Below, in pieces: positions 1-64,000 of a DNA stretch of 64,000 bases (position 1 is its first letter; each line of letters opens with the position of its first letter). The translations under genes and the position numbers were made by a program. Under the pieces are notes generated by a model. It was not told where the DNA came from and ran no database searches. It saw only the letters and a list, made by a program, of their open reading frames with translations. Source of the DNA: Bolinopsis microptera (Eukaryota; Ctenophora; Tentaculata; Lobata; Bolinopsidae); the NCBI RefSeq assembly GCF_026151205.1, contig NC_087078.1:15207118-15271117 (forward strand), written 5' to 3'.

Positions 1-1325
1 AATTCAATGTAACATTTTATATGAAAAATGCATAGATTCTTCAATTTTTAATTTGTTTTTCACTTTCAGTCTTGCTTATTTTCTTGGCGGTTCATTTATT
101 GCCCCGCCCCCCCCCCCCCCCCCCCCTACTCGATATTTTACATTTATATATAAAATCGGCATACGTCATAATGATAAAGAATATAGGACTCCACGAGAAA
201 ACATTTTATAGGTCAATCATAAGCTTATATTTGTACATATGACTTAGACAGGAAGTTTATTGAGGAATTTGATGTTTTCATCCGTGTCTATAACTAAATA
301 AAAACCTAACATTTTAAAAATGAATATCGAATATTTCGAGGATTTTTAAAAATCTTCGACCTTGACGTGTCAAAATTTAAAAAAATGTTTCAATATTTCT
401 GGACTGTCAGAAATGAGAAACTCAAAGGAATGGGATGAATTTGAGTTGTAACATTCCTGATCCCCAATCACGTACAATCTTGTCTGACTTGGCGAATTGA
501 TAAATATAGGTGTTTCAATCCCATCTAATCGTGAAAGAGCGCCAAATATGCTTCACGTCCTACGCACCATGGTTATAACTAGAGATTAATCGAATCTAGA
601 ATAAGCACACATTAGACATGATTGATATAAATATCCGTGTACTTGATTATTGGTCAACTCACAAATCGAAGCTTACAGCTGTAACAGCCAGTATAAGCCA
701 AATCAGTAATCATAACTGGTCGCGAATATTCTGATCAGCTTTATTAATACGGATCGTTCAAGAGTGCAATTAATCTTGTTTCGATCGGAAGGTATCTTGT
801 TTATAAATATCAGTATAACGTAAATGTCGATGGAAGTCTTGGAACTTCTCGTTCATCATATTATGTTCCCCGAAGCCAATTTCAGGTATTGGCCCCAAAT
901 TCTCTATGTTGCAGGTTATATTTATTGAAAGTAGAACTAATTGTCATTTTAAAGTCAGCTATTTTGTTGCTCTGCTGCAACATTTAGGATTTCAATTGTA
1001 GACACTCAAGACAGCGATATAGGTATACAGTGTATATAATATAGAGATAAAGGTCGCGGCTGTAAGATTGGCAATGAAGCTTACCATACCATGTTGGTGG
1101 GGTACAAAGCTAAAAGTTAGTTCATTAATTTATTTATGAGTTCTGTCTTGGAATCTCTGTATGTCCTGCCACGTGGTGACAGTAAAATGCAGCCAATGGT
1201 CGAATCAACCTTTATAGCTACTAGGCGTAACAGTAAAGTGAATAGCTCTGCATATCTAAGTATCTAGCAAAGGCTCTGCCGACAAGACAGATTTAAGATT
1301 ATTATAAACACTCTGAAATGCTCAC
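1..1325. other. APPBP2 intron or flank; no gene seen
   Basis: AT-rich DNA with a run of about 25 C at 102-126 and no exon I can support. If the APPBP2-like gene is complete, its C-terminal exons lie to the left of the window. Confidence 0.6.
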
Positions 1326-1450
1326 CTGAATAAATAGAGCAAGACCAAGTGCCTGTCGAGCACAAGCTGTCTTCAGATTCACGTCTCCTAGAGTATTGAG
1401 GAATATGTCAAGACATTGTCTGTATACTTGGACACTTTCGTCAATGTCAC
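1326..1450 (-). CDS. APPBP2: APPBP2-like exon, following TPR
   Basis: The exon is 125 nt, phase 1 in and 0 out, after acceptor CTTATCTCAG and before donor GTGAGC. The peptide includes DESVQVYRQCLDIFLNTLG and ends ALGLALFIQ, the helix pair following YGFYLLN in this family. The next coding exon is not visible between here and position 1. Confidence 0.78.
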
Positions 1451-4400
1451 CTGAGATAAGATTAGAGATAAGATTGGAGATAAGATTTAGGTGTTCTATG
1501 TTTGTGTATCTATTGCCTAAACTTGAATTATCAATACTAGTCATGCAAAAGGTATGTAAGTGTAACAAGTTCAAGGTCCCAACTCTCAAACATACTAAAG
1601 TTTTGGAATGGCCGTCGCTGTTAGTTAACAATGTTAATTGGACACGTTGACTCAAGTTTTGGCACTGCAATAAAATCCCGATTTACCGCGGCCATTTCCT
1701 TCCCCAAATATGGCTTAACATGCACAATGTATACTGATAAAACCCCGGTTTACCGCAAACCCCGATTTACCGCGGCTGTTTCCTTTCCCCCAAACTCCGC
1801 GGTAAATCGGGGTTTTACTGTACTTTACAGAAACTTTATTCAATTTTTCAAAAATAACTAGACAGTATTATAAACTCATGTTTAGCAAGTAAAATCCATA
1901 AATCAGCAAGGTCTGAGCGTGGCAGGGATGGCTGGCCCCGTGCGTCTCCTCGCTTAGTTTCAGAGAGTAAACCACCAGAGCTTTGGCTTCAGTGAAGAGC
2001 TTACTGGCTACACATATCTTACAACACTGTCTGAACACCTCGATCTAAGAGGAAGGAGAAATTGAGTTTTATATTTGTTATATTTAAATTAATATCATAT
2101 AATTAATATAATAAGGTTATAACCCATTTGGTAATTATATAAAATAATGCGTTTTTTTTTAATTTAAAACAGGCAAAGTTATGCGCTTCCTTTATTGTTT
2201 GCTTTAATTTTGAAAATTGATAATTTATTTAATTTTAAGGTCGTATTATTAAATATAGATCACTCAAAAAACAGCATACTGCATAATTTGAATAAATTAA
2301 CAGCCGAAATTGTGGATATCTTATCGGTTCGGTAATCAAAAATTCCCGCTTCGGTTGTTTCATAGCTGGAATATTTTCAGCTGCTCTAAGAAATTAATCA
2401 CTTTTTAATAACCAACCCAAGCTTTTTTTACTCTTACTGTCATCTCCCGTCATTAATTTCACATTAGCAATAGTATGCACAAATTCCAGACTCGTTATGA
2501 AAATTCAAACTTAATGAAATGAATATCATATGACATAATTAAAGTAAAAATAGCCAGCATACAATTCATTACAACTTGATGGGTTTGTTTTCTTTTAAAG
2601 GGCTCAACTATAATAACTTGGAGCATAAAGTAATGGGAGACTAGAGGATTGCCCTTGTCACAAAAATTTAAGTTTAGTGTTATTGTTAAATTTTTGGCCT
2701 CGTTAAATTTCGTCGATTCTCACAAATTGGATAAAGGAAATATCATTTTAGGATGATGAGTTATGATTAGCAATTAATTATTTCGAATATAAGTATAACC
2801 GGCCTCCGTGGTTTAATAATTCGAAAATTTCAGCAGTTATAGGATTTGATTTCTGCTACATAAGTTGATGCTTCTTATCTTCATTTGCGTTCATCTGAAC
2901 ATATTGTCTTGTCGAATCGAATCTTTTATTGAACTATTGGAATTGTTTGTTGAAATAGTCTTCGAATCTCTATTGAAATTCAAATTTGAATTCTTGGCTT
3001 TATCGCTGATCAGTCGTTAAAACTTTAAAATCAATATATTAGTATTACTCTAGCAGACAGATTTGAGACTGCAGATAGCTTTTAGTAGGATTTCGGCTGG
3101 TGCAGCCCCCAAATATGCAGGTTGTAGAATTCAACAAACAATGAAACACCTGAAGAAGAAACAATACCTAGTATGCATGTCGTGAACAGTTTACGATGAT
3201 AAGTATAACGACGAAGATCAAAGTAAAAGCTTTCTTTGATGTCGAAAATTCGTGCCTCTAGTATTAATTCCTAAATGGAACGGTACCAGTATATAACCGT
3301 TCCTCCAATAAGAATTGGGTCGAAGGCTCAAAGATTATCACTGGACAGTATTCAATCTATGCAGGTTGGGAATAAAGTATCACGTGATTGCCTACTGTCT
3401 AGGCTTCTATGATAATGCTCGTGGGAAATCATCCCTATTTAAACATAAGATCTCATATTACAGCACATATATTATTGTATTATAGCAAATATATATATAT
3501 ATATAATATATGTATTATGTTTGATGAGTCCCATGCAGCAGCAATCAAAATATATACTATAAATTGGAACTGGCACTACCACCAAATCAGCTCCAGCTAC
3601 AGACATGAACACCAAGGCTCCCCGTCACCACACTCCACTAACTGCTGCCTCATCAGGTTGCTACTCATTACTTCTCATTAATTCTCCTCCTCCATGACAG
3701 AATATTTCATCGCCCCCCTTTTTAACACCCCATTCCCCCTTGCTCCAACACCACCAGAATTTCCAGTACCCAAGGTTAGTGGGTTTAGTCATATGACTGT
3801 AAGGTTTCGCGAGTTATGGGCACGATGCATCACTGGGTGACACAGGACGCGTACCTGTTGGAGCCGCGTGGTTGGGGGAGATATGCGGTTTTTACTACTT
3901 CTTTGCGGGGAGCCAGACTAATTGGCAGCGAGTGAGGCTTTCATTGGCACGTTCGGAGAGGGAAGGAGATGAAAATTGAAATGATTGTTGATGAGTTTCT
4001 TGAAAGTTCCAACTTGACACCTTGGGTATTTTTTTTGGAATATGTCTGTTGGTCTGAGGATCTCACTGTAACACAGATCGGCTCTTTTGTTAGTGCAGTT
4101 ATATTCTCCGCAATCAAACCTAGTAGCTATACATATATAGTAGTACTCATAGTATATGTATAGAGCTTGTTAATTAAGGAAATATATTAACATACGTCTA
4201 GCTGGATTTAAACACATCTGTTAACTTCGCTCCTCGAGTCATTAGCGCTCAAGCGCTGTGTACTTAATAAATCCTAGGCTGCCAGACTGCCATTGTTGCA
4301 ATCTACACAAGCTTTGAAGCTGTGAGGCTCCCAAATTCTGCGAACTTTTTATCATTATGCCCACCTGGCAACATGGTAACATTTTATTGTTATAATCATC

Positions 4401-7400
4401 TCTCCTTTAATGTTTGCATTGAGTGTTCTTTCAGTTTAGAAAGGAAGGTTGATTGCCTTTTTTATGTGATCAATCGACGTTGTGTGAAATTTAGGGCAGA
4501 CTTTTGTGTTGCCGGCGACATTTTGGTATGTTTTAACATTTTTTGTTTTGTTGACTTTTTTAGGAATTTCTTTTAAGGAATTTGGATTTGAGATTTCATT
4601 AAAAAATGCCATTCAATTATTTCTATCTATTGTCCCATGTTACGGCAAATAAATCAAATAGTAACTCATTCGAAATTCTTCAATGGTGTTTTCCATCTGA
4701 TCATGTGTGTTAAGGAATAAGGTTATTGACAAATGTGGCAGATGTCCTTCGACGACTAAATTTTTTTCAATACTGTCGCGATATACATTAAACTTCTGAA
4801 TGCTCGAATTCCGCCGACAGAAACGACCGCCAGTATATTAATCATCATCATTAAAATAAAATGAATCTGTCGGTATCATATTGGCCTGTGTCGGGTCCAT
4901 CGGTCCACTACAAATAGTATGAATTACTAAACTTATTATGATATTACGTTATTGTCTTATCGCGGAGTCATTCATGCGCAAACACCACCCACAATATCAT
5001 TAACCAAGTTGAATGATTGAGCGATTCGCTTACAAGACCCATAAACTTGAACGACTTTATGGTTAACTTAAATATAAAGATGTTTGTTACAATTTGATCA
5101 GCTTGAATAGGTTAAACTATCAGAGTATCAGGGCCGTCGTGAGTGACTTTGAAGGAGCTGCCAAGCTACCATGAATCACAGTACAGAGAGGTTAACTCGA
5201 AGAATTGCTGTTATTTGGGTGACATATTTTTAGCGGGTTCTTTATCATACTTAATTTTAGAGCAAAATAAGTCTATTTTAAAAAACAAATGCGCTGATAT
5301 ACTTGAGTAGGTCTCATGATAATTTCTCTATTTATAATAGCGTACGTGTTTCTCGGAAAGTTTACATCTTATCAGATGATATTAGTATCAGAGTTTCGAC
5401 TGTGTCCGTGAATGATCGCAGAGTTGATGGTGATCACTGGTTAGGGCAGTATATTATTTCATTAGTACCAGTGGCGTAACGTTGCCTGTTGGCGCCCCCC
5501 TGCCGAAAAGGCGCCCCCCTGTTGGCGCCCCTCCCCTTTTGGTGCCCCTCCCTAAAATTGAACAAATTAGGTGATTTAAGAGGATACGCCGGTAAAATCT
5601 CTAAAAAAGTGTGTATCTAGAGCAAAACGCGCAGTTTTGCTAGTACTTTAGTTAAGTTTTCGAAATTGTCCCACATTCAAACGACGATTTGGCGCCCCCT
5701 CTAAGACGGCGCCCCCCTGCACAGCGGGGTCAGCAGGGCCCTTCGTTACGCCACTGATTAGTACACTACTTGATACTTGAGCAAGCGGTCTATTTTAGGT
5801 CTTCTATGCCGACTTTGCTGCATTATAATTTGATGAGTTTGAATGAAAGGGTCCTCGATAGTTTGTGGATGGACCGTCCGACTGAAATCTAAATTTTAAA
5901 ATGCCACTCTATTAAGTGGAATAACCTGAGGTAGGTTGGAGGTATGGCCTAATTAGTAACTTGTCAGACTTATAATAACTGTTATTGACAGTTGTTTCAT
6001 TGCTGATTATCGAACAAGTCTAATTTAGAGTCTAAGTTGGGATAATCGCTTGAGTTTGTTTCCGAATATTCATGATGATTGTTCGCAGCCGTTGACTTAT
6101 GTTAGCATTCAATTTCAACTGTTCAAAAATATATTGCTTTGGGCTTTATACATAAGATTCATCTATAATATGGTCACTAGTAACACAAAAAAGTAGTTTC
6201 CATCAAAAATTCTCTGTATATAGATGGACCCATAATTATTTTTAAAAATTTCCATATATTAGTACATCTCGGTCTGATCAGCTATGCTGATAGATATTAT
6301 AAAAACTAATCGGTGACCACTTGTGATACTATGCCACATCTTTGACCTTTTCAGTTAAGCAGATGTTTGGAATTAGAACTAGTAACTACTGACAGGTCAT
6401 TTGAATTCGTTATATGAGTTTAAGCATCGTTTGTAAATTCTTGACAACAATTTAAAATCGTTGTCAAAATAAAATTACGTCGTTTCAACTTTTAGTACTT
6501 TAACTATGCTCGTGATCAATAAACTGAATATTTAAGCAATGTCAAATTTCTTACAAATGTAAGTAAACCTTTTCGATCAATTGTATTAATCAAATACTGC
6601 GTTTAAAACGTCCAAATATTATCACTATAATTATACAGAGCGTGAAAACCTGGGGGACACTCAAATGAGTCTACCTAATTCATTTGAGTTGCAATAAAGC
6701 AATAATCGAGTAACGAAGTGGAACAATTCAACTCACCGTAAGAGAGGCTGGTAGGTCCGGTTTTATATGTTTGATCGCTCTTTGAACCCACGTTATCGCT
6801 GATTTGTGCTTGCAGAGCGCCATCATTCTAGACGCTTCCTCGCCGTAGAGTAGTGCCAACAGGTGTCGACCGTAAAGGGAGGATTTCAACCGGGCTCTGG
6901 TTCTTATGAAGATCTGGTAACCCTGGAAACAGTTTGAATCAGTAAATGTGAATCAATGAAACTAATAAATCAATGAAACTAAAACAGAAACCACAAACTT
7001 TTTCTTATTTGTGGTTTCTTAAAAGCTTTCATAAAGCTTTAATGCGTTTATAATAAAAAGGGAGCATTCTGAGTTTAATTTGTAATTTGCTCAGAATTCA
7101 AAACTTCGATAATTTTACTTCAGTTGATAAAACAAATAACAATTGCCAACAATTTAGTAAGATTAGTATCGCATTTCTTTGCATTTAACTCGACTAACTG
7201 TTAGACCATCTTGCAGCATCTTCCTTTAAGATTTATCAATTCGAAGTAGTCTTTGAATTAGTCATAGATTTAAATTTTCACGTGACTTTGGCCAGTTTGT
7301 GTCCAAAACTTTGTTAATTTTCATTACCTCATTATATTTATAGACGCTCATGAATTTTTAAGGCCACTCCATGGAAGGACTTGAACTTAGAAGTTTATCA

Positions 7401-10400
7401 GCTATCACGACGTGTAAATACTCACTATTTGGGTTATGATTATGAACGAAAAGTAATAAATTCAGGGGCAGCAATAAATCGCCTCCCCAGTCCCCATACA
7501 TGTCAAATCTTCTGTTATTAATTTGGGGTGCATTTTGTCGAGATTCAACTCAACTAAATTCACAGCAGAGAAATTAATCTTAAAAGAGTACATATTTTGA
7601 CATATGCAGTCCGTGAGTTGCCTTTCCTCGCAAAGTCTGTGGTTCTCATGGATTGAAGTGTCACACTCGCGGACAGCAGCTCAATTCAGGATCACAACGC
7701 ATGTGGGTCACAGTATAAAGCATTATGTTGTTTCTGGTTATAAGGAAATTCTCGTGAAGATGTTGCAAAGTAAGGATGAACCGTGGACGCCTTCCAAATT
7801 TCACCGCAAAGTCTTTTGTCATTAAACTAACTACGAAGGTATCTCATTAATAAAGTAAAGTAATTGCTCATGTTTTCCTTGCTAATTTAATCAGCAACTA
7901 AAAACCTATTTAAAAGCCTCCTCAAATTAAATGCCGTCTTCAAGTGTAGCCAAAATCAGGAAAAAACATTTCCTGGTATACATTTTACAATGTATTTATA
8001 GTTATAGATTATTTATTGACTTACCGACTAATTCACTAATTATTTACTGACTTCTAATTCGGTTCCTTAGCCCGAGCAATAAGAATATTTAACACATGAA
8101 AAAGTTCAGATAATCACATCACATCTACGCTTATTCGGGAATGTGTAAAACAACTATAAATAAGCCATTACTTAAGCACTTATCATGATAAGTACTGCAA
8201 ATTATTAGTCTATGATGAGACGAGTTAGTCGCTCGAGATTGCTATTAGTCACTACTTTTACTGATTAGTCTTCTTTTTGGCTTGTGTTATCGTAATGTTT
8301 ACTAATACTACGACATGGTGCCTCCAAAAAGAATGTTTAAGATTTTGTTTAGGTTAATTCGGCTCGTGCTATTGGTTGATTTATATCTAAATAGTTAATA
8401 GCTCAGTTGTTTTCTATCAGAAGTCTCATTTATCGACCCAAAACAGACGTTTTCCACGTGTAAACATCGTCAATTGGTCGATAATTATTCAGTAATTCTC
8501 TCGTTCCATCGATGGAATATTCCGCGCCTCAAATCGACGTGAAAACGTTTCCGAGCGGAATCGGTTCCGCCGTGAAATCTGTTCCGCAAAGTAATATGTT
8601 TACGTCGAGGAATACTTTGTGGAATTCTCGATGATTGAACTCATGGATCTAAAGTATTGCAAATTTGCAATGTAAACAGATTGAAAGTCTGCAGACTCGA
8701 TGCAATTTTATTATTTTTGCACTGCAGAATCAAAATTTTGTCTCAAATATTAGTTAAATTGATTCGATTTTCAGTATATTTGCTGATGGGGAATTGCAGT
8801 GGGGTCATTATGTTTTATGTTTGACATTTTGCACGTGCAGATATTCAGGCGTCAGCCCTGGCAGGCCTTCGAGTTAAATCTCAAGTTGTTCCTTTTATAT
8901 CTTGCTTCTTTGCGATGTCTAGAGTTCCTACCACGACCAATTAATCACCCAATTAATAATTCCGCAACGATTGCGGAATGTCCACTCTGTTTTGGGTCTC
9001 CATTCAAGCGTGATACTGATCACTCAGCAGTGCTCGATATTACGGTTTGGTTTATTATTAGTGCTTTTCAATTTTCATGCAACAAGTAAAACAAATCCTT
9101 TATGTCATGTTTCCAGGGTTTGGACTGGAATTTCCCGCTTAAAGAACCTCCATCACGTTACATTACATAATTTTCTCAATAAATGTAATAGATTTGTAGT
9201 GTTGTAATTAGTTTAAACTAATTATGTTTGACAGGTGCAGCTTGAGCTTCACTTACTTACCGCTGGTTTATGAGCACTGCTGAACATTTAGTGGAATTTA
9301 AGTTAACCAATATAGCTCCAAAGATAGTAATGATTTGCTTTAACCATGCATAGTGTGATTGATTTAAACGTTTATCTTCTATCAAGCATGATTTCAGATT
9401 TGTGGTCAGTTTAACTCAAACTGTCGAGTCAAAACTCCCACTGCAGGCAGATATAGTCGGGTGATTTAATTTTCTTATCAATGTCAAGTGATACGATCGA
9501 ATTCTCTTATTTGATTACTCTATAACAGCTCGTTCAATCCGATTGAATACTAGTATAGTAGTATAAGGGATCAAATTTTTGTAAACTGTGGAAGATATTT
9601 AACTTAATGTCTCGACACCCTTTGAAATCAAATGACACGTTCGTCGTTAAGCGCTCTTAAATCCTTCAATCTTTATCGCAAAGTCAAATACCATGAACCG
9701 TAGAATATATCTCTTAAATCAGCCCACCCTTCTAAATTAAAATACCAACCATTATAGTACCCAACGTCTCTACAACTTCTCTCTCGAGTTCCACCTGGTT
9801 GTGTAATTCATGGCACGAGATACCAACTGTGGTCGAGTTACCGTACCTATAACTGAAGATAACTACTCTAACTTTAACATGACTGAACTATTTAAGTATT
9901 TACTTGATTAGAGGATTAGAGGATTCCTGTATTGTCGTAATTTTACAGTCCGTGTGGTCATTCGTGTCAAGACAAATTTTCATTGGCTTTGTATTTTTTT
10001 TGCTTTTGGTAGTATCTCCATATAAGGTTTTCAGGGGAGGATCATCAACTTGGTAAAATTTCAAAATTATGTTTCGATCATAAATTTATTTTGAAAATCC
10101 CAACTTTAAATCTTGGTCATAAATCTTATCTTAAGTATAATTAATTGTGATCATAATATATGTTTTCCCGATCCATGACTCATGGTTTTTTTGGTATATG
10201 ATAGCTCGTGTCCGTCGCCCGTCGTCGCGTCGTACGTGCCCGCTCGCACAGTTGTCGCTTTCGTTACTAACTACGCAAAGTTATTTTGCACGATATTCTG
10301 AATTAAATTATTGTTGGTGCGCTGAACTGATCATGGATTAGATCAAGTAAATTGTTAATTTCACCATAAACGTATACATGAACATCCCACTAGGCACTAA

Positions 10401-13400
10401 TTGTTAGCATATTATTTCAAGTTAATATTACTATTATGCACAGATCCGTGTCAGGTTGCATATTGCATAAACAATAAACATATGGTACCATTAAAATACA
10501 CACGATTTTCAAATGCAATATGGAATTAACTGGGAGGCGCTCGGCCTGTCACTCTGCCAGTGACAGCCCAACTAATGCCACAGTGGGTACGCCTCAGACA
10601 ACAGCCCAGTTATGGTCAGAGGTTGCTAAAAAAGACGACAACAAAAGATTCACCGTAGCAAACAAGCATAACACCAAGAATCACCGTGAACAGGACAGAC
10701 TTGGTAACAATGGCCATCGCAACCACGTACTGCTGCGGGAGAACAACAGCAATACAAGCTCCTCCATCAATGACAGGAAAAGCTACAGGCGACACACGGT
10801 ACTCCTGATCCACGATGAGAACTTTGATGAGTTCGATCCAAGACGCTTTAACAGTCAGTTCAATGTTCACTGCTTTAAAGCAACTAGCTACTCTGACTTG
10901 GGAAAGAACTCAAAACAACTTAACAAAACCTTAAAGCGACTCAAACCAGAGTGCATATATATCCACACGGGGATTAATGACTTTCTCTACAAGAAAACGG
11001 GTCTTGTAGGCCACGTGAAGGAACTTTACTTACATCTGCTTAACACCACAGCAGCACAGATATGCTTCTCAGCGCTGATACCCTCCTCTAATGACTCTTA
11101 TATCAATGACAGGTTACGTATCATCAACGAGGAGATCAGAAACCATATAACTTGGCTCCACAACCACAAGCCGGAAGTCAAAGATAGGATCTTCACCTTC
11201 ACAAATGAGAAGATTGGCGACCAAAGCACTTATTCGCCCAGCACAGGCTTCAAACTCAGTCAGAGAGGCCAAAACATGCTCTGGCTTCGCCTCAGGGAAG
11301 GTCTGAGGAAGACATTACGCCTCCCCCGATTAAGTTACCACGAGGGCAACAAAGCAAGACGCAGCACTAACAGGTATAGCGATGACTAAATCTACATCAA
11401 AGAGGTCCCGGCACTCCCTTAGGTTCCTGTGTTGGAACATCAACCACTCTCGGGACAAAACTGAAGGACCTAAAGTCGACATACCCGAAATCCAAGATCT
11501 CTTCAAAAGCCACGATATCTTTGCACTGCAAGAAACTAAAGGGGAGATTAACTTTAGTAACTACTGCTGCTTTAACTCAAACCGAAAGGGGTCAAATTCT
11601 GGTGGTGTCTGTATTGGAGTCCATAAAAGCCTACAAGCCGGTGTAACTCATGTCCAGATGAACGCCTCGGAGGACATCGTTGTAGTTAAGCTGAAAGCCA
11701 ACTATTTTGATCTTGAGAGGAACACCTATTTAGTTAATGTATACGACTCTCCAACCAATGGTTCTTTCAAGAAGCGGAGAAGAGATATAGAAACTGAAGT
11801 CAGCAACTCAACTCTAGAACACCTCCAAGAATTCCTGGCAGATATACCGCTCAGCGAGGATGTCATTCTTCTCGGTGACTTTAACGCTAGAACTGGCACA
11901 ATGGATGACATGATGTCTGACAATAGACACCTGAAAGACTACGAACTTAACGCCCATTACTGCAAACAGCTGACGAAACGCAACAACTCGGACCTTAAGC
12001 TGAACACAAACGGGCGACCCTTCATCGAACTCCTGCAAACAACTGGTCTAGTCATTCTCAATGGTAGGACCCTGGGTGACATTTTTGGTGCACCCACTTG
12101 TATTCAACGCCACGGTGTTAGCACTGTTGACTATATCTGCGTATCCACGAGTCTCCACGATAAAATTCGCCAACTCAAAATCGAGAGCATATCCCAGTAC
12201 TCCGATCACAGGCCACTCTCTATGACTATCTCTACCAATCACCTAAAGAGGATCTCTACCAGTAATGACACTAAAGACATCCAGGATGCACCCAAATCCT
12301 TCAAATGGAACAGATCAGAGAATCTCTCTGCCGACTCAGCAACCCAGTTTCGCTCGGCACAGAATGATCAGACATTTAAGGACAAAATAGAACACCTCCT
12401 TAACCAACCAGCGAACACAGCAGACGAAGCAACACGGCTCAATAGAGATTTGGTCGCAACATACCACAACCTTGCGAATTCAGTTACTACAACCAAACGT
12501 GGAACACGTACTAACAAGAAAAAATGGTTTGATCTTAACTGCAGGCGTGCGAAAAGTGCGGCTAGTAGAGCTGACAGGAATGCAAATCGCAACCCACACA
12601 GCAATTTCCTTCGCAATCAGCACTTTCTCAAAAAAAAGGAGTACCGGGCTATTAAGAGCACGAAAAAGGGGAAATATCTCTTCGAGATGAATCAAAAGAT
12701 AAACGAAAGTGGTAATGTTAACTGGGCGGCGCTCAAGCAACTGTCCGAACAACACAAAGATGAAGAGCCATTTGACATTTATGATCTTCTCCTCTTTCAT
12801 AAATTTTTTAACGACCTTTACAACCGTAAGTGTAGTAAGAATCACCACGCAGATGATGACGTCGTCTCTACTCCCACAACCGACGAGCTGCAGAACACTA
12901 AAAACCTAGTCGACAGTTTGAATCGAGACTTCACCTTACAGGAGACAAAAGATGCGATCAAGAAACTGAAGAACAACAAGAGTGTGTCCGATGACCTGAT
13001 ATCAAACGAGATGCTGAAAAACTCCAACGAGCAACTCCAACTTGTTCTAGTTAAGCTTTTTAATGCCTGTCTTCAGTGCGGAACCTACCCTTGGAACAAC
13101 TCTATCACCACTCCACTCCATAAAAAGGGTGACCGTCAGAACCCCGATAACTATCGGGCCATTACCATTGGCAGCTGTCTTGGCAAGCTATTTTCGAACT
13201 TGCTCCTTAAACGGCTGATAGAATTTAGGGAAATAGCTTGTCCCGACCGACCGTATCAACTGGGATTCAGGAGTGGAGCACAATGTAATGACCACTTGCT
13301 CACCCTGAACACTATCATAGAGAAATATGTCAAAAAAGAGAAGAAGCGACTATTTGCCTGCTTCGTCGATTATCGGAAGGCGTTTGACAGTGTATGCAGG

Positions 13401-16400
13401 GATGCACTTCTGTTCAAACTGGGCAACATGGGTCTCTCAGGCAATTTCTTCACTTGCATCAGCCACATGTATAACAACTCGTCAACCCGAGTTAAGCTGA
13501 TCCAAAAGCTCTCCGCTGCTATCGACGTTACCATCGGCACAGAACAAGGGCACCCGATGTCCCCTGAGCTCTTCAAAGTTTATATCCACGAGCTTTCCAT
13601 CAGACTGGAACAAATCGAAGAGTTGAATGTCCCAATTTTAAACGGCATCAAAGTAAGCCACCTCCTATGGGCTGACGACTTAGTCCTCCTAGCACTTGAC
13701 GCGTTCAGCCTACAATCGTTGCTGAATTGCTTGCACGACTATGCAGAAAAATGGGAGTTATCAGTTAACATCGACAAAACCAGTGTGATGGTCTTCAATA
13801 CAAGCTCACGAACACTTAAATGTTCTTATGGCTTTAAACTAGGAAGCCTGGACATTATACCAGTAAAAAGATACTGCTATCTCGGAATCCAATTCTCTCT
13901 GAATGGATCGTTTAAGCAAGCTATCGACGAACTTAGGAAGAAAGCTCTACGCTCATTCTTCTCAATGAGGCGAATTATCAACACGAAAGCGCTCACTACC
14001 AGCACGATGCTTAAACTCATCGATAGTCTAGTAAAGCCTGTAGCGACCTATGCATGTCCCGTCTGGCTCTCATCAACAAACACCGTAAAGGCTATCCTGT
14101 CGAAAAAAGAAGAAGTGAGCCTGCCTAAATCTGCAGCTAAAGATCCGCTCGAAACAACTCATCTGAAGATTCTCAAATGGATACTAGGCGTTCACAAGAA
14201 AGCTAATAACAACTTCTGCTATGGTGACACTGGTAGAACCCCCTGGACAGTTACCGTCATTCCCCAATGTTTAGCTTACTTCCATCGGGCATCCCTGGCG
14301 GTAGAAGGTAACGTGAACACTCTTTTGCACCACACCTTTCAAGAGCAAAAGCTACTGAATCTAACCTGGTATGATGCGTGGTCAACTATTGCCAAGATGA
14401 GTACAGTCTCCAAGCCGCAGTTATCACCCACCCTAGACGCTTGTGAGTACATACATGAGACATTTGTTGACCATTGGAAGAGAGATCTCCTCAACCAGCC
14501 CAAAATGTCTTTCTACACAGCGGTTAAATTCGAGTTTGGCGAAGAACCCTATTTACAGCTCCCCTGCCGGCTTAAAAGGGTCAATATTGCTAAACTCCGA
14601 TCTAGCAGTCACGATCTTAGGATAGAAAAAGGTCGCTACACCAAAGATCAACTCAACACAGCTCTTAAAACGTGTCGCTTCTGCTGCTCCTCAGAAACGG
14701 ATGTCATACGTTTTTTAGAGGAGCTCCCCTTCTTTGAAACTCCTATTCTAGAAACCGAAGACCACGTCCTAACTGAGTGCCCCTACTACCATCAACTCAG
14801 GTCCAACCTCTCTGACAACCTCAAAAGCCTGTTGATGCTAAAAGAATATGGAGCAATAATGAACTCACTCCATATAAAAGAGTTCGGGAAGTACCTTACA
14901 GACTCCTCAAATCTACGTAATCCTCCTAAAACGTCCCTTAACCCTCGCAAACAGATGTAGTACTCGAACTTTATTTACTGGATTACCTTAAATTATTATA
15001 GACGATCTTCTTTTATTTTCGTGAAATTGTAAACGGTTAAATTTTACTATTTTTAAATGATTCAGTTTTGATAATTTTATTTATTCATTTATTCATTTAT
15101 TCATTCTTGTATAGCCAAGACGAGTCCGTTAGTGTTCTCTCTGGTAATTTCATGTTTAATCCTGTTTAATCCTGTTTAATCCTCTGCCATATCCGCATGC
15201 TTACAAACAGTATTTTATGATAAAATACGCAATCACGTATGGAATATGATAAAATACGCCATCACGGATATGATCGGGAAATTGAGCGGTCATCCACAAA
15301 AGAAAAGTGGCTGCAATTCTTGTTAAAGTGTTAATAGCCACAAAATTGATTCATAAATTCTAACGCAGTATTTCAGTTCACTTGTACTTGTAGCTTACTG
15401 TTTAACATATTGCAAATTCAATGTACCCCTATCTATAAACGGCATACAGATCACCACTGCTTCAGAACACGTGACATGATGTAATAATTTGTGGATATAA
15501 AGATATTACGCCCCATAACTGTATAATTATGTATGATTTTGTAATATGCATGGTTATTCACCGGTCAATCGGGAAATTTGGGGCAAACAGCGCCAAATCC
15601 TCATAACCTTGCGAGAATAAACAAACATAATCATGCGGTACATATCATATAATATTATAATGCCTCCATATTTACAAATTCATACACATCATATCTATTA
15701 TCTCATGTTAAGAAACAGTGGTACGTTATAAGAGCTCAGTAGTCAGCTCGAACTTGTCTATTTGCTGCGACAGTCTCATAACGAGCAATGACATTTATAA
15801 ATTGAATATGTTTTCACGTGGACTGAGGTTAATAACTCTGTACGTTCTGGGAGTGGTTGTGACGAATATAGTTTATAACCCCCTATAACCCCGTACTCTT
15901 ACCCGGTACCCCGCCTCAATGCTAACAGTAAACCTAGCCAAAACGTCTCCTAAAACCCTAACGAGAGATTTTACCAGCTTACTTGTTTCCCGGCCATTGA
16001 CTTTCAGGGAAGCATTTTTATTTTATTATGTGATGTGCTTAGCTTCAGAATCAGCGTCCATTTTGTGAAAATTCTTGGCATATTCTCATATTATAAAGCG
16101 CCTTAAAATCCATTAATCTTAATGGAAACTTAATGGCCGCGAAACGAGTAAGCTGGTAAAATATCTCGTGCTAGACCCTTACCCAAGGTGGCTGGTATTC
16201 ACTTAATACAAAGGCACCTTGGATTAATTGTTGCTGTCGAACAACGCCTTCTCACTTACAATTAATAATAGCTACAAAAAAGCAGACTAATGCACTTTAA
16301 CATAAATAATATAAGTCTCATAGCTCCGAACACATTGTCCTGAACTTATTTTCCCATAAAATCCATACCTCAAAGAGGGTAAATTTGTCTCCCACCCAGT

Positions 16401-16582
16401 GCAAACAAATAAACCTCAAAGAACTTGCAGTCGACGGTGTGGATCTGCAGAAGCCGTATGTTAAGTAGACTTATCACGCAGTCCGCATCTGTTCTGTTGC
16501 TAGTCAGTGGTATCTGGAGCAGAGCTGTAATCACATTCCGGGCCTGGTCAATCTGTCCGGACTCCACAAAAAACTCCACCAC
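1326..16582 (-). CDS. APPBP2: APPBP2-like TPR protein gene, partial (4 exons resolved)
   Basis: Exons in coding order are 16582-16415, 6922-6737, 2044-1876 and 1450-1326. Each has a pyrimidine-AG acceptor and a GT donor, and the phases join without a break (0/0, 0/0, 0/1, 1/0). The joined protein of about 216 residues reads like the middle of APPBP2 (amyloid precursor protein-binding protein 2), a TPR adaptor that in vertebrates binds the APP tail and acts as a cullin-2 substrate receptor. The match runs in order: a helical N-terminal part ending LLQIHTVDCKFF, a block ending IKPDLPASLT, a TPR with EETHGASHP and IYGFYLLNM, and a TPR with SVQVYRQCLDIFLNTLG. The gene is partial. N-terminal exons were not found upstream of 16582 and the C-terminal TPRs would lie beyond the window start. 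The 9.5-kb second intron carries a complete LINE in the opposite orientation. The family call is from remembered homology; the exon structure is seen directly. Confidence 0.78.
1662..1822. repeat. Possible Tigger/pogo-like MITE in APPBP2 intron
   Basis: The two ends carry CCCGATTTACCGCGG in inverted orientation: left near 1676-1690, right near 1798-1815, ending TTTTACTG followed by TA. A third internal copy is present near 1768. A terminus of the type CAGTAAAACCCCGATTTACC next to TA is typical of pogo/Tigger-like elements. The left end is degenerate, so the boundary is approximate. Confidence 0.5.
1876..2044 (-). CDS. APPBP2: APPBP2-like exon, TPR
   Basis: The exon is 169 nt, phase 0 in and 1 out, after acceptor TTCCTCTTAG and before donor GTTTAT. 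The peptide starts IEVFRQCCKICVASKLF and contains EETHGASHP and LLIYGFYLLN, typical of kinesin-light-chain-like TPRs in APPBP2 (GSKHPKYSDTLLDYGFYLLN in vertebrates). Confidence 0.8.
2045..5460. other. APPBP2 intron, left part; no gene seen
   Basis: AT-rich intronic DNA with a short TA run near 3490 and a CT-rich patch near 3690-3760. Short ORFs here have no recognisable product and lack supporting splice structure. Confidence 0.6.
5469..5756. mobile_element. hAT-type MITE (TIR CAGTGGCGTAACG)
   Basis: A 288-bp element begins CAGTGGCGTAACG and ends CGTTACGCCACTG. It is flanked by a perfect 8-bp direct repeat ATTAGTAC at 5461-5468 and 5757-5764. Terminal CAG..., plus an 8-bp TSD, is the signature of the hAT superfamily. 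The interior is GC-rich with repeated GGCGCCCC blocks and no transposase, so it is non-autonomous. It sits in an intron of the APPBP2-like gene. Confidence 0.92.
5765..6736. other. APPBP2 intron; nothing recognised
   Basis: AT-rich intronic DNA between the hAT MITE and the exon ending at 6737. No ORF, repeat array or paired terminus was recognised. Confidence 0.55.
6737..6922 (-). CDS. APPBP2: APPBP2-like exon, mid protein
   Basis: The exon holds 62 codons in phase 0/0, after acceptor TGTTTCCAG and before donor GTGAGT. The peptide begins GYQIFIRTRARLKSSLYG and ends KHIKPDLPASLT. The order LYG..LLALLYG..., then AIKHI..DLP, matches the spacing of ALYGELCALLF and AMKEITAGLP in vertebrate APPBP2. 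Confidence 0.78.
6923..10519. other. APPBP2 large intron, upstream of the LINE ORFs
   Basis: Mostly AT-rich and without a supported gene. The region 8000-8095 resembles, on the minus strand, the 3' tail of the LINE fragment at 28854-29037 (CTTAGCCCGAGCAA versus CTTGGTCCGAGCAA, each beside GACTTA repeats). From about 10190 the sequence becomes locally GC-rich and probably holds the 5' UTR of the LINE that starts coding at 10520. Confidence 0.5.
8000..8095 (-). repeat. Possible second, older copy of the same LINE tail
   Basis: CTTAGCCCGAGCAATAAGAAT beside TTACTGACTTCTAATTCGG parallels CTTGGTCCGAGCAACTACAA beside GACTTACTGACTTAAGTCGG at 28840-28885. Only the last few codons and the tail appear to remain. 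Confidence 0.4.
10520..11389 (+). CDS. LINE ORF1, SGNH/esterase-like protein
   Basis: A 289-residue intact ORF. Residues 1-90 are polar and low-complexity (RNA-binding-like). From about residue 93 the protein resembles the SGNH/GDSL-hydrolase fold found in ORF1 of some CR1-group LINEs: VLLIHDENF (block I position), IYIHTGINDF (block III, GxND), FSALIPSS, and LSQRGQNMLWLRL near the end. The usual GDS serine is replaced by HDE and the final catalytic DxxH is not evident, so enzymatic activity is doubtful. The stop overlaps the ORF2 start by 8 nt (ATGACTAA), suggesting coupled re-initiation. It lies antisense to the APPBP2-like gene inside an intron. Confidence 0.85.
   Translation: MELTGRRSACHSASDSPTNATVGTPQTTAQLWSEVAKKDDNKRFTVANKHNTKNHREQDRLGNNGHRNHVLLRENNSNTSSSINDRKSYRRHTVLLIHDENFDEFDPRRFNSQFNVHCFKATSYSDLGKNSKQLNKTLKRLKPECIYIHTGINDFLYKKTGLVGHVKELYLHLLNTTAAQICFSALIPSSNDSYINDRLRIINEEIRNHITWLHNHKPEVKDRIFTFTNEKIGDQSTYSPSTGFKLSQRGQNMLWLRLREGLRKTLRLPRLSYHEGNKARRSTNRYSDD
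11382..14960 (+). CDS. LINE ORF2: AP endonuclease + reverse transcriptase
   Basis: A 1192-residue uninterrupted ORF. An APE-type endonuclease occupies about residues 10-280: LRFLCWNINH, FALQETKGE, ILLGDFNAR, TVDYICVS and SDHRPLS. The reverse transcriptase occupies about residues 540-860: TPLHKKGDRQNPDNYRAIT, QLGFRSGAQCNDHL, ACFVDYRKAFDS (motif A, near 660), GTEQGHPMSPELF (motif B) and LLWADDLVLLA (motif C, WADD rather than FADD, near 761). A C-terminal zinc-knuckle-like CRFCC...DHVLTEC lies near 1100-1130. This layout is that of CR1/Jockey-group non-LTR retrotransposons. With both ORFs intact, the copy looks recent and possibly retrotransposition-competent. Confidence 0.96.
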   Translation: MTKSTSKRSRHSLRFLCWNINHSRDKTEGPKVDIPEIQDLFKSHDIFALQETKGEINFSNYCCFNSNRKGSNSGGVCIGVHKSLQAGVTHVQMNASEDIVVVKLKANYFDLERNTYLVNVYDSPTNGSFKKRRRDIETEVSNSTLEHLQEFLADIPLSEDVILLGDFNARTGTMDDMMSDNRHLKDYELNAHYCKQLTKRNNSDLKLNTNGRPFIELLQTTGLVILNGRTLGDIFGAPTCIQRHGVSTVDYICVSTSLHDKIRQLKIESISQYSDHRPLSMTISTNHLKRISTSNDTKDIQDAPKSFKWNRSENLSADSATQFRSAQNDQTFKDKIEHLLNQPANTADEATRLNRDLVATYHNLANSVTTTKRGTRTNKKKWFDLNCRRAKSAASRADRNANRNPHSNFLRNQHFLKKKEYRAIKSTKKGKYLFEMNQKINESGNVNWAALKQLSEQHKDEEPFDIYDLLLFHKFFNDLYNRKCSKNHHADDDVVSTPTTDELQNTKNLVDSLNRDFTLQETKDAIKKLKNNKSVSDDLISNEMLKNSNEQLQLVLVKLFNACLQCGTYPWNNSITTPLHKKGDRQNPDNYRAITIGSCLGKLFSNLLLKRLIEFREIACPDRPYQLGFRSGAQCNDHLLTLNTIIEKYVKKEKKRLFACFVDYRKAFDSVCRDALLFKLGNMGLSGNFFTCISHMYNNSSTRVKLIQKLSAAIDVTIGTEQGHPMSPELFKVYIHELSIRLEQIEELNVPILNGIKVSHLLWADDLVLLALDAFSLQSLLNCLHDYAEKWELSVNIDKTSVMVFNTSSRTLKCSYGFKLGSLDIIPVKRYCYLGIQFSLNGSFKQAIDELRKKALRSFFSMRRIINTKALTTSTMLKLIDSLVKPVATYACPVWLSSTNTVKAILSKKEEVSLPKSAAKDPLETTHLKILKWILGVHKKANNNFCYGDTGRTPWTVTVIPQCLAYFHRASLAVEGNVNTLLHHTFQEQKLLNLTWYDAWSTIAKMSTVSKPQLSPTLDACEYIHETFVDHWKRDLLNQPKMSFYTAVKFEFGEEPYLQLPCRLKRVNIAKLRSSSHDLRIEKGRYTKDQLNTALKTCRFCCSSETDVIRFLEELPFFETPILETEDHVLTECPYYHQLRSNLSDNLKSLLMLKEYGAIMNSLHIKEFGKYLTDSSNLRNPPKTSLNPRKQM
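14961..15330 (+). mobile_element. LINE 3' UTR and short-repeat tail
   Basis: Downstream of ORF2 are an ATTTATTC repeat (about 15080-15110), three copies of a ~10-bp TTTAATCCTG repeat (about 15150-15182), and a doubled TATGATAAAATACGC segment. The stretch 15235-15325 recurs at 62070-62150 next to a copy of the LINE 5' end, so the element probably extends to about 15330. Confidence 0.65.
15961..16171. mobile_element. MITE with ~38-bp TIRs in APPBP2 intron
   Basis: The left arm starts ACGAGAGATTTTACCAGC and runs to CGGCCATT. The right arm is its inverted, slightly diverged copy, ending GGTAAAATATCTCGT. It is about 210 bp with no ORF. No clear TSD was identified, so the superfamily is undetermined. 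Confidence 0.7.
16415..16582 (-). CDS. APPBP2: APPBP2-like exon, N-terminal helical part
   Basis: The exon holds 56 codons in phase 0/0. It follows the acceptor CCCTGCAG and ends at GAG before GTTTAT, a weak but usable donor. The peptide starts VVEFFVESGQIDQARNV and ends DCKFFE, which resembles the APPBP2 segment where paired helices precede the TPR array. It is the most 5' exon I could place. Confidence 0.7.
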
Positions 16583-17007
16583 CTGCAGGGTGCATGGTTG
16601 TTATTTGAAATTCCTTTATTTTTTAATCGTTTTTTACTGCTTTGTACTTTTGTAAGTTTGTAGGCGTTTCGGGGAACGTATAGTAGAATTGATATTTCAT
16701 TTTTTAGTTTATTTATTTTGTTTGCTAATTTTTGCTCGTTTAGTATCGGCAAATTGTTTATTTGAGCAACCACGTGTTTTCTTGGTAAACCAAGTCAGGC
16801 AATCAAATTAATAGAGTATTTTATTGCTTATTTCAAATTCAGGGATAATTCAGAATTTAAATTTTCTTAATTTATTATTCAATTTGTTAAATGTAATCAA
16901 GTACAATTTGAGACAAATAGTATACAAAAATTGAACAAATTGTCAATAATATTAATACTCTATGATGTATAAACATTTGAAGTTTTTTTCCTTATTATCA
17001 GCTTAAA

Positions 17008-17276
17008 GTTCGGTGATTGCTTTAAAAAATTCGTGGCATTCGGCACCTTTTAAAGGTTCGTTGAGTGCGTTTCCCCCAATTTTTTAGTACTAACAGCATA
17101 TCAGTCGCAGTTATACACTGATCATGGGTTGTTAAAACTCATATTTTAGTCTAGTTTGAGCTTTAAAGTTTCCTCATACATGTATACACTCCCCCGCGTA
17201 ATAGTTGGGGAAACGCACTCAACAAACTTTTAAAAGTTGCCGAACTCCACAAACTTTTAAAAGTAATTATACCGAA
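17008..17276. mobile_element. MITE with ~80-bp imperfect TIRs
   Basis: The left arm (AGTTCGGTGATTGCTTT... to GTTGAGTGCGTTTCCCC) is matched by an inverted right arm ending ACCGAACT near 17276. A short unique centre separates the arms. No ORF or clear TSD was seen. Confidence 0.65.
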
Positions 17277-17925
17277 CTATAAACTATTTTGACAAAGTTT
17301 CTCATCCCACGTGAGCACGTTTGATGTCAGATCTGATTTTTGCGCGAAAATAAGTGACTCCCCTGTACAAAACACGTTAATATAGAGGGGACATCTGTAT
17401 TTCTAAAATGCTCATTTGCTTACAATATTTGATTTGCAGTTATGGACCGATTACTGATGCTGTAATATCTGATATGATTGGGGCCTAATCTCTATCGACC
17501 ATATATTGTTCCGTATAAAAGCTTCTTTATATATCTTTCCTAATCCTTTATACAATAACCACGCCTTAGTTTATTTGCCACCAACATTACTCATTAATCA
17601 AAGGTCCGATATAACCTACTGGATTACAGAATATTCGATCATTTTAATTCGTTCATCCTTGCGAACTCTACTCTAAAGCGAGCATCTTACGAAATGTTAT
17701 TAATTTTAGGTTTCATTAATCTACTAAGAGGCCTCAGATTATTTTGATTCTAGTCGTATTTAACTAACCGAAAACAGTATGTCCCTTAAATAAATAAAAT
17801 CCTTCCCTTTAACGTACCTAAGTTACAAGATAAGTTCATTAATTCTTTTAAGGACAATGTTATTTACTTAATAAACAAAAACTTGAGTAACTTACGGAAT
17901 CATATTTATAATTTTTAGTATGATT

Positions 17926-17992
17926 GGGCCATTTCTGTAGAACTATAATTGCATATATACAATTATAGTTTTACTGAAATGGCCCAATCATT
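17926..17992. repeat. Short near-perfect palindrome
   Basis: TGATTGGGCCATTTC pairs with GAAATGGCCCAATCA around a CATATATA core, with only two mismatched positions over about 30-nt arms. It could be a tiny MITE relic or a hairpin. Confidence 0.6.
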
Positions 17993-18932
17993 TCTATTTA
18001 TAGGATAACCCCGCACAAGCCTCAAGGTACGATCTTTAAGAGTCATTCTCTTGCAGAGATTCTGTGGATTCTGCAGATCTCAGTCTTCCTGTATAGAATT
18101 GTAAGTCTCCTTGGAGTAGATCACCTTATTCCGATCCAACATTCCAGAATTTGAAGACATCCAATCTATTTAAAAATGAAACCATACACAAGATCACTGC
18201 CCATCCCAGGACAGTGGCGCTCCCATCATCTAATACTGAGCCATGAAGCGTGACATTAATAGAAGTAGCTGTCGAACTAACTGTTAGTTTAAACCCTTAC
18301 TCCTATAACTACTATGGTTACCCTGGTTACCTATCATTACTGAATGCAGCTTTCTTCAGAGGAATTTAGTAACACGCTGTTATACCCTGTAGTCTGTTAG
18401 ATACACTTTCAAAGGTTTAACGTCAGCCAGTAAGGTTGACTACCCTGTCGTCTAGCTTTTGTCCTAAATGCATATCAGAGGGTTCCTAAGACAGGCCAGA
18501 CTTACGGGCTACGTTCCCTAATTCATTCCGAGGGTCACCTGTCTAGACGAGAAAGGATATGAGGAAGCCTTGCTAAAGTCAGGTTTCTCACAAATTCTGT
18601 AGGGGCATTTAATTGAACGCGATCTTTGTCTATAGAAGAATTAATAGTAGGTCCCACTTTTCAATTGCAACACCTTGTAGACTATCAGGCTTTCGTGTAT
18701 TGCAGATGACGCATAAATCTCTAAGTTTGAGGATATGATAGTCTTTGGAAAGACAACCTGATACTTCCAGAATCCAGAATCCAGAAGTGTGACTCAGTGA
18801 CTTTGTGTTCTAAGGTATCCAATCTCCTTTTCTGCTAGTGCTATGTTTCAATCTTGACAGGAATGTTTAACAAGTCGAGAAATAAGTCGTGATATTATTG
18901 ATTCTGGATGCTCCTAATTGTTCTTGCTTATA

Positions 18933-19827
18933 CCTTATCGGACCTTATTTGGACGGACATTACTTGAACGCTGGAGGCCCTAGCGTTCATCTTAATGTCC
19001 GTTCAAATAAAGTCCGTTCAATTAATGTCCGTCCAAGTTAAAGTCCGTTGAAATTTTTTCAAAAATTTTTCCATTTCGAACTTTTTGTCCAGAATATGAC
19101 AACTTTGAGAACTTGATTGTGCCGTAAGTTAACGATGGAAAGGTTCTCCTTGGTCTGCCGGAGGCACAGAAAATTCTACTAGTATATGATGTTTTCAAGG
19201 GTTACTTGGCGGAAAAAAGTCAACGAAATTATGGCACTCAACAATATAGTTCATGAACTAGTCCCCGCCAACATCACAAACTTGTTCCAGCCTCTAGATA
19301 TTACGGTAAAATCGTGTTTCCAAGGACATTGTCCGACGTTGTTATATTATAGTTCATATTACTCAGGGGAGGTAATGGAACAGTGCTAGGAAAGCTCCAC
19401 GTGATGTTAAGGTTAACCTTAAGTTGTCTAAGATAAAACCACTTCACGCCGAATGGTTTGTAAAAGTTAACACTGAAATGCAGGACCGGGGTAGTTTGAT
19501 AAAAAAGGTTTCCATATAGCTAGAAATTACTGATGCTTTAAGCATGGACTATTTCATGCACGAAAACCCATTTGATGAAGATGATATGTGATATTAGACA
19601 CTGATCATGTACACATATTTTAACATTTTTACTGCTCAATGACTGCTTTTCTTACTTACTGTAGAAAAAATGGATTTAAAAATCATTTGCTGAAATTTAA
19701 AAAACGTCAAAAAATTGAAAAAAATTCGGATTTTTGATGGTTTTGAATGCCTTCGAGCGTTCATATTAATGTCCGTTCATAATTATGTCCGTTCATGTAA
19801 TGTCCGTCCAAATAAGGTCCGATAAGG
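18933..19827. mobile_element. Degraded pogo/Tc1-like DNA transposon
   Basis: An 895-bp element. Both ends begin CCTTATCGGACCTTATTTGG in inverted orientation, and identity continues through GACGGACATTAC (about 31 bp). TA dinucleotides flank both sides (18931-18932, 19828-19829). Both subterminal regions carry repeated GTCCGTTCA motifs. The interior holds remnants of a DDE transposase. TA target sites with a DDE_1-type transposase fit the pogo branch of Tc1/mariner. Confidence 0.88.
19137..19600 (+). pseudogene. DDE_1-type transposase fragment
   Basis: Three frame-broken segments are readable on the plus strand. The first is LLGLPEAQKILLVYDVFKGY, with the conserved D of the second catalytic block. 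The second is NNIVHELVPANITNLFQPLD, the VP.N.T..QPLD motif of pogo/jerky-type transposases. The third is KIKPLHAEWFVKV, the region after the catalytic domain. They are joined by a frameshift and stops, and the N-terminal DNA-binding part and first catalytic D are missing, so it cannot encode an active enzyme. Confidence 0.8.
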
Positions 19828-19829
19828 TA

Positions 19830-20640
19830 GATTAAGATACAGTTACCCCTTCACTCGTAGTTCGACCCATATTTTACCTGAGCATGACCAGATGAAGGTT
19901 TATTGTCGCCTGCTGTCATTTGTTCTTTTGTTGTTACTGTTTAACCCTATCTGGTGAGTTCTATGGAACATATCGTGGTGACAAGCGATTAATCTTAATC
20001 TGTATCATTTCATTTGATTGGAAATTTAAATCTATAAGCTTATTTGATTACATAGATGTAATATCAACTTTTTTCTTTAGAAAAACGATCAGTGTCAGCT
20101 TCGTATCTTTTATTTGAGTGTGTAAATCTCATTATCAATTTTGCTAACTCCAATATCGCGTCGGCTGACAAATTCTTTGGTATGGTATCTTGACTTTACT
20201 TTTATTTCATGACTCGAATCTGACATGGCAACTTCAAATTAAATTCAACGCAATCTTCAAGTCGATGTCATTTTGTCAGTCAGTATTTATTTTCATTTAT
20301 TACTATCGGGAAACATGGCTCACGCTAGGATCATTTTAATTACATTTCCTTAATGAAAAGTAGTAATCTGTACCTATTACAATTAGTGGTCCCAAAATAT
20401 TGTGCGCAGCTATATCTCTTTTGATCTCTTGTCTCATTTTGATTAGGACGTGCATTAAGATTATGACACTAAAATTAAGATAATCTAGAATCATATGTCA
20501 TATGTGTTTTAAGGGAGTGGCATTTGTCACTGATGCCCCTTTCGTGAGCCGTAAATTATGAAATCCGTGTCACCCTACATTTCATCTACTAGGATCTTGT
20601 AATCAGATTCGAAGAGGCGTAGTGTTGGTTAGCGCTGTAT
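19830..20640. other. Spacer with a diverged repeat family
   Basis: No gene seen. About 20130-20290 resembles 22140-22350 at low identity: shared order GCTAACTCCA, CTTGACTTT, GACTCGAAT, GGCA and a phrase like CAATGTCA. This suggests two old copies of one dispersed repeat. Confidence 0.4.
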
Positions 20641-20644
20641 ATGT

Positions 20645-21100
20645 ACATAGTAGTTCGGGTAGCCAGGGTATCCATAGTAATTCGGGTAACCAGGGTAACT
20701 ATAGTAGTTCGGGTAACCAGGGTAACCATAGTAGTTCGGATAACCAGGGTAACCATAGTAGTTCAGGTAACCATAGTAGTTCGGGTAACCAGGGTAACCA
20801 TGGTAGTTCGGGTAACCATAGTAGTTCGGTAACCAGGGTAACCATAGTAGTTCGGATAACCAGGGTAACCATAGTAGTTCAGGTAACCAGGGTAACCATA
20901 GTAGTTCGGGTAACCAGGGTAACCATAGTAGTTCGGATAACCAGGGTAACCACTAACCATAGTAGTTTGGGTAACCATGGTAGTTCGGGTATAACCAGGG
21001 TAACCATGGTAGTTCGGGTAACCATGGTAGTTCGGGTAACCAGGGTAACCATAGTAGTTCGGATATAACCAGGGTAACCATAGTAGTTCGGGTAACCGAA
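20645..21100. repeat. 18/27-bp minisatellite
   Basis: Tandem units of GTAACCATAGTAGTTCGG (18 bp) with or without an added GTAACCAGG (27 bp), roughly 20 copies. Because units are multiples of three and stop-poor, long spurious ORFs appear on both strands. A related inverted fragment occurs near 18306-18330. Confidence 0.95.
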
Positions 21101-21654
21101 GTCCGGCCCAATATGACTCAATCTAACTTTCTTACTTAAAACAATAACACGCCAAACTGTGGCCTTACTTCACCGTAATCTAGTCAAGAGAACTGGACAA
21201 TCAATTTTTTTCGTGGCTTCCCCCTACTTAGTTTTCTCCCCAAAATTAGGCTTATTGCTTATTAATGGCTTCACATTCTAATTTTAATGTGACAATTCCG
21301 CAATTCGATAAGTTCTAACGATAGTACATATTTATCTATTGTTTCAAACGCTTGTTGCTGTCCCTTATAGATAACATTCTCCCCTCAACTAGCAGCCTAC
21401 TAGTTGGAAATTAGAACAGCTCAAGTATTATAGTGCCAGTATACGTTGTACCAGATGAAATCAAGCCCACCGATTCCCTCATCCCTGAGATCACCGAATT
21501 GTGCGTCCATTACCTCTTTGTGGATCAAAGTTTAACCCTAAATATACACATCCCTTATTATTCAACCCTAACAAGATAACTAAATAGTTCAATACTACCT
21601 TCTGGCGGTTATCGAAATAAAAGTCCATAATTTTATTTGTTTTTATCGAAAGAC

Positions 21655-21977
21655 CCATAAAGTAGAACCATAAAGTAGAACCATAAAGTAGAACCATAAA
21701 GTAGAACCATAAATTAGAACCATAAAGTAGAACCATAAAGTAGAACCATAAGGTAGAACCATAACGTAGAACCATAAAGTACAACCATAAAGTACAACCA
21801 TAAAGTATAACCATAAAATAGAAACATAAAGTACAACCATAAAGTACAACCATAAAGTACAACCATAAAGTACAACCATAAAGTACAACCATAAAGTACA
21901 ACCATAAAGTACAACCATAAAGTACAACCATAAAGTACAACCATAAAGTACAACCATAAAGTACAACCATAAAGTGC
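21655..21977. repeat. 13-bp tandem array
   Basis: About 24 copies of CATAAAGTAGAAC or CATAAAGTACAAC. The G-containing variants cluster to the left and the C-containing variants to the right. The period of 13 opens all three minus-strand frames, so the ~240-codon minus ORF (FMVVLYGCTLW repeats) is an artefact. Confidence 0.95.
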
Positions 21978-22222
21978 AGTGAATTGATTTTATATGATGA
22001 AATAGCCTGATAGATACTAATCACTGACCACCAGGTACCTATTGCACAGTGCATTTCAATATTTATATGAAACTTGTTATTGACTGATGGAGAGACGGTT
22101 TGTATCGTAGAATATAGATCCATCATCCATATGTAATGTTCCAAATCGATTTTTCTAACTCCAGTATCAACGGAAGATACCCGAATCATGTATCTAGAAT
22201 TTCTAGATCTTGACTTTGGCAT

Positions 22223-25200
22223 CTAAATGACTTTATTATCTTGATTTCAGGTTAATTTCTTGACTCGAATGTGTCATATTGTCACGGCAGCTTTTCTAAT
22301 TGAATTTATTGCACCCTTCAAATTCAAGTATAAGTCAATGTCACATTGGAATGAAATTGAATATATGAGTCATATATTCAATTTCATAAATAATGGCATA
22401 GTGAATAGTAGATTTTGGACAGTATAAAATGCGTGGTACTGCTTTCGGCCCAATTATGATAATTCTTGTCGCTTCGAATTTGGCATTCCAGAATCTGTGT
22501 ATGAGCCAGCTCCTGTTGCCTCCTGAAGCCTTTCTACTCAAATAAGTAAATATTTTCTTCTTGTCATTTAAAATAGCAACCTAACAGCCCTTGACCTCGC
22601 TAGAGCTAAGTCAAGGGGTGGAAGCACATTTTATTGGCTTCCTCCCCCTGAAATTGTCTCCAACATGTAACTCCCTTTTCTGGGCCTGCGGGAGGGTTGA
22701 CTACAGATACTACTGTCTACAAACGTCATTGATGAGTGATTTTATACAAATACAGATTACAGATACCACAGTCTGTACTCTACCACTACCGCCGCAGATC
22801 TTTTATCACCCTATTATAGCAGCATTGGCCCATGATAATGATAATTGCGACCATTACGTCTTGAAGACATACTCACAAACTCCTCTATAATAACTACCCC
22901 TGAATAGTAGGTATCATGCTTATGTAAACTTTATAATAATCAGCTATGTCGACAGGCTTATGTCTGTATTTTGATGAGATATCAATTACCAATATATTAT
23001 AAAATTCACCAGTTGTCATGCAAGCCACCTCCTCGTGGTATGAGGTATGAGGGTAGACTATAGAATATACGATAGAGTATACTATATAAAGTATACTAAT
23101 GCGCCACTGTTCCACAAAGAACAGCGTGACTGAAAGCATTGTTGAAGGAAGTGGGCACCCCGCCGGTATAAACTATATAGCGGGTTGTTTAAGATAAATG
23201 TTTAACGTTTAACGAATCAAGATGTTGTTAAACTGATTGATCTACGAACTATTTGACCAGAATGAATTGTCTTGTTCAATCCAAATCGTTTCAGTTCAGT
23301 GATAGCAATCAGATAACCTAGTTTTAGTCCAGTTTAATGATTAATCATAAAGTTCTTATGAAAAGAATTAAAGCCATGATCTCGCTGTAATTTTCTCATT
23401 AATACAATATGTGAAAGCCAGTTATCTGTTTATGATCGTACAAGACCAGCACTTTTAGTAACGTTAATTTCCGGGTAAGATTGAATTATTTATCAACCAG
23501 ACGTCAACTTCACGTGCCACTAGAAGATCAAAGGCTTTTTAATCTGCAGGTTAAGTCTTGCTGGTGTCGCCATTTTACTAGATATCGCGATGCTGAGGAA
23601 GATTGCACCGGTTCTATTAATAAACCTCTGAACTCTAATTAGAGTACCTATCAACTGGACATTCAAACATTTGGTCGAACACGGCAGCAAGGGCCCAAGG
23701 ACCAAGGTGTCCATATTTATTTCGTCACATATTGTGACAATGTCTACATTTCCGTACCGGCCGTATTTAGGCGATATCTTATCGCCTGATTAAGATATCG
23801 TTATGTGACAACGTTTGCATAGACGATGAGACGATTATCCTAACCATAAAGGTTTTATTAAATTTCATAGTGTGACAAAGTTAACTACAACGTGCCTAAT
23901 AAATATGATTAAGCAGTTCTTTTTGTTCTGATTCGTCATCTTCCCATGGTAGCTTGATCTAGATTGATTGAGAAAGGGTGCAACTGTCCGACAGATAACT
24001 TTACGAACATTATAATATACCACTACAAGATCAACTACTTTATATCCACCAGCGGGTTATATTTGCGGCTTGCGCCAGCAGGCCCGCGCAGCCCGCTAGT
24101 TAAAAGACCTGATATATCCCAGTCCGCTGTCACAGCCCGCTGGTATAGCGGGCTGCCCGCTATACCAGCGGACGATATAGCGATATGTTTTCTTTCTGTA
24201 ATGAACAAGATATTTTATTATGAAGGTTTTATGACTTCTATCAAGCTGACGTCTAGACTCGGATCAAAGCAGAGTTGATAGTTGATACAAAGATAAGGAC
24301 CAGCTCCAGTGTATTTAAGATATTTATAACGGACTGAAGTGTCCTATCTAGTAATCTTAATCCTGCAGACACTCCACTTAGCCACTAACAACACACTTCC
24401 GCACTGCGTAATACTAGGCAGGGATTAACAGTTCATGCGTGGTTAACCTTATTTTAACAAATATTTCATAAATATGGTCAGCACGAATTTGTAAATCATT
24501 TTTACGAGTAATTGGTAGTGTTATTATCTAGAAATAGATATGTTCACTATAAGTGCGACACTCTGCAGTCTGCACTGCAAATTGTCGCACTGAGTGAAAA
24601 TTCTAGTGATAACTGCAGGCTATTCAGTGTTAACTGCACTGTAGCAGCAGCGATTGTCTTATTCGGACACGTCATTAAAATGCCTTTTTGTTATATTTTA
24701 GTTACCATTTAAAACACGAGGAAATTCGAAGCACAATATTTGGTCATTAGTCATTGTCAACACAGAGAACTGCAACTACCGTAAGGACAAAGAATGGTAA
24801 GTGTAGCCATATTATGTTGGGGGTGTATGATCATTGCTTCAGTCAGGGCGGGCTGCACACGTGTTATAATTAATGCGCTAAAGAAATGGAGGCATGACCT
24901 GACGTAGATTGTAGACCTGTAGACCTAAGACCTATAAAAGGCTTGTTTGTCATTCGAAACGATTCAAAAACCAATTGTCCTGAGTCTTTAGCCCTGCTTC
25001 TCCAATGAGTGACATTAGCGGCTGATTCCCTGATCACAACCATCAACAATAAGGGCACTGGAACGTAACGCTAAAACTGTATAAAATTATGAAGGAGCAC
25101 ATGACGTGACATATAATTTATAACACACACGGACTCTTAGTTCTGTGGTCTAGTCTAATATAGCTGTGTCACCTGAGGTCTATGTGCCATGATGTTGAGA

Positions 25201-25920
25201 CACCTTGTTCAGCTCTATAAATTACAATAATCCTATGTGACCATGTGCCCCGGTGATGTAGGTAATTGCCGCATGACCTGGGGCTGGCGTGCCGTGTTTT
25301 ATCCTGTATAAGACCTTTCTTTATCGGCCAGCCATTAAGACTGGTCCAAGAACAGGGGGTCCAACTTTGCGTTTTGCTGGCGGTGGTGATGTTTTTGTTT
25401 TGTGTTAACGTTTGTTGTTTAAATGTTGCTTACAATGGGGTGGCGGTGTTAGTTGTAGTGGTAGTTACTGCCTCACACCAGGCTCCCGGTATACGCTGGT
25501 TGGTGCATTTACCATTTTATAAGTTTGTAATTTTATAGTTGTGTTTTTTTCAATAAGTAAGGTTTCGAAAATTGGTAAAAACTGTTTTGTTGAAAGAGGT
25601 GCTGGGAATCTCCGCTAAATATTATCAGTCTAGTTTACATTTTTTTTGTCAAGCTTATACAAATTTCATCAGCGTTGAATGGTACAACTGCTAATAATAT
25701 TAATATTTATTTACGGGGAATATGCTTTGCGAATCCAAAATATGGTGATGATGTTTTCAGCGTCCTTTCAATTATATCTGCTCTTTATAGTTTCCCTTCT
25801 GTTGTGTTTAGGGGAATCTCAGGAATTGATAAGGGCTGAATTGTCTCCCCTATCATGATAATCCAATATGGTAGTGGTCCTCATGTTTACTGCCGGACCA
25901 GTTAACTAATTAAGATGAAC
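22223..25920. other. Spacer; no gene resolved
   Basis: Short ORFs only. GC-rich nested inverted repeats occur at 24046-24180, for example CCGCTGGTATAGCGGGC with its inverted copy GCCCGCTATACCAGCGG. They probably mark a small hairpin element. Nothing else could be supported. Confidence 0.45.
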
Positions 25921-25926
25921 TATTAC

Positions 25927-26072
25927 TGTTTATAATTATGTTTATAATTATGTTTATAATCATGTTTATAATTATGTTTATAATTATGTTTATAAATATG
26001 TTTATAATTATGTTTATAATTATGTTTATAATTATGGTTATAATTATGTTCATAATTATGTTTATAATTATC
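25927..26072. repeat. 12-bp microsatellite (GTTTATAATTAT)n
   Basis: About 12 tandem copies of GTTTATAATTAT with a few substitutions. Confidence 0.95.
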
Positions 26073-26079
26073 GTTTTGT

Positions 26080-28280
26080 CAGACTGTTCTTGTCCAGACT
26101 AATCTAATCAAATTCAGTTGACTTGCGATTGTTTTTGCTGTGCCAGTGGAGCAATAGTTATAGTACCAGATTCAACGGTTATGTTAGGGTCGATGTCTCC
26201 TAATTTGATATTTAAGTTAAGAGAAACGTGAGCGAATTAATCAGATCGGTAAGTTATCTCCCCAAGTAGTTGAGACACTGGAATAGAGTCAGTGATACAT
26301 GATGAGGCAGATACTCAAACCGAATAAAATACAAAGCTGTCATGTTGTAGTCGAGACACCCATTTTCGTGAATACTTATTCGTCAAATAAAATGATTTCC
26401 TTCAGAGCTTTCCTTGTTTGGCCTTCTTGGTTCGATGTTAAACAGATTCATGATTGATTCATCTTTATAAGATTTTAATTATGTGAACTGGAAACATAAA
26501 TGACATGAATGGCAATTGACAGAGTTGCAGCTCTCATGTGAAGTGAGGAAGTGATACTCACTACTCAGTGCTTATAACTCATAAACCACAAAGCTGATTA
26601 CAAAACATTTGCTGATTTGAAATATATTAGTGACAACTCTTTAGTGAAATTTCACTTTGTTTAGAGATTCATTTGATTTTTCAAATTGAAAAAGAATACC
26701 AAGTACTAAGAATGAAAGTAACTTAACCAGTGGTCTATCGGTTTTAGTCAAATTGTTCAATTATTGTGAATTGCACCAGTAATTTTTGTATAATCATTAC
26801 AAGACACCGCGACGAGAGGCAGGAGCCAAGTACCATTCATTTATCCGCCACTGATCTTCTGACGAAATTGTAAAAGTTACAATTTCTAATTGGTTAACTT
26901 TTTTCAGCCTGATTCTAATCACTCTGTAATTTCAAATGATGCTTCTTTTTTTCAGCAGTTAATTGTACTAGCAGGAACCCGTCTAACTCTAAAGTGGTGT
27001 CAAGACTCAAGAGACTAAAATAATTAATACCTATTTAATTCGCGTTTTTGACACCACTTGGGGATCCAAATTTTGGGAACTAAAATTCTTATTCCATGGC
27101 CTATTTTTTTCATGCTGATTTGAAAAGCATAAAAGCATTCTGCCCAGTCAAAAATGTTTCAGTTGTATATCTTTTACGGTTTTTGCGGAAAGTCTCGTTA
27201 AAGTTGATACCGTGGTGTCAGTAAAATGGCACGGATGGTAAGATACGCTTGCAACCCACTTTACCATCCAAATATTTTTCGAAAATTATCAAAAATTCTG
27301 ATTTCTGACCTTAGGACTTTAGGATAAATTTTGTCCCGTGGAATGCATCCGCTGTGATACAATTTAATAGAATCGTGAGCTTCTGAGAACATATTATTAT
27401 TTTGGCCAAATTAGTCTATATTGAATGTCGACTCACGAGGCCTGGACTTACTACAACTAAGGACCTGTAATACAGAAGGTTGTTGCACAGCTGTTGCCAC
27501 AGCTCATACCTACAGGAGACTGTGCTATTGTAATTTGTGACATGTAATTTTATTCTCTCGAAGTTGTCAGCCTGTATCATTGCTTGGTAGAGTTATATAA
27601 GCAAATTCATGACTGATGACTAAACATATCGTCATTGTAGGTTTACTGTGTCTATCATATTGATATGATGGGTTTTATAAAAGATGGGTATAAATTTAGA
27701 ATGGTAGCTAGGATTATATTCTTAATGCGGGTTCAGTTCAGTGTAATGGAAAATATTTCAGAAAATGTGTATCTAACTATTTCGTATTGAAAAGGTTACC
27801 ATACATTTTTACCAAAACGTCCAGTAAACTACTAGACTAGGACAACGCAAATGATACATAAAACAATGCATTATAAACTATTTACCAACCTTTACTCTTT
27901 AGGTCCATTTTTTGAAGACAAAAGAACGTTTATTTTATGAGAGAAATAATCAATTTAATTACCAGTTAATATAATTTAATTAACCATATCTACTATCTTA
28001 CACGAAATTGGCTTTGTTATAATGCATGTAAAATATTTGGTTTATGTCTCCTCGACGAGTTGTATAACTTCGCTCTTTTAAACATAAAGTATTTCTTTTT
28101 ATTGCATAAAAGTGGCAGTAAACGCTGATGATCCCTTTATGATGGCGAGCGGCTTTTTCAAACAAACTATCAGTTCATATGACTAGACGTACATTTCTGT
28201 TACATTTTGTAAATTATGTTAACGTAAGTGATCATATTACAAGAATAGTATCAATTTGCTTCGCCGATTTGATGCAGACT
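26080..28280. other. Spacer; no gene resolved
   Basis: No exon recognised. A short inverted pair AAGTGGTGTCAA / TTGACACCACTT at about 26991-27060 could be a small hairpin element. Confidence 0.4.
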
Positions 28281-28283
28281 AGT

Positions 28284-28378
28284 GAGCTGTGATTAGCTGT
28301 GATTAGCTGTGATTAGCTGTGATTAGCTGTGATTAGCTGTGATTAGCTGTGATTAGCTGAGCTGTGATTAGCTGTGAT
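28284..28378. repeat. 10-bp tandem repeat (GTGATTAGCT)n
   Basis: About nine copies of GTGATTAGCT. The array overlaps the end of a 128-codon minus-strand ORF (28343-28729) that I do not recognise and do not call as a gene. Confidence 0.93.
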
Positions 28379-28853
28379 TTGCGTTTGGAGCAGATTTCGA
28401 CAGTTTTTGCCAAACTGTTTGTGCTGTAAGTCTATACCTTCCCGTCGGGCTGACCCCTTTGTGAGATTCCTATTATAATAAGGGTAGCTCTCCGCTGTCA
28501 TGGTTATATCCCGGTGGGGGTCGAGAGTATTATTGAGTGCTAAAGTGGTTAATCCTACCATGAAATTAACCAGACGTCGCTGGACTGTTGCAGTCCTGTT
28601 ATCGAAGAACGATTTTACGAACAAATGTTCCGTATGAAATGTATGAAATGGACAGCATATTATATGGTATGTTTCTAGAACTCTTGGAGTTCTTGACATC
28701 TGCCAAGAATCTTGGCCCAAGATATTCATTATAATGTGTCGACTGTCGAAATTGGCGAGACCATGATTTCTAGTTGATCGGGTTAGTAACCACGCGGACT
28801 GTAGACATGCAAGTTTTACTTCTCTTAAAATTATAAATTACTGACTTACTGAC

Positions 28854-29037
28854 TTAAGTCGGCTTCTTGGTCCGAGCAACTACAATTCCTCGCCACACGT
28901 CGCGGTCAAGCATAACAGATCTTATCTCTTCAACACAGGAAAGGCTGGTGTCCTTCTTTAGCATGTCCAGAAACGTAAGGTGGGGCCTCCCCGGTTTCCT
29001 GTATCCATGCTGAGGGTCCCAGAACAGAAGTTGGTAA
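28854..29037 (-). pseudogene. 5'-truncated LINE ORF2 C-terminus
   Basis: Read on the minus strand, about 60 codons end at a TAA at 28856-28854. The peptide includes WDPQHGYRKPGRPHLTF, SCVEEIRS and DRDVWRGIVVART. This Arg/Pro linker followed by E.....DR..WR is the usual C-terminal end of ORF2 in RTE-like non-LTR elements. It is followed by short CTGACTTA repeats, typical of a LINE tail. The copy is severely 5' truncated and unrelated in sequence to the LINE at 10520-14960. Confidence 0.82.
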
Positions 29038-29039
29038 TT

Positions 29040-30180
29040 ATAAATTATAGCATTTCAAAAATAGATTTTGGTTGAACAAATTTATCCGTGCAAGATTTTC
29101 ATAAGTAAATGCTCGTAGATACCAAATTTAGTACTGATCGTAACTTTTGACAGCTTAATTTGTAATATTTATTAGGTTAAACTTAAACATCTTGAAGCAT
29201 AACTCGAGATATGCCAGGAAATATATTGGCAACATAAATCATTTATGATAAATGATGTCTGGTACCCTTACTAAGAAACATCGATGCCCATAGATAAGTT
29301 CCCAGACACATGTCATGGAATTTAAGCAGCAAGAAACTGATTTCTTTCAGCTCCCTCTTCTCCCTTAACTCCCTTGAAACTCTTGTTTAGCCAGATCAGC
29401 TCTAAGCCTACTAAATCTAATATGTAAACCTTCAAACCGAGTGCTTAAATGCTACGGTAATTCTTTTTTTTTGGGTATCCTAAAACATATCAAAATATTG
29501 TAGCATTTGTCGATTAATTTAATCTTAAATCTTGACCAAGTTACTATTTAAACCGGACTGCCGATAGTAATTACGATAATATAGTATCAGTATAAATTTG
29601 ACATTTCGTCTCAACCTTTTATAAAGCTCAGTCCTGTATATTTGATTTTTCTTTGGTTGCTGCAAAAATGAGCTATATAAGGCATAAAAATAAACACTGC
29701 TTATTTTTATAGAAGTTTTATTTTAAAACGGGGGGTTGCAGGGGTTCACGCAATGAACCAGCTAATGGGGAACTGCCCTGTTTAAAATAGCCAATTATAA
29801 AACTACCAAACTTCATTACTCGTTAGTTTGGTTAGTGAGATCTTGAGAATGCAAGATCTGATAGTTAAATATGTGGTATTTTATAGGGACTCACTTGGTA
29901 CATATTATGTACCATATTATGGCATCCTACAATCAATATTCTATAGCAATGTAGTTTGTTACAGTTAACTCAACTTTCGTTCTCAATATCATATTGTGTC
30001 AGTACAAGGCAGACCATTTTAAAACTATCTTTACTTTACAAATTTCTTGTCAAGTAAAGGATTTAAAACTTTTAATCGATTATGTTGAAGTGATGCCTCT
30101 AATTTGATAATGAATCGTTTTACGGTATTAAAACTTACGTAAAAATATATTTTTCTTATGTATGATGTCACGTATTTACA
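29040..30180. other. Spacer; nothing recognised
   Basis: AT-rich DNA without ORFs above background, arrays or paired termini that I could identify. Confidence 0.5.
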
Positions 30181-30187
30181 TTAAATT

Positions 30188-31660
30188 GTCAATCACAGTG
30201 CTGGCAAGCACGACCGTTGCATTTATTGTGGGTATACTATGTACCCCATTTACTATTATACCCCTTTACTATTGGTACACGTTAGAAGCCTCTTTCGTGC
30301 ACGCGAAGCGTGCACTCCGGCCGGAGGCGGCGGCCGAAGGCCGCCGCCTCCGGCAGGAGTTTTTCAGGCATTAAGACTCATCGGAAGTCGTTCAGCAGAT
30401 TTATTTTTAGTTCAAAACATTCTAATTTGATGTCAAAGATGACAGGAATAAAAAATAGTTATGTTGAGATTTTTAAGAAATTTGCATAAAATACTCGCCA
30501 GCACTGTTATACGAAATTCGGTAAAAAACCCAAAATCGCCATATTCAGGTGCCTTAAAAACCATGTTAAAATTGAGTTAGAGATCTGAAATTTTTCAGGG
30601 CGTCTAGACGTTGACCAAATCGACTGCAAAAAAAGTTTCAGGTTTCAGGAGCATCGGGAAGTGGGTTTTCTAGAACCCCTGTTTTACGACAGATTGTCGT
30701 GATCACAGTGCTGGCAAGCACGAGCGGTGTCTTTATTGGGGGAATACTATGTACCCCCTTTACTATTGTACCCCCTTTACTATTACACCCCTTTACTATT
30801 ACATCCCCTTTGGTACACGTCGGAAGCCTCTTTCGTGCACGCGAAGCCTTCGGCCGCCGCCTCCGGCAGGAGTTTTTCAGGCATTAAGACTCATCGGAAG
30901 TCGTTCAGCAGATTTATTTTTAGTTCAAAACATTCTAATTTGATGTCAAAGATGACAGAAATAAGAAATAGTTATGTTGAGATTTTTAAGAAATTTGCAT
31001 AAAATACGCGCCAGCACTGTTATACGAAATTCGGTAAAAAACCCAAAATCGCCATATTCAGGTGCCTTAAAAACCATGTTAAGATTGAGTTAGAGATCTG
31101 AAACTTTGCAGGGCGTCTAGACGTTGACCTAATCGACTGTAAAAAAAGTTTCAAGTTTCAGGAGCACCGGGAAATGGGTTTTCTAGAACCCCTGTTTTAC
31201 GACAGATTGTCGTGATATATACATACATATATATATATCACAATGCTGGCAAGCATTACCGTCGCCCTTATATTCACAATACTATTTACCCCCTATACTA
31301 TTATATCCCCTTTATTGTTTTCCAGGCATTAAGACTCATCGAAAGTAGTTCAGCAGGTATATTTAAGTTCAAAACATTCTAATTCAATGTTAAAGATGAC
31401 AGGAATAAGAAATAGTTATATGGAGGTTTTTAAGAAATTTGCGCAAAATACGCGCCAGCATGTTATACGAAATTAGGTAAAAAACCCAAAATCGCCATAT
31501 TCAGGTGCCTTAAAAACCATGTTAAAATTGAGTAAGATATCTGAAACTTTGCAGGGCGTCTAGACCTTGTCCAAATCGACTTTAAACAAAATTTCATGTT
31601 TCAGCAGTATCGGCAAGTGGGTTTTCTGGAACCCCTGTTTTACAACAGATTGTCGTGAAG
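30188..31660. repeat. Three tandem copies of a ~515-bp repeat
   Basis: Units start at about 30192, 30703 and 31238, each with TCACAGTGCTGGCAAGCA (third copy diverged). Each carries TTTCAGGCATTAAGACTCAT, a segment ending GAAACTTTGCAGGGCGTC, and GGGTTTTCTAGAACCCCTG. Unit 1 contains an extra GC-rich palindrome (GGCGGCGGCCGAAGGCCGCC) that is shorter in unit 2 and lost in unit 3. TA-rich microsatellite flanks unit 3. ORFs overlapping the units are not conserved between copies. Confidence 0.9.
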
Positions 31661-31694
31661 TATATATATGTATATATATGTATATATGTATGTA

Positions 31695-33084
31695 TAGACG
31701 CTTTTGGCAGTCAATTGTAGCCTACATTTAAGTGTCTGTAGATCCAAAAGTATAAACGATACAGTCATCTCGAACCACAGGTTTTAAAGATAATCGTTTA
31801 AGCTTTAGTTTACATTGTATTGAAAAATAATTTAACGTCATCATCATCACTTGATGACGTCATCAAATTAAGTGTTTTTAAAACTAAATTTTTGACAAAG
31901 TAACAACTTTTCAAATCGATTTTACACCATTAAGGAGTAATTTTATTCAAAATCTGAGGACATTTTTATCTTAGATAATTGTTCAAGCATTCCGAAAATC
32001 TACCGGAAAAGTTTCCTACCTTGCTCCTTCATAAAGATATTTGCTATTGAAGTTAGTGCTTTTTTGAAGAATAATTTTATAAAAACACAAAAGTTGTGAA
32101 TTAGTATTCTCTGGTGTTGGGCCATCCCTTGGGTTGTGGAGCTTAATTTTGCTTCTTAAAGGTCTAAATTGTGTTATAGGCTAGTTTTAAAGTTGAAAAT
32201 CGGAAAGTTGCACACGTGGGGACACGCCCAAATTGATTTAAAATAGCTAAAATCACTAAAAATTGTTATTTTCACGATTTTTATCAACTTTGGAGTCCCG
32301 TTGTGATCCAAGTTCTTTTTGAAATCTTCTGAAACTTTGCATGCTTATCAAACTATATATTAAATACCACTATGCAAAAATTTACGGTATTTCAATATTG
32401 TATGCGCACGCAACGTCCGCTCAAAGTTTGCACGTGCGAAAGGTGAGAATTTTGCTCATTCGTGATTTCGAATATATTCTGCTTTCCACGATATTTAAAT
32501 GGCATTATATATATGAATTTAATGCCAACCTAAATGAGTAAAAAGTGCCATATTCAGTCGGTTATCGACAGATATACCTACCTAAACACAAGGAAAAATT
32601 TTCAAAGGCAGAATATCGAAATCGTTGAAATTATCTCCTTATTTATAATTATGTTAATGAAGTTTCGACTGTGTAAATTATCCTGACATTATAATCAAAA
32701 AGAGGTGATATTTGACCAAAACCCATAATCATGGGTAGAGTGTACCGCTGCCAGTGTCTCTCTTTTCCAAACAAAAGGAAATGATATTAATTTGAGGAAC
32801 CGTCCGCTAATGCAAAATGATACCGAGAATGAAATCGGTCGCTCGCTTTTCCCATTTAATAAGCTTTATTACAATTCGTAAGCCGTGAATGAATGGGAAA
32901 AGCGAGCGACCGATTTCATTCTCGGTATCATTTTGCATTTGCGGACGGTTATTCAAATTAATATCATTTCCTTTTGTTTGGAAAAGAGAGACACTGGCAG
33001 CGGTACACTCTACCCATGATTATGGGTTTTGGTCAAATACATATATACATATATATATTCAGGGATAGACGCTTTGCCAGTCAA
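31695..33084. repeat. ~1.4-kb tandem unit, copy A
   Basis: Begins TAGACGCTTTTGGCAGTCAA and ends just before the foldback insertion. Copies B (39506-40911) and C (40912-42431) share its order. The shared order is: CATCACTTGATGACGTCATC, a block with AAAATCTACCGGAAA, then CACGTGGGGACACGCCCAAA, then a short ORF, then a ~330-bp palindrome. No recognisable protein domain was found. Confidence 0.9.
32710..33038. repeat. ~330-bp palindrome of copy A
   Basis: Arms of about 147 nt run from ATTTGACCAAAACCC to GCTCGCTTTTCCCATT and back, around a ~35-nt loop. The arms differ at only a few positions near 32796-32810. Copy-specific bases (for example GTGTACC, CTTTTCCAA, CCGTCCGC) occur in both arms. Confidence 0.95.
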
Positions 33085-33087
33085 GGT

Positions 33088-34563
33088 GGCAAGTTTCCAT
33101 AAACGATATTTTATGATCGGCGCCGATAATCGCTTATTGAGCGCTTTTTCGGCGCTTTTTAAAAAAAAACCGTTTACAATCGCTTTTTTTACGATTATAA
33201 ACGGTTCAAAAAAAATCGCTTATAATCGACTATAATTGGTGTCATAATTCAAAAAAGCGCTTTTTTTAATTTAAAAGCGCTTATAAGCGCTTTTAAGCGC
33301 TTACTAGCGTCGCTGAGCGATTTGAAAGCGGTTTTCCAGTAGGATTGGCGCCAAAAACGGGTGGATAAGCGGTTGGCCGGATAAGCGATTCGTAGGCGCT
33401 TTTTTGAACCATTTATAAGCGATTATAAGCGCTTATAAATGGGGTGCAATTTAGCTGTTTGTAAAGCGCAAATAAAGCGCTTATAAGCGCTTTTAAAATT
33501 GAGTCAGGAAAACGCTATATTACATCTTATAACCGCTTATAATCGATTATAAGCGTTTTTTAAGAAATCGCTTATTACGGCTAATTCATCGCTATTTCAC
33601 CGCTTTTACCGCTTTTCCTATCATCCATGGCCAGGTGAGCAAGAATTAAAAAGCGCTTATAAGCGCTTTTTCGATGCTGCCCCTATCCTGGTCGGAACGG
33701 GGTAGTGCCCGGAATTTAAGAGCGCTTATAAGCGATTTCTCAATTCCCCTTAACCTGGTCGGAACTGGAGAGTGCCCACTTGCATGTGCTTTTCTGAGCA
33801 ACCTGGGGTGCACCGGCAGAGTCAGGATTTAAAAGCGCTTATAGGCGCTTATGATCGCTTTTCTACCGCTTTTTCTATCATCCATGGCCTGGTTGGCAAG
33901 AATTATAAAGCGCTTATAAGCGTTTTTTCAATGCTGCCCCTAACCTGTTCGGAACAGGGGTGTGCCCGGAATTAAAAAGCGCTTATAAGCGCTTTTTCAA
34001 TGCTGCCACTAACCTGGTCGGAACGGAAGAGTGCCCGGAACTAAAAAGCGCTCATTAGCGCTTTTTTAATGCTGCGCTTATAAGCGATTTCTCAATTCCC
34101 CTTAACCTGGTCAGAACTGGAAATCAGTGTGCCCGCTTATAGTTATAAGTGCTTTTCTGTGCAACCTGGGGTCACCGGCAGAATCAGGATTTAAAAGCGC
34201 TTATGATCGCTTTTCTACCGCTTTTCCTATCACCCATGGCCTGGTTGGCAAGAATTAGAAAGCGCTTATAAGCGTTTTTTCAATGCTGCCACTAACCTGG
34301 TCAGAACGGGGGAGTGCCCGGAATTAAAAAGCGCTCATAAGCGCTTTTTAAATGCTGCCCCTAACCTGGTCGGAACTGGAAATCAGAGTGCCCGCTTATA
34401 AGTGCTTTTCTGAGCAACCTGGGGTACACGGCAGAGTCAGGATTTAAAAGCGCTTATGATCGCTTTTCTACCGCTTTTCCTATCACCCATGGCCTGGTTG
34501 GCAAGAATTAGAAAGCGCTTATAAGCGCTTTTTCAATGCTGCCACTAACCTGGTCGGAACGGA
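33088..34563 (+). repeat. Foldback left arm with tandem units
   Basis: The outer part (33088-33620) is single-copy within the arm. From about 33600 the unit recurs, carrying CCATGGCCTGGTTGGCAAG, the repeated palindrome AGCGCTTATAAGCGCT, AACCTGGTCGGAAC and GGTGCACCGGCAGAGTCAGG. Unit starts fall near 33626, 33880, 34230 and 34488. Confidence 0.9.
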
Positions 34564-34583
34564 CCTTTACTGATAGTTGAAAT

Positions 34584-35085
34584 TCGACATATGACGTCAT
34601 CTAGCGTCATCTAGCGTCATCTAGCGTGAAATATCGCCAGATGATGATAGATGACGCTAGATGACGCTAGATGACGCCAATTAGCGACATTGTCGCTAAG
34701 TGCACGGCACCTTTCGAATGTCGCTATCTAGCGCTATCTAGCGCTATCTAGCGCTACATGACGCTATATAACGCTATATGACGCTAGATGACGCTAGATG
34801 ACGCTAGATGACGCTAAGCACGCAGCACTGACGCCAGGCGACAGATAGCGCTATTTTCATAAAATTTCCGCCTTTTTTTTGCGACATCTAGCGGTGTCTA
34901 GCGCTATCTAACGCTATATGTCGCAACGACATCTGACGCAGCGCTATCTAGCGCTATCTAGCGCTATCTAGCGAAGAATGTCGGGTTGTGACAGTTTACG
35001 CTAGATAGCGCTATCTAGCGCTAGATATCGCGGCGACAGCTAACGCTAGATAGCGCTATCTAATGAAGCTAATGAAGAATGTCGG
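34584..35085. repeat. Nested ATCTAGCGCT hairpin array in foldback loop
   Basis: Runs of CATCTAGCGT, CTATCTAGCG and GATGACGCTA alternate in direct and inverted orientation, so neighbouring blocks can pair. It forms the left part of the central loop and differs in motif from the arm repeats. Confidence 0.85.
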
Positions 35086-36990
35086 TTTGCGACAGTCCAC
35101 GCAGTACGCGTAGACACATGGCTATCATGTCATAATGACTCATATGTGAATCCAAACCCTCACCCCAAAGCTATCAAAGTTATTTAACCTGAGCCTTAAT
35201 TGACGATGTCAATTCATCGCAGCTCGGCGATGCACAGAATTAAGCGCATCTCGCAGATCTAGCGAGAAGCATAATTGGATGCACGGCGCGGCACAGTAAC
35301 GCTTATAGCTTCAAGCAATAGGGAGCAGTAAACTGTAAGTGTAGACTCATGGCTATGTGAAAATGAAAAGTATAATATAAATACGTCTACATCGTGTGAC
35401 GTGTTTCATTTTTGGCAAGCAGAATAACTTACAATTTAGTAACGTATAATATGTGCTAAATTTTTTATGAACAAGTAAATGATTTGATCATTGTTAATGG
35501 GCTAGCCCGACGCGCGCTACTTCGTACTTCTTGGCTAGGCTTAGATTAATATTTTAGTGCTTTCGCCCGAAGTGGCGCGAAAGCACATGGTTAGGTGAAG
35601 GGTGCCATATTTGATGGTGCGCGGCTTTTGGAGCAAAAGTAGATGTAAAAGTCGCGTAATTTGACCAAATTCGTTGATTTTTGTCGTATTATTTCGGACA
35701 CTTTCCTTGTAAGTCTACGAGTACAGAGTGAGCTCAACAATTTTTGTTGCAATCGGAGGTCGGGAAGGATACTCAATATTTATTTGTTTGAAGAAAATTG
35801 TGCTGGCCGAAATTAGCGCTAAAAAACTATCCTACTATATAATACAGTCGGCACGCGCGGCTCACTGTTGATGGCGCACTACCTATCTGGATAGAGCAAC
35901 GGCAGCACGAAGGCACATGGTTAAGTTAGGTGCAAAATAATCGAACATGCAGAAACTCTTAGCTTTATTGCATTGTATATCATGTGTACGCTTATTTTTG
36001 TATAAAAACCGCGACCGGCTCTTGCTAATTCGCTCGCCCAAAAATTTCACGTGACCTTGGTTTTATGGTTTTGCTTCGTACAAAACAATTTTACATAAAC
36101 CCTAATCCCAACCATAACCCCGAAGCTATCCATAACCCGCGTACCTTAACCCAAACCCTAACCCGAGCCCTAAACAATCGAAATCATGTTTTACTAGCCT
36201 GTCACGTGACTAAAACGGTTTTTGCCCATGTAACTCTCCAGGGAAATATTTTCACCCTACGTTATGCAATGGCGGGTGATTCGGGATCAGCGTCCAAAAA
36301 ATACACCGATTTAGATCAATGTCATACCCAAAGGCCTTTTCACAAGAATTTTCTTAAAATTTGGGCGAGCGATTTCGTAGGAGCGATTCAAACGCGCAAT
36401 CTGGCGCGGTTTATTTGTTGCAGTTTTACTATCTAATAACCAAATTTTACAAGCTATCTCAGCACGCCTGCACGCGCACGGCTTTACTAGCGTATATATA
36501 CATTACTTTTTTCCTATTGGTACTCAGCGTGCACTTGTTTTTATGTCCACGATTGATTATGAACAAGTACGTGAATGCTGGTCACGCACACACTAACTTT
36601 CAATGAGCACCGCACTTTTTTCAGACGTCGTGATTCGCTCAGCCCGACTAGAGATTCCTTGGAATGACATAAACAGGCCTGTCATACTCGTTGACAGACT
36701 GAGCGTGGCCCAGCGCAATAATTTAATTTCATATACTATATTTTTCTTTTGCAAGTTCTGAATGTGAAGTGTGTATGACTGATGACGCGCGCAGCGCGCA
36801 TCGACCGCCACCAGGACAACCACCACCATTAACAACATATAAATAAACGCTTGCAAGCGCTTTACAATTTCTGACAATTATTGTCGGAGAACTTTGCCGC
36901 GCCGTGCACTTAGCCTTCTTGCTTGGCTTCTAGATCGCCAGTCAAACAACCATGTTTAAATCCATGTTGATAAATGATAGATAAATCGGT
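35086..36990. other. Unique centre of the foldback element; no gene recognised
   Basis: Small ORFs occur on both strands, for example a minus ORF at 36593-36877 with an apparent hydrophobic N-terminal segment. None shows a transposase, recombinase or other known motif that I can name. Any cargo gene remains unidentified. Confidence 0.45.
36027..36377. mobile_element. Possible MITE nested in the foldback loop
   Basis: TTCGCTCGCCCAAAAATTT (about 36029) is matched in inverted orientation by AAATTTGGGCGAGCGATTT (about 36357). The interior contains degenerate CCCTAACCC-like repeats and a 123-codon ORF with no recognisable domain. The TSD is not clear. Confidence 0.45.
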
Positions 36991-39505
36991 AAAAACCAGC
37001 AATAAAAAGTGATTGTAATCACTTATAACTTATAACCGCTTTTCAAATCCTTAGGGGCAGCATTAAAAAAGCGCTTATAAGCGCTTTCTAATTCCTGCCA
37101 ACCAGCCCATGGGTGATGGGAAAAGCGGTAGATAAGCGATCATAAGCGCCTATAAGCGCTTTTAAATCCTGACTCTGCCGGTGCACCCCAGTTTGCTCAG
37201 AAAAGCACATACGAGTGGGCACTCTCCAGTTCCGACCAGGTTGAAGGGAATTGAGAAATCGCTTATAACTATAAGCGCTTTTAAATTCCGGGCACTCCCC
37301 CGTTCCGACCAGGTTAGTGGCAGCATTGAAAAAGTGCTTATAAGCGCCTTTTAATTCCGGGCACTCCCCCGTTGCGACCAGGTTAGTGGCAGCATTGAAA
37401 GAGCGCTTATAAGCGCTTTCTAATTCCTGCCAACCAGGCCATGGGCGATAGGAAAAGCGGTAGAAAAGCGATCATAAGCGCCTATAAGCGCTTTTAAATC
37501 CTGACTCTGCCGGTGCACCCCAGGTTGCACAGAAAAGAACTTATAAGCGGGCACTCTGATTTCCAGTTCCGACTAGGTTAAGGGGAATTCAGAAATCGCT
37601 TATAAGCGCATATTAATTCCAGGCACTCCCCCGTTCCGACCAGGTTAGGGGCAGCATTGAAAAAACGCTTATAAGCGCTTTATAATTCTTGCCAACCAGG
37701 CCATGGGTGATAGGAAAAGCGGTAGAAAAGCGATCATAAGCGCTTTTAAATCCTGACTCTGCCGGTGCACCCCAGGTTGCACAGAAAAGAACTTATAAGC
37801 GGGCACTCTGATTTCCAGTTCCGACCAGGTTAAGGGGAATTCAGAAATCGCTTATAAGCGCATATTAATTCCAGGCACTCCCCCGTTCCGACCAGGTTAG
37901 GGGTAGCATTGAAAAAGCGCTTAAAATTCTTGCCAACCAGGCCATGGGTAATGGGAAAAGCGGTAGAAAAGCGATCATAAGCGCCTATAAGCGCTTTTAA
38001 ATCCTGACTCTGCCGGTGCACCCCAGGTTGCACAGAAAAACACTTATAAGCGGGCACTCTGATTTCTAGTTCCGACCAGGTTAAGGGGAATTGAGAAATC
38101 GCTTATAAGCGCTTATTAATTCCAGGCACTCCCCCGTTCCGACCAGGTTAGGGGCAGCATTGAAAAAACGCTTATAAGCGCTTTATAATTCTTGCCAACC
38201 AGGCCATGGGTGATGGGAAAAGCGGTAGAAAAGCAATCATAAGCGCCTATAAGCGCTTTTAAATCCTGACTCTGCCGGTGCACCCCAGGTTGCTCAGAAA
38301 AGCACATGCAAGTGGGCACTCTCCAGTTCCGACCAGGTTGAAGAGAATTGAGAAATCGTTTATAAGCGCTTTTTAATTCCGGGCACACCCCCGTTCCGAA
38401 CAGGTTAGGGGCAGCATTGAAAAAACGCTTATAAGCGCTTTATAATTCTTGCCAACCAGGCCATGGGTGATAGGAAAAGCGGTAGAAAAGCGATCATAAG
38501 CGCTTTTTAATCCTGACTCTGCCGGTGCACCCCAGGTTGCTCAGAAAAGCACTTATAAGCGGGCACTCTGATTTCCAGTTCCGACCAGGTTAGGGGCAGC
38601 ATTTAAAAAGCGCTTATGAGCGCTTTTTTATTCCGGGCACGCCCCCGTTCCGACCAGGTAAGGGGCAGCATTGAAAAACGCTTATAAGCGCTTTATAATT
38701 CTTGCCAACCCATGCCATGGGTGATAGGAAAAGTGGTAGAAAAGCGATCATAAGCGCCTATAAGCGCTTTTAAATCCTGACTCTGCCGGTGCACCCCAGG
38801 TTGCTCAGAAAAGCACATGAAAGTTCCGACCAGTGCAGGTTAAGGGGAATTGAGAAATCGCTTATAAGCGCTTTTAAATTCCGGGCACTACCCCGTTCCG
38901 ACCAGGATAGGGGCAGCATCGAAAAAGCGCTTATAAGCGCTTTTTAATTCTTGCTCACCTGTCCATGGATGATAGGAAAAGCGGTAAAAGCGGTGAAATA
39001 GCGATGAATTAGCCGTAATAAGCGATTTCTAAAAAAACGCTTATAATCGATTATAAGCGGTTATACGATGTAATATAGCGTTTTCCTGACTCAATTTTAA
39101 AAGCGCTTATAAGCGCTTTATTTGCGCTTTACAAACAGCTAAATTGCACCCCAATTATAAGCGCTTATAATCGCTTATAAATGGTTCAAAAAAGCGCCTA
39201 CGAATCGCTTATCCGGCCAACCGCTTATCCACCCGTTTTTGGCGCCAATCCTACTGGAGAACCGCTTTCAAATCGCTCAGCGACGCTAGTAAGCGCTTAA
39301 AAGCGCTTATAAGCGCTTTTAAATTCAAAAAAGCGCTTTTTTGAATTATGACACCAATTATAGTCGATTATAAGCGATTTTTTTTGAACCGTTTATAATC
39401 GTAAAAAAAGCGATTGTAAACGGTTTAAAAAAAAAAAACGCCGAAAAAGCGCTCAATAAGCGATTATCGGCGCCGATCATAAAATATCGTTTATGGAAAC
39501 TTGCC
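36990..39505 (-). repeat. Foldback right arm with tandem units
   Basis: The inverted counterpart of the left arm, expanded to about eight units. Unit landmarks (CCATGGGTGATAGGAAAAGC) fall near 37105, 37440, 37705, 37945, 38200, 38460, 38715 and 38960. The terminal ~650 nt mirror 33088-33740 nearly base for base. Confidence 0.9.
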
Positions 39506-40911
39506 GTCAATTCTAGGCTATATTTAGGTGTCCGTAGATTCAAAAGCTTTAAAGATACAGCCATTTCGGACCTCAGGTCTTGAAGATAATTGTTTAGACT
39601 TTAGTTTACATTATGTTAAAAAGTAATTCAACGTCATCATCACCACTTGATGACGTCATCAAGTTAACCATTTTTAAAACTTGATTTTTCACAAAGTAAT
39701 CATTTTTCAAATCGATTTTACGCCATTAAGGAGTAATTTTATTCAAAATTTGAGGACATATTGAAGTTAGATAATTGTTTAAGCATTCTGAAAATCTACC
39801 GGAAAGTTTTTCTAGCTTGCTCCTTCATAAAGATATTCGCTATTGAAGTTAGTGCTTTTTTAAAGAATAATTTTATAAAAACGCTAATTTTACGTTCTAG
39901 TATTCTCTGGTGTTGCACCATCCCTTGGGTTGTGGAGCTCAATTTTGCTTCCTAAAGGTCTAAATTGTGTCATAGGCTAGTTTTAAAGTTGAAAATCGAA
40001 AAGTTGCACACGTGGGGCCACGCCCAAATTGATAGAAAATTGCTAAAATCACTGAAAAATTGCTGTTTTCACCAATTTCCGTCAACTTTGGAGTGCCGTT
40101 GTGATTATAGTTCTTCTTGAAATACTTTGTAACTTTTCATGCTTATCAAACTATATACAATACACCATCATGCAAAAATTTACGGTGATTCAATATTGGA
40201 TGCGCACGCAACTTCCGCTCAAGGTTTGCACGTGCGAAAGGTTCAAATTTTGCTTATTCGTGATTTTGAACAAATTCTGCTTTGCCACGACAGTTCAATG
40301 TCATTATATATGAATGTAATGCCAACTTGAATGAGTATAAAGTGGCATATTCAGTCAGTGATCGACCGATATGCTTACCTAAACACAAGGAAATGTTTTT
40401 AAAGGAAAAATTTCGAAATCGTTGAAATCACCTCCTTATTAATATTATTATTAATGAAGTTATGAGTTTACATTTCAGCTTTGTAAAGTACCCTGACATT
40501 ATAATCAAAAAGAGATGATATTTGACCAAAACCCATAATCATGGGTAGAGTAGACCGCTGCCAGTGTCTCTCTTTCCCAAACAAAAGGCAATGATATCAA
40601 TTTGAATGACCGTTATCAAATGCAAAATGATACCGAGAATGAAATCGGTCGCTCGCTTTTCCCATTCATTTACAATTGAAATAGATTACATGTTATAAAT
40701 CGAAACTTATTACAATTCGTAAGCCATGAATGAGTGGGAAAAGCGAGCGACCGATTTCATTCTCGGTATCATTTTGCATTTGATAACGGTCATTCAAATT
40801 GATATCATTGCCTTTTGTTTGGGAAAGAGAGACACTGGCAGCGGTCTACTCTACCCATGATTATGGGTTTTGGTCAAATATCTATATACATACATATAAT
40901 ATATTCAGGGA
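39506..40911. repeat. ~1.4-kb tandem unit, copy B
   Basis: Continues directly from the foldback right boundary with GTCAATTCTAGGCTATATTT and ends at ATATTCAGGG before copy C. Removing the foldback element joins copies A and B into an uninterrupted array. Confidence 0.9.
40520..40879. repeat. ~360-bp palindrome of copy B
   Basis: Arms match over about 145 nt with no mismatch that I could find, around a ~65-nt loop. Copy-specific bases present in both arms include GTAGACC, AAGGCAATGATATCAA and CCGTTATC. Confidence 0.95.
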
Positions 40912-42431
40912 TAGACGCTTTGCCAGTCAATTATAGCCTGTATTTAATTGTCCATAGATTCAAAAGTATAAAAGATACAGCCATTTCCGACCACAGGTCT
41001 TGAAAATAATTGTGTACACTTTAGTTTACATTGTATAAACAAATTATTTGACGTCATGAACACCCCTTGATGACGTCATCAAGTTAACCGTTTTTAAAAC
41101 TTGATTTTTGACAAAGTAATAACTTTTAAAAATGATTTTACACCATTAAAAAGTAATTGTATTCAAAATCCGAGGAAATTTTTATCTTAGATAATTGTTC
41201 AAGCATTCTGAAAATCTACCGGAAAGTTTTTCTAGCTTGCTCCTTCATAAAGATATTCGTCATTGAAGTTTGTACTTTTTTGAAGAATTATTTTATAAAA
41301 ACGTCAATTTTGCGATTTAGTATTCTCTGGTGTTGGGCCATGCCTTGGGTTGTGGAGCTCAGTTCTGCTTTCTATAGGTATAAATTGTGTATTAGGCTAG
41401 TTTTAAAGTTGAAAATCGAAAAGTTGCACACGTGGGGACACGCCCAAATTGATAGAAAATTGCTAAAATCACTGAAAATTGCTGTTTTCGTCATTTTCTG
41501 TCAACTTTAGAGTGCCGTTGTGATTACAGCTCTTCTTGAAATACTTTGAAACTTTGCATGCTTATCAAGCTATATATAAAACAATTACATGCAAAAATTT
41601 ACGGCGATTCAATTTTGGATGCGCAAGCAACGTCCGCTCAAAGTTTGCACGTGCGACAGGTGAGAATTTTGCTCATTCGTGATTTCCAACAAATTCTGCT
41701 TTGCCACGACAGTTTGATGTAATTATATATGAATTTAATGCCAACTTGAATGAGTATTAAGTGGCATATTCAGTCAGTGATCGACCGATATGCTTACCTA
41801 AACACAAGGAGATGTTTTTAAAGGAAAAATTTCGAAATCGTTGAAACTTCCTCCTTATTAATGAAGATACAAGTTTAAATTTCGACTTTATAAAGTACCC
41901 TGACATTATAATCAAAAAGAGATGATATTTTACCAAAACCCATAATCATGGGTAGAGTGGACCGCTGCCAGTGTCTCTCTTTCCCAAACAAAAGGAAATG
42001 ATATTAATTTGATTGACCGTTCTCAAATGCAAAATGATACCGAGAATGAAATCGGTCGCTCGCTTTTCCCATTCATTTACAATTGTAATAGATTAAGAAG
42101 AACTACCCGAAGGCAGCTGTACTCGGCAATAAAGATTCAATAAACTTCAGCTAATTCAATAAGTAATAACTACCACCCTTACCCCGAAATACTAGGTATC
42201 GACCCGAACGCAACCCAAGAGATTTTTACAGCATCTGATTGATGTAATCAATCGAAACTTATTACAATTCGTAAGCCGTGAATGAATGGGAAAAGCGAGC
42301 GACCGATTTCATTCTCGGTATCATTTTGCATTTGAGAACGGTCAATCAAATTAATATCATTTCCTTTTGTTTGGGAAAGAGAGACACTGGCAGCGGTCCA
42401 CTCTACCCATGATTATTGGTTTTGGTAAAAT
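40912..42431. repeat. ~1.4-kb tandem unit, copy C
   Basis: Begins TAGACGCTTTGCCAGTCAAT, the uninterrupted (empty) form of the foldback target site. It ends at the palindrome's right arm and is followed by unique DNA, not another unit. Confidence 0.9.
41927..42431. repeat. Palindrome of copy C with enlarged loop
   Basis: Arms match with a single mismatch seen. Both arms carry copy-specific TTTTACC (TTTGACC in A and B), GTGGACC, GATTGACC and CCGTTCTC. The loop holds an extra ~160 nt (about 42092-42250) absent from copies A and B. Confidence 0.93.
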
Positions 42432-42480
42432 TACTTAATAACTTAATTGATAACATACTAACCCATCCTTTATTCTCAGA

Positions 42481-43716
42481 ATGGATATTTTAAATGTTAC
42501 AGAAGCTTGGGTTACTGAACCTATTCCTAATTATGTACGACTGTTAGATATCTTTATAATCATCATCTATTTCGTCGCAACAATAATCGGCAAGTTATGT
42601 TTATGTTAAGGTAGTCACTTATTCCCTTCGCTGGTCATCAGTTAAAATTGATTTTTAAAATGCTATTTTTTATCAATTTTCAACTCGACTACATTGAACA
42701 GAAATTCGATCACCAAATAACTAGCAGTAGACTAAGTGCCTATAAAACCCCAAGCTGATTACAATGTTTCACGCCCTACACTAGCTGAACTAACCAACAC
42801 CTTTGTTACAGGATTCCCGGGTAACCTGCTAGCTGTATTCTACTTCACACGACCCAGCGTTAAGCGGGACCTCTCCTCCTCCCTCTACATTGCTGTCTCA
42901 GTAACAGACGTTGCTCTCAGTTTCGCTCAGATCCCAGTGATAGTCTCCCTTATAGCGGACCGTCAACCAGCCCTCTTCTCCCTGAAGATCGTGTGTGTGG
43001 GCTGGAGACTGGTCTTCAAGTCTCTCCAGAGGTTCTCCGTCTTCCTGGTCCTCCTACTTAGTATCTCCAGGACTGTGAGCCTGGTGCAGCCCCTCTCCAA
43101 GGTAAAGAGGACAGGTGCTCTTAGGACCATGTACGTGTATATCGGGTATATTATATTGGAGACCGCTATCTTCGGCTCCTTGGAAGGGTACTCCTACGAT
43201 CGGACGGGAGGGTACTGCTACGAGAACGGCCACAAACCCACCAGTGAAGTTGCCAACGCTCTCTACGTCATCACCCTGGGTGTCCCTGCTATTGTGACTT
43301 TTGTGAGCTTCATCCTGTCCACCCTGGCTATCAGGAGGTCCATGAAGTGCTCCAGAACACTGAGCTGCGGGGGAATTGGATTAGGTCCGCGAGTCCGGGA
43401 CTCCATAAAGAAGCAAGCCACCAACACCATCATGATCTTCACCTTTACCTACATCATCTGCAACCTACCCCACTTCGTGAACATGATCGTGTGGATCATA
43501 ACAATGAGTCTGGACTGTGTGGGGAGCTGTTACCCGGGGCCCATCTACATTAACCCCTTTATGTACTGGTTCAGTTGGAATATCAGCGAGGTACTGAGTG
43601 TTATAGTTAATATGGCCTGTAACCCTCTTATATATTACTTTAGAATATCACAGTACAGACAGTGGGTGGGAGAGATCAAATTCTGGAAGAAAATTTCACG
43701 TTTTCTTCATTATTGA
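42481..43716 (+). CDS. Rhodopsin-like GPCR, two exons
   Basis: Exon 1 is 42481-42589 and exon 2 is 42812-43716, giving 337 residues. Exon 1 supplies the N-terminus with an N-glycosylation site (NVT at 5) and the first half of TM1 (FIIIIYFVATIIG). Exon 2 begins in the same helix with FPGNLLAVFYF, completing the GN motif of TM1. Seven hydrophobic segments follow. TM3 has a Cys (IVCVGWR, near 97) that can pair with ECL2 Cys (GYCYENG, near 171). DRY is replaced by SRT in LLSISRT (near 121), and TM7 has NPLIYY. Without splicing, a shorter ORF from 42736 would lack half of TM1. The joining intron has a GCAAGT donor. The ligand is unknown. It should act at the plasma membrane through G proteins. Confidence 0.87.
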
Positions 43717-44293
43717 CGCTGATCGGTTAAGATAAGGCTGGACCTTTATGACCTTTTTGTTTTCATGTTTCTATAATCTTATCGTTATGCATCCATGATA
43801 AAAATAATGGATAATGGTTATATTCATAAACTTTTTAGAAATATTTTTACACGTAGGCTAAGTTGTTCTTTCATTTTTCGTGCAGTTGTATTTCATTTAA
43901 TTGTTCAGTTTTACGAAATATGGTTGTCGAAAATGCGTTAAAATAAGGGATAATTCACAAATTACGTAAGCCAGCCTAGGAGAAGAATGCTTGGAAAAGC
44001 TGAGGCAACCGTAATTTCCACACGGTAGGTATGTAGTAGCCTACGGCGGGATAGGGGTCCGAAGGTGCTAAAATAGTTTATTTAATATTTAGACGATCCC
44101 TAACCAAAGTATAGTCAAGGATTCAATATTTTAGCAATATTTATATTTCAGGATCAAATTTTTCGCCATATTTGATGCAGCGATTAGCACGTCCTTCGTA
44201 TAGTTATTTATCGTGCTATGTCATCAGAATTCATTCCGCAACAACAACAAAAAACAGATAATGATATAAATTAGAAACTAGAAAGAGACTGAC
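43717..44293. other. Spacer between the convergent GPCR and the unidentified minus-strand gene
   Basis: No exon found. The minus-strand exon ending at 44294 has a good donor (GTCAGT), so its gene continues to the left and the GPCR may lie inside one of its introns. Confidence 0.4.
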
Positions 44294-47200
44294 CTTGTAC
44301 CCACGGTTGAGGAGTATAATAAGCTGCTCACACACGATTCTGTACTTCTCCGAGTTATGAGAACACTCCGGCTCTATCGCAATGTCCGGTGAGAGGGGTC
44401 TGGAGAGGGGTCTGGAGAGGGGTCCGGAGAGGGGTCCGGAGAGGGGTGAGGGTAGAGCGGTTATTGAGGAACATGAGCCGGAGAGGGAGAGAGAGCATAG
44501 ACACGACCCTGGGGAGTATGTTTAGGTTAGAGTTACGAATCTTGGTAAAACGAGAGCATGATCAAGTTGCTGGGGTTGTAACTGTTTGAGTATGTTGGCC
44601 GTTGGGGGAGGATAATTTCATTATTTTGATATCATTCTGGGTAGTCATGATCCTCGAAAATTTATATTTTGATTAAGTTCCTTGGTACGACAATTTCGAC
44701 CTCTTCAGATGACATGAAATTAATTTGAAGGAGAAGTGGTCCTTATAAGCACATAACTGCCATGTGATGTGAACAAATATCTTCTTTGGCAGGAGTGGAA
44801 GCGAGTGAAGCTTGCTTAGACTAATTCTTGGACTGATTAAGAAAACGAGAGAGCTGTGAGAGAGCCGGATTTGATAACTTTACAATCTCAACCAAGGTTT
44901 TATACTTTCTTTAAACAGTAGCTCAAAACAATAGCGTATTTAAAGGAAGCGGATGAGGAACTCACAGAAGGCAGATGTGAGAGTGGGTGTTATTGTTTAG
45001 AAATTAGATAATGAGATCTCATCGGAAGTTGCGCTGTTTATTGTAAATGCAATATGAGATTTGAGAAGATTTATAGGATTTAGTAATATCCGCACAAGAG
45101 ACAGCTCTGAGGCATCGATCATGAATTTCAGGTTATGCTGTCAGTTGAGTTGAGCAGTAAGGAAGTGGGAACCAGTTCAAACTTAGCAAATTGAGTTTGT
45201 CACATGACCTAGTTAAAGTTGACACATGACCTGGGTGAAGCTGTCAATTTTTATTTTGGATTAAATGGCCAATCACCACCCTGCCAATGTTAATAGTGTG
45301 GGAGCTGGATGAACCGTTTTTATCATGGATTACATTTGCTATAAATTGATTCATTATTGAGATCTTGCACTAAAATTTCATTACATGCCATCCTGATCAC
45401 CAAGTCCTCTACTTCCCCATATTAAAGGTTACCTTTCATTATTAAGTTCAAAGACACAGTACCAATAAGATGGCTCTGTGGACGATAATATGATTAGTCA
45501 GTAAAGCAGCCACCACCACTACCACCACTACCACCGTCATTATCTAACGCTTCCAACAACAGTAATATAAAGACTTCTTTGGTGATCATTGTGACTGGCC
45601 ATGAGTGCAGTCACGTATACTGGGGTGTTTACTGTTGGTTTCCTAAAACAAGCGTCTAGACTTGATTCTAGTTTAAATTTTAAGAGCAAAAAAACGCTTT
45701 GCAATTGTCGGTGTGTTAAATGGTCCCACTTTATGACTATGAAGAATGAGTATGAGAGACCCTCCTACTCAAAATTTTAATATTCGTCACGACTTGAATT
45801 TAAACATGGTTTGTTTTAACGGTCGAAGAAGTTACCATGTTAAATGCCTACCTCCGGCAGTGGCGGAGCTGCAATCACAAATGGGACTGGGAGAATACCG
45901 AAGTTCCCGTAAATCTTTAGGGAAGAGGAGAATGTCATTCTCACACTCAGCTACCAGACACTTCTCACACCTTGAGGTGGCCTGCAGAACAATTACAGTT
46001 ATAATTAATGATTAACTATAATTACTCACTATATTAACTAACTATAATAGCTAATTAAAATAACTTATTGTGATAGTTAATTAGAATGACTAAATACATA
46101 AACTAACTATAATAACTATAAGTTATACATCTTGAATCGGGGTCTGGGGTAAATTGGAGTTTCATTTTATATAAAAGTAGTCCGACCTCTAAAATCTGAT
46201 GTGTCATGAGGGCAGCGTATCGACAGACTGTTCTCACCAGAAGTTCTCCAAAAAACCTTCTCTGTTTTTCTGCCAGGAGAACAAACTCGAACAATATCGT
46301 CGAATTCTGTGGATGAAATTGAATTAAGAAATTCGACTTTAAGCGAAGATTCTTTAATTGTTGGATTTGCGGGTTGGATTTTTACTTTAAAATGTATGAT
46401 ATTTATATCGAATGATATTTATATCGAATGATATTTATATCAAATGATATTTATATCGTATGATATTTATATCGAATGTATGATATTTATAAACGAATGG
46501 ATCGGATATTGACATGTTATCCGATATATATCGCGGCCGATAAAAATTGCAAATACTTCGTAAGTATCCCACGCCTATAGATTGTCAGATTATACCAGGG
46601 ACAAAAGGAAATCGCGGCATATACGGAATCGCGAGTTTTCCCATTATTTATGCGACAAATTTTATGTATAGTATATTAATTTAGTAGTCTGTTAAAATAC
46701 CGCGGTATCGCGATTTATTCTATTTTTTGCCAAAATAATCGAGCGAAATCCTTTTGTCCCTGGATTATACGCTTGTATTGGTTAATATTTAGTTAGATTT
46801 ACTTAAAGGACTCCCTTAAATTTGTTATATGATATGCACAAACGAAGGGATTAGAAATTTACTCGGCATTTATCGTTAAATAAAAATTGCAAATACTAGG
46901 AGATTGCTTCCTAACCTTAAAGTTTAAGGTTGGGAATCCATTTCCAAGTAATTGCAAGTTGACTAAAACTCTTAACTATGATTATTACATGATTAAATTG
47001 TGGTAAGTTTGGTGGTATTTCCAATAAACCACCATGCATTCGAGTTAGAATTTGACAAATTTTTGGGGGAATCATTTAACAAAATTGCGACAGCTTTAAT
47101 ATTACATAATTTTAGATTTCATGGATACTTTTTGATAACAAATTATCATTATAACTGATGATTTATTGATAATTTTCTACTAACTTTCCAATAAATATAA

Positions 47201-47999
47201 CATACGATCTGCTCAAATTCGGTAAGGATTGGGATAAAATAAACATGAAATGTGGTACAATTCTTGATACGTAAGTGGCAGCTATATTCCCATGAATGAG
47301 CCATCATTTGACTGCGAGCTATACTTTCGGAAATCCATCGACGAGAAATAATGATATTGATTTAGATTATCGTGGGATAAATTTTAACATACCTTGATTT
47401 AAAATCTGAAGTGATAATAATTAATAAACATATTTAACATAATTAACATAATTAATAAACATAATTAATAAACATAATTAATAAACATAATTAATAAACA
47501 TAATTAATAAACATAATTAATAAACATAATTAATAAACATAATTAATAAACATAATTAATAAACATTTAGTCTCTAACCTGACACAGATCCAAGGCATCA
47601 CAGAAAAGTTCTAACCGGCTGAAATGTTCCCACAACTCATTTACCAGCCCCAACCTCACTCCACCTTTGTATAAATCTACTAAAATCTGCCGGAGAGAGA
47701 TGTGTTATAGAACAAGGTTTGGTTAAATAAAAAAACAACATTGAGCTGAAACACTAATCTTAACTCTAAAACTTTACTTCATACTGTACTAATTAATTTT
47801 TTCTTGAGAAAACGCAAAAGATTTACCAGAGACCCTCCTTAATCCTTATTATATCTACCATGAACCATCCAAAACAAACCTGTCCGTTGACGGATGAAGA
47901 TAACTTGTTGGGATCATAATGCTTCACAACAGCAACACAGCTCAGGTCGTATAGTCTGGATATCATTGTAACAGGGCATGACGCCACGGCTATTTCAGT
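44294..47999 (-). CDS. Unidentified conserved-looking gene, five exons
   Basis: Exons in coding order are 47999-47880, 47686-47579, 46306-46238, 45981-45852 and 44508-44294. Phases join cleanly (0/0, 0/0, 0/0, 0/1, 1/0) and all donors are GT, giving about 214 codons of an incomplete protein. The parts are: a segment ending HYDPNKLSSSVNGQ; a helical segment LVDLYKGGVRLGLVNELW...LELFCDALDLC; a short helix with LLAEKQRRFFGELL; a cysteine-rich part with CEKCLVAEC and ICDCSSATAG; and a (PLSG/R) repeat followed by EKYRIVCEQLIILLNRGYK. The helical leucine-rich style recalls large trafficking or scaffold proteins, but I do not recognise the family. Both ends are missing. Confidence 0.72.
44389..44445 (-). 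repeat. 12-bp coding minisatellite, (PLSG/R)n
   Basis: Within the exon 44508-44294, four to five copies of GGACCCCTCTCC (or AGACCCCTCTCC) encode Pro-Leu-Ser-Gly/Arg repeats. The period of 12 keeps the frame, so copy-number change would alter protein length without disrupting it. Confidence 0.8.
46398..46500. repeat. ~17-bp tandem repeat (ATGATATTTATATCGA)
   Basis: Five to six copies of GAATGATATTTATATC in an intron of the unidentified minus-strand gene. Each unit is partly self-complementary (GATATTTATATC). Confidence 0.85.
46596..46762. mobile_element. hAT-type MITE (TIR CAGGGACAAAAGGA)
   Basis: A 167-bp element begins CAGGGACAAAAGGAAATCGC and ends in the inverted GCGAAATCCTTTTGTCCCTG (one mismatch). 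The flanking 8-bp GATTATAC at 46588-46595 and 46763-46770 is a perfect TSD. It has no coding capacity and lies in an intron of the unidentified gene. Confidence 0.92.
47425..47566. repeat. 13-bp tandem repeat (AACATAATTAATA)n
   Basis: About ten copies of AACATAATTAATA lie just downstream of the donor of the exon 47686-47579, within the intron. Confidence 0.95.
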
Positions 48000-48002
48000 C
48001 TG

Positions 48003-49042
48003 ATGTGGTAACGTGTTAGGGGTCCCCCCGGTGTGGTTTCCATATTACGTCATAATTTATTGAACAATTTTACCCCCCCCCCCCCCCCCCCCCTCTGTAA
48101 TCCAGTTTTACACAACGCTATTGTGTCGAAATTAAACTAGCGTAATCATTTTTTTTTGGTTCACTCCCATATTAGACCCCTATGAACACTGAATTGTGAA
48201 TAGTATTGGTGCATCTACATCTGGACAAATCTTCCAAGCGGTATTTCCAAGCAGATTATTTAGGATTTGGATGTGGCTTAAGATGAAATTTAATTTGTCT
48301 TGTGACTGACAGTTAATTTAACCATTATATCGTAGGCAATGACGCCACTTGCCACGCCTTCCTCTCAGTCTCAGGCTTGAAGACAAGCTGAAAGACAAGC
48401 TGGTATGATCAATATTATCGGTCTAAACTTCATGATGTGCCCTTGTCCTTCCAGTTTTTGAAAACTTTCAATCAGTCTCAGGTTTCGCTCGTTCCTGTCC
48501 GTTATGTCCGTTCACGGGTCAACTGAGAGCCAGACGTTTGATGTTTACTATCCTTTATCATTAACATTATGTTTTGATACAACTTGTGAGGGCCAACTAC
48601 CAGGTACTGAGGTAGATACTTGAACTTTACTGGACGACACAGTCAGCATGTCACTCACTCCGCAAGCAGTACATGGTCACACCCCCATATCCTCCGTTCG
48701 TTATATGAACACTTAAAAAAACGATTAACCTCATCAGCTTGTGCGCCTGGAGTCCCCAGGTTGCAGGTTATAACTTGGACTTAGATTATCAAGATGTTCA
48801 ATCCACTGTCAAATTTTAGTAATCGTTTGACAACTCACTTACAAAATGTCTGGCAGTACGGCTCTACTAACCGGACTAAGGGTTAGTTGGCCGTCAGCAG
48901 AGATATTTAATATACCTGACAAGTTTGAACTAGTTTAATATATGTCACATATCGGGGCAAGGTATTTACTGTTAGGCTCGGGTTCAGCTGCTATAGGTTA
49001 TGATTTGTCAGTTCATGTCGAGAGAGAATCCTAACTTGTAAA
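48003..49042. other. Upstream flank of the unidentified gene; poly-C tract
   Basis: Contains a run of about 21 C at 48073-48093. A short minus-strand stretch near 48330-48390 (GTGGCGTCATTGCC) echoes the start of the exon 47999-47880 (GTGGCGTCATGCCC) and may be a decayed exon duplicate, but this is weak. Further 5' exons were not resolved. Confidence 0.4.
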
Positions 49043-49050
49043 TAGGACTA

Positions 49051-49360
49051 CAGTGCTGCACGCCGCCGTTTTTTTTCAAAACGGTGGCGGCGTGGTTAAA
49101 ATCGTCGGCGGCGGCGTAATCGGCGTGAGATCACGTGATTTCGCAGATTAAATTTTACTATAGAAATCAAGGAAAAATAAAAAAAATAATCCCATGTTGT
49201 GACCAATTTTTTTAACATTGTTTGATTTTGACACAAGGCTCGATAATAACTATAGTATGTAGTATAAACAAATTCAACTTCACGCCGTATACGCCGTCGG
49301 AAACGGCGGCGGTGCGCGGCGTGGCCGGAAAATCATCGGCGGCGGCGGCGTGCAGCACTG
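49051..49360. mobile_element. hAT-type MITE (TIR CAGTGCTGCACGCCGCCG)
   Basis: A 310-bp element starts CAGTGCTGCACGCCGCCG and ends GGCGTGCAGCACTG. It is flanked by perfect 8-bp direct repeats TAGGACTA at 49043-49050 and 49361-49368. The interior has GC-rich CGGCGG ends and an AT-rich core, with no ORF of interest. Confidence 0.95.
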
Positions 49361-49410
49361 TAGGACTAATACCCCAATCCAATTTATGACTAAATTTTGA
49401 CAAGACATGT

Positions 49411-49621
49411 TTGGCAATTTCAGGGATGGCTGTACAAACAATCATACTTCAAAAAATCGTCTTTAATTTCGCTCTTCTACCGCGGAATAGTATGGTATCC
49501 GAATACGTTATACTATAAGTATAGCGGATACCATACTATACCGTGTAGAAGAGCCGTAATTTTAAAGCTATATTTTTGAAAGAAATGTAAATTGTTTGAC
49601 AGCCATCCCTGAAATTGCCAA
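49411..49621. mobile_element. ~210-bp MITE with 23-bp perfect TIRs and palindromic core
   Basis: GGCAATTTCAGGGATGGCTG at the left is exactly inverted at the right (CAGCCATCCCTGAAATTGCC). The core pairs CTCTTCTAC...GTAGAAGAG around TAGTATGGTATCCG. TSD unclear. Confidence 0.88.
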
Positions 49622-49639
49622 CAGTTTTAAAGTTATAGG

Positions 49640-49935
49640 TATGAGGTATGTTTTTTTAGTATGGTTACCCGTATACTTTAATTATAGGTTGAGGTATGTT
49701 TTAGTATGGTACCGTAAACTTATAGTTTTATAGGGTTGAGTAGTGTTTTAGTATGGTATCCGTATACTTATAGTTATAGGTTGAGGTAGTGTTTTAGTAT
49801 GGTATCCGTATACTTATAGTTATAGGTTGAGGTAGTGTTTTAGTATGGTATCCGTATACTTATAGTTATAGGTTGAGGTAGTGTTTTAGTATGGTATCCG
49901 TATACTTATAGTAATAGTTATGAGGTAGTGTTTTA
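49640..49935. repeat. ~46-bp tandem array sharing the MITE core
   Basis: Six units of a sequence containing GTTTTAGTATGGTATCCGTA and ACTTATAGTTATAGGTTGAG. The segment AGTATGGTATCCG and the following TATACT..TATAG also form the core of the adjacent MITE, suggesting the array arose from it. Confidence 0.88.
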
Positions 49936-51458
49936 ACGCTAAAAATGAACACAATTTAATATTACAATATATTATACTTAATTGATATTTTTTGTATTAA
50001 ACACGGCGTGGGTGCTAACTAAATAAGTGCAAGTACCCAACAAGATCTTTATAAATTGGGGTGCACTCCCCCTCCCCCCCCCCCCCCCCCCTTCCCACCC
50101 GTAAACAAGGCCACCTCGATCCTGGTCTATGATTGATCACAATAATTATAATTCACAAGTAAAAAGAGATGTTTTTAATCAATACAAAATAATTCCAGTC
50201 TCTACCCTGTAAGTGTAGTGACACTGTGTCTGTACAGTGTACAGTGTATATGTAGGAAACGTACAGTTTTCACGCTACTTTTCGATTATTACCGTCGGAA
50301 ATATTGTCACTATCAAGATCACAAGGATAAAAAGAACCAAATGGAAACAATTACAAAACTGTACTAGTATGTGACGCATCACGTATGCCAATTCATTGTA
50401 AAATTACGCATAAGCATGTGTATTCAAATAGAACGACCTATTAATAGCAATTCACAGATTTAAAATAGAATTAGGCTTGTTATGATGACACGAGCATGTG
50501 CAGACACGTGACTAATTACATTAGCATTGCCATGGTAACACGTGGGGTGTCACGTGGTACTTTCTTATACAGTGCATATACTGTCACGTGGTTTCGTTAA
50601 TTAGGCAGACAGCTTTTCTCTTAAAGTTGGCTTACTCTTTGGCAGATACTGTTGTAGTGTATAAACTAAGCGTGGTCACTTAATTAGATTGAATTTCATG
50701 CAAATTGCTTCAATTAATTACCGCAATTTATGTTCACACATTTCGGTTTTTGATTTGCGGTACCTTCTGAACGAAACGTAATTTTAAAGTGATTAGCATA
50801 TATTATACATGTTATAGGTAATATTGAATACTTATTGTATGTGTTGAAGAAGGATGATATAATTCTAAATTTTAATATCATTTAATCACTTAATCTGTTG
50901 ACAGCTTTGAATCCAGCTCCGGTATTTCTTAAAAACTCGATAATTGATCACTCGTGATATTTATAGTTTGAATGAACTGTGAAACTAATTTCAATAATTT
51001 GGACGAGCATTTTTAACAAAGAAAACACATCGGATCAAAAGTTCATGCAAACGGAATCTCAAATAAGATTGCAAAATGAATAAAAATAACTTACCACAAA
51101 AACTATACAAATTGTTGTACATTATTTATGTTTCTTTTCAAAATGAACAATTGTTATATCTTTTTATTTGATTTATCACGATTTAAATAAAAGGAGAGAA
51201 AAACTTAAAAATCTAAATAAAATGTATAATACTACAGTCCATCGGTAAAGAATTTTAGTCCTCGATGATTTTACAACACAGCTTCCTAAATTTTCCCACA
51301 GCTGCAAAGTTGTTACTTTGTTAGCACTTAATGCTTAAAAAGTTAATATAGAGTAAGAAAGCTAAGTGTCATGAAAATATAACTATGGACCCAATTCAAG
51401 GAACTCCGTGGAATCTAATCAGAATATATCACCTACAAATAACAACTTCATTTAATCT
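49936..51458. other. Spacer; no gene resolved
   Basis: AT-rich DNA with a run of about 19 C at 50073-50091 and several CACGTG/CACGTGG motifs near 50505-50590. No coding exon was supported. Confidence 0.45.
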
Positions 51459-51644
51459 AATGTTTACCATATTTGGGCATGAGATAACCCAACTCAGTCC
51501 TAGCCACTCAGCAACAACTCAATGTTTACCATATTTGGGCATGAGATAACCCAACTCAGTCCTAGCCACTCAGCAACAACTCAATGTTTACCATATTTGG
51601 GCATGAGATAACCCAACTCAGTCCTAGCCACTCAGCAACGACTC
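51459..51644. repeat. 62-bp tandem repeat, three copies
   Basis: Near-identical units containing AATGTTTACCATATTTGGGC and AACCCAACTCAGTCCTAGCC. Only one base differs near the end of the third copy (GCAACGACTC), implying a recent expansion. Confidence 0.95.
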
Positions 51645-52543
51645 AAGATAAGTGTGACACGCAGGATCACTCTATCAAGTGTTCATTAAATAAATATCTA
51701 TTCATGCAAGCAAGTTATAGTTCTCTAAATCCTGTTCTTTCTGAGATGACAATAATCTCGCGGACACTCAGGTTCAATACAGTTTCTGAACACCAGCTTT
51801 TTTTACCCAGAAAGTATACACTACAGACATTGATCCTCTCCTGTTTCTTCCCTCCAAACCTTCTGGATATTTCTCCAGCTAAATGATCGGAGAAAGAGGG
51901 ACGAAGTCAAGGTCCGGGGGTGGAGGTTGAAGTGTGGTCCGAAGGTGGGTGCGGAGATCCTCTCAGAAGGAAGTCTGTCTGAACACAGGATAGGTGGGGG
52001 GCTGGGTCACGTGACCATTCTCGTTGTTCCTTGTCGGACACAGTACAGAATTAGTTACCTGAGCCTGGGGTTACAGCAGTCAGCGCTATAGTCAGCTTTG
52101 TTACAACATGTGCTACATAGTGCACATACTAGCACTTCATACTGGCACTATGATAACACCAACAGGTGCATAGTGCTACATAGTGCATACTAGCACTACG
52201 ATAACATGTGCATAGTGCTACATAGTGCATACTAGCACTACGATAACATGTGCATAGTGCTACATAGTGCATACTAGCACTTTAAAAGTGCTATAGAAGT
52301 ATTTGATAGGGCTACATACTGCAGACTTGGTGCTACATTTTAAGACACTAGCACTGGAGTGCAGTGCTAGAGTATGCTCTTGGGTGCTTCATACACCTCA
52401 GTAATATAAATAGGGCGATAGAGTTTAAAAGATTGACTAGGTTCTCAACAGAGAATTTAAACCTATCACGTTCTACATGCTTATACATAATTTTTAATAC
52501 CAGGATACACACAGATATTGAAAAATAATCAAAATTCGCACAA
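51645..52543. other. Downstream flank of the RSSSP gene with a ~42-bp repeat
   Basis: From about 52118 to 52285, units of TACATAGTGCATACTAGCAC plus CTACGATAACATGTGCATAG recur about three to four times. The remainder has no supported exon and probably includes the 3' UTR of the minus-strand gene whose stop is at 52546-52544. Confidence 0.7.
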
Positions 52544-55500
52544 TTAGCCCGCGTAGAATAATGATTGAGGTTGCTCTGATTTACTTGCTGATCGACATCT
52601 GAAAACAAAAACTTGCCAGCTTTTTTACAAAGAATTCATTAGAAAGTTAGAAGGCTAGAGGATGTGCTTCACTAGCTGAGACTTTTGATAGCCGTGTTTG
52701 CGCTTTGCTGCCTACAATTTTATAACTTTGCGAAAGGTTATTAAATTTAGTTATGAAATTAAAATTCAACAGAATGTATAGTATAGTCAGAGGAATGTAA
52801 TGAGAGTCCAGAATCTCCCATCGAAGAAAAGTCGCCAAAAACCCAACATTCATGGCTACGGGCCAATAATTAAGAATAATGTTAGGCACTTACCCGTAAT
52901 CCCCATTATTGCCGTGGAAGTTGAAGTGGAAGTGCGTTTCTAATCCGGAGGTCGGAGATACGCTGAAATTATTAAGAGATAAAAGCGAAAATAACTCCGA
53001 GAACAATCTCAATTCATTCAATTATTGTTAACATCTTCTGTCGTATCATCAAATGAATAAATGCATCACTATGATTTAAAAAGAGTACGAGTGCCGATAA
53101 AAAAGTAGAGAATAAGACTATGTTCAACGTATGAATCGGTGGTAGGGGTAGTGGATTCTAACACAATCACGTTCATTGGAATACAATGTTATACAATATA
53201 CACTTATTATACAGGGGTGAACTGAGTAAAGTTGAACGATGAATTAATTAGAATTGAGAGTTCAGCTCTTTGCAATGAGCTTATAGTGATACAATCCTAG
53301 TTCCTATAATCAGCACTCAGTCATGCAAGAGAAGAGTCATAAACAAACTTGATAAAGCAGAAAAACAATATCAAATTAGGAGTACCAGTTCAAAACACTG
53401 AGTGTACAATGGATTGAGAAAGAAAGTGGTTGCAAAAAACCCAATCCCCAAAATATCCGACAAGAATAGGCCTGGAAGTTAGAACGTAGGCGTTACTAGA
53501 GTATTAAATTCAAGCAGGGTGAAGATTAATTCCAGTGAACACAAGTGTACCTACTTTGTAACACTAAATTTAACACCCCTTCCTGTTCTGTTACTCGGAT
53601 ACGACAAGCTGTACCTATTACTACGACGTGTAGACCGGTAATCACTGAAACAATACTCACACTCATATCAAACTACATTCCAATCACAAACACTTCAAAC
53701 CATGCTTGGTAGCATACTACAGCTCATGTGATAGCTGCACGTTACATCACTACATTAGTTACATGAAGCTTACCAATTGTAATGGGGATCGTAATTTTGC
53801 AAGGGGTCATTATTCCTGTATAAGTTAAATTGGTACCCTATACTTTTATTAGAATATTAGATGAGGTATAATTTTATAAATAATTTCTACAATTAGCAAT
53901 AAATAGATATGCCGATGTAACCTCGACTAAAAGTGTATCAAAAGTTCCATAGTTGCATTTTTGACATGAAACTTTGGCTGGATCTCAATTTCACAAAATT
54001 ATAAAAGAAAGAAAGACGTACTGGAAAGTTTCAATAGGATAAACTGCTCTGGGCGAATGAGAGGGTCCGACATCGAAATTAGCTGCTGAAGAGGGACCTC
54101 CGATGCGAACACCTACTTCTATAGGTGGTTTTGGTGGATACCCCTACAAGGATTAACGATTAATTCAGCAATCAGCTTCGTTGAAATCGCAGTCACACAA
54201 AAACTGTGCAACTTTTACAATTCTAGTTCAAACGCGATTCTATAAAGATTTAAATAAAAAATCACAGTTTCTTACATTATGCCCAACTTCCGGAGGTCGG
54301 TCGTAGAACAGATGTCTGCTGTCCCTGTAATTTCTGACGTCTGGCGAATGGGATCTGAAAAAAAAAACACTGTATAATACATTGCTGAACAGCTGTAATC
54401 ACAGAACACTTCATGATGAGAAACTGCAAAATGTTTGTGAAAACTCAGAAAATGAAGTGAAAACATTTAAAAAGGGTTAACATTACCTCGAGGAGGGTCT
54501 ATTATATCCGAGTACAGGACTTCTGGGTGCGATATGCCGTGCCCCCGGACTACTACTCCTGTTGTAAGCTCGAGGAGAACTGCTCCTGTTATGGGAATGT
54601 CCGGCTGGTGAGCTACTTCGGTTGTAGCCTCGAGGTGAGCTACTTCTGTGTTGTGCCTGAGGTGAGCTACTCCGGTATCTATCGTGTCCGGAGTGGTCCG
54701 GAGAGGCACCTCGTCCTGATCTTACGTCGAAATCTGCTGGACTTCTGACAGGAGGGGAATTTCGACTTTTGAGAATAAATATTTTATTCCCTTTATTCTG
54801 ATAATCTGTTTTCGCTCTCTTGAGTCTAGTGGGTCGATCATATAATTGATATTTTTGAGGAAAAAGTGAGAGTCTCCACTCAGTTTTTCAAATAAATCGA
54901 AAAGTAGAGTCATATGCACGGTAGGTTGATATGATTGTTCTTTTAATGGACTTCATTTACACATTCAATTTAACAACAAGGATCTTTTCCACACTTACCC
55001 ACACTGTAGCCGTCTCAGTCTATCACGGATAGCCTCTCTGTTATTGTTCCTGGGAGGTAGGACAGGAGAAGAGGATCTGGAAGAGTTTATAGAGGACCTC
55101 AGATTACGGAGACGATCCGCCAGCTCCTGGACGTCATCACGTACCATCGATATCTCGGATCTGAACCTGTGGAACAGATCTGTGAAGTTTCCATCTCTCA
55201 ACAGAGAGAGAGAGAGAGTTTGTAGAAGACGTATAACACAGGTATTTAAGTATTTAGTATACCAAAATCTAATCGGGCAGTTAATCAATTAATGAAAGTT
55301 TAAGACTATATCTTACGGAAGTGCAAAACAGAATCAAACCGTCCGACTTACTCCTGAGCTGATCTGGGGGAGGTCTTAGGGCTGCCGAGTGAGACCTGTC
55401 TGTTAGGTGAGGACTTCCTGCTTCCTTCCTCGTTGTATCCACTGTCGTACCCAGCTGTAACTACCTTGTTATCCCTCCTCAGCACTCTGTGGGTTGTGAT

Positions 55501-56257
55501 AGTTGCAAAAGTGATATTCGGAGCAACGCTGAAAACTTAAAACGTTATTAAATACTTGTGATCGAATTTATATTTCAACATATTGAATTAGAGCACAAAG
55601 TTTATGCAGCTTCGATCAAATGATAACTTCAAAGAGTACCTGGATCTCTTGGCTCTGATGGGTTGCCTCTTAGCGATCTCTTCATCAACACTTCCCTTCC
55701 TTCCATCATATTGCCGGGTAGAAGTATTGTTCTCAAACTGTCGGGGCGAGACACTGTTATTCTCGAACTGTCGAGGTGAGGCTTCACTGTTCCGTCTAGC
55801 TTCACTTCTTCCTGACATGATATCCTGTACTTCACAGTTGTATTCACTGTTCGCATAGCTGCCCGGGCCTGGGTTGAAGTCCTGAAAGTAGGCTTTTAGT
55901 GAATCAGCTACTGTAAATTAGTTACGTTTCATTCGCGTCTTATACTGTTCATATTGTAACTTCTCAGAGGAGATTATTGGTAGTAAGTTAAAATAGTGTA
56001 ACAAGTTTTTATAAGTCCTAAGATTACAAAGATCATTATCAACAGCAGAAGCTTATTGGACGGTAAGTCCAGCTAAAAAGATAAGGGAACTAACATATCC
56101 TTTAGCAGGAGTAGAGGCCCGTGAGGGAGGTTGAGACCCAACAATAGGAGTGCAGTACAACATCCGTTTGGAATTGGAGGAAGCTATCGAGTTGTCTGAG
56201 TTACTGACTTTTAAACCTCCCTGACCGTTCCGTGAGGAGGATCTCGGGACTCCCTTC
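52544..56257 (-). CDS. RSSSP-repeat, Ser/Arg-rich protein gene, ten exons, 5' end missing
   Basis: Exons in coding order: 56257-56095, 55881-55640, 55528-55352, 55196-54999, 54744-54487, 54354-54276, 54143-54022, 53644-53555, 52962-52894, 52598-52544 (TAA). Every junction keeps frame (phases 0, 2, 2, 2, 2, 0, 2, 2, 2) and all introns are GT-AG, giving 483 residues. Features in order: a Ser-rich start; KGYDFNPGPGSY, resembling one sperm-tail PG-rich (SHIPPO) repeat; two SPRQFENN copies; a predicted coiled coil (about residues 200-235, EISMVRDDVQELADRLRNL); an RS region with NRSSSP units; and a C-terminal part with GLETHFHFNFHGNNGDYG. The basic, phosphorylatable repeats suggest a cytoskeletal or scaffold role, but I do not recognise the protein. 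The start codon was not located. Confidence 0.85.
54487..54744 (-). CDS. RSSSP-repeat exon
   Basis: This single exon carries the repeat block: RSSSPQAQH, RSSSPRGYN, RSSSPAGHSHN, RSSSPRAYN and RSSSPGARH. The unit is about nine residues with a fixed RSSSP and a variable spacer. RSxSP sites are typical targets of proline-directed or SR-type kinases. The longer open frame on the same strand (starting MPLRTTPD) is only a shadow. Confidence 0.85.
55640..55881 (-). CDS. Exon with PG-rich motif and SPRQFENN repeats
   Basis: Begins DFNPGPGSYANSEY after acceptor TACTTTCAG. NPGPGSY resembles the core of sperm-tail PG-rich repeats found in CIMAP/ODF3-type microtubule-lumen proteins, but only one copy is seen. 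Two imperfect SPRQFENN repeats follow, then a basic stretch ending at the donor GTACTC. Confidence 0.75.
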
Positions 56258-58320
56258 CTGTGGGATTTATTAAGATTATAATACGTGCGGCTAGAATAAT
56301 TCTATGAAGAGAGACTGTTATTTTATATTTGGACTGTAAGGAGTGTGTGATTATCATCGTCATACTGTGAATTCCCAAGGGTTTTTAAAATTTACCATTA
56401 TCCCGAAAGATGATTTTGTATACCTTACAAAAATTAGAGTGTACAAATTCGACTTAATTTTCGTGAACGTCAGGGCAGTTCTAACCGACTAAACGCCGTA
56501 CATCTACGAACAGTAGTTACCCCATCTGTTATTTCATGTTTTATTCTACACTATTTTTTGTATCATCCTCCACTGGAAGATAACAGTTCTTTAGCAACCG
56601 CCAGTTGCAAAAGATAGATCCAAACCCAAATCCTAGGGTTACAAGAGACGCTGAGACGTGGTACTGGTAGCATGTGAGCGTGTATACCGCTCTGCTATGA
56701 TACAATAGTTTTAAAGGTGATGCGATCGATTAAATCCACCAGGACGCCAATTAGACTTAGATCCACTAAAATGAGCGTTGAATATTCAGTGTGGTTGTAA
56801 GATCCGTATACGAGCCGCCAAATTGTTCAAAATTATCTGGTGTTCTAGGCTAGGGAACGTGTGTAACAAAAGGTTTGAAGGCAAGGAAGATTGCTGACCG
56901 CCCGGCGCCCTCTTTACGTTTTCTATCCTTCTAAGAGCCCCAGGGGATTAGCATAATAATGTCATAGCCTCGCCTACCCTAGCTGCGAGATTACTCGCGT
57001 TGCATTATTGAAAACGCCAACTTGGAGCTGTTGCTTTGACAAAAACTGGCTTTTCTAGATGGTGAAATTTGCAAGCCTTTGGTCTATTTGCAAGCTTTTG
57101 GTTTATTAACTCGACAGCCTGATGCCTGATGACGTTGAAACTAGGCTTTACCCCACTCAGTATGATCATTTTACTGCCCAGTTTAAGCTCTTAAACTCGC
57201 AACACGCGACAGTGTAAAAATGGGTTTTGGCCTAATAACTCAGCAATCCGATAACTAATAACTTTGACATTATGCTCTACCCAACTCAATGTGATCATTT
57301 CGAAAATTTAAATGTCGAAGTTGATCATTTAGCTTCTTTAGAATCCGAGATATCTTATTATAAAGTGCTGTAATTGCTATTTTTTCCAAAATATAATGTG
57401 TTTTGAATTTATTTGTTCGATCCGACAGAATAATCCCCCGTAACAGCCTCTTCTATATACGACTGGAGAGAGAATCGAGTCATAGACCAGCAACGGGTAA
57501 ATAATAAAATCCAGCCAAATCTACAATTGCTTAACACTATAACCTGTAATGAATACTGGTTATTCTGTAATACCTTAGGGCTAATAAAATTTGGTTCCCA
57601 TAAATTTTTGTTACACATAACTTTTAGTCACAAATTTTGCAAATTTTTTAGTCTACAACGATTTTGTCACATTTTTCGACTTTTTCCGATACCATGTTTC
57701 AATTCCATTTACCTAGCGAACAACAAATTTTAGTCTACCCGTGCTGTCTGAGCATTACTGATTAAGCTACGCAATGCATTACTACTACTCTCAGAAATTT
57801 CAATAACATCGATCCAGACCTCCTGAGTTTTTGTATGGACTCTGTATCACCTAAGTCTTCACTGTTCAGTATCTTTTTCAAACCCTTTTACCGACTTTTC
57901 CATTTTTGTTGAACTACGTAGTTTATGTAGATATGATCCTTCAGCCGTTTTCAACAGAGCATTGGGATGGATCGATTAAAAAGATAAATGTCCAAGTAGG
58001 AGCTCTAACCCCTTTAAATGCAATAGGAATTTGGTCGGTTGTGTGTCAGTAGGAACGTGATGTCATATATTAATTATAAACAATGTTTAAGCTAATAATA
58101 TTCATGTCATATTTCCTCTACTGAACTTTCGGTCTGCTTTAAAATTAGTCGCCGAAAAATGTATTCTTGAGACTGAAGTTAGCATGAAATTTTGGTTTAC
58201 AAACAATTTTAGTCAAAAGTTTGATAAATTTAGGTAGGACTAAACTTGTCGTTCTTAGGGAGTATAGTGTAAATAAAAGTTTTAAAAAAAAATTTTAACA
58301 CAACCACGTCCAGTGTGAGG
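56258..58320. other. Spacer; upstream flank of the RSSSP gene
   Basis: No further exon could be joined to the RSSSP gene. Two weakly similar ~100-nt segments occur near 57100-57200 and 57225-57310 (TTTGG.....TAACTC..CA, then CTCA.T.TGATCATTT), perhaps an old tandem duplication. Confidence 0.4.
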
Positions 58321-61300
58321 AGACGATGTGGACTGTAGTGTCCCCCGATGGCAAATATCTATTGTTGTCCGGCCCTCTGAACCCGATGAATCTTACTTTG
58401 AGGTTTTACGTTGTGTACATCAGAAACGTATTACACCATAACCTCCCCTTAGTCTTTAACAATGGTCTACCAACATTCTTTGTTTCGAAATATTTGTCCG
58501 AATGAAAGCTGTTTTTATTATCAGGTCCTTTTGGCATTATTCTGCAGAAATGAATTACTCGCGAATTATTCATACAGAGTAACACTATTTCCCTGTCCCG
58601 GGATTATTTGGTAGTACACCTGACGCCCGTCATTTGGGAAAAAATGGAAAGAAGTTTAGTAGTCGGTACTGGGTTTGTGGACAGTTAAAAGCTGCAGTCT
58701 CTCATTATTGCGACCTGAACTTGGATGACTATTGTAAAACCACCGTCACAAATACCAAAGCTGAAGTTACCATGCGATGGTATTTGCGAAAAAAAAAACT
58801 TAACAAATTGTTTCGATGAAGCAAATTGCAACGGTTACATATATGGTATCATGTGTAAAAAAGGAATTTCGCCTCACTATGTACAACCAGCACATATTGT
58901 GATGGTTATGAAGACTGCGACGATGGAGATACGAAGACGGGTTGTTACCAACTGTGAAGTTGGACCCTAAGTGTCGAAATGGTGGTTTTTAATTACTCAA
59001 AGCTTCTGCAGTGGAAACAATTGGGTTTTCCTAATACAGAACATTCACAAGATGCGCTGGTCTAAAAAGAAGCAACGGCACTTTGTTCGTTTTTGATTTC
59101 GAGTTGAAGTTTTGTTGTATAAAGTCCTTTCCCAGTGAGCCGATACACTGCGCAAATATTTTCTAGACCAAACAAACTGCACTGACGAAAAGAGGGAGTG
59201 TTTCTTACTTGCCCTGTAATGGGACCCAACGTCTCTATCCTGAAGTTATCGTTTGTAACAAATTTTTTTGAAGGCTAGTATTTTTAATGAATGGAAAATA
59301 TTCTATTGTGTGACGATGGTTTTGATTTGTTAATGTCACCAACCCTCAGTTTCATGAAGAGTCCATATTCATGAGCTTTGTAAATTAACGGATATAGTTT
59401 GATTGCTGTTGAATCAAAGTGATGAAGACTCAGTCTGGCGGTGCAGAGAGATGATGAGCACCAACCGTATTCGTAGATCCTAAATAAAAATGGGAACCAA
59501 ACACCCCTGCCTATATCCGGCTAAATGACGGTACAGAGGACTGTGTGGGAGGTGAGATGAACTGTACTCCTGGCTTGGACCCACCTGCCTTGTTGGCAGC
59601 TCTTTTAGGATACCTCCCTCAGGGCATTGTTTGTGAAATGTCTTCTGTGCGGGGTTGGATCCACTGAGTTTGTTAAAATCGAAGATCTATGTAATGGATT
59701 GAATACTTGTGCGGCGGAGAAAGCATTGCGAACAAACTCGCCTAAAACCAAAAATGTGATTTACACGGCTTACCAACATCGAACGAAAAGTTTGGAAAAC
59801 CCGAAAAAGGAATGGGCCAAAAGTTTCTTTCATATTGTTACCAGGTGTTCCAATAGTATTGGGAAGATTTATTGAAAAAAAAATATGCCTCGCAGAAATC
59901 CTTTTGAGTTTTTCCCAGAGTAAGGTATAATTGGAGCTGTAAAAAAACAGTCCAACCTCTATCATGTTCCCAGAGACAAACTGATTGGTAGCAGCTTCTA
60001 CGAGAACAGTACGTGCTGATGGCTTTTAGTAAACAGATGTTTGGGCATCCTCCTGCCTCTTAAAACTCCTACAACCTGCTGCTTGCGCTGGAGTTTACAA
60101 GGATACGAGAACATTCTCTTAACAAGAAGCGGCTCAAGTTTGAACAATTTTTGATTCCTCTGAAAAGAAATCTTAATAAATCACGAAAAAGGATTGAAAG
60201 AACCAACATCATATTTCAGGCACCAATGACCACTGATTGACTTATGATAAAGTGTGTAAACCTGGTGGATGACTGCGGGACAGCTCTGACTAAGAGATTT
60301 ACCAATGTGTTTACACTGTGATAATCCAACGAGCTGATTACCCGTTTCGGAGAAGTGTAACGGTAAAGGAACAAAATTTTTTGCAGTGACTACTCCGGAT
60401 GAGTGAAGTAGGACTGTGGCAAGGAAATTGTTTTCTTGGGATTGTTCTAAAAATATAACCTGGGTCATAGAACCACTCGCAGTGATCCTTAACTTAGCGA
60501 AATTTATCATTAACAATCCGACTTGTTAGTTAATGACAGAAGATTCAAGCACATTAATCAACTACTTTTAATTTGGAATGCAAATCAACATTGGAGACTT
60601 TCTTACTGGATCAATATCTGTGTCCTATTGGCAATAGTAATACCATGGTGTATGGGAAAGGTACTGCAGGCAACAAGGTTGTTTGGTTATCAGTAATATG
60701 TGCTCTTTGTCTTTCAAGGTGTCATTAGGCAAATTTGGGACACAAATATCGCCTGTTTTCCAAGAACCTTGCTGAGTATTTATCGCTTGTTTAGAAGGTT
60801 TTGATTTTAAAATACATGTTTTAGGGAGGCACCTTTCAATAACAATTGCCGTATTATCCCTACTATCACCATTCTACTAATCTCATGATGGCCATGGACC
60901 TCTCATGTCATCGTACGAGATTAGTTCGTAAATGGAATGACGTACAACCCTAACATAAAGTTGTTTCTTCCCTACTTTTACAGAGATACTCAGTGGTGTG
61001 ATAAAGGGTTATAATGGAGGATAAAAGATGGACGAAAGTTCACGTGTAAGCGAATAAACACTGCTTATTGACGAAATTTAACAATGATTATGAGAAGGGA
61101 GCACTTGATCGGAGGAAAATACAGTTTTTACGGAAATGACGGTGTTTGTTCTTTTAAATATTTTTTGTGGACAAAAACGATCCGCAAAACGTTTATGTAT
61201 GGTCTGTCTTGGAGTTTAATCTGTTTTGCCTTCTTATCATCAGCCGTATGCATATGGGATCATCAACACATTGCTAAAACCTCAAGTCCACATGTAAGCA

Positions 61301-61380
61301 ACAAACAGAGAAAAGAAAATATCCAAAGAAAGCTCAAAGTATACTCAAAGAAACATAGCATTTATAATTCTAACTGATTT
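58320..61380 (+). pseudogene. Disrupted CUB/LDLa/LGR-type receptor, GRL101- or RXFP-like
   Basis: Recognisable pieces occur in consistent order but in shifting frames with stops. A possible CUB start is near 58326 (MWTVVSPDGKYLLLSGP). LDLa-like modules follow: YCDGYEDCDDGDTKTGC (about 58895), TNCTDEKRECFLTCP (about 59170), RLNDGTEDCVGGEMNC (about 59520) and KIEDLCNGLNTCAAEKA (about 59680). A TM2-like segment MQINIGDFLTGSISV lies near 60580, and an ECL2/TM5-like segment FYGNDGVC...YGLSWSLICFAFLSSAV near 61130-61250. LDLa modules ahead of an LGR-type seven-helix domain with YG..GVC in ECL2 are typical of relaxin-receptor and GRL101-like GPCRs. It is either a decayed copy or an intact gene spoiled by indel errors. 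Confidence 0.6.
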
Positions 61381-61860
61381 TAATTGTTTTGGGTCCCTTT
61401 CATCCTTCATTTCGGACTCCACTCTCTGGAGCTTAAAAACTCGGCATCAACATACCCCCATATTCTCCCTATCCATGACTTCCCTTCCAACTCAGTCATT
61501 AATCCTTCTCTGTACGGTAATCCTTTTAGAAAACATGTTAACGAATAGATATCATAGGCTTAAATCTCTAGACTCCCGCAGTGCAATCTGATTAATGAAG
61601 AAGCTCCTCCGGTCCCTATTGAGGATATGAATTGAAACGTTGTTGTTTCAGAAACAGAATTACCTCAGTGGTTCACCGTCACCCTCAGTTGGTAATGCTT
61701 CACCTGGTTGTTGTATTGATGCTGTTACATTTAGGAAGCTGCCTTACTGAAAGAGGGGGTAATTTATTGTTAAATTTAGATCGAGCATTGGCATCATAAG
61801 CATATTTTTTTATATTCAATTATTTTTTTCCCCGTAAGTGCATGGTAAAAATTTTCGAAA
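61381..61860. other. Spacer; nothing recognised
   Basis: No exon, array or element terminus was identified between the broken receptor and the deleted LINE copy. Confidence 0.45.
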
Positions 61861-61884
61861 ATGTCATTAGTAGATAAGGTCGAA

Positions 61885-62155
61885 CGACCCCCTAAACAAT
61901 AAAGATAATATAGGGTTGCATAAAAATATACATATAACACGATTTTCAAAACAATGTTGAATATGGAATTAACTGGGGCTGCGGCTTCGGGACTGTCACG
62001 TCCACATGCCCACGATTTGCATGCATATAGTTATAAACAGTAAAGCTTGAGGTCCCAGCCAGGTTGTATGGAATATGATAAATTACGCCATCACGGATCG
62101 GGAAATGAGCAGCCATCCACAAATATAAAAGCGGCCCATTTCTTGTTTATATTCC
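61885..62155 (+). mobile_element. Internally deleted copy of the 10.5-kb LINE
   Basis: The left half matches the LINE 5' end: ACGATTTTCAAA, then AATATGGAATTAACTGGG, covering the ORF1 start codon at about 61970. The right half (62070-62150) matches the LINE 3' UTR at 15235-15325, sharing TATGGAATATGATAAA and CGCCATCACGGAT. About 4.6 kb including nearly all of both ORFs is missing. Confidence 0.75.
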
Positions 62156-62439
62156 TAACAATAATTTGTGATCTGATGAGAAGGCTAAAACGTGTGACCG
62201 TATAGACATTTATAATCTACAATGACACTTTTATTGCCGATAACTTTGGGGAAATTTTTAACAGAGATAAAAGATGGGGACTGAAATTTTTATAAAATCT
62301 ATTGCTGATCGTGTTGATTATTTAATTTTTTAAATTTTAATTTAACTTCGAACTTCGAGATAGAGATTAAGAAGACAAACATGGACGAAAAAAAAGAGAC
62401 GGGGGGGACTCCTTGTAAATTGTCACGTGGTGTTGTTAC

Positions 62440-62960
62440 TTTATATTAACACCCCCTAAGGTAGTCACGTGGTGTTGTTACTTTATATTAGTACTCCTTG
62501 TAAGATAGCCACGTGGTGGTTTGTTAATTTATATTACACTCCTTATAAAGGTAGTCACGTGGTTGTTGTTATTTTTATATTACACTCCTATAAGGTAGTC
62601 AGTGGTGTTGTTTATATTATATTACACTCCTTATAAGGTATCACGTGGTTGTTGTTATTTAATTAAACTCCTTATAAGGTAGTCCACGTGTGTTGTTACT
62701 GTTATATTACACTCCTTGTAAGATAGAGTCACGTGGTGTTGTTAACTATTATATTACACTCCTTATAAAGGTAGTCACGTGGTGTAGATACTTTATATTG
62801 ACACTCCTTAAAAGGTAGTCGACTTGTGTTGCTACTTTATAGTTACACTCCTTATAAGGTAGTCGCGTGGTGTTATACTTTATATTACAATATTACACCT
62901 CTTATAAGGTAGTCCGCGTGGTGTTGATACTTTATAATACACTCCTTATAAGGTAGTCAC
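62440..62960. repeat. ~43-bp minisatellite, about 12-13 units
   Basis: Units of the type GGTAGTCACGTGGTGTTGTT, then ACTTTATATTACACTCCTTA. Copies differ by many one-base insertions and deletions. CACGTG is present in most units. Confidence 0.92.
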
Positions 62961-62999
62961 TTGGTTTTTGTTACCGGGGTAGTATGTTTACACTACCGT

Positions 63000-63980
63000 T
63001 TTTAGCGTTTATGGCGTTTAGAAGGGAGAATTGTGGGGGGATTGTGGTAGCTTAGAGGAGGATTTCTGATGAATTTATATTTGGTTTGGAGACTATGGTA
63101 TGTATGTGTGTATGGTATGTGTTGGTTTTGTAAGGAAGGTCGGTGTAAGTTGAAAAGCGAGAAGGGTTTGTTATGATCCATCAAAAGGATTGGGGTTGAG
63201 CGGCGATGGAGTTTTATCATGGTGGGAAGGAGAAGATGAGTGGACAGGTGTGAGATATTGAAATGAGGTGATTTTTAAATAAGAGTTTTAATTAGGATGT
63301 CGAATGAAAATTGAGTGGGAATTTAGGAATTTATATGTTATGTGTTGTTTGATTATAATTGTGATATGGGGTATGGTTAAGGTATCATGTATTAATGTAT
63401 AAGGTTTGATAGGAGTGGTTATGGTTGGTGTTGAATAGAGATTATATTGTTGAGTGTTTTGGTGAAGTTGGGGATTGAAGTTTTATTTGTTAAGGGTAGG
63501 GGGGGGGGTTTTTAGTTGGAGATAGGTGAATGATGGGAGAGTTGTGGAGTTTTTATGGGTAGATTTGAAAGGTATGGGGGATTTTTATGTAGAGGGGAGG
63601 AATATAGAAGTGGTGGTTTTATGGGTGATAGATATAGTTGTGGGGGGTGGGATAAAATTTAGGATTGATTAGTGGGATTGAGATGTATAATTTTGGTGTG
63701 AGGGTGGTGGATAGTGGGATTGAAGGAGATGAAGAGAAGTGAGGATGGAGGGGGATGATGTGAAGGAGAGGAATGTTTGATGATTAGTATTAGGTTATGT
63801 TTTGTGTTTGGAATAGTTTTGATAGGTTAGGTATGGTGGTGTGATGTGATGGTGTTGTATTGGGTTGTGTGATGAAAATTTGGTGTGGTGGAATTGTTAT
63901 TGGAGATAGGGTGATAGGGGATTTGGTTGGGATGGGGTGAATAGGATGGTGTTGTAGTATTGAGTTGGAAAATGGTAAAA
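63000..63980. other. G/T/A-only block at the window end
   Basis: C becomes rare from about 63000, and between C at 63386 and C at 63981 there is no C on the plus strand (594 nt). All other bases are well represented and the sequence is not a simple repeat. The only ORF (minus, 63002-63220) is Pro/His/Ser-rich because of the skew and is not called as a gene. Confidence 0.9.
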
Positions 63981-64000
63981 CGGTGCGAGCTGCGAGCTTT

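Follow-up and report, generated by a model that had tools for sequence, protein, structure and literature searches.

Long 3' palindromes whose arms change together in dispersed, putatively Helitron-like units of the ctenophore Bolinopsis microptera

In the Helitron Helraiser, a 19-bp palindrome located 11 nt from the CTAG end was reported to act as a terminator (PMC4778049). In Galileo, inverted repeats bound the element, which makes 7-bp target duplications, and for two copies the terminal repeats were described as >99% identical in cis, with a divergence of ~7% from one copy to the other (PMC2775673). Hairpin stems can be repaired by template switching, as described for RNA genes during DNA replication (PMC8794818). 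When inverted repeats evolve in concert, gene conversion in the chromosome is the usual explanation. Here we describe units in the genome of the ctenophore Bolinopsis microptera that resemble each of these systems in part. As in Galileo and other foldback elements, long inverted arms are near-identical within a copy and several percent apart between copies; unlike in Galileo, only the 3' end has a palindrome, with a 1-kb body in front of it. As in Helraiser, an A precedes what would be the TC start and the 3' end has a short hairpin ~10 nt away from it, and a RepHel family of the same genome carries a palindrome related to that of the units; unlike in Helraiser, the arms measure 150–212 nt, the palindrome includes the terminus, and the units are without CTRR. 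The likeness to template-switch repair is that one arm appears to serve as template for the other, so that a single event yields paired substitutions, but here the setting is mobile elements and the signal is weak or absent in resident copies. Cis-identical arms are already known from Galileo; our contribution is the Helitron-like setting and the evidence on timing. Among the literature matches listed, we found no cis-homogenized arms in Helitrons, which is no proof of their absence.

The window, a stretch of 64,000 nt (NC_087078.1, positions 15,207,118–15,271,117), contains three such units, delimited by repeat families, reading frames, copies elsewhere, inverted-repeat detection and arm comparison. 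The body of unit A (31697–32708, + strand) has no long reading frame listed and its 5' boundary runs into an AT-rich repeat; it is followed by a left, inner arm (32709–32856, +) and a right, terminal arm (32892–33039, −), the element ending at ~33037–33038. Unit B consists of a body (39500–40516, +), a left arm (40517–40670, +) and a right arm (40729–40882, −; element end ~40878–40879), and its first bases are left behind at ~33060–33086, on the far side of an inserted inverted-repeat element. In unit C, a body with an AT-rich start (40883–41926, +) is followed by a left arm (41927–42080, +), a 197-nt loop (42081–42277, +) and a right arm (42278–42431, −), which is the 3' end of the array and is followed by other sequence. 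Upstream of unit A lie three head-to-tail TCACA(G/A)TGCTGGC... repeats of ~510, 515 and 425 nt (30193–31660, +), the first two of which abut directly. Such repeats precede units both here and at other loci: reading of 14 loci of 7 kb showed that most units are preceded either by another unit or by the ~510-nt repeat, which would probably be the 5' part of a composite element. The preliminary description had three tandem units, but A and B are at present not directly adjacent: a 6.4-kb element (33088–39505) interrupts unit B within its first bases. The terminal inverted repeats of this element are 670 nt long and 98% complementary (arms 33088–33757 and 38836–39505) and consist of GCGCTTATAAGCGC-type tandem repeats, and 10-nt CGCTATCTAG-type arrays lie inside it; GTCAA flanks it on both sides and may be a target duplication.

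The three palindromes were located where the preliminary description had placed them, with arms of 148–154 nt that are 98–99% complementary. Loops of most A-type copies measure 21–28 nt and of most B-type copies 52–58 nt, varying with the arm cut point. Folded as single-stranded DNA, palindrome A reached −184.4 kcal/mol, versus −33.0 ± 3.8 kcal/mol for 100 dinucleotide shuffles. Arms differ in cis at 3/148 (A), 1/154 (B) and 2/154 (C) positions and in trans, among A, B and C, at 6–13 of 147–151, and all five variant sets that had been reported as carried by both arms of a copy are indeed present on both. When the six arms were placed in a FastTree tree, each cis pair grouped, as had been predicted (A_L with A_R, 0.976; B_L with B_R, 0.926; C_L and C_R both on the far side of a 0.859 split). 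In unit A, the right arm departs from the left at three linked sites (columns 86, 87 and 98; 32796–32808 and 32940–32952), and at those columns this trio matches the haplotype present on both arms of a palindrome at another locus, L063. The trio may therefore be a patch, and arm patches may come from other copies; it may also be a relic.

We searched the assembly with C, A and B as queries, which gave 40 scored places each, of 2009, 2043 and 1767 rough first-look candidates, respectively, and we fetched 20 further copies per query, the 14 7-kb loci, and another 100 palindrome regions. Each of A, B and C represents a dispersed subfamily of its own, so that they are more than local duplicates. 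It had been argued from the shared left flanks that the three copies are not independent insertions; this finds no support, because the flank belongs to the mobile unit and sharing it does not exclude separate insertions. In nearly all of 63 copies, the sequence turns to other DNA or to a new element directly after ...GGTCAAAT or ...GGTAAAAT, and a body resuming past the right arm was seen in none of the 63; the clear exception to the shared boundary is L034, in which the right arm has been replaced. Since the sequence changes directly after it, the outer end of the palindrome is the 3' end of the element. The last 18 nt of the body matched beside one arm (local score 12–18 of 18) in 182/183 unit-type palindromes, duplicates included. 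The mobile unit is thus the body together with the palindrome. At L063 and L066, units stand tail to tail, palindrome against palindrome, with a gap of ~11–15 nt.

Several traits of the units are Helitron-like. An A precedes the TC start in 27/29 distinct upstream contexts of the fetched loci, where the start is that of the presumed 5' repeat (TCACA), the search motif itself included TC, and the 5' edge of the unit proper lies in the AT-rich repeat. At the 3' end, the last A (...AAA) is followed by T in 148/149 anchored right arms (7 of 156 are without an anchor), and this T may be a base of the element instead of target DNA, because the corresponding base is present in the inner arm of 152/152 readable copies. 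A short hairpin read from the sequence of unit A, ACCCAT-GATT-ATGGGT (33012–33027, +), lies 10 nt before the last A, within the ~10–12 nt expected of a Helitron 3' hairpin: ACCCATGATTATGGGT is followed by 10 nt in both A and B, the terminal hairpin in the right arm of C has one change, and a similar hairpin is present in the RepHel element L182 described below. By eye, no target-site duplication was evident in the window or at L070 and L074, and no RepHel gene was found within the units. Nearly all of the 63 copies end in GGTCAAA(T) or GGTAAAA(T) and not in CTRR, and for this reason we do not file the units as Helitron. Neither do they have the inverted repeats at both outer ends that characterize foldback elements such as Galileo, the palindrome being at one end only and recurring with the body. 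As a check for flip/flop inversion, 81 unit loops oriented by their flank were aligned; each aligns over 156–171 columns, that is, in one orientation. We also considered whether the unit is the 3' end of a Helitron family, H2 (L179, L184), and rejected this, as H2 ends with a hairpin plus CTAG|T of its own and is nested inside a unit. At L179 (C11:3846200–3856199), the Helitron with this end lies nested in a unit, and C11 holds three Rep matches of the L179 family, 10.4–11.8 kb apart.

A Helitron with a 3' palindrome of its own was found elsewhere in the genome. There were 41 matches to Helitron_like_N, for which nine 10-kb stretches were fetched, and one of these, L182, carries Helitron_like_N and a PIF1 helicase, followed by two Ulp1-like (Peptidase_C48) exons (L182:4075–5014; one over and one under the Pfam cut-off) between the RepHel frame and a 3' palindrome. 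This palindrome has 212-nt arms that are 100% identical and a loop of 955 nt, and satellite DNA follows it directly; uninterrupted satellite in the same locus reads ACA|TACC where L182 ends, and CTAA lies one base from the end. The family has a second member, L188; its Rep match falls beyond the fetched piece, some 4.5 kb away from the locus, and its palindrome has 207-nt arms that are 99.0% identical in cis and 95.8% identical to those of L182. Between the two, both arms show a 6-nt indel and two substitutions, and a further two substitutions are confined to a single arm. The outer 43 nt of the L182-type arms align to the unit arms with a local score of 22 (maximum of 1,000 shuffles: 19), and 13 positions agree in an inner 14-nt block. 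By this arm similarity, the RepHel family would be a candidate autonomous partner of the units. Comparison of the extra stretch of L188, the loop of L182 and the 3' region of L182 with positions 30–43 kb of the window gave nothing convincing (best E = 0.083).

The module seen in L182, with its 212-nt arms and 955-nt loop, may be able to move independently, because it is inverted in L188 relative to L182, where it also lies ~319 nt further from the coding part, and because parts of it occur, among the matches listed, at C7, C5 and C6 without a listed Rep match nearby. The same observations speak for a different explanation, in which the palindrome is an independent foldback-type transposon joined to several carriers (unit bodies, a Helitron) and its arms are homogenized by its own cut-and-paste cycle or by gap repair, as in Galileo. 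A middle segment that occurs in opposite orientations is a further likeness to Galileo and foldback elements, and the contrast between within-copy and between-copy identity reported for the two Galileo copies (PMC2775673) shows a foldback element with just such arms. Against it, the match to the end of the body stands beside one arm in 182/183 palindromes, no body was seen to resume beyond the right arm in the 63 copies, and in L182 satellite DNA comes directly after the palindrome. We regard this explanation as unlikely, if still deserving of attention.

How the arms change was examined across copies. Altogether 183 palindromes were found (nine further entries had no usable pair), of which 157 were distinct; removal of one of unknown orientation left 156. 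From these, seven were left out: L150 and L115 (truncated or mispaired arms), L034 and L163 (right arm replaced in its outer part), L124 and L143 (gapped) and L139 (a probable second haplotype of L140). In 104 of the remaining 149 palindromes the arms were identical over 143 columns, and 140 could be assigned to a subfamily (A, 34; B, 33; C, 73), nine belonging to none. The preliminary description had proposed a survey of other genomic copies for compensatory changes. Within subfamilies, changes common to at least two copies comprised 13 two-arm types and 2 one-arm types, the latter occurring in two copies each, while private changes comprised 17 two-arm types and 57 one-arm types (Fisher p = 5.6e-6; 140 copies). 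In the first 63-copy set, 9 two-arm types were shared and 10 were private, and none of the 47 one-arm types was shared; nearly half of these 47 stem from the replaced arm of L034. Thus the two arms change together: shared changes are almost always two-arm and one-arm changes almost always private. The search favored copies nearest to the window, which disfavors all changes, two-arm ones most. A tandem B-B pair at L070 illustrates the pattern, as only two of its seven differences fall in the arms, at positions that pair exactly with one another (2896 with 3037; T:A to G:C). Among 37 pairs with identical 140-nt left flanks, we counted 29 two-arm versus 99 one-arm differences, an excess that we think reflects a few mismatched copies recurring across many pairs. 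Two-arm changes comprised 10 transitions and 20 transversions and one-arm changes 32 transitions and 27 transversions; the transversion excess in the former (20/30 vs. 27/59) is not significant (p = 0.07), and the two-arm spectrum shows no sign of a G.U route. Of the one-arm types, 24 lie in the outer and 35 in the inner half of the arm, and 23 affect the left and 36 the right arm.

Paired changes would also arise if a perfect hairpin were favored by selection, whether for transposition or as RNA, and compensatory mutation kept the arms paired. The arms do appear constrained, since they diverge less than the body: among A, B and C, the bodies differ by 11.1–14.6% and the left arms by 4.0–8.1%, i.e., at 0.36–0.59 of the body rate. 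Such compensation, however, requires two independent matched hits, so that arms should hardly diverge at all, and with one-arm changes as dense as they are (61 in 40,028 arm sites in A, B and C copies), chance would produce only ~0.015 matched double hits among the 140 copies, against the 17 private and 13 shared two-arm types observed. Moreover, a one-arm intermediate is shared in only two types, fixed left/right differences persist beside the loop, and a 150-bp hairpin could presumably lose one pair at little cost. Selection on pairing alone, which the preliminary description had offered as an option, is therefore disfavored, and we consider it very improbable. We give equally little credence to an equalization of the arms by assembly or polishing, which could occur because reads shorter than an arm cannot distinguish left from right, but against which stand the surviving one-arm mismatches, the fixed left/right differences kept near the loop, and identical two-arm variants that recur at many loci.

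The ~2,000 first-look candidate copies allow the time of correction to be read, as shared changes are paired and private ones mostly are not. We compared one-arm mismatches with private loop changes in 81 C-like copies with loops of 150–260 nt (a set that lacks six of the seven palindromes left out above and includes L163). One-arm mismatches numbered 80 in 23,148 arm sites (3.5e-3) and private loop changes 59 in 13,751 (4.3e-3); without L136, L144 and L163 the values were 51/22,296 (2.3e-3) and 51/13,257 (3.8e-3), so that the one-arm density in resident copies is ~0.6–0.8 of the loop density and its near-equality leans on these few copies. In 13 copies with at least two private loop changes, one-arm densities were 0.006–0.014 versus 0.016–0.024 in loops (about 0.4–0.6), and in 49 copies without private loop changes the one-arm density was 0.0015; some private loop changes must predate insertion. 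In a 62-copy set, the combined flanks and loops carried private changes at 58/13,110 and the arms at the lower frequency of 40/17,975 (two-arm changes counted in each arm). Since the arms of this set show fewer private changes, and since so few copies account for the closeness of one-arm and loop densities, some arm correction may take place in resident copies after insertion.

The deficit in the 62-copy set and the ratio of 0.6 without L136, L144 and L163 are what one would expect of arm-to-arm gene conversion or cruciform repair acting continuously in resident copies; arm-to-arm gene conversion and cruciform-templated repair had been named in the preliminary description as possible causes. 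Against such continuous action, L136, L142 and L144 retain 13, 11 and 11 mismatches over 133–136 columns of their full arms, 57/59 one-arm types are private versus 13/30 two-arm types shared, and part of the private loop changes, with which the arms are compared, is older than the insertion. The proposed homogenization templated by the other arm is supported, but its continuous operation in residents fits poorly with the accumulation of one-arm mutations, and we hold it to be improbable. That shared changes are mostly two-arm and private ones mostly one-arm indicates that most matching occurs around mobilization, and the one-arm mutations that accumulate in resident copies likewise tie homogenization, as it seems, to mobilization. 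The arms thus seem to be matched around mobilization and then mostly to decay, with much less copying, if any, while resident.

The explanation that we prefer, and consider somewhat more probable than its negation, is that the units are non-autonomous Helitron-like elements of the rolling-circle type with a long 3' palindrome whose arms are matched at mobilization. During mobilization the element would at some stage be single-stranded and fold back into a 150-bp hairpin, and arm mismatches would be removed by copying one arm from the other, for which 3'-end trimming with fold-back resynthesis and hairpin mismatch repair are candidate routes. A new insertion would then start with matched arms, whose later decay would be largely independent, like that of two retroviral LTRs. 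If shared changes prove to be paired and private ones mostly unpaired across all copies, arm mismatch would help to date insertions, and a Helitron-like transposition intermediate would leave a readable trace of the rebuilding of its end. As a more tentative extension, there might be a rolling-circle branch whose giant 3' hairpin is renewed, with each round of transposition, from one of its own arms, arm mismatch then dating each insertion much as LTR divergence dates retroviruses.

The window contains one further mobile sequence, a LINE-like element at 10520–14960 with two overlapping frames, the second of which has endonuclease and reverse transcriptase domains.
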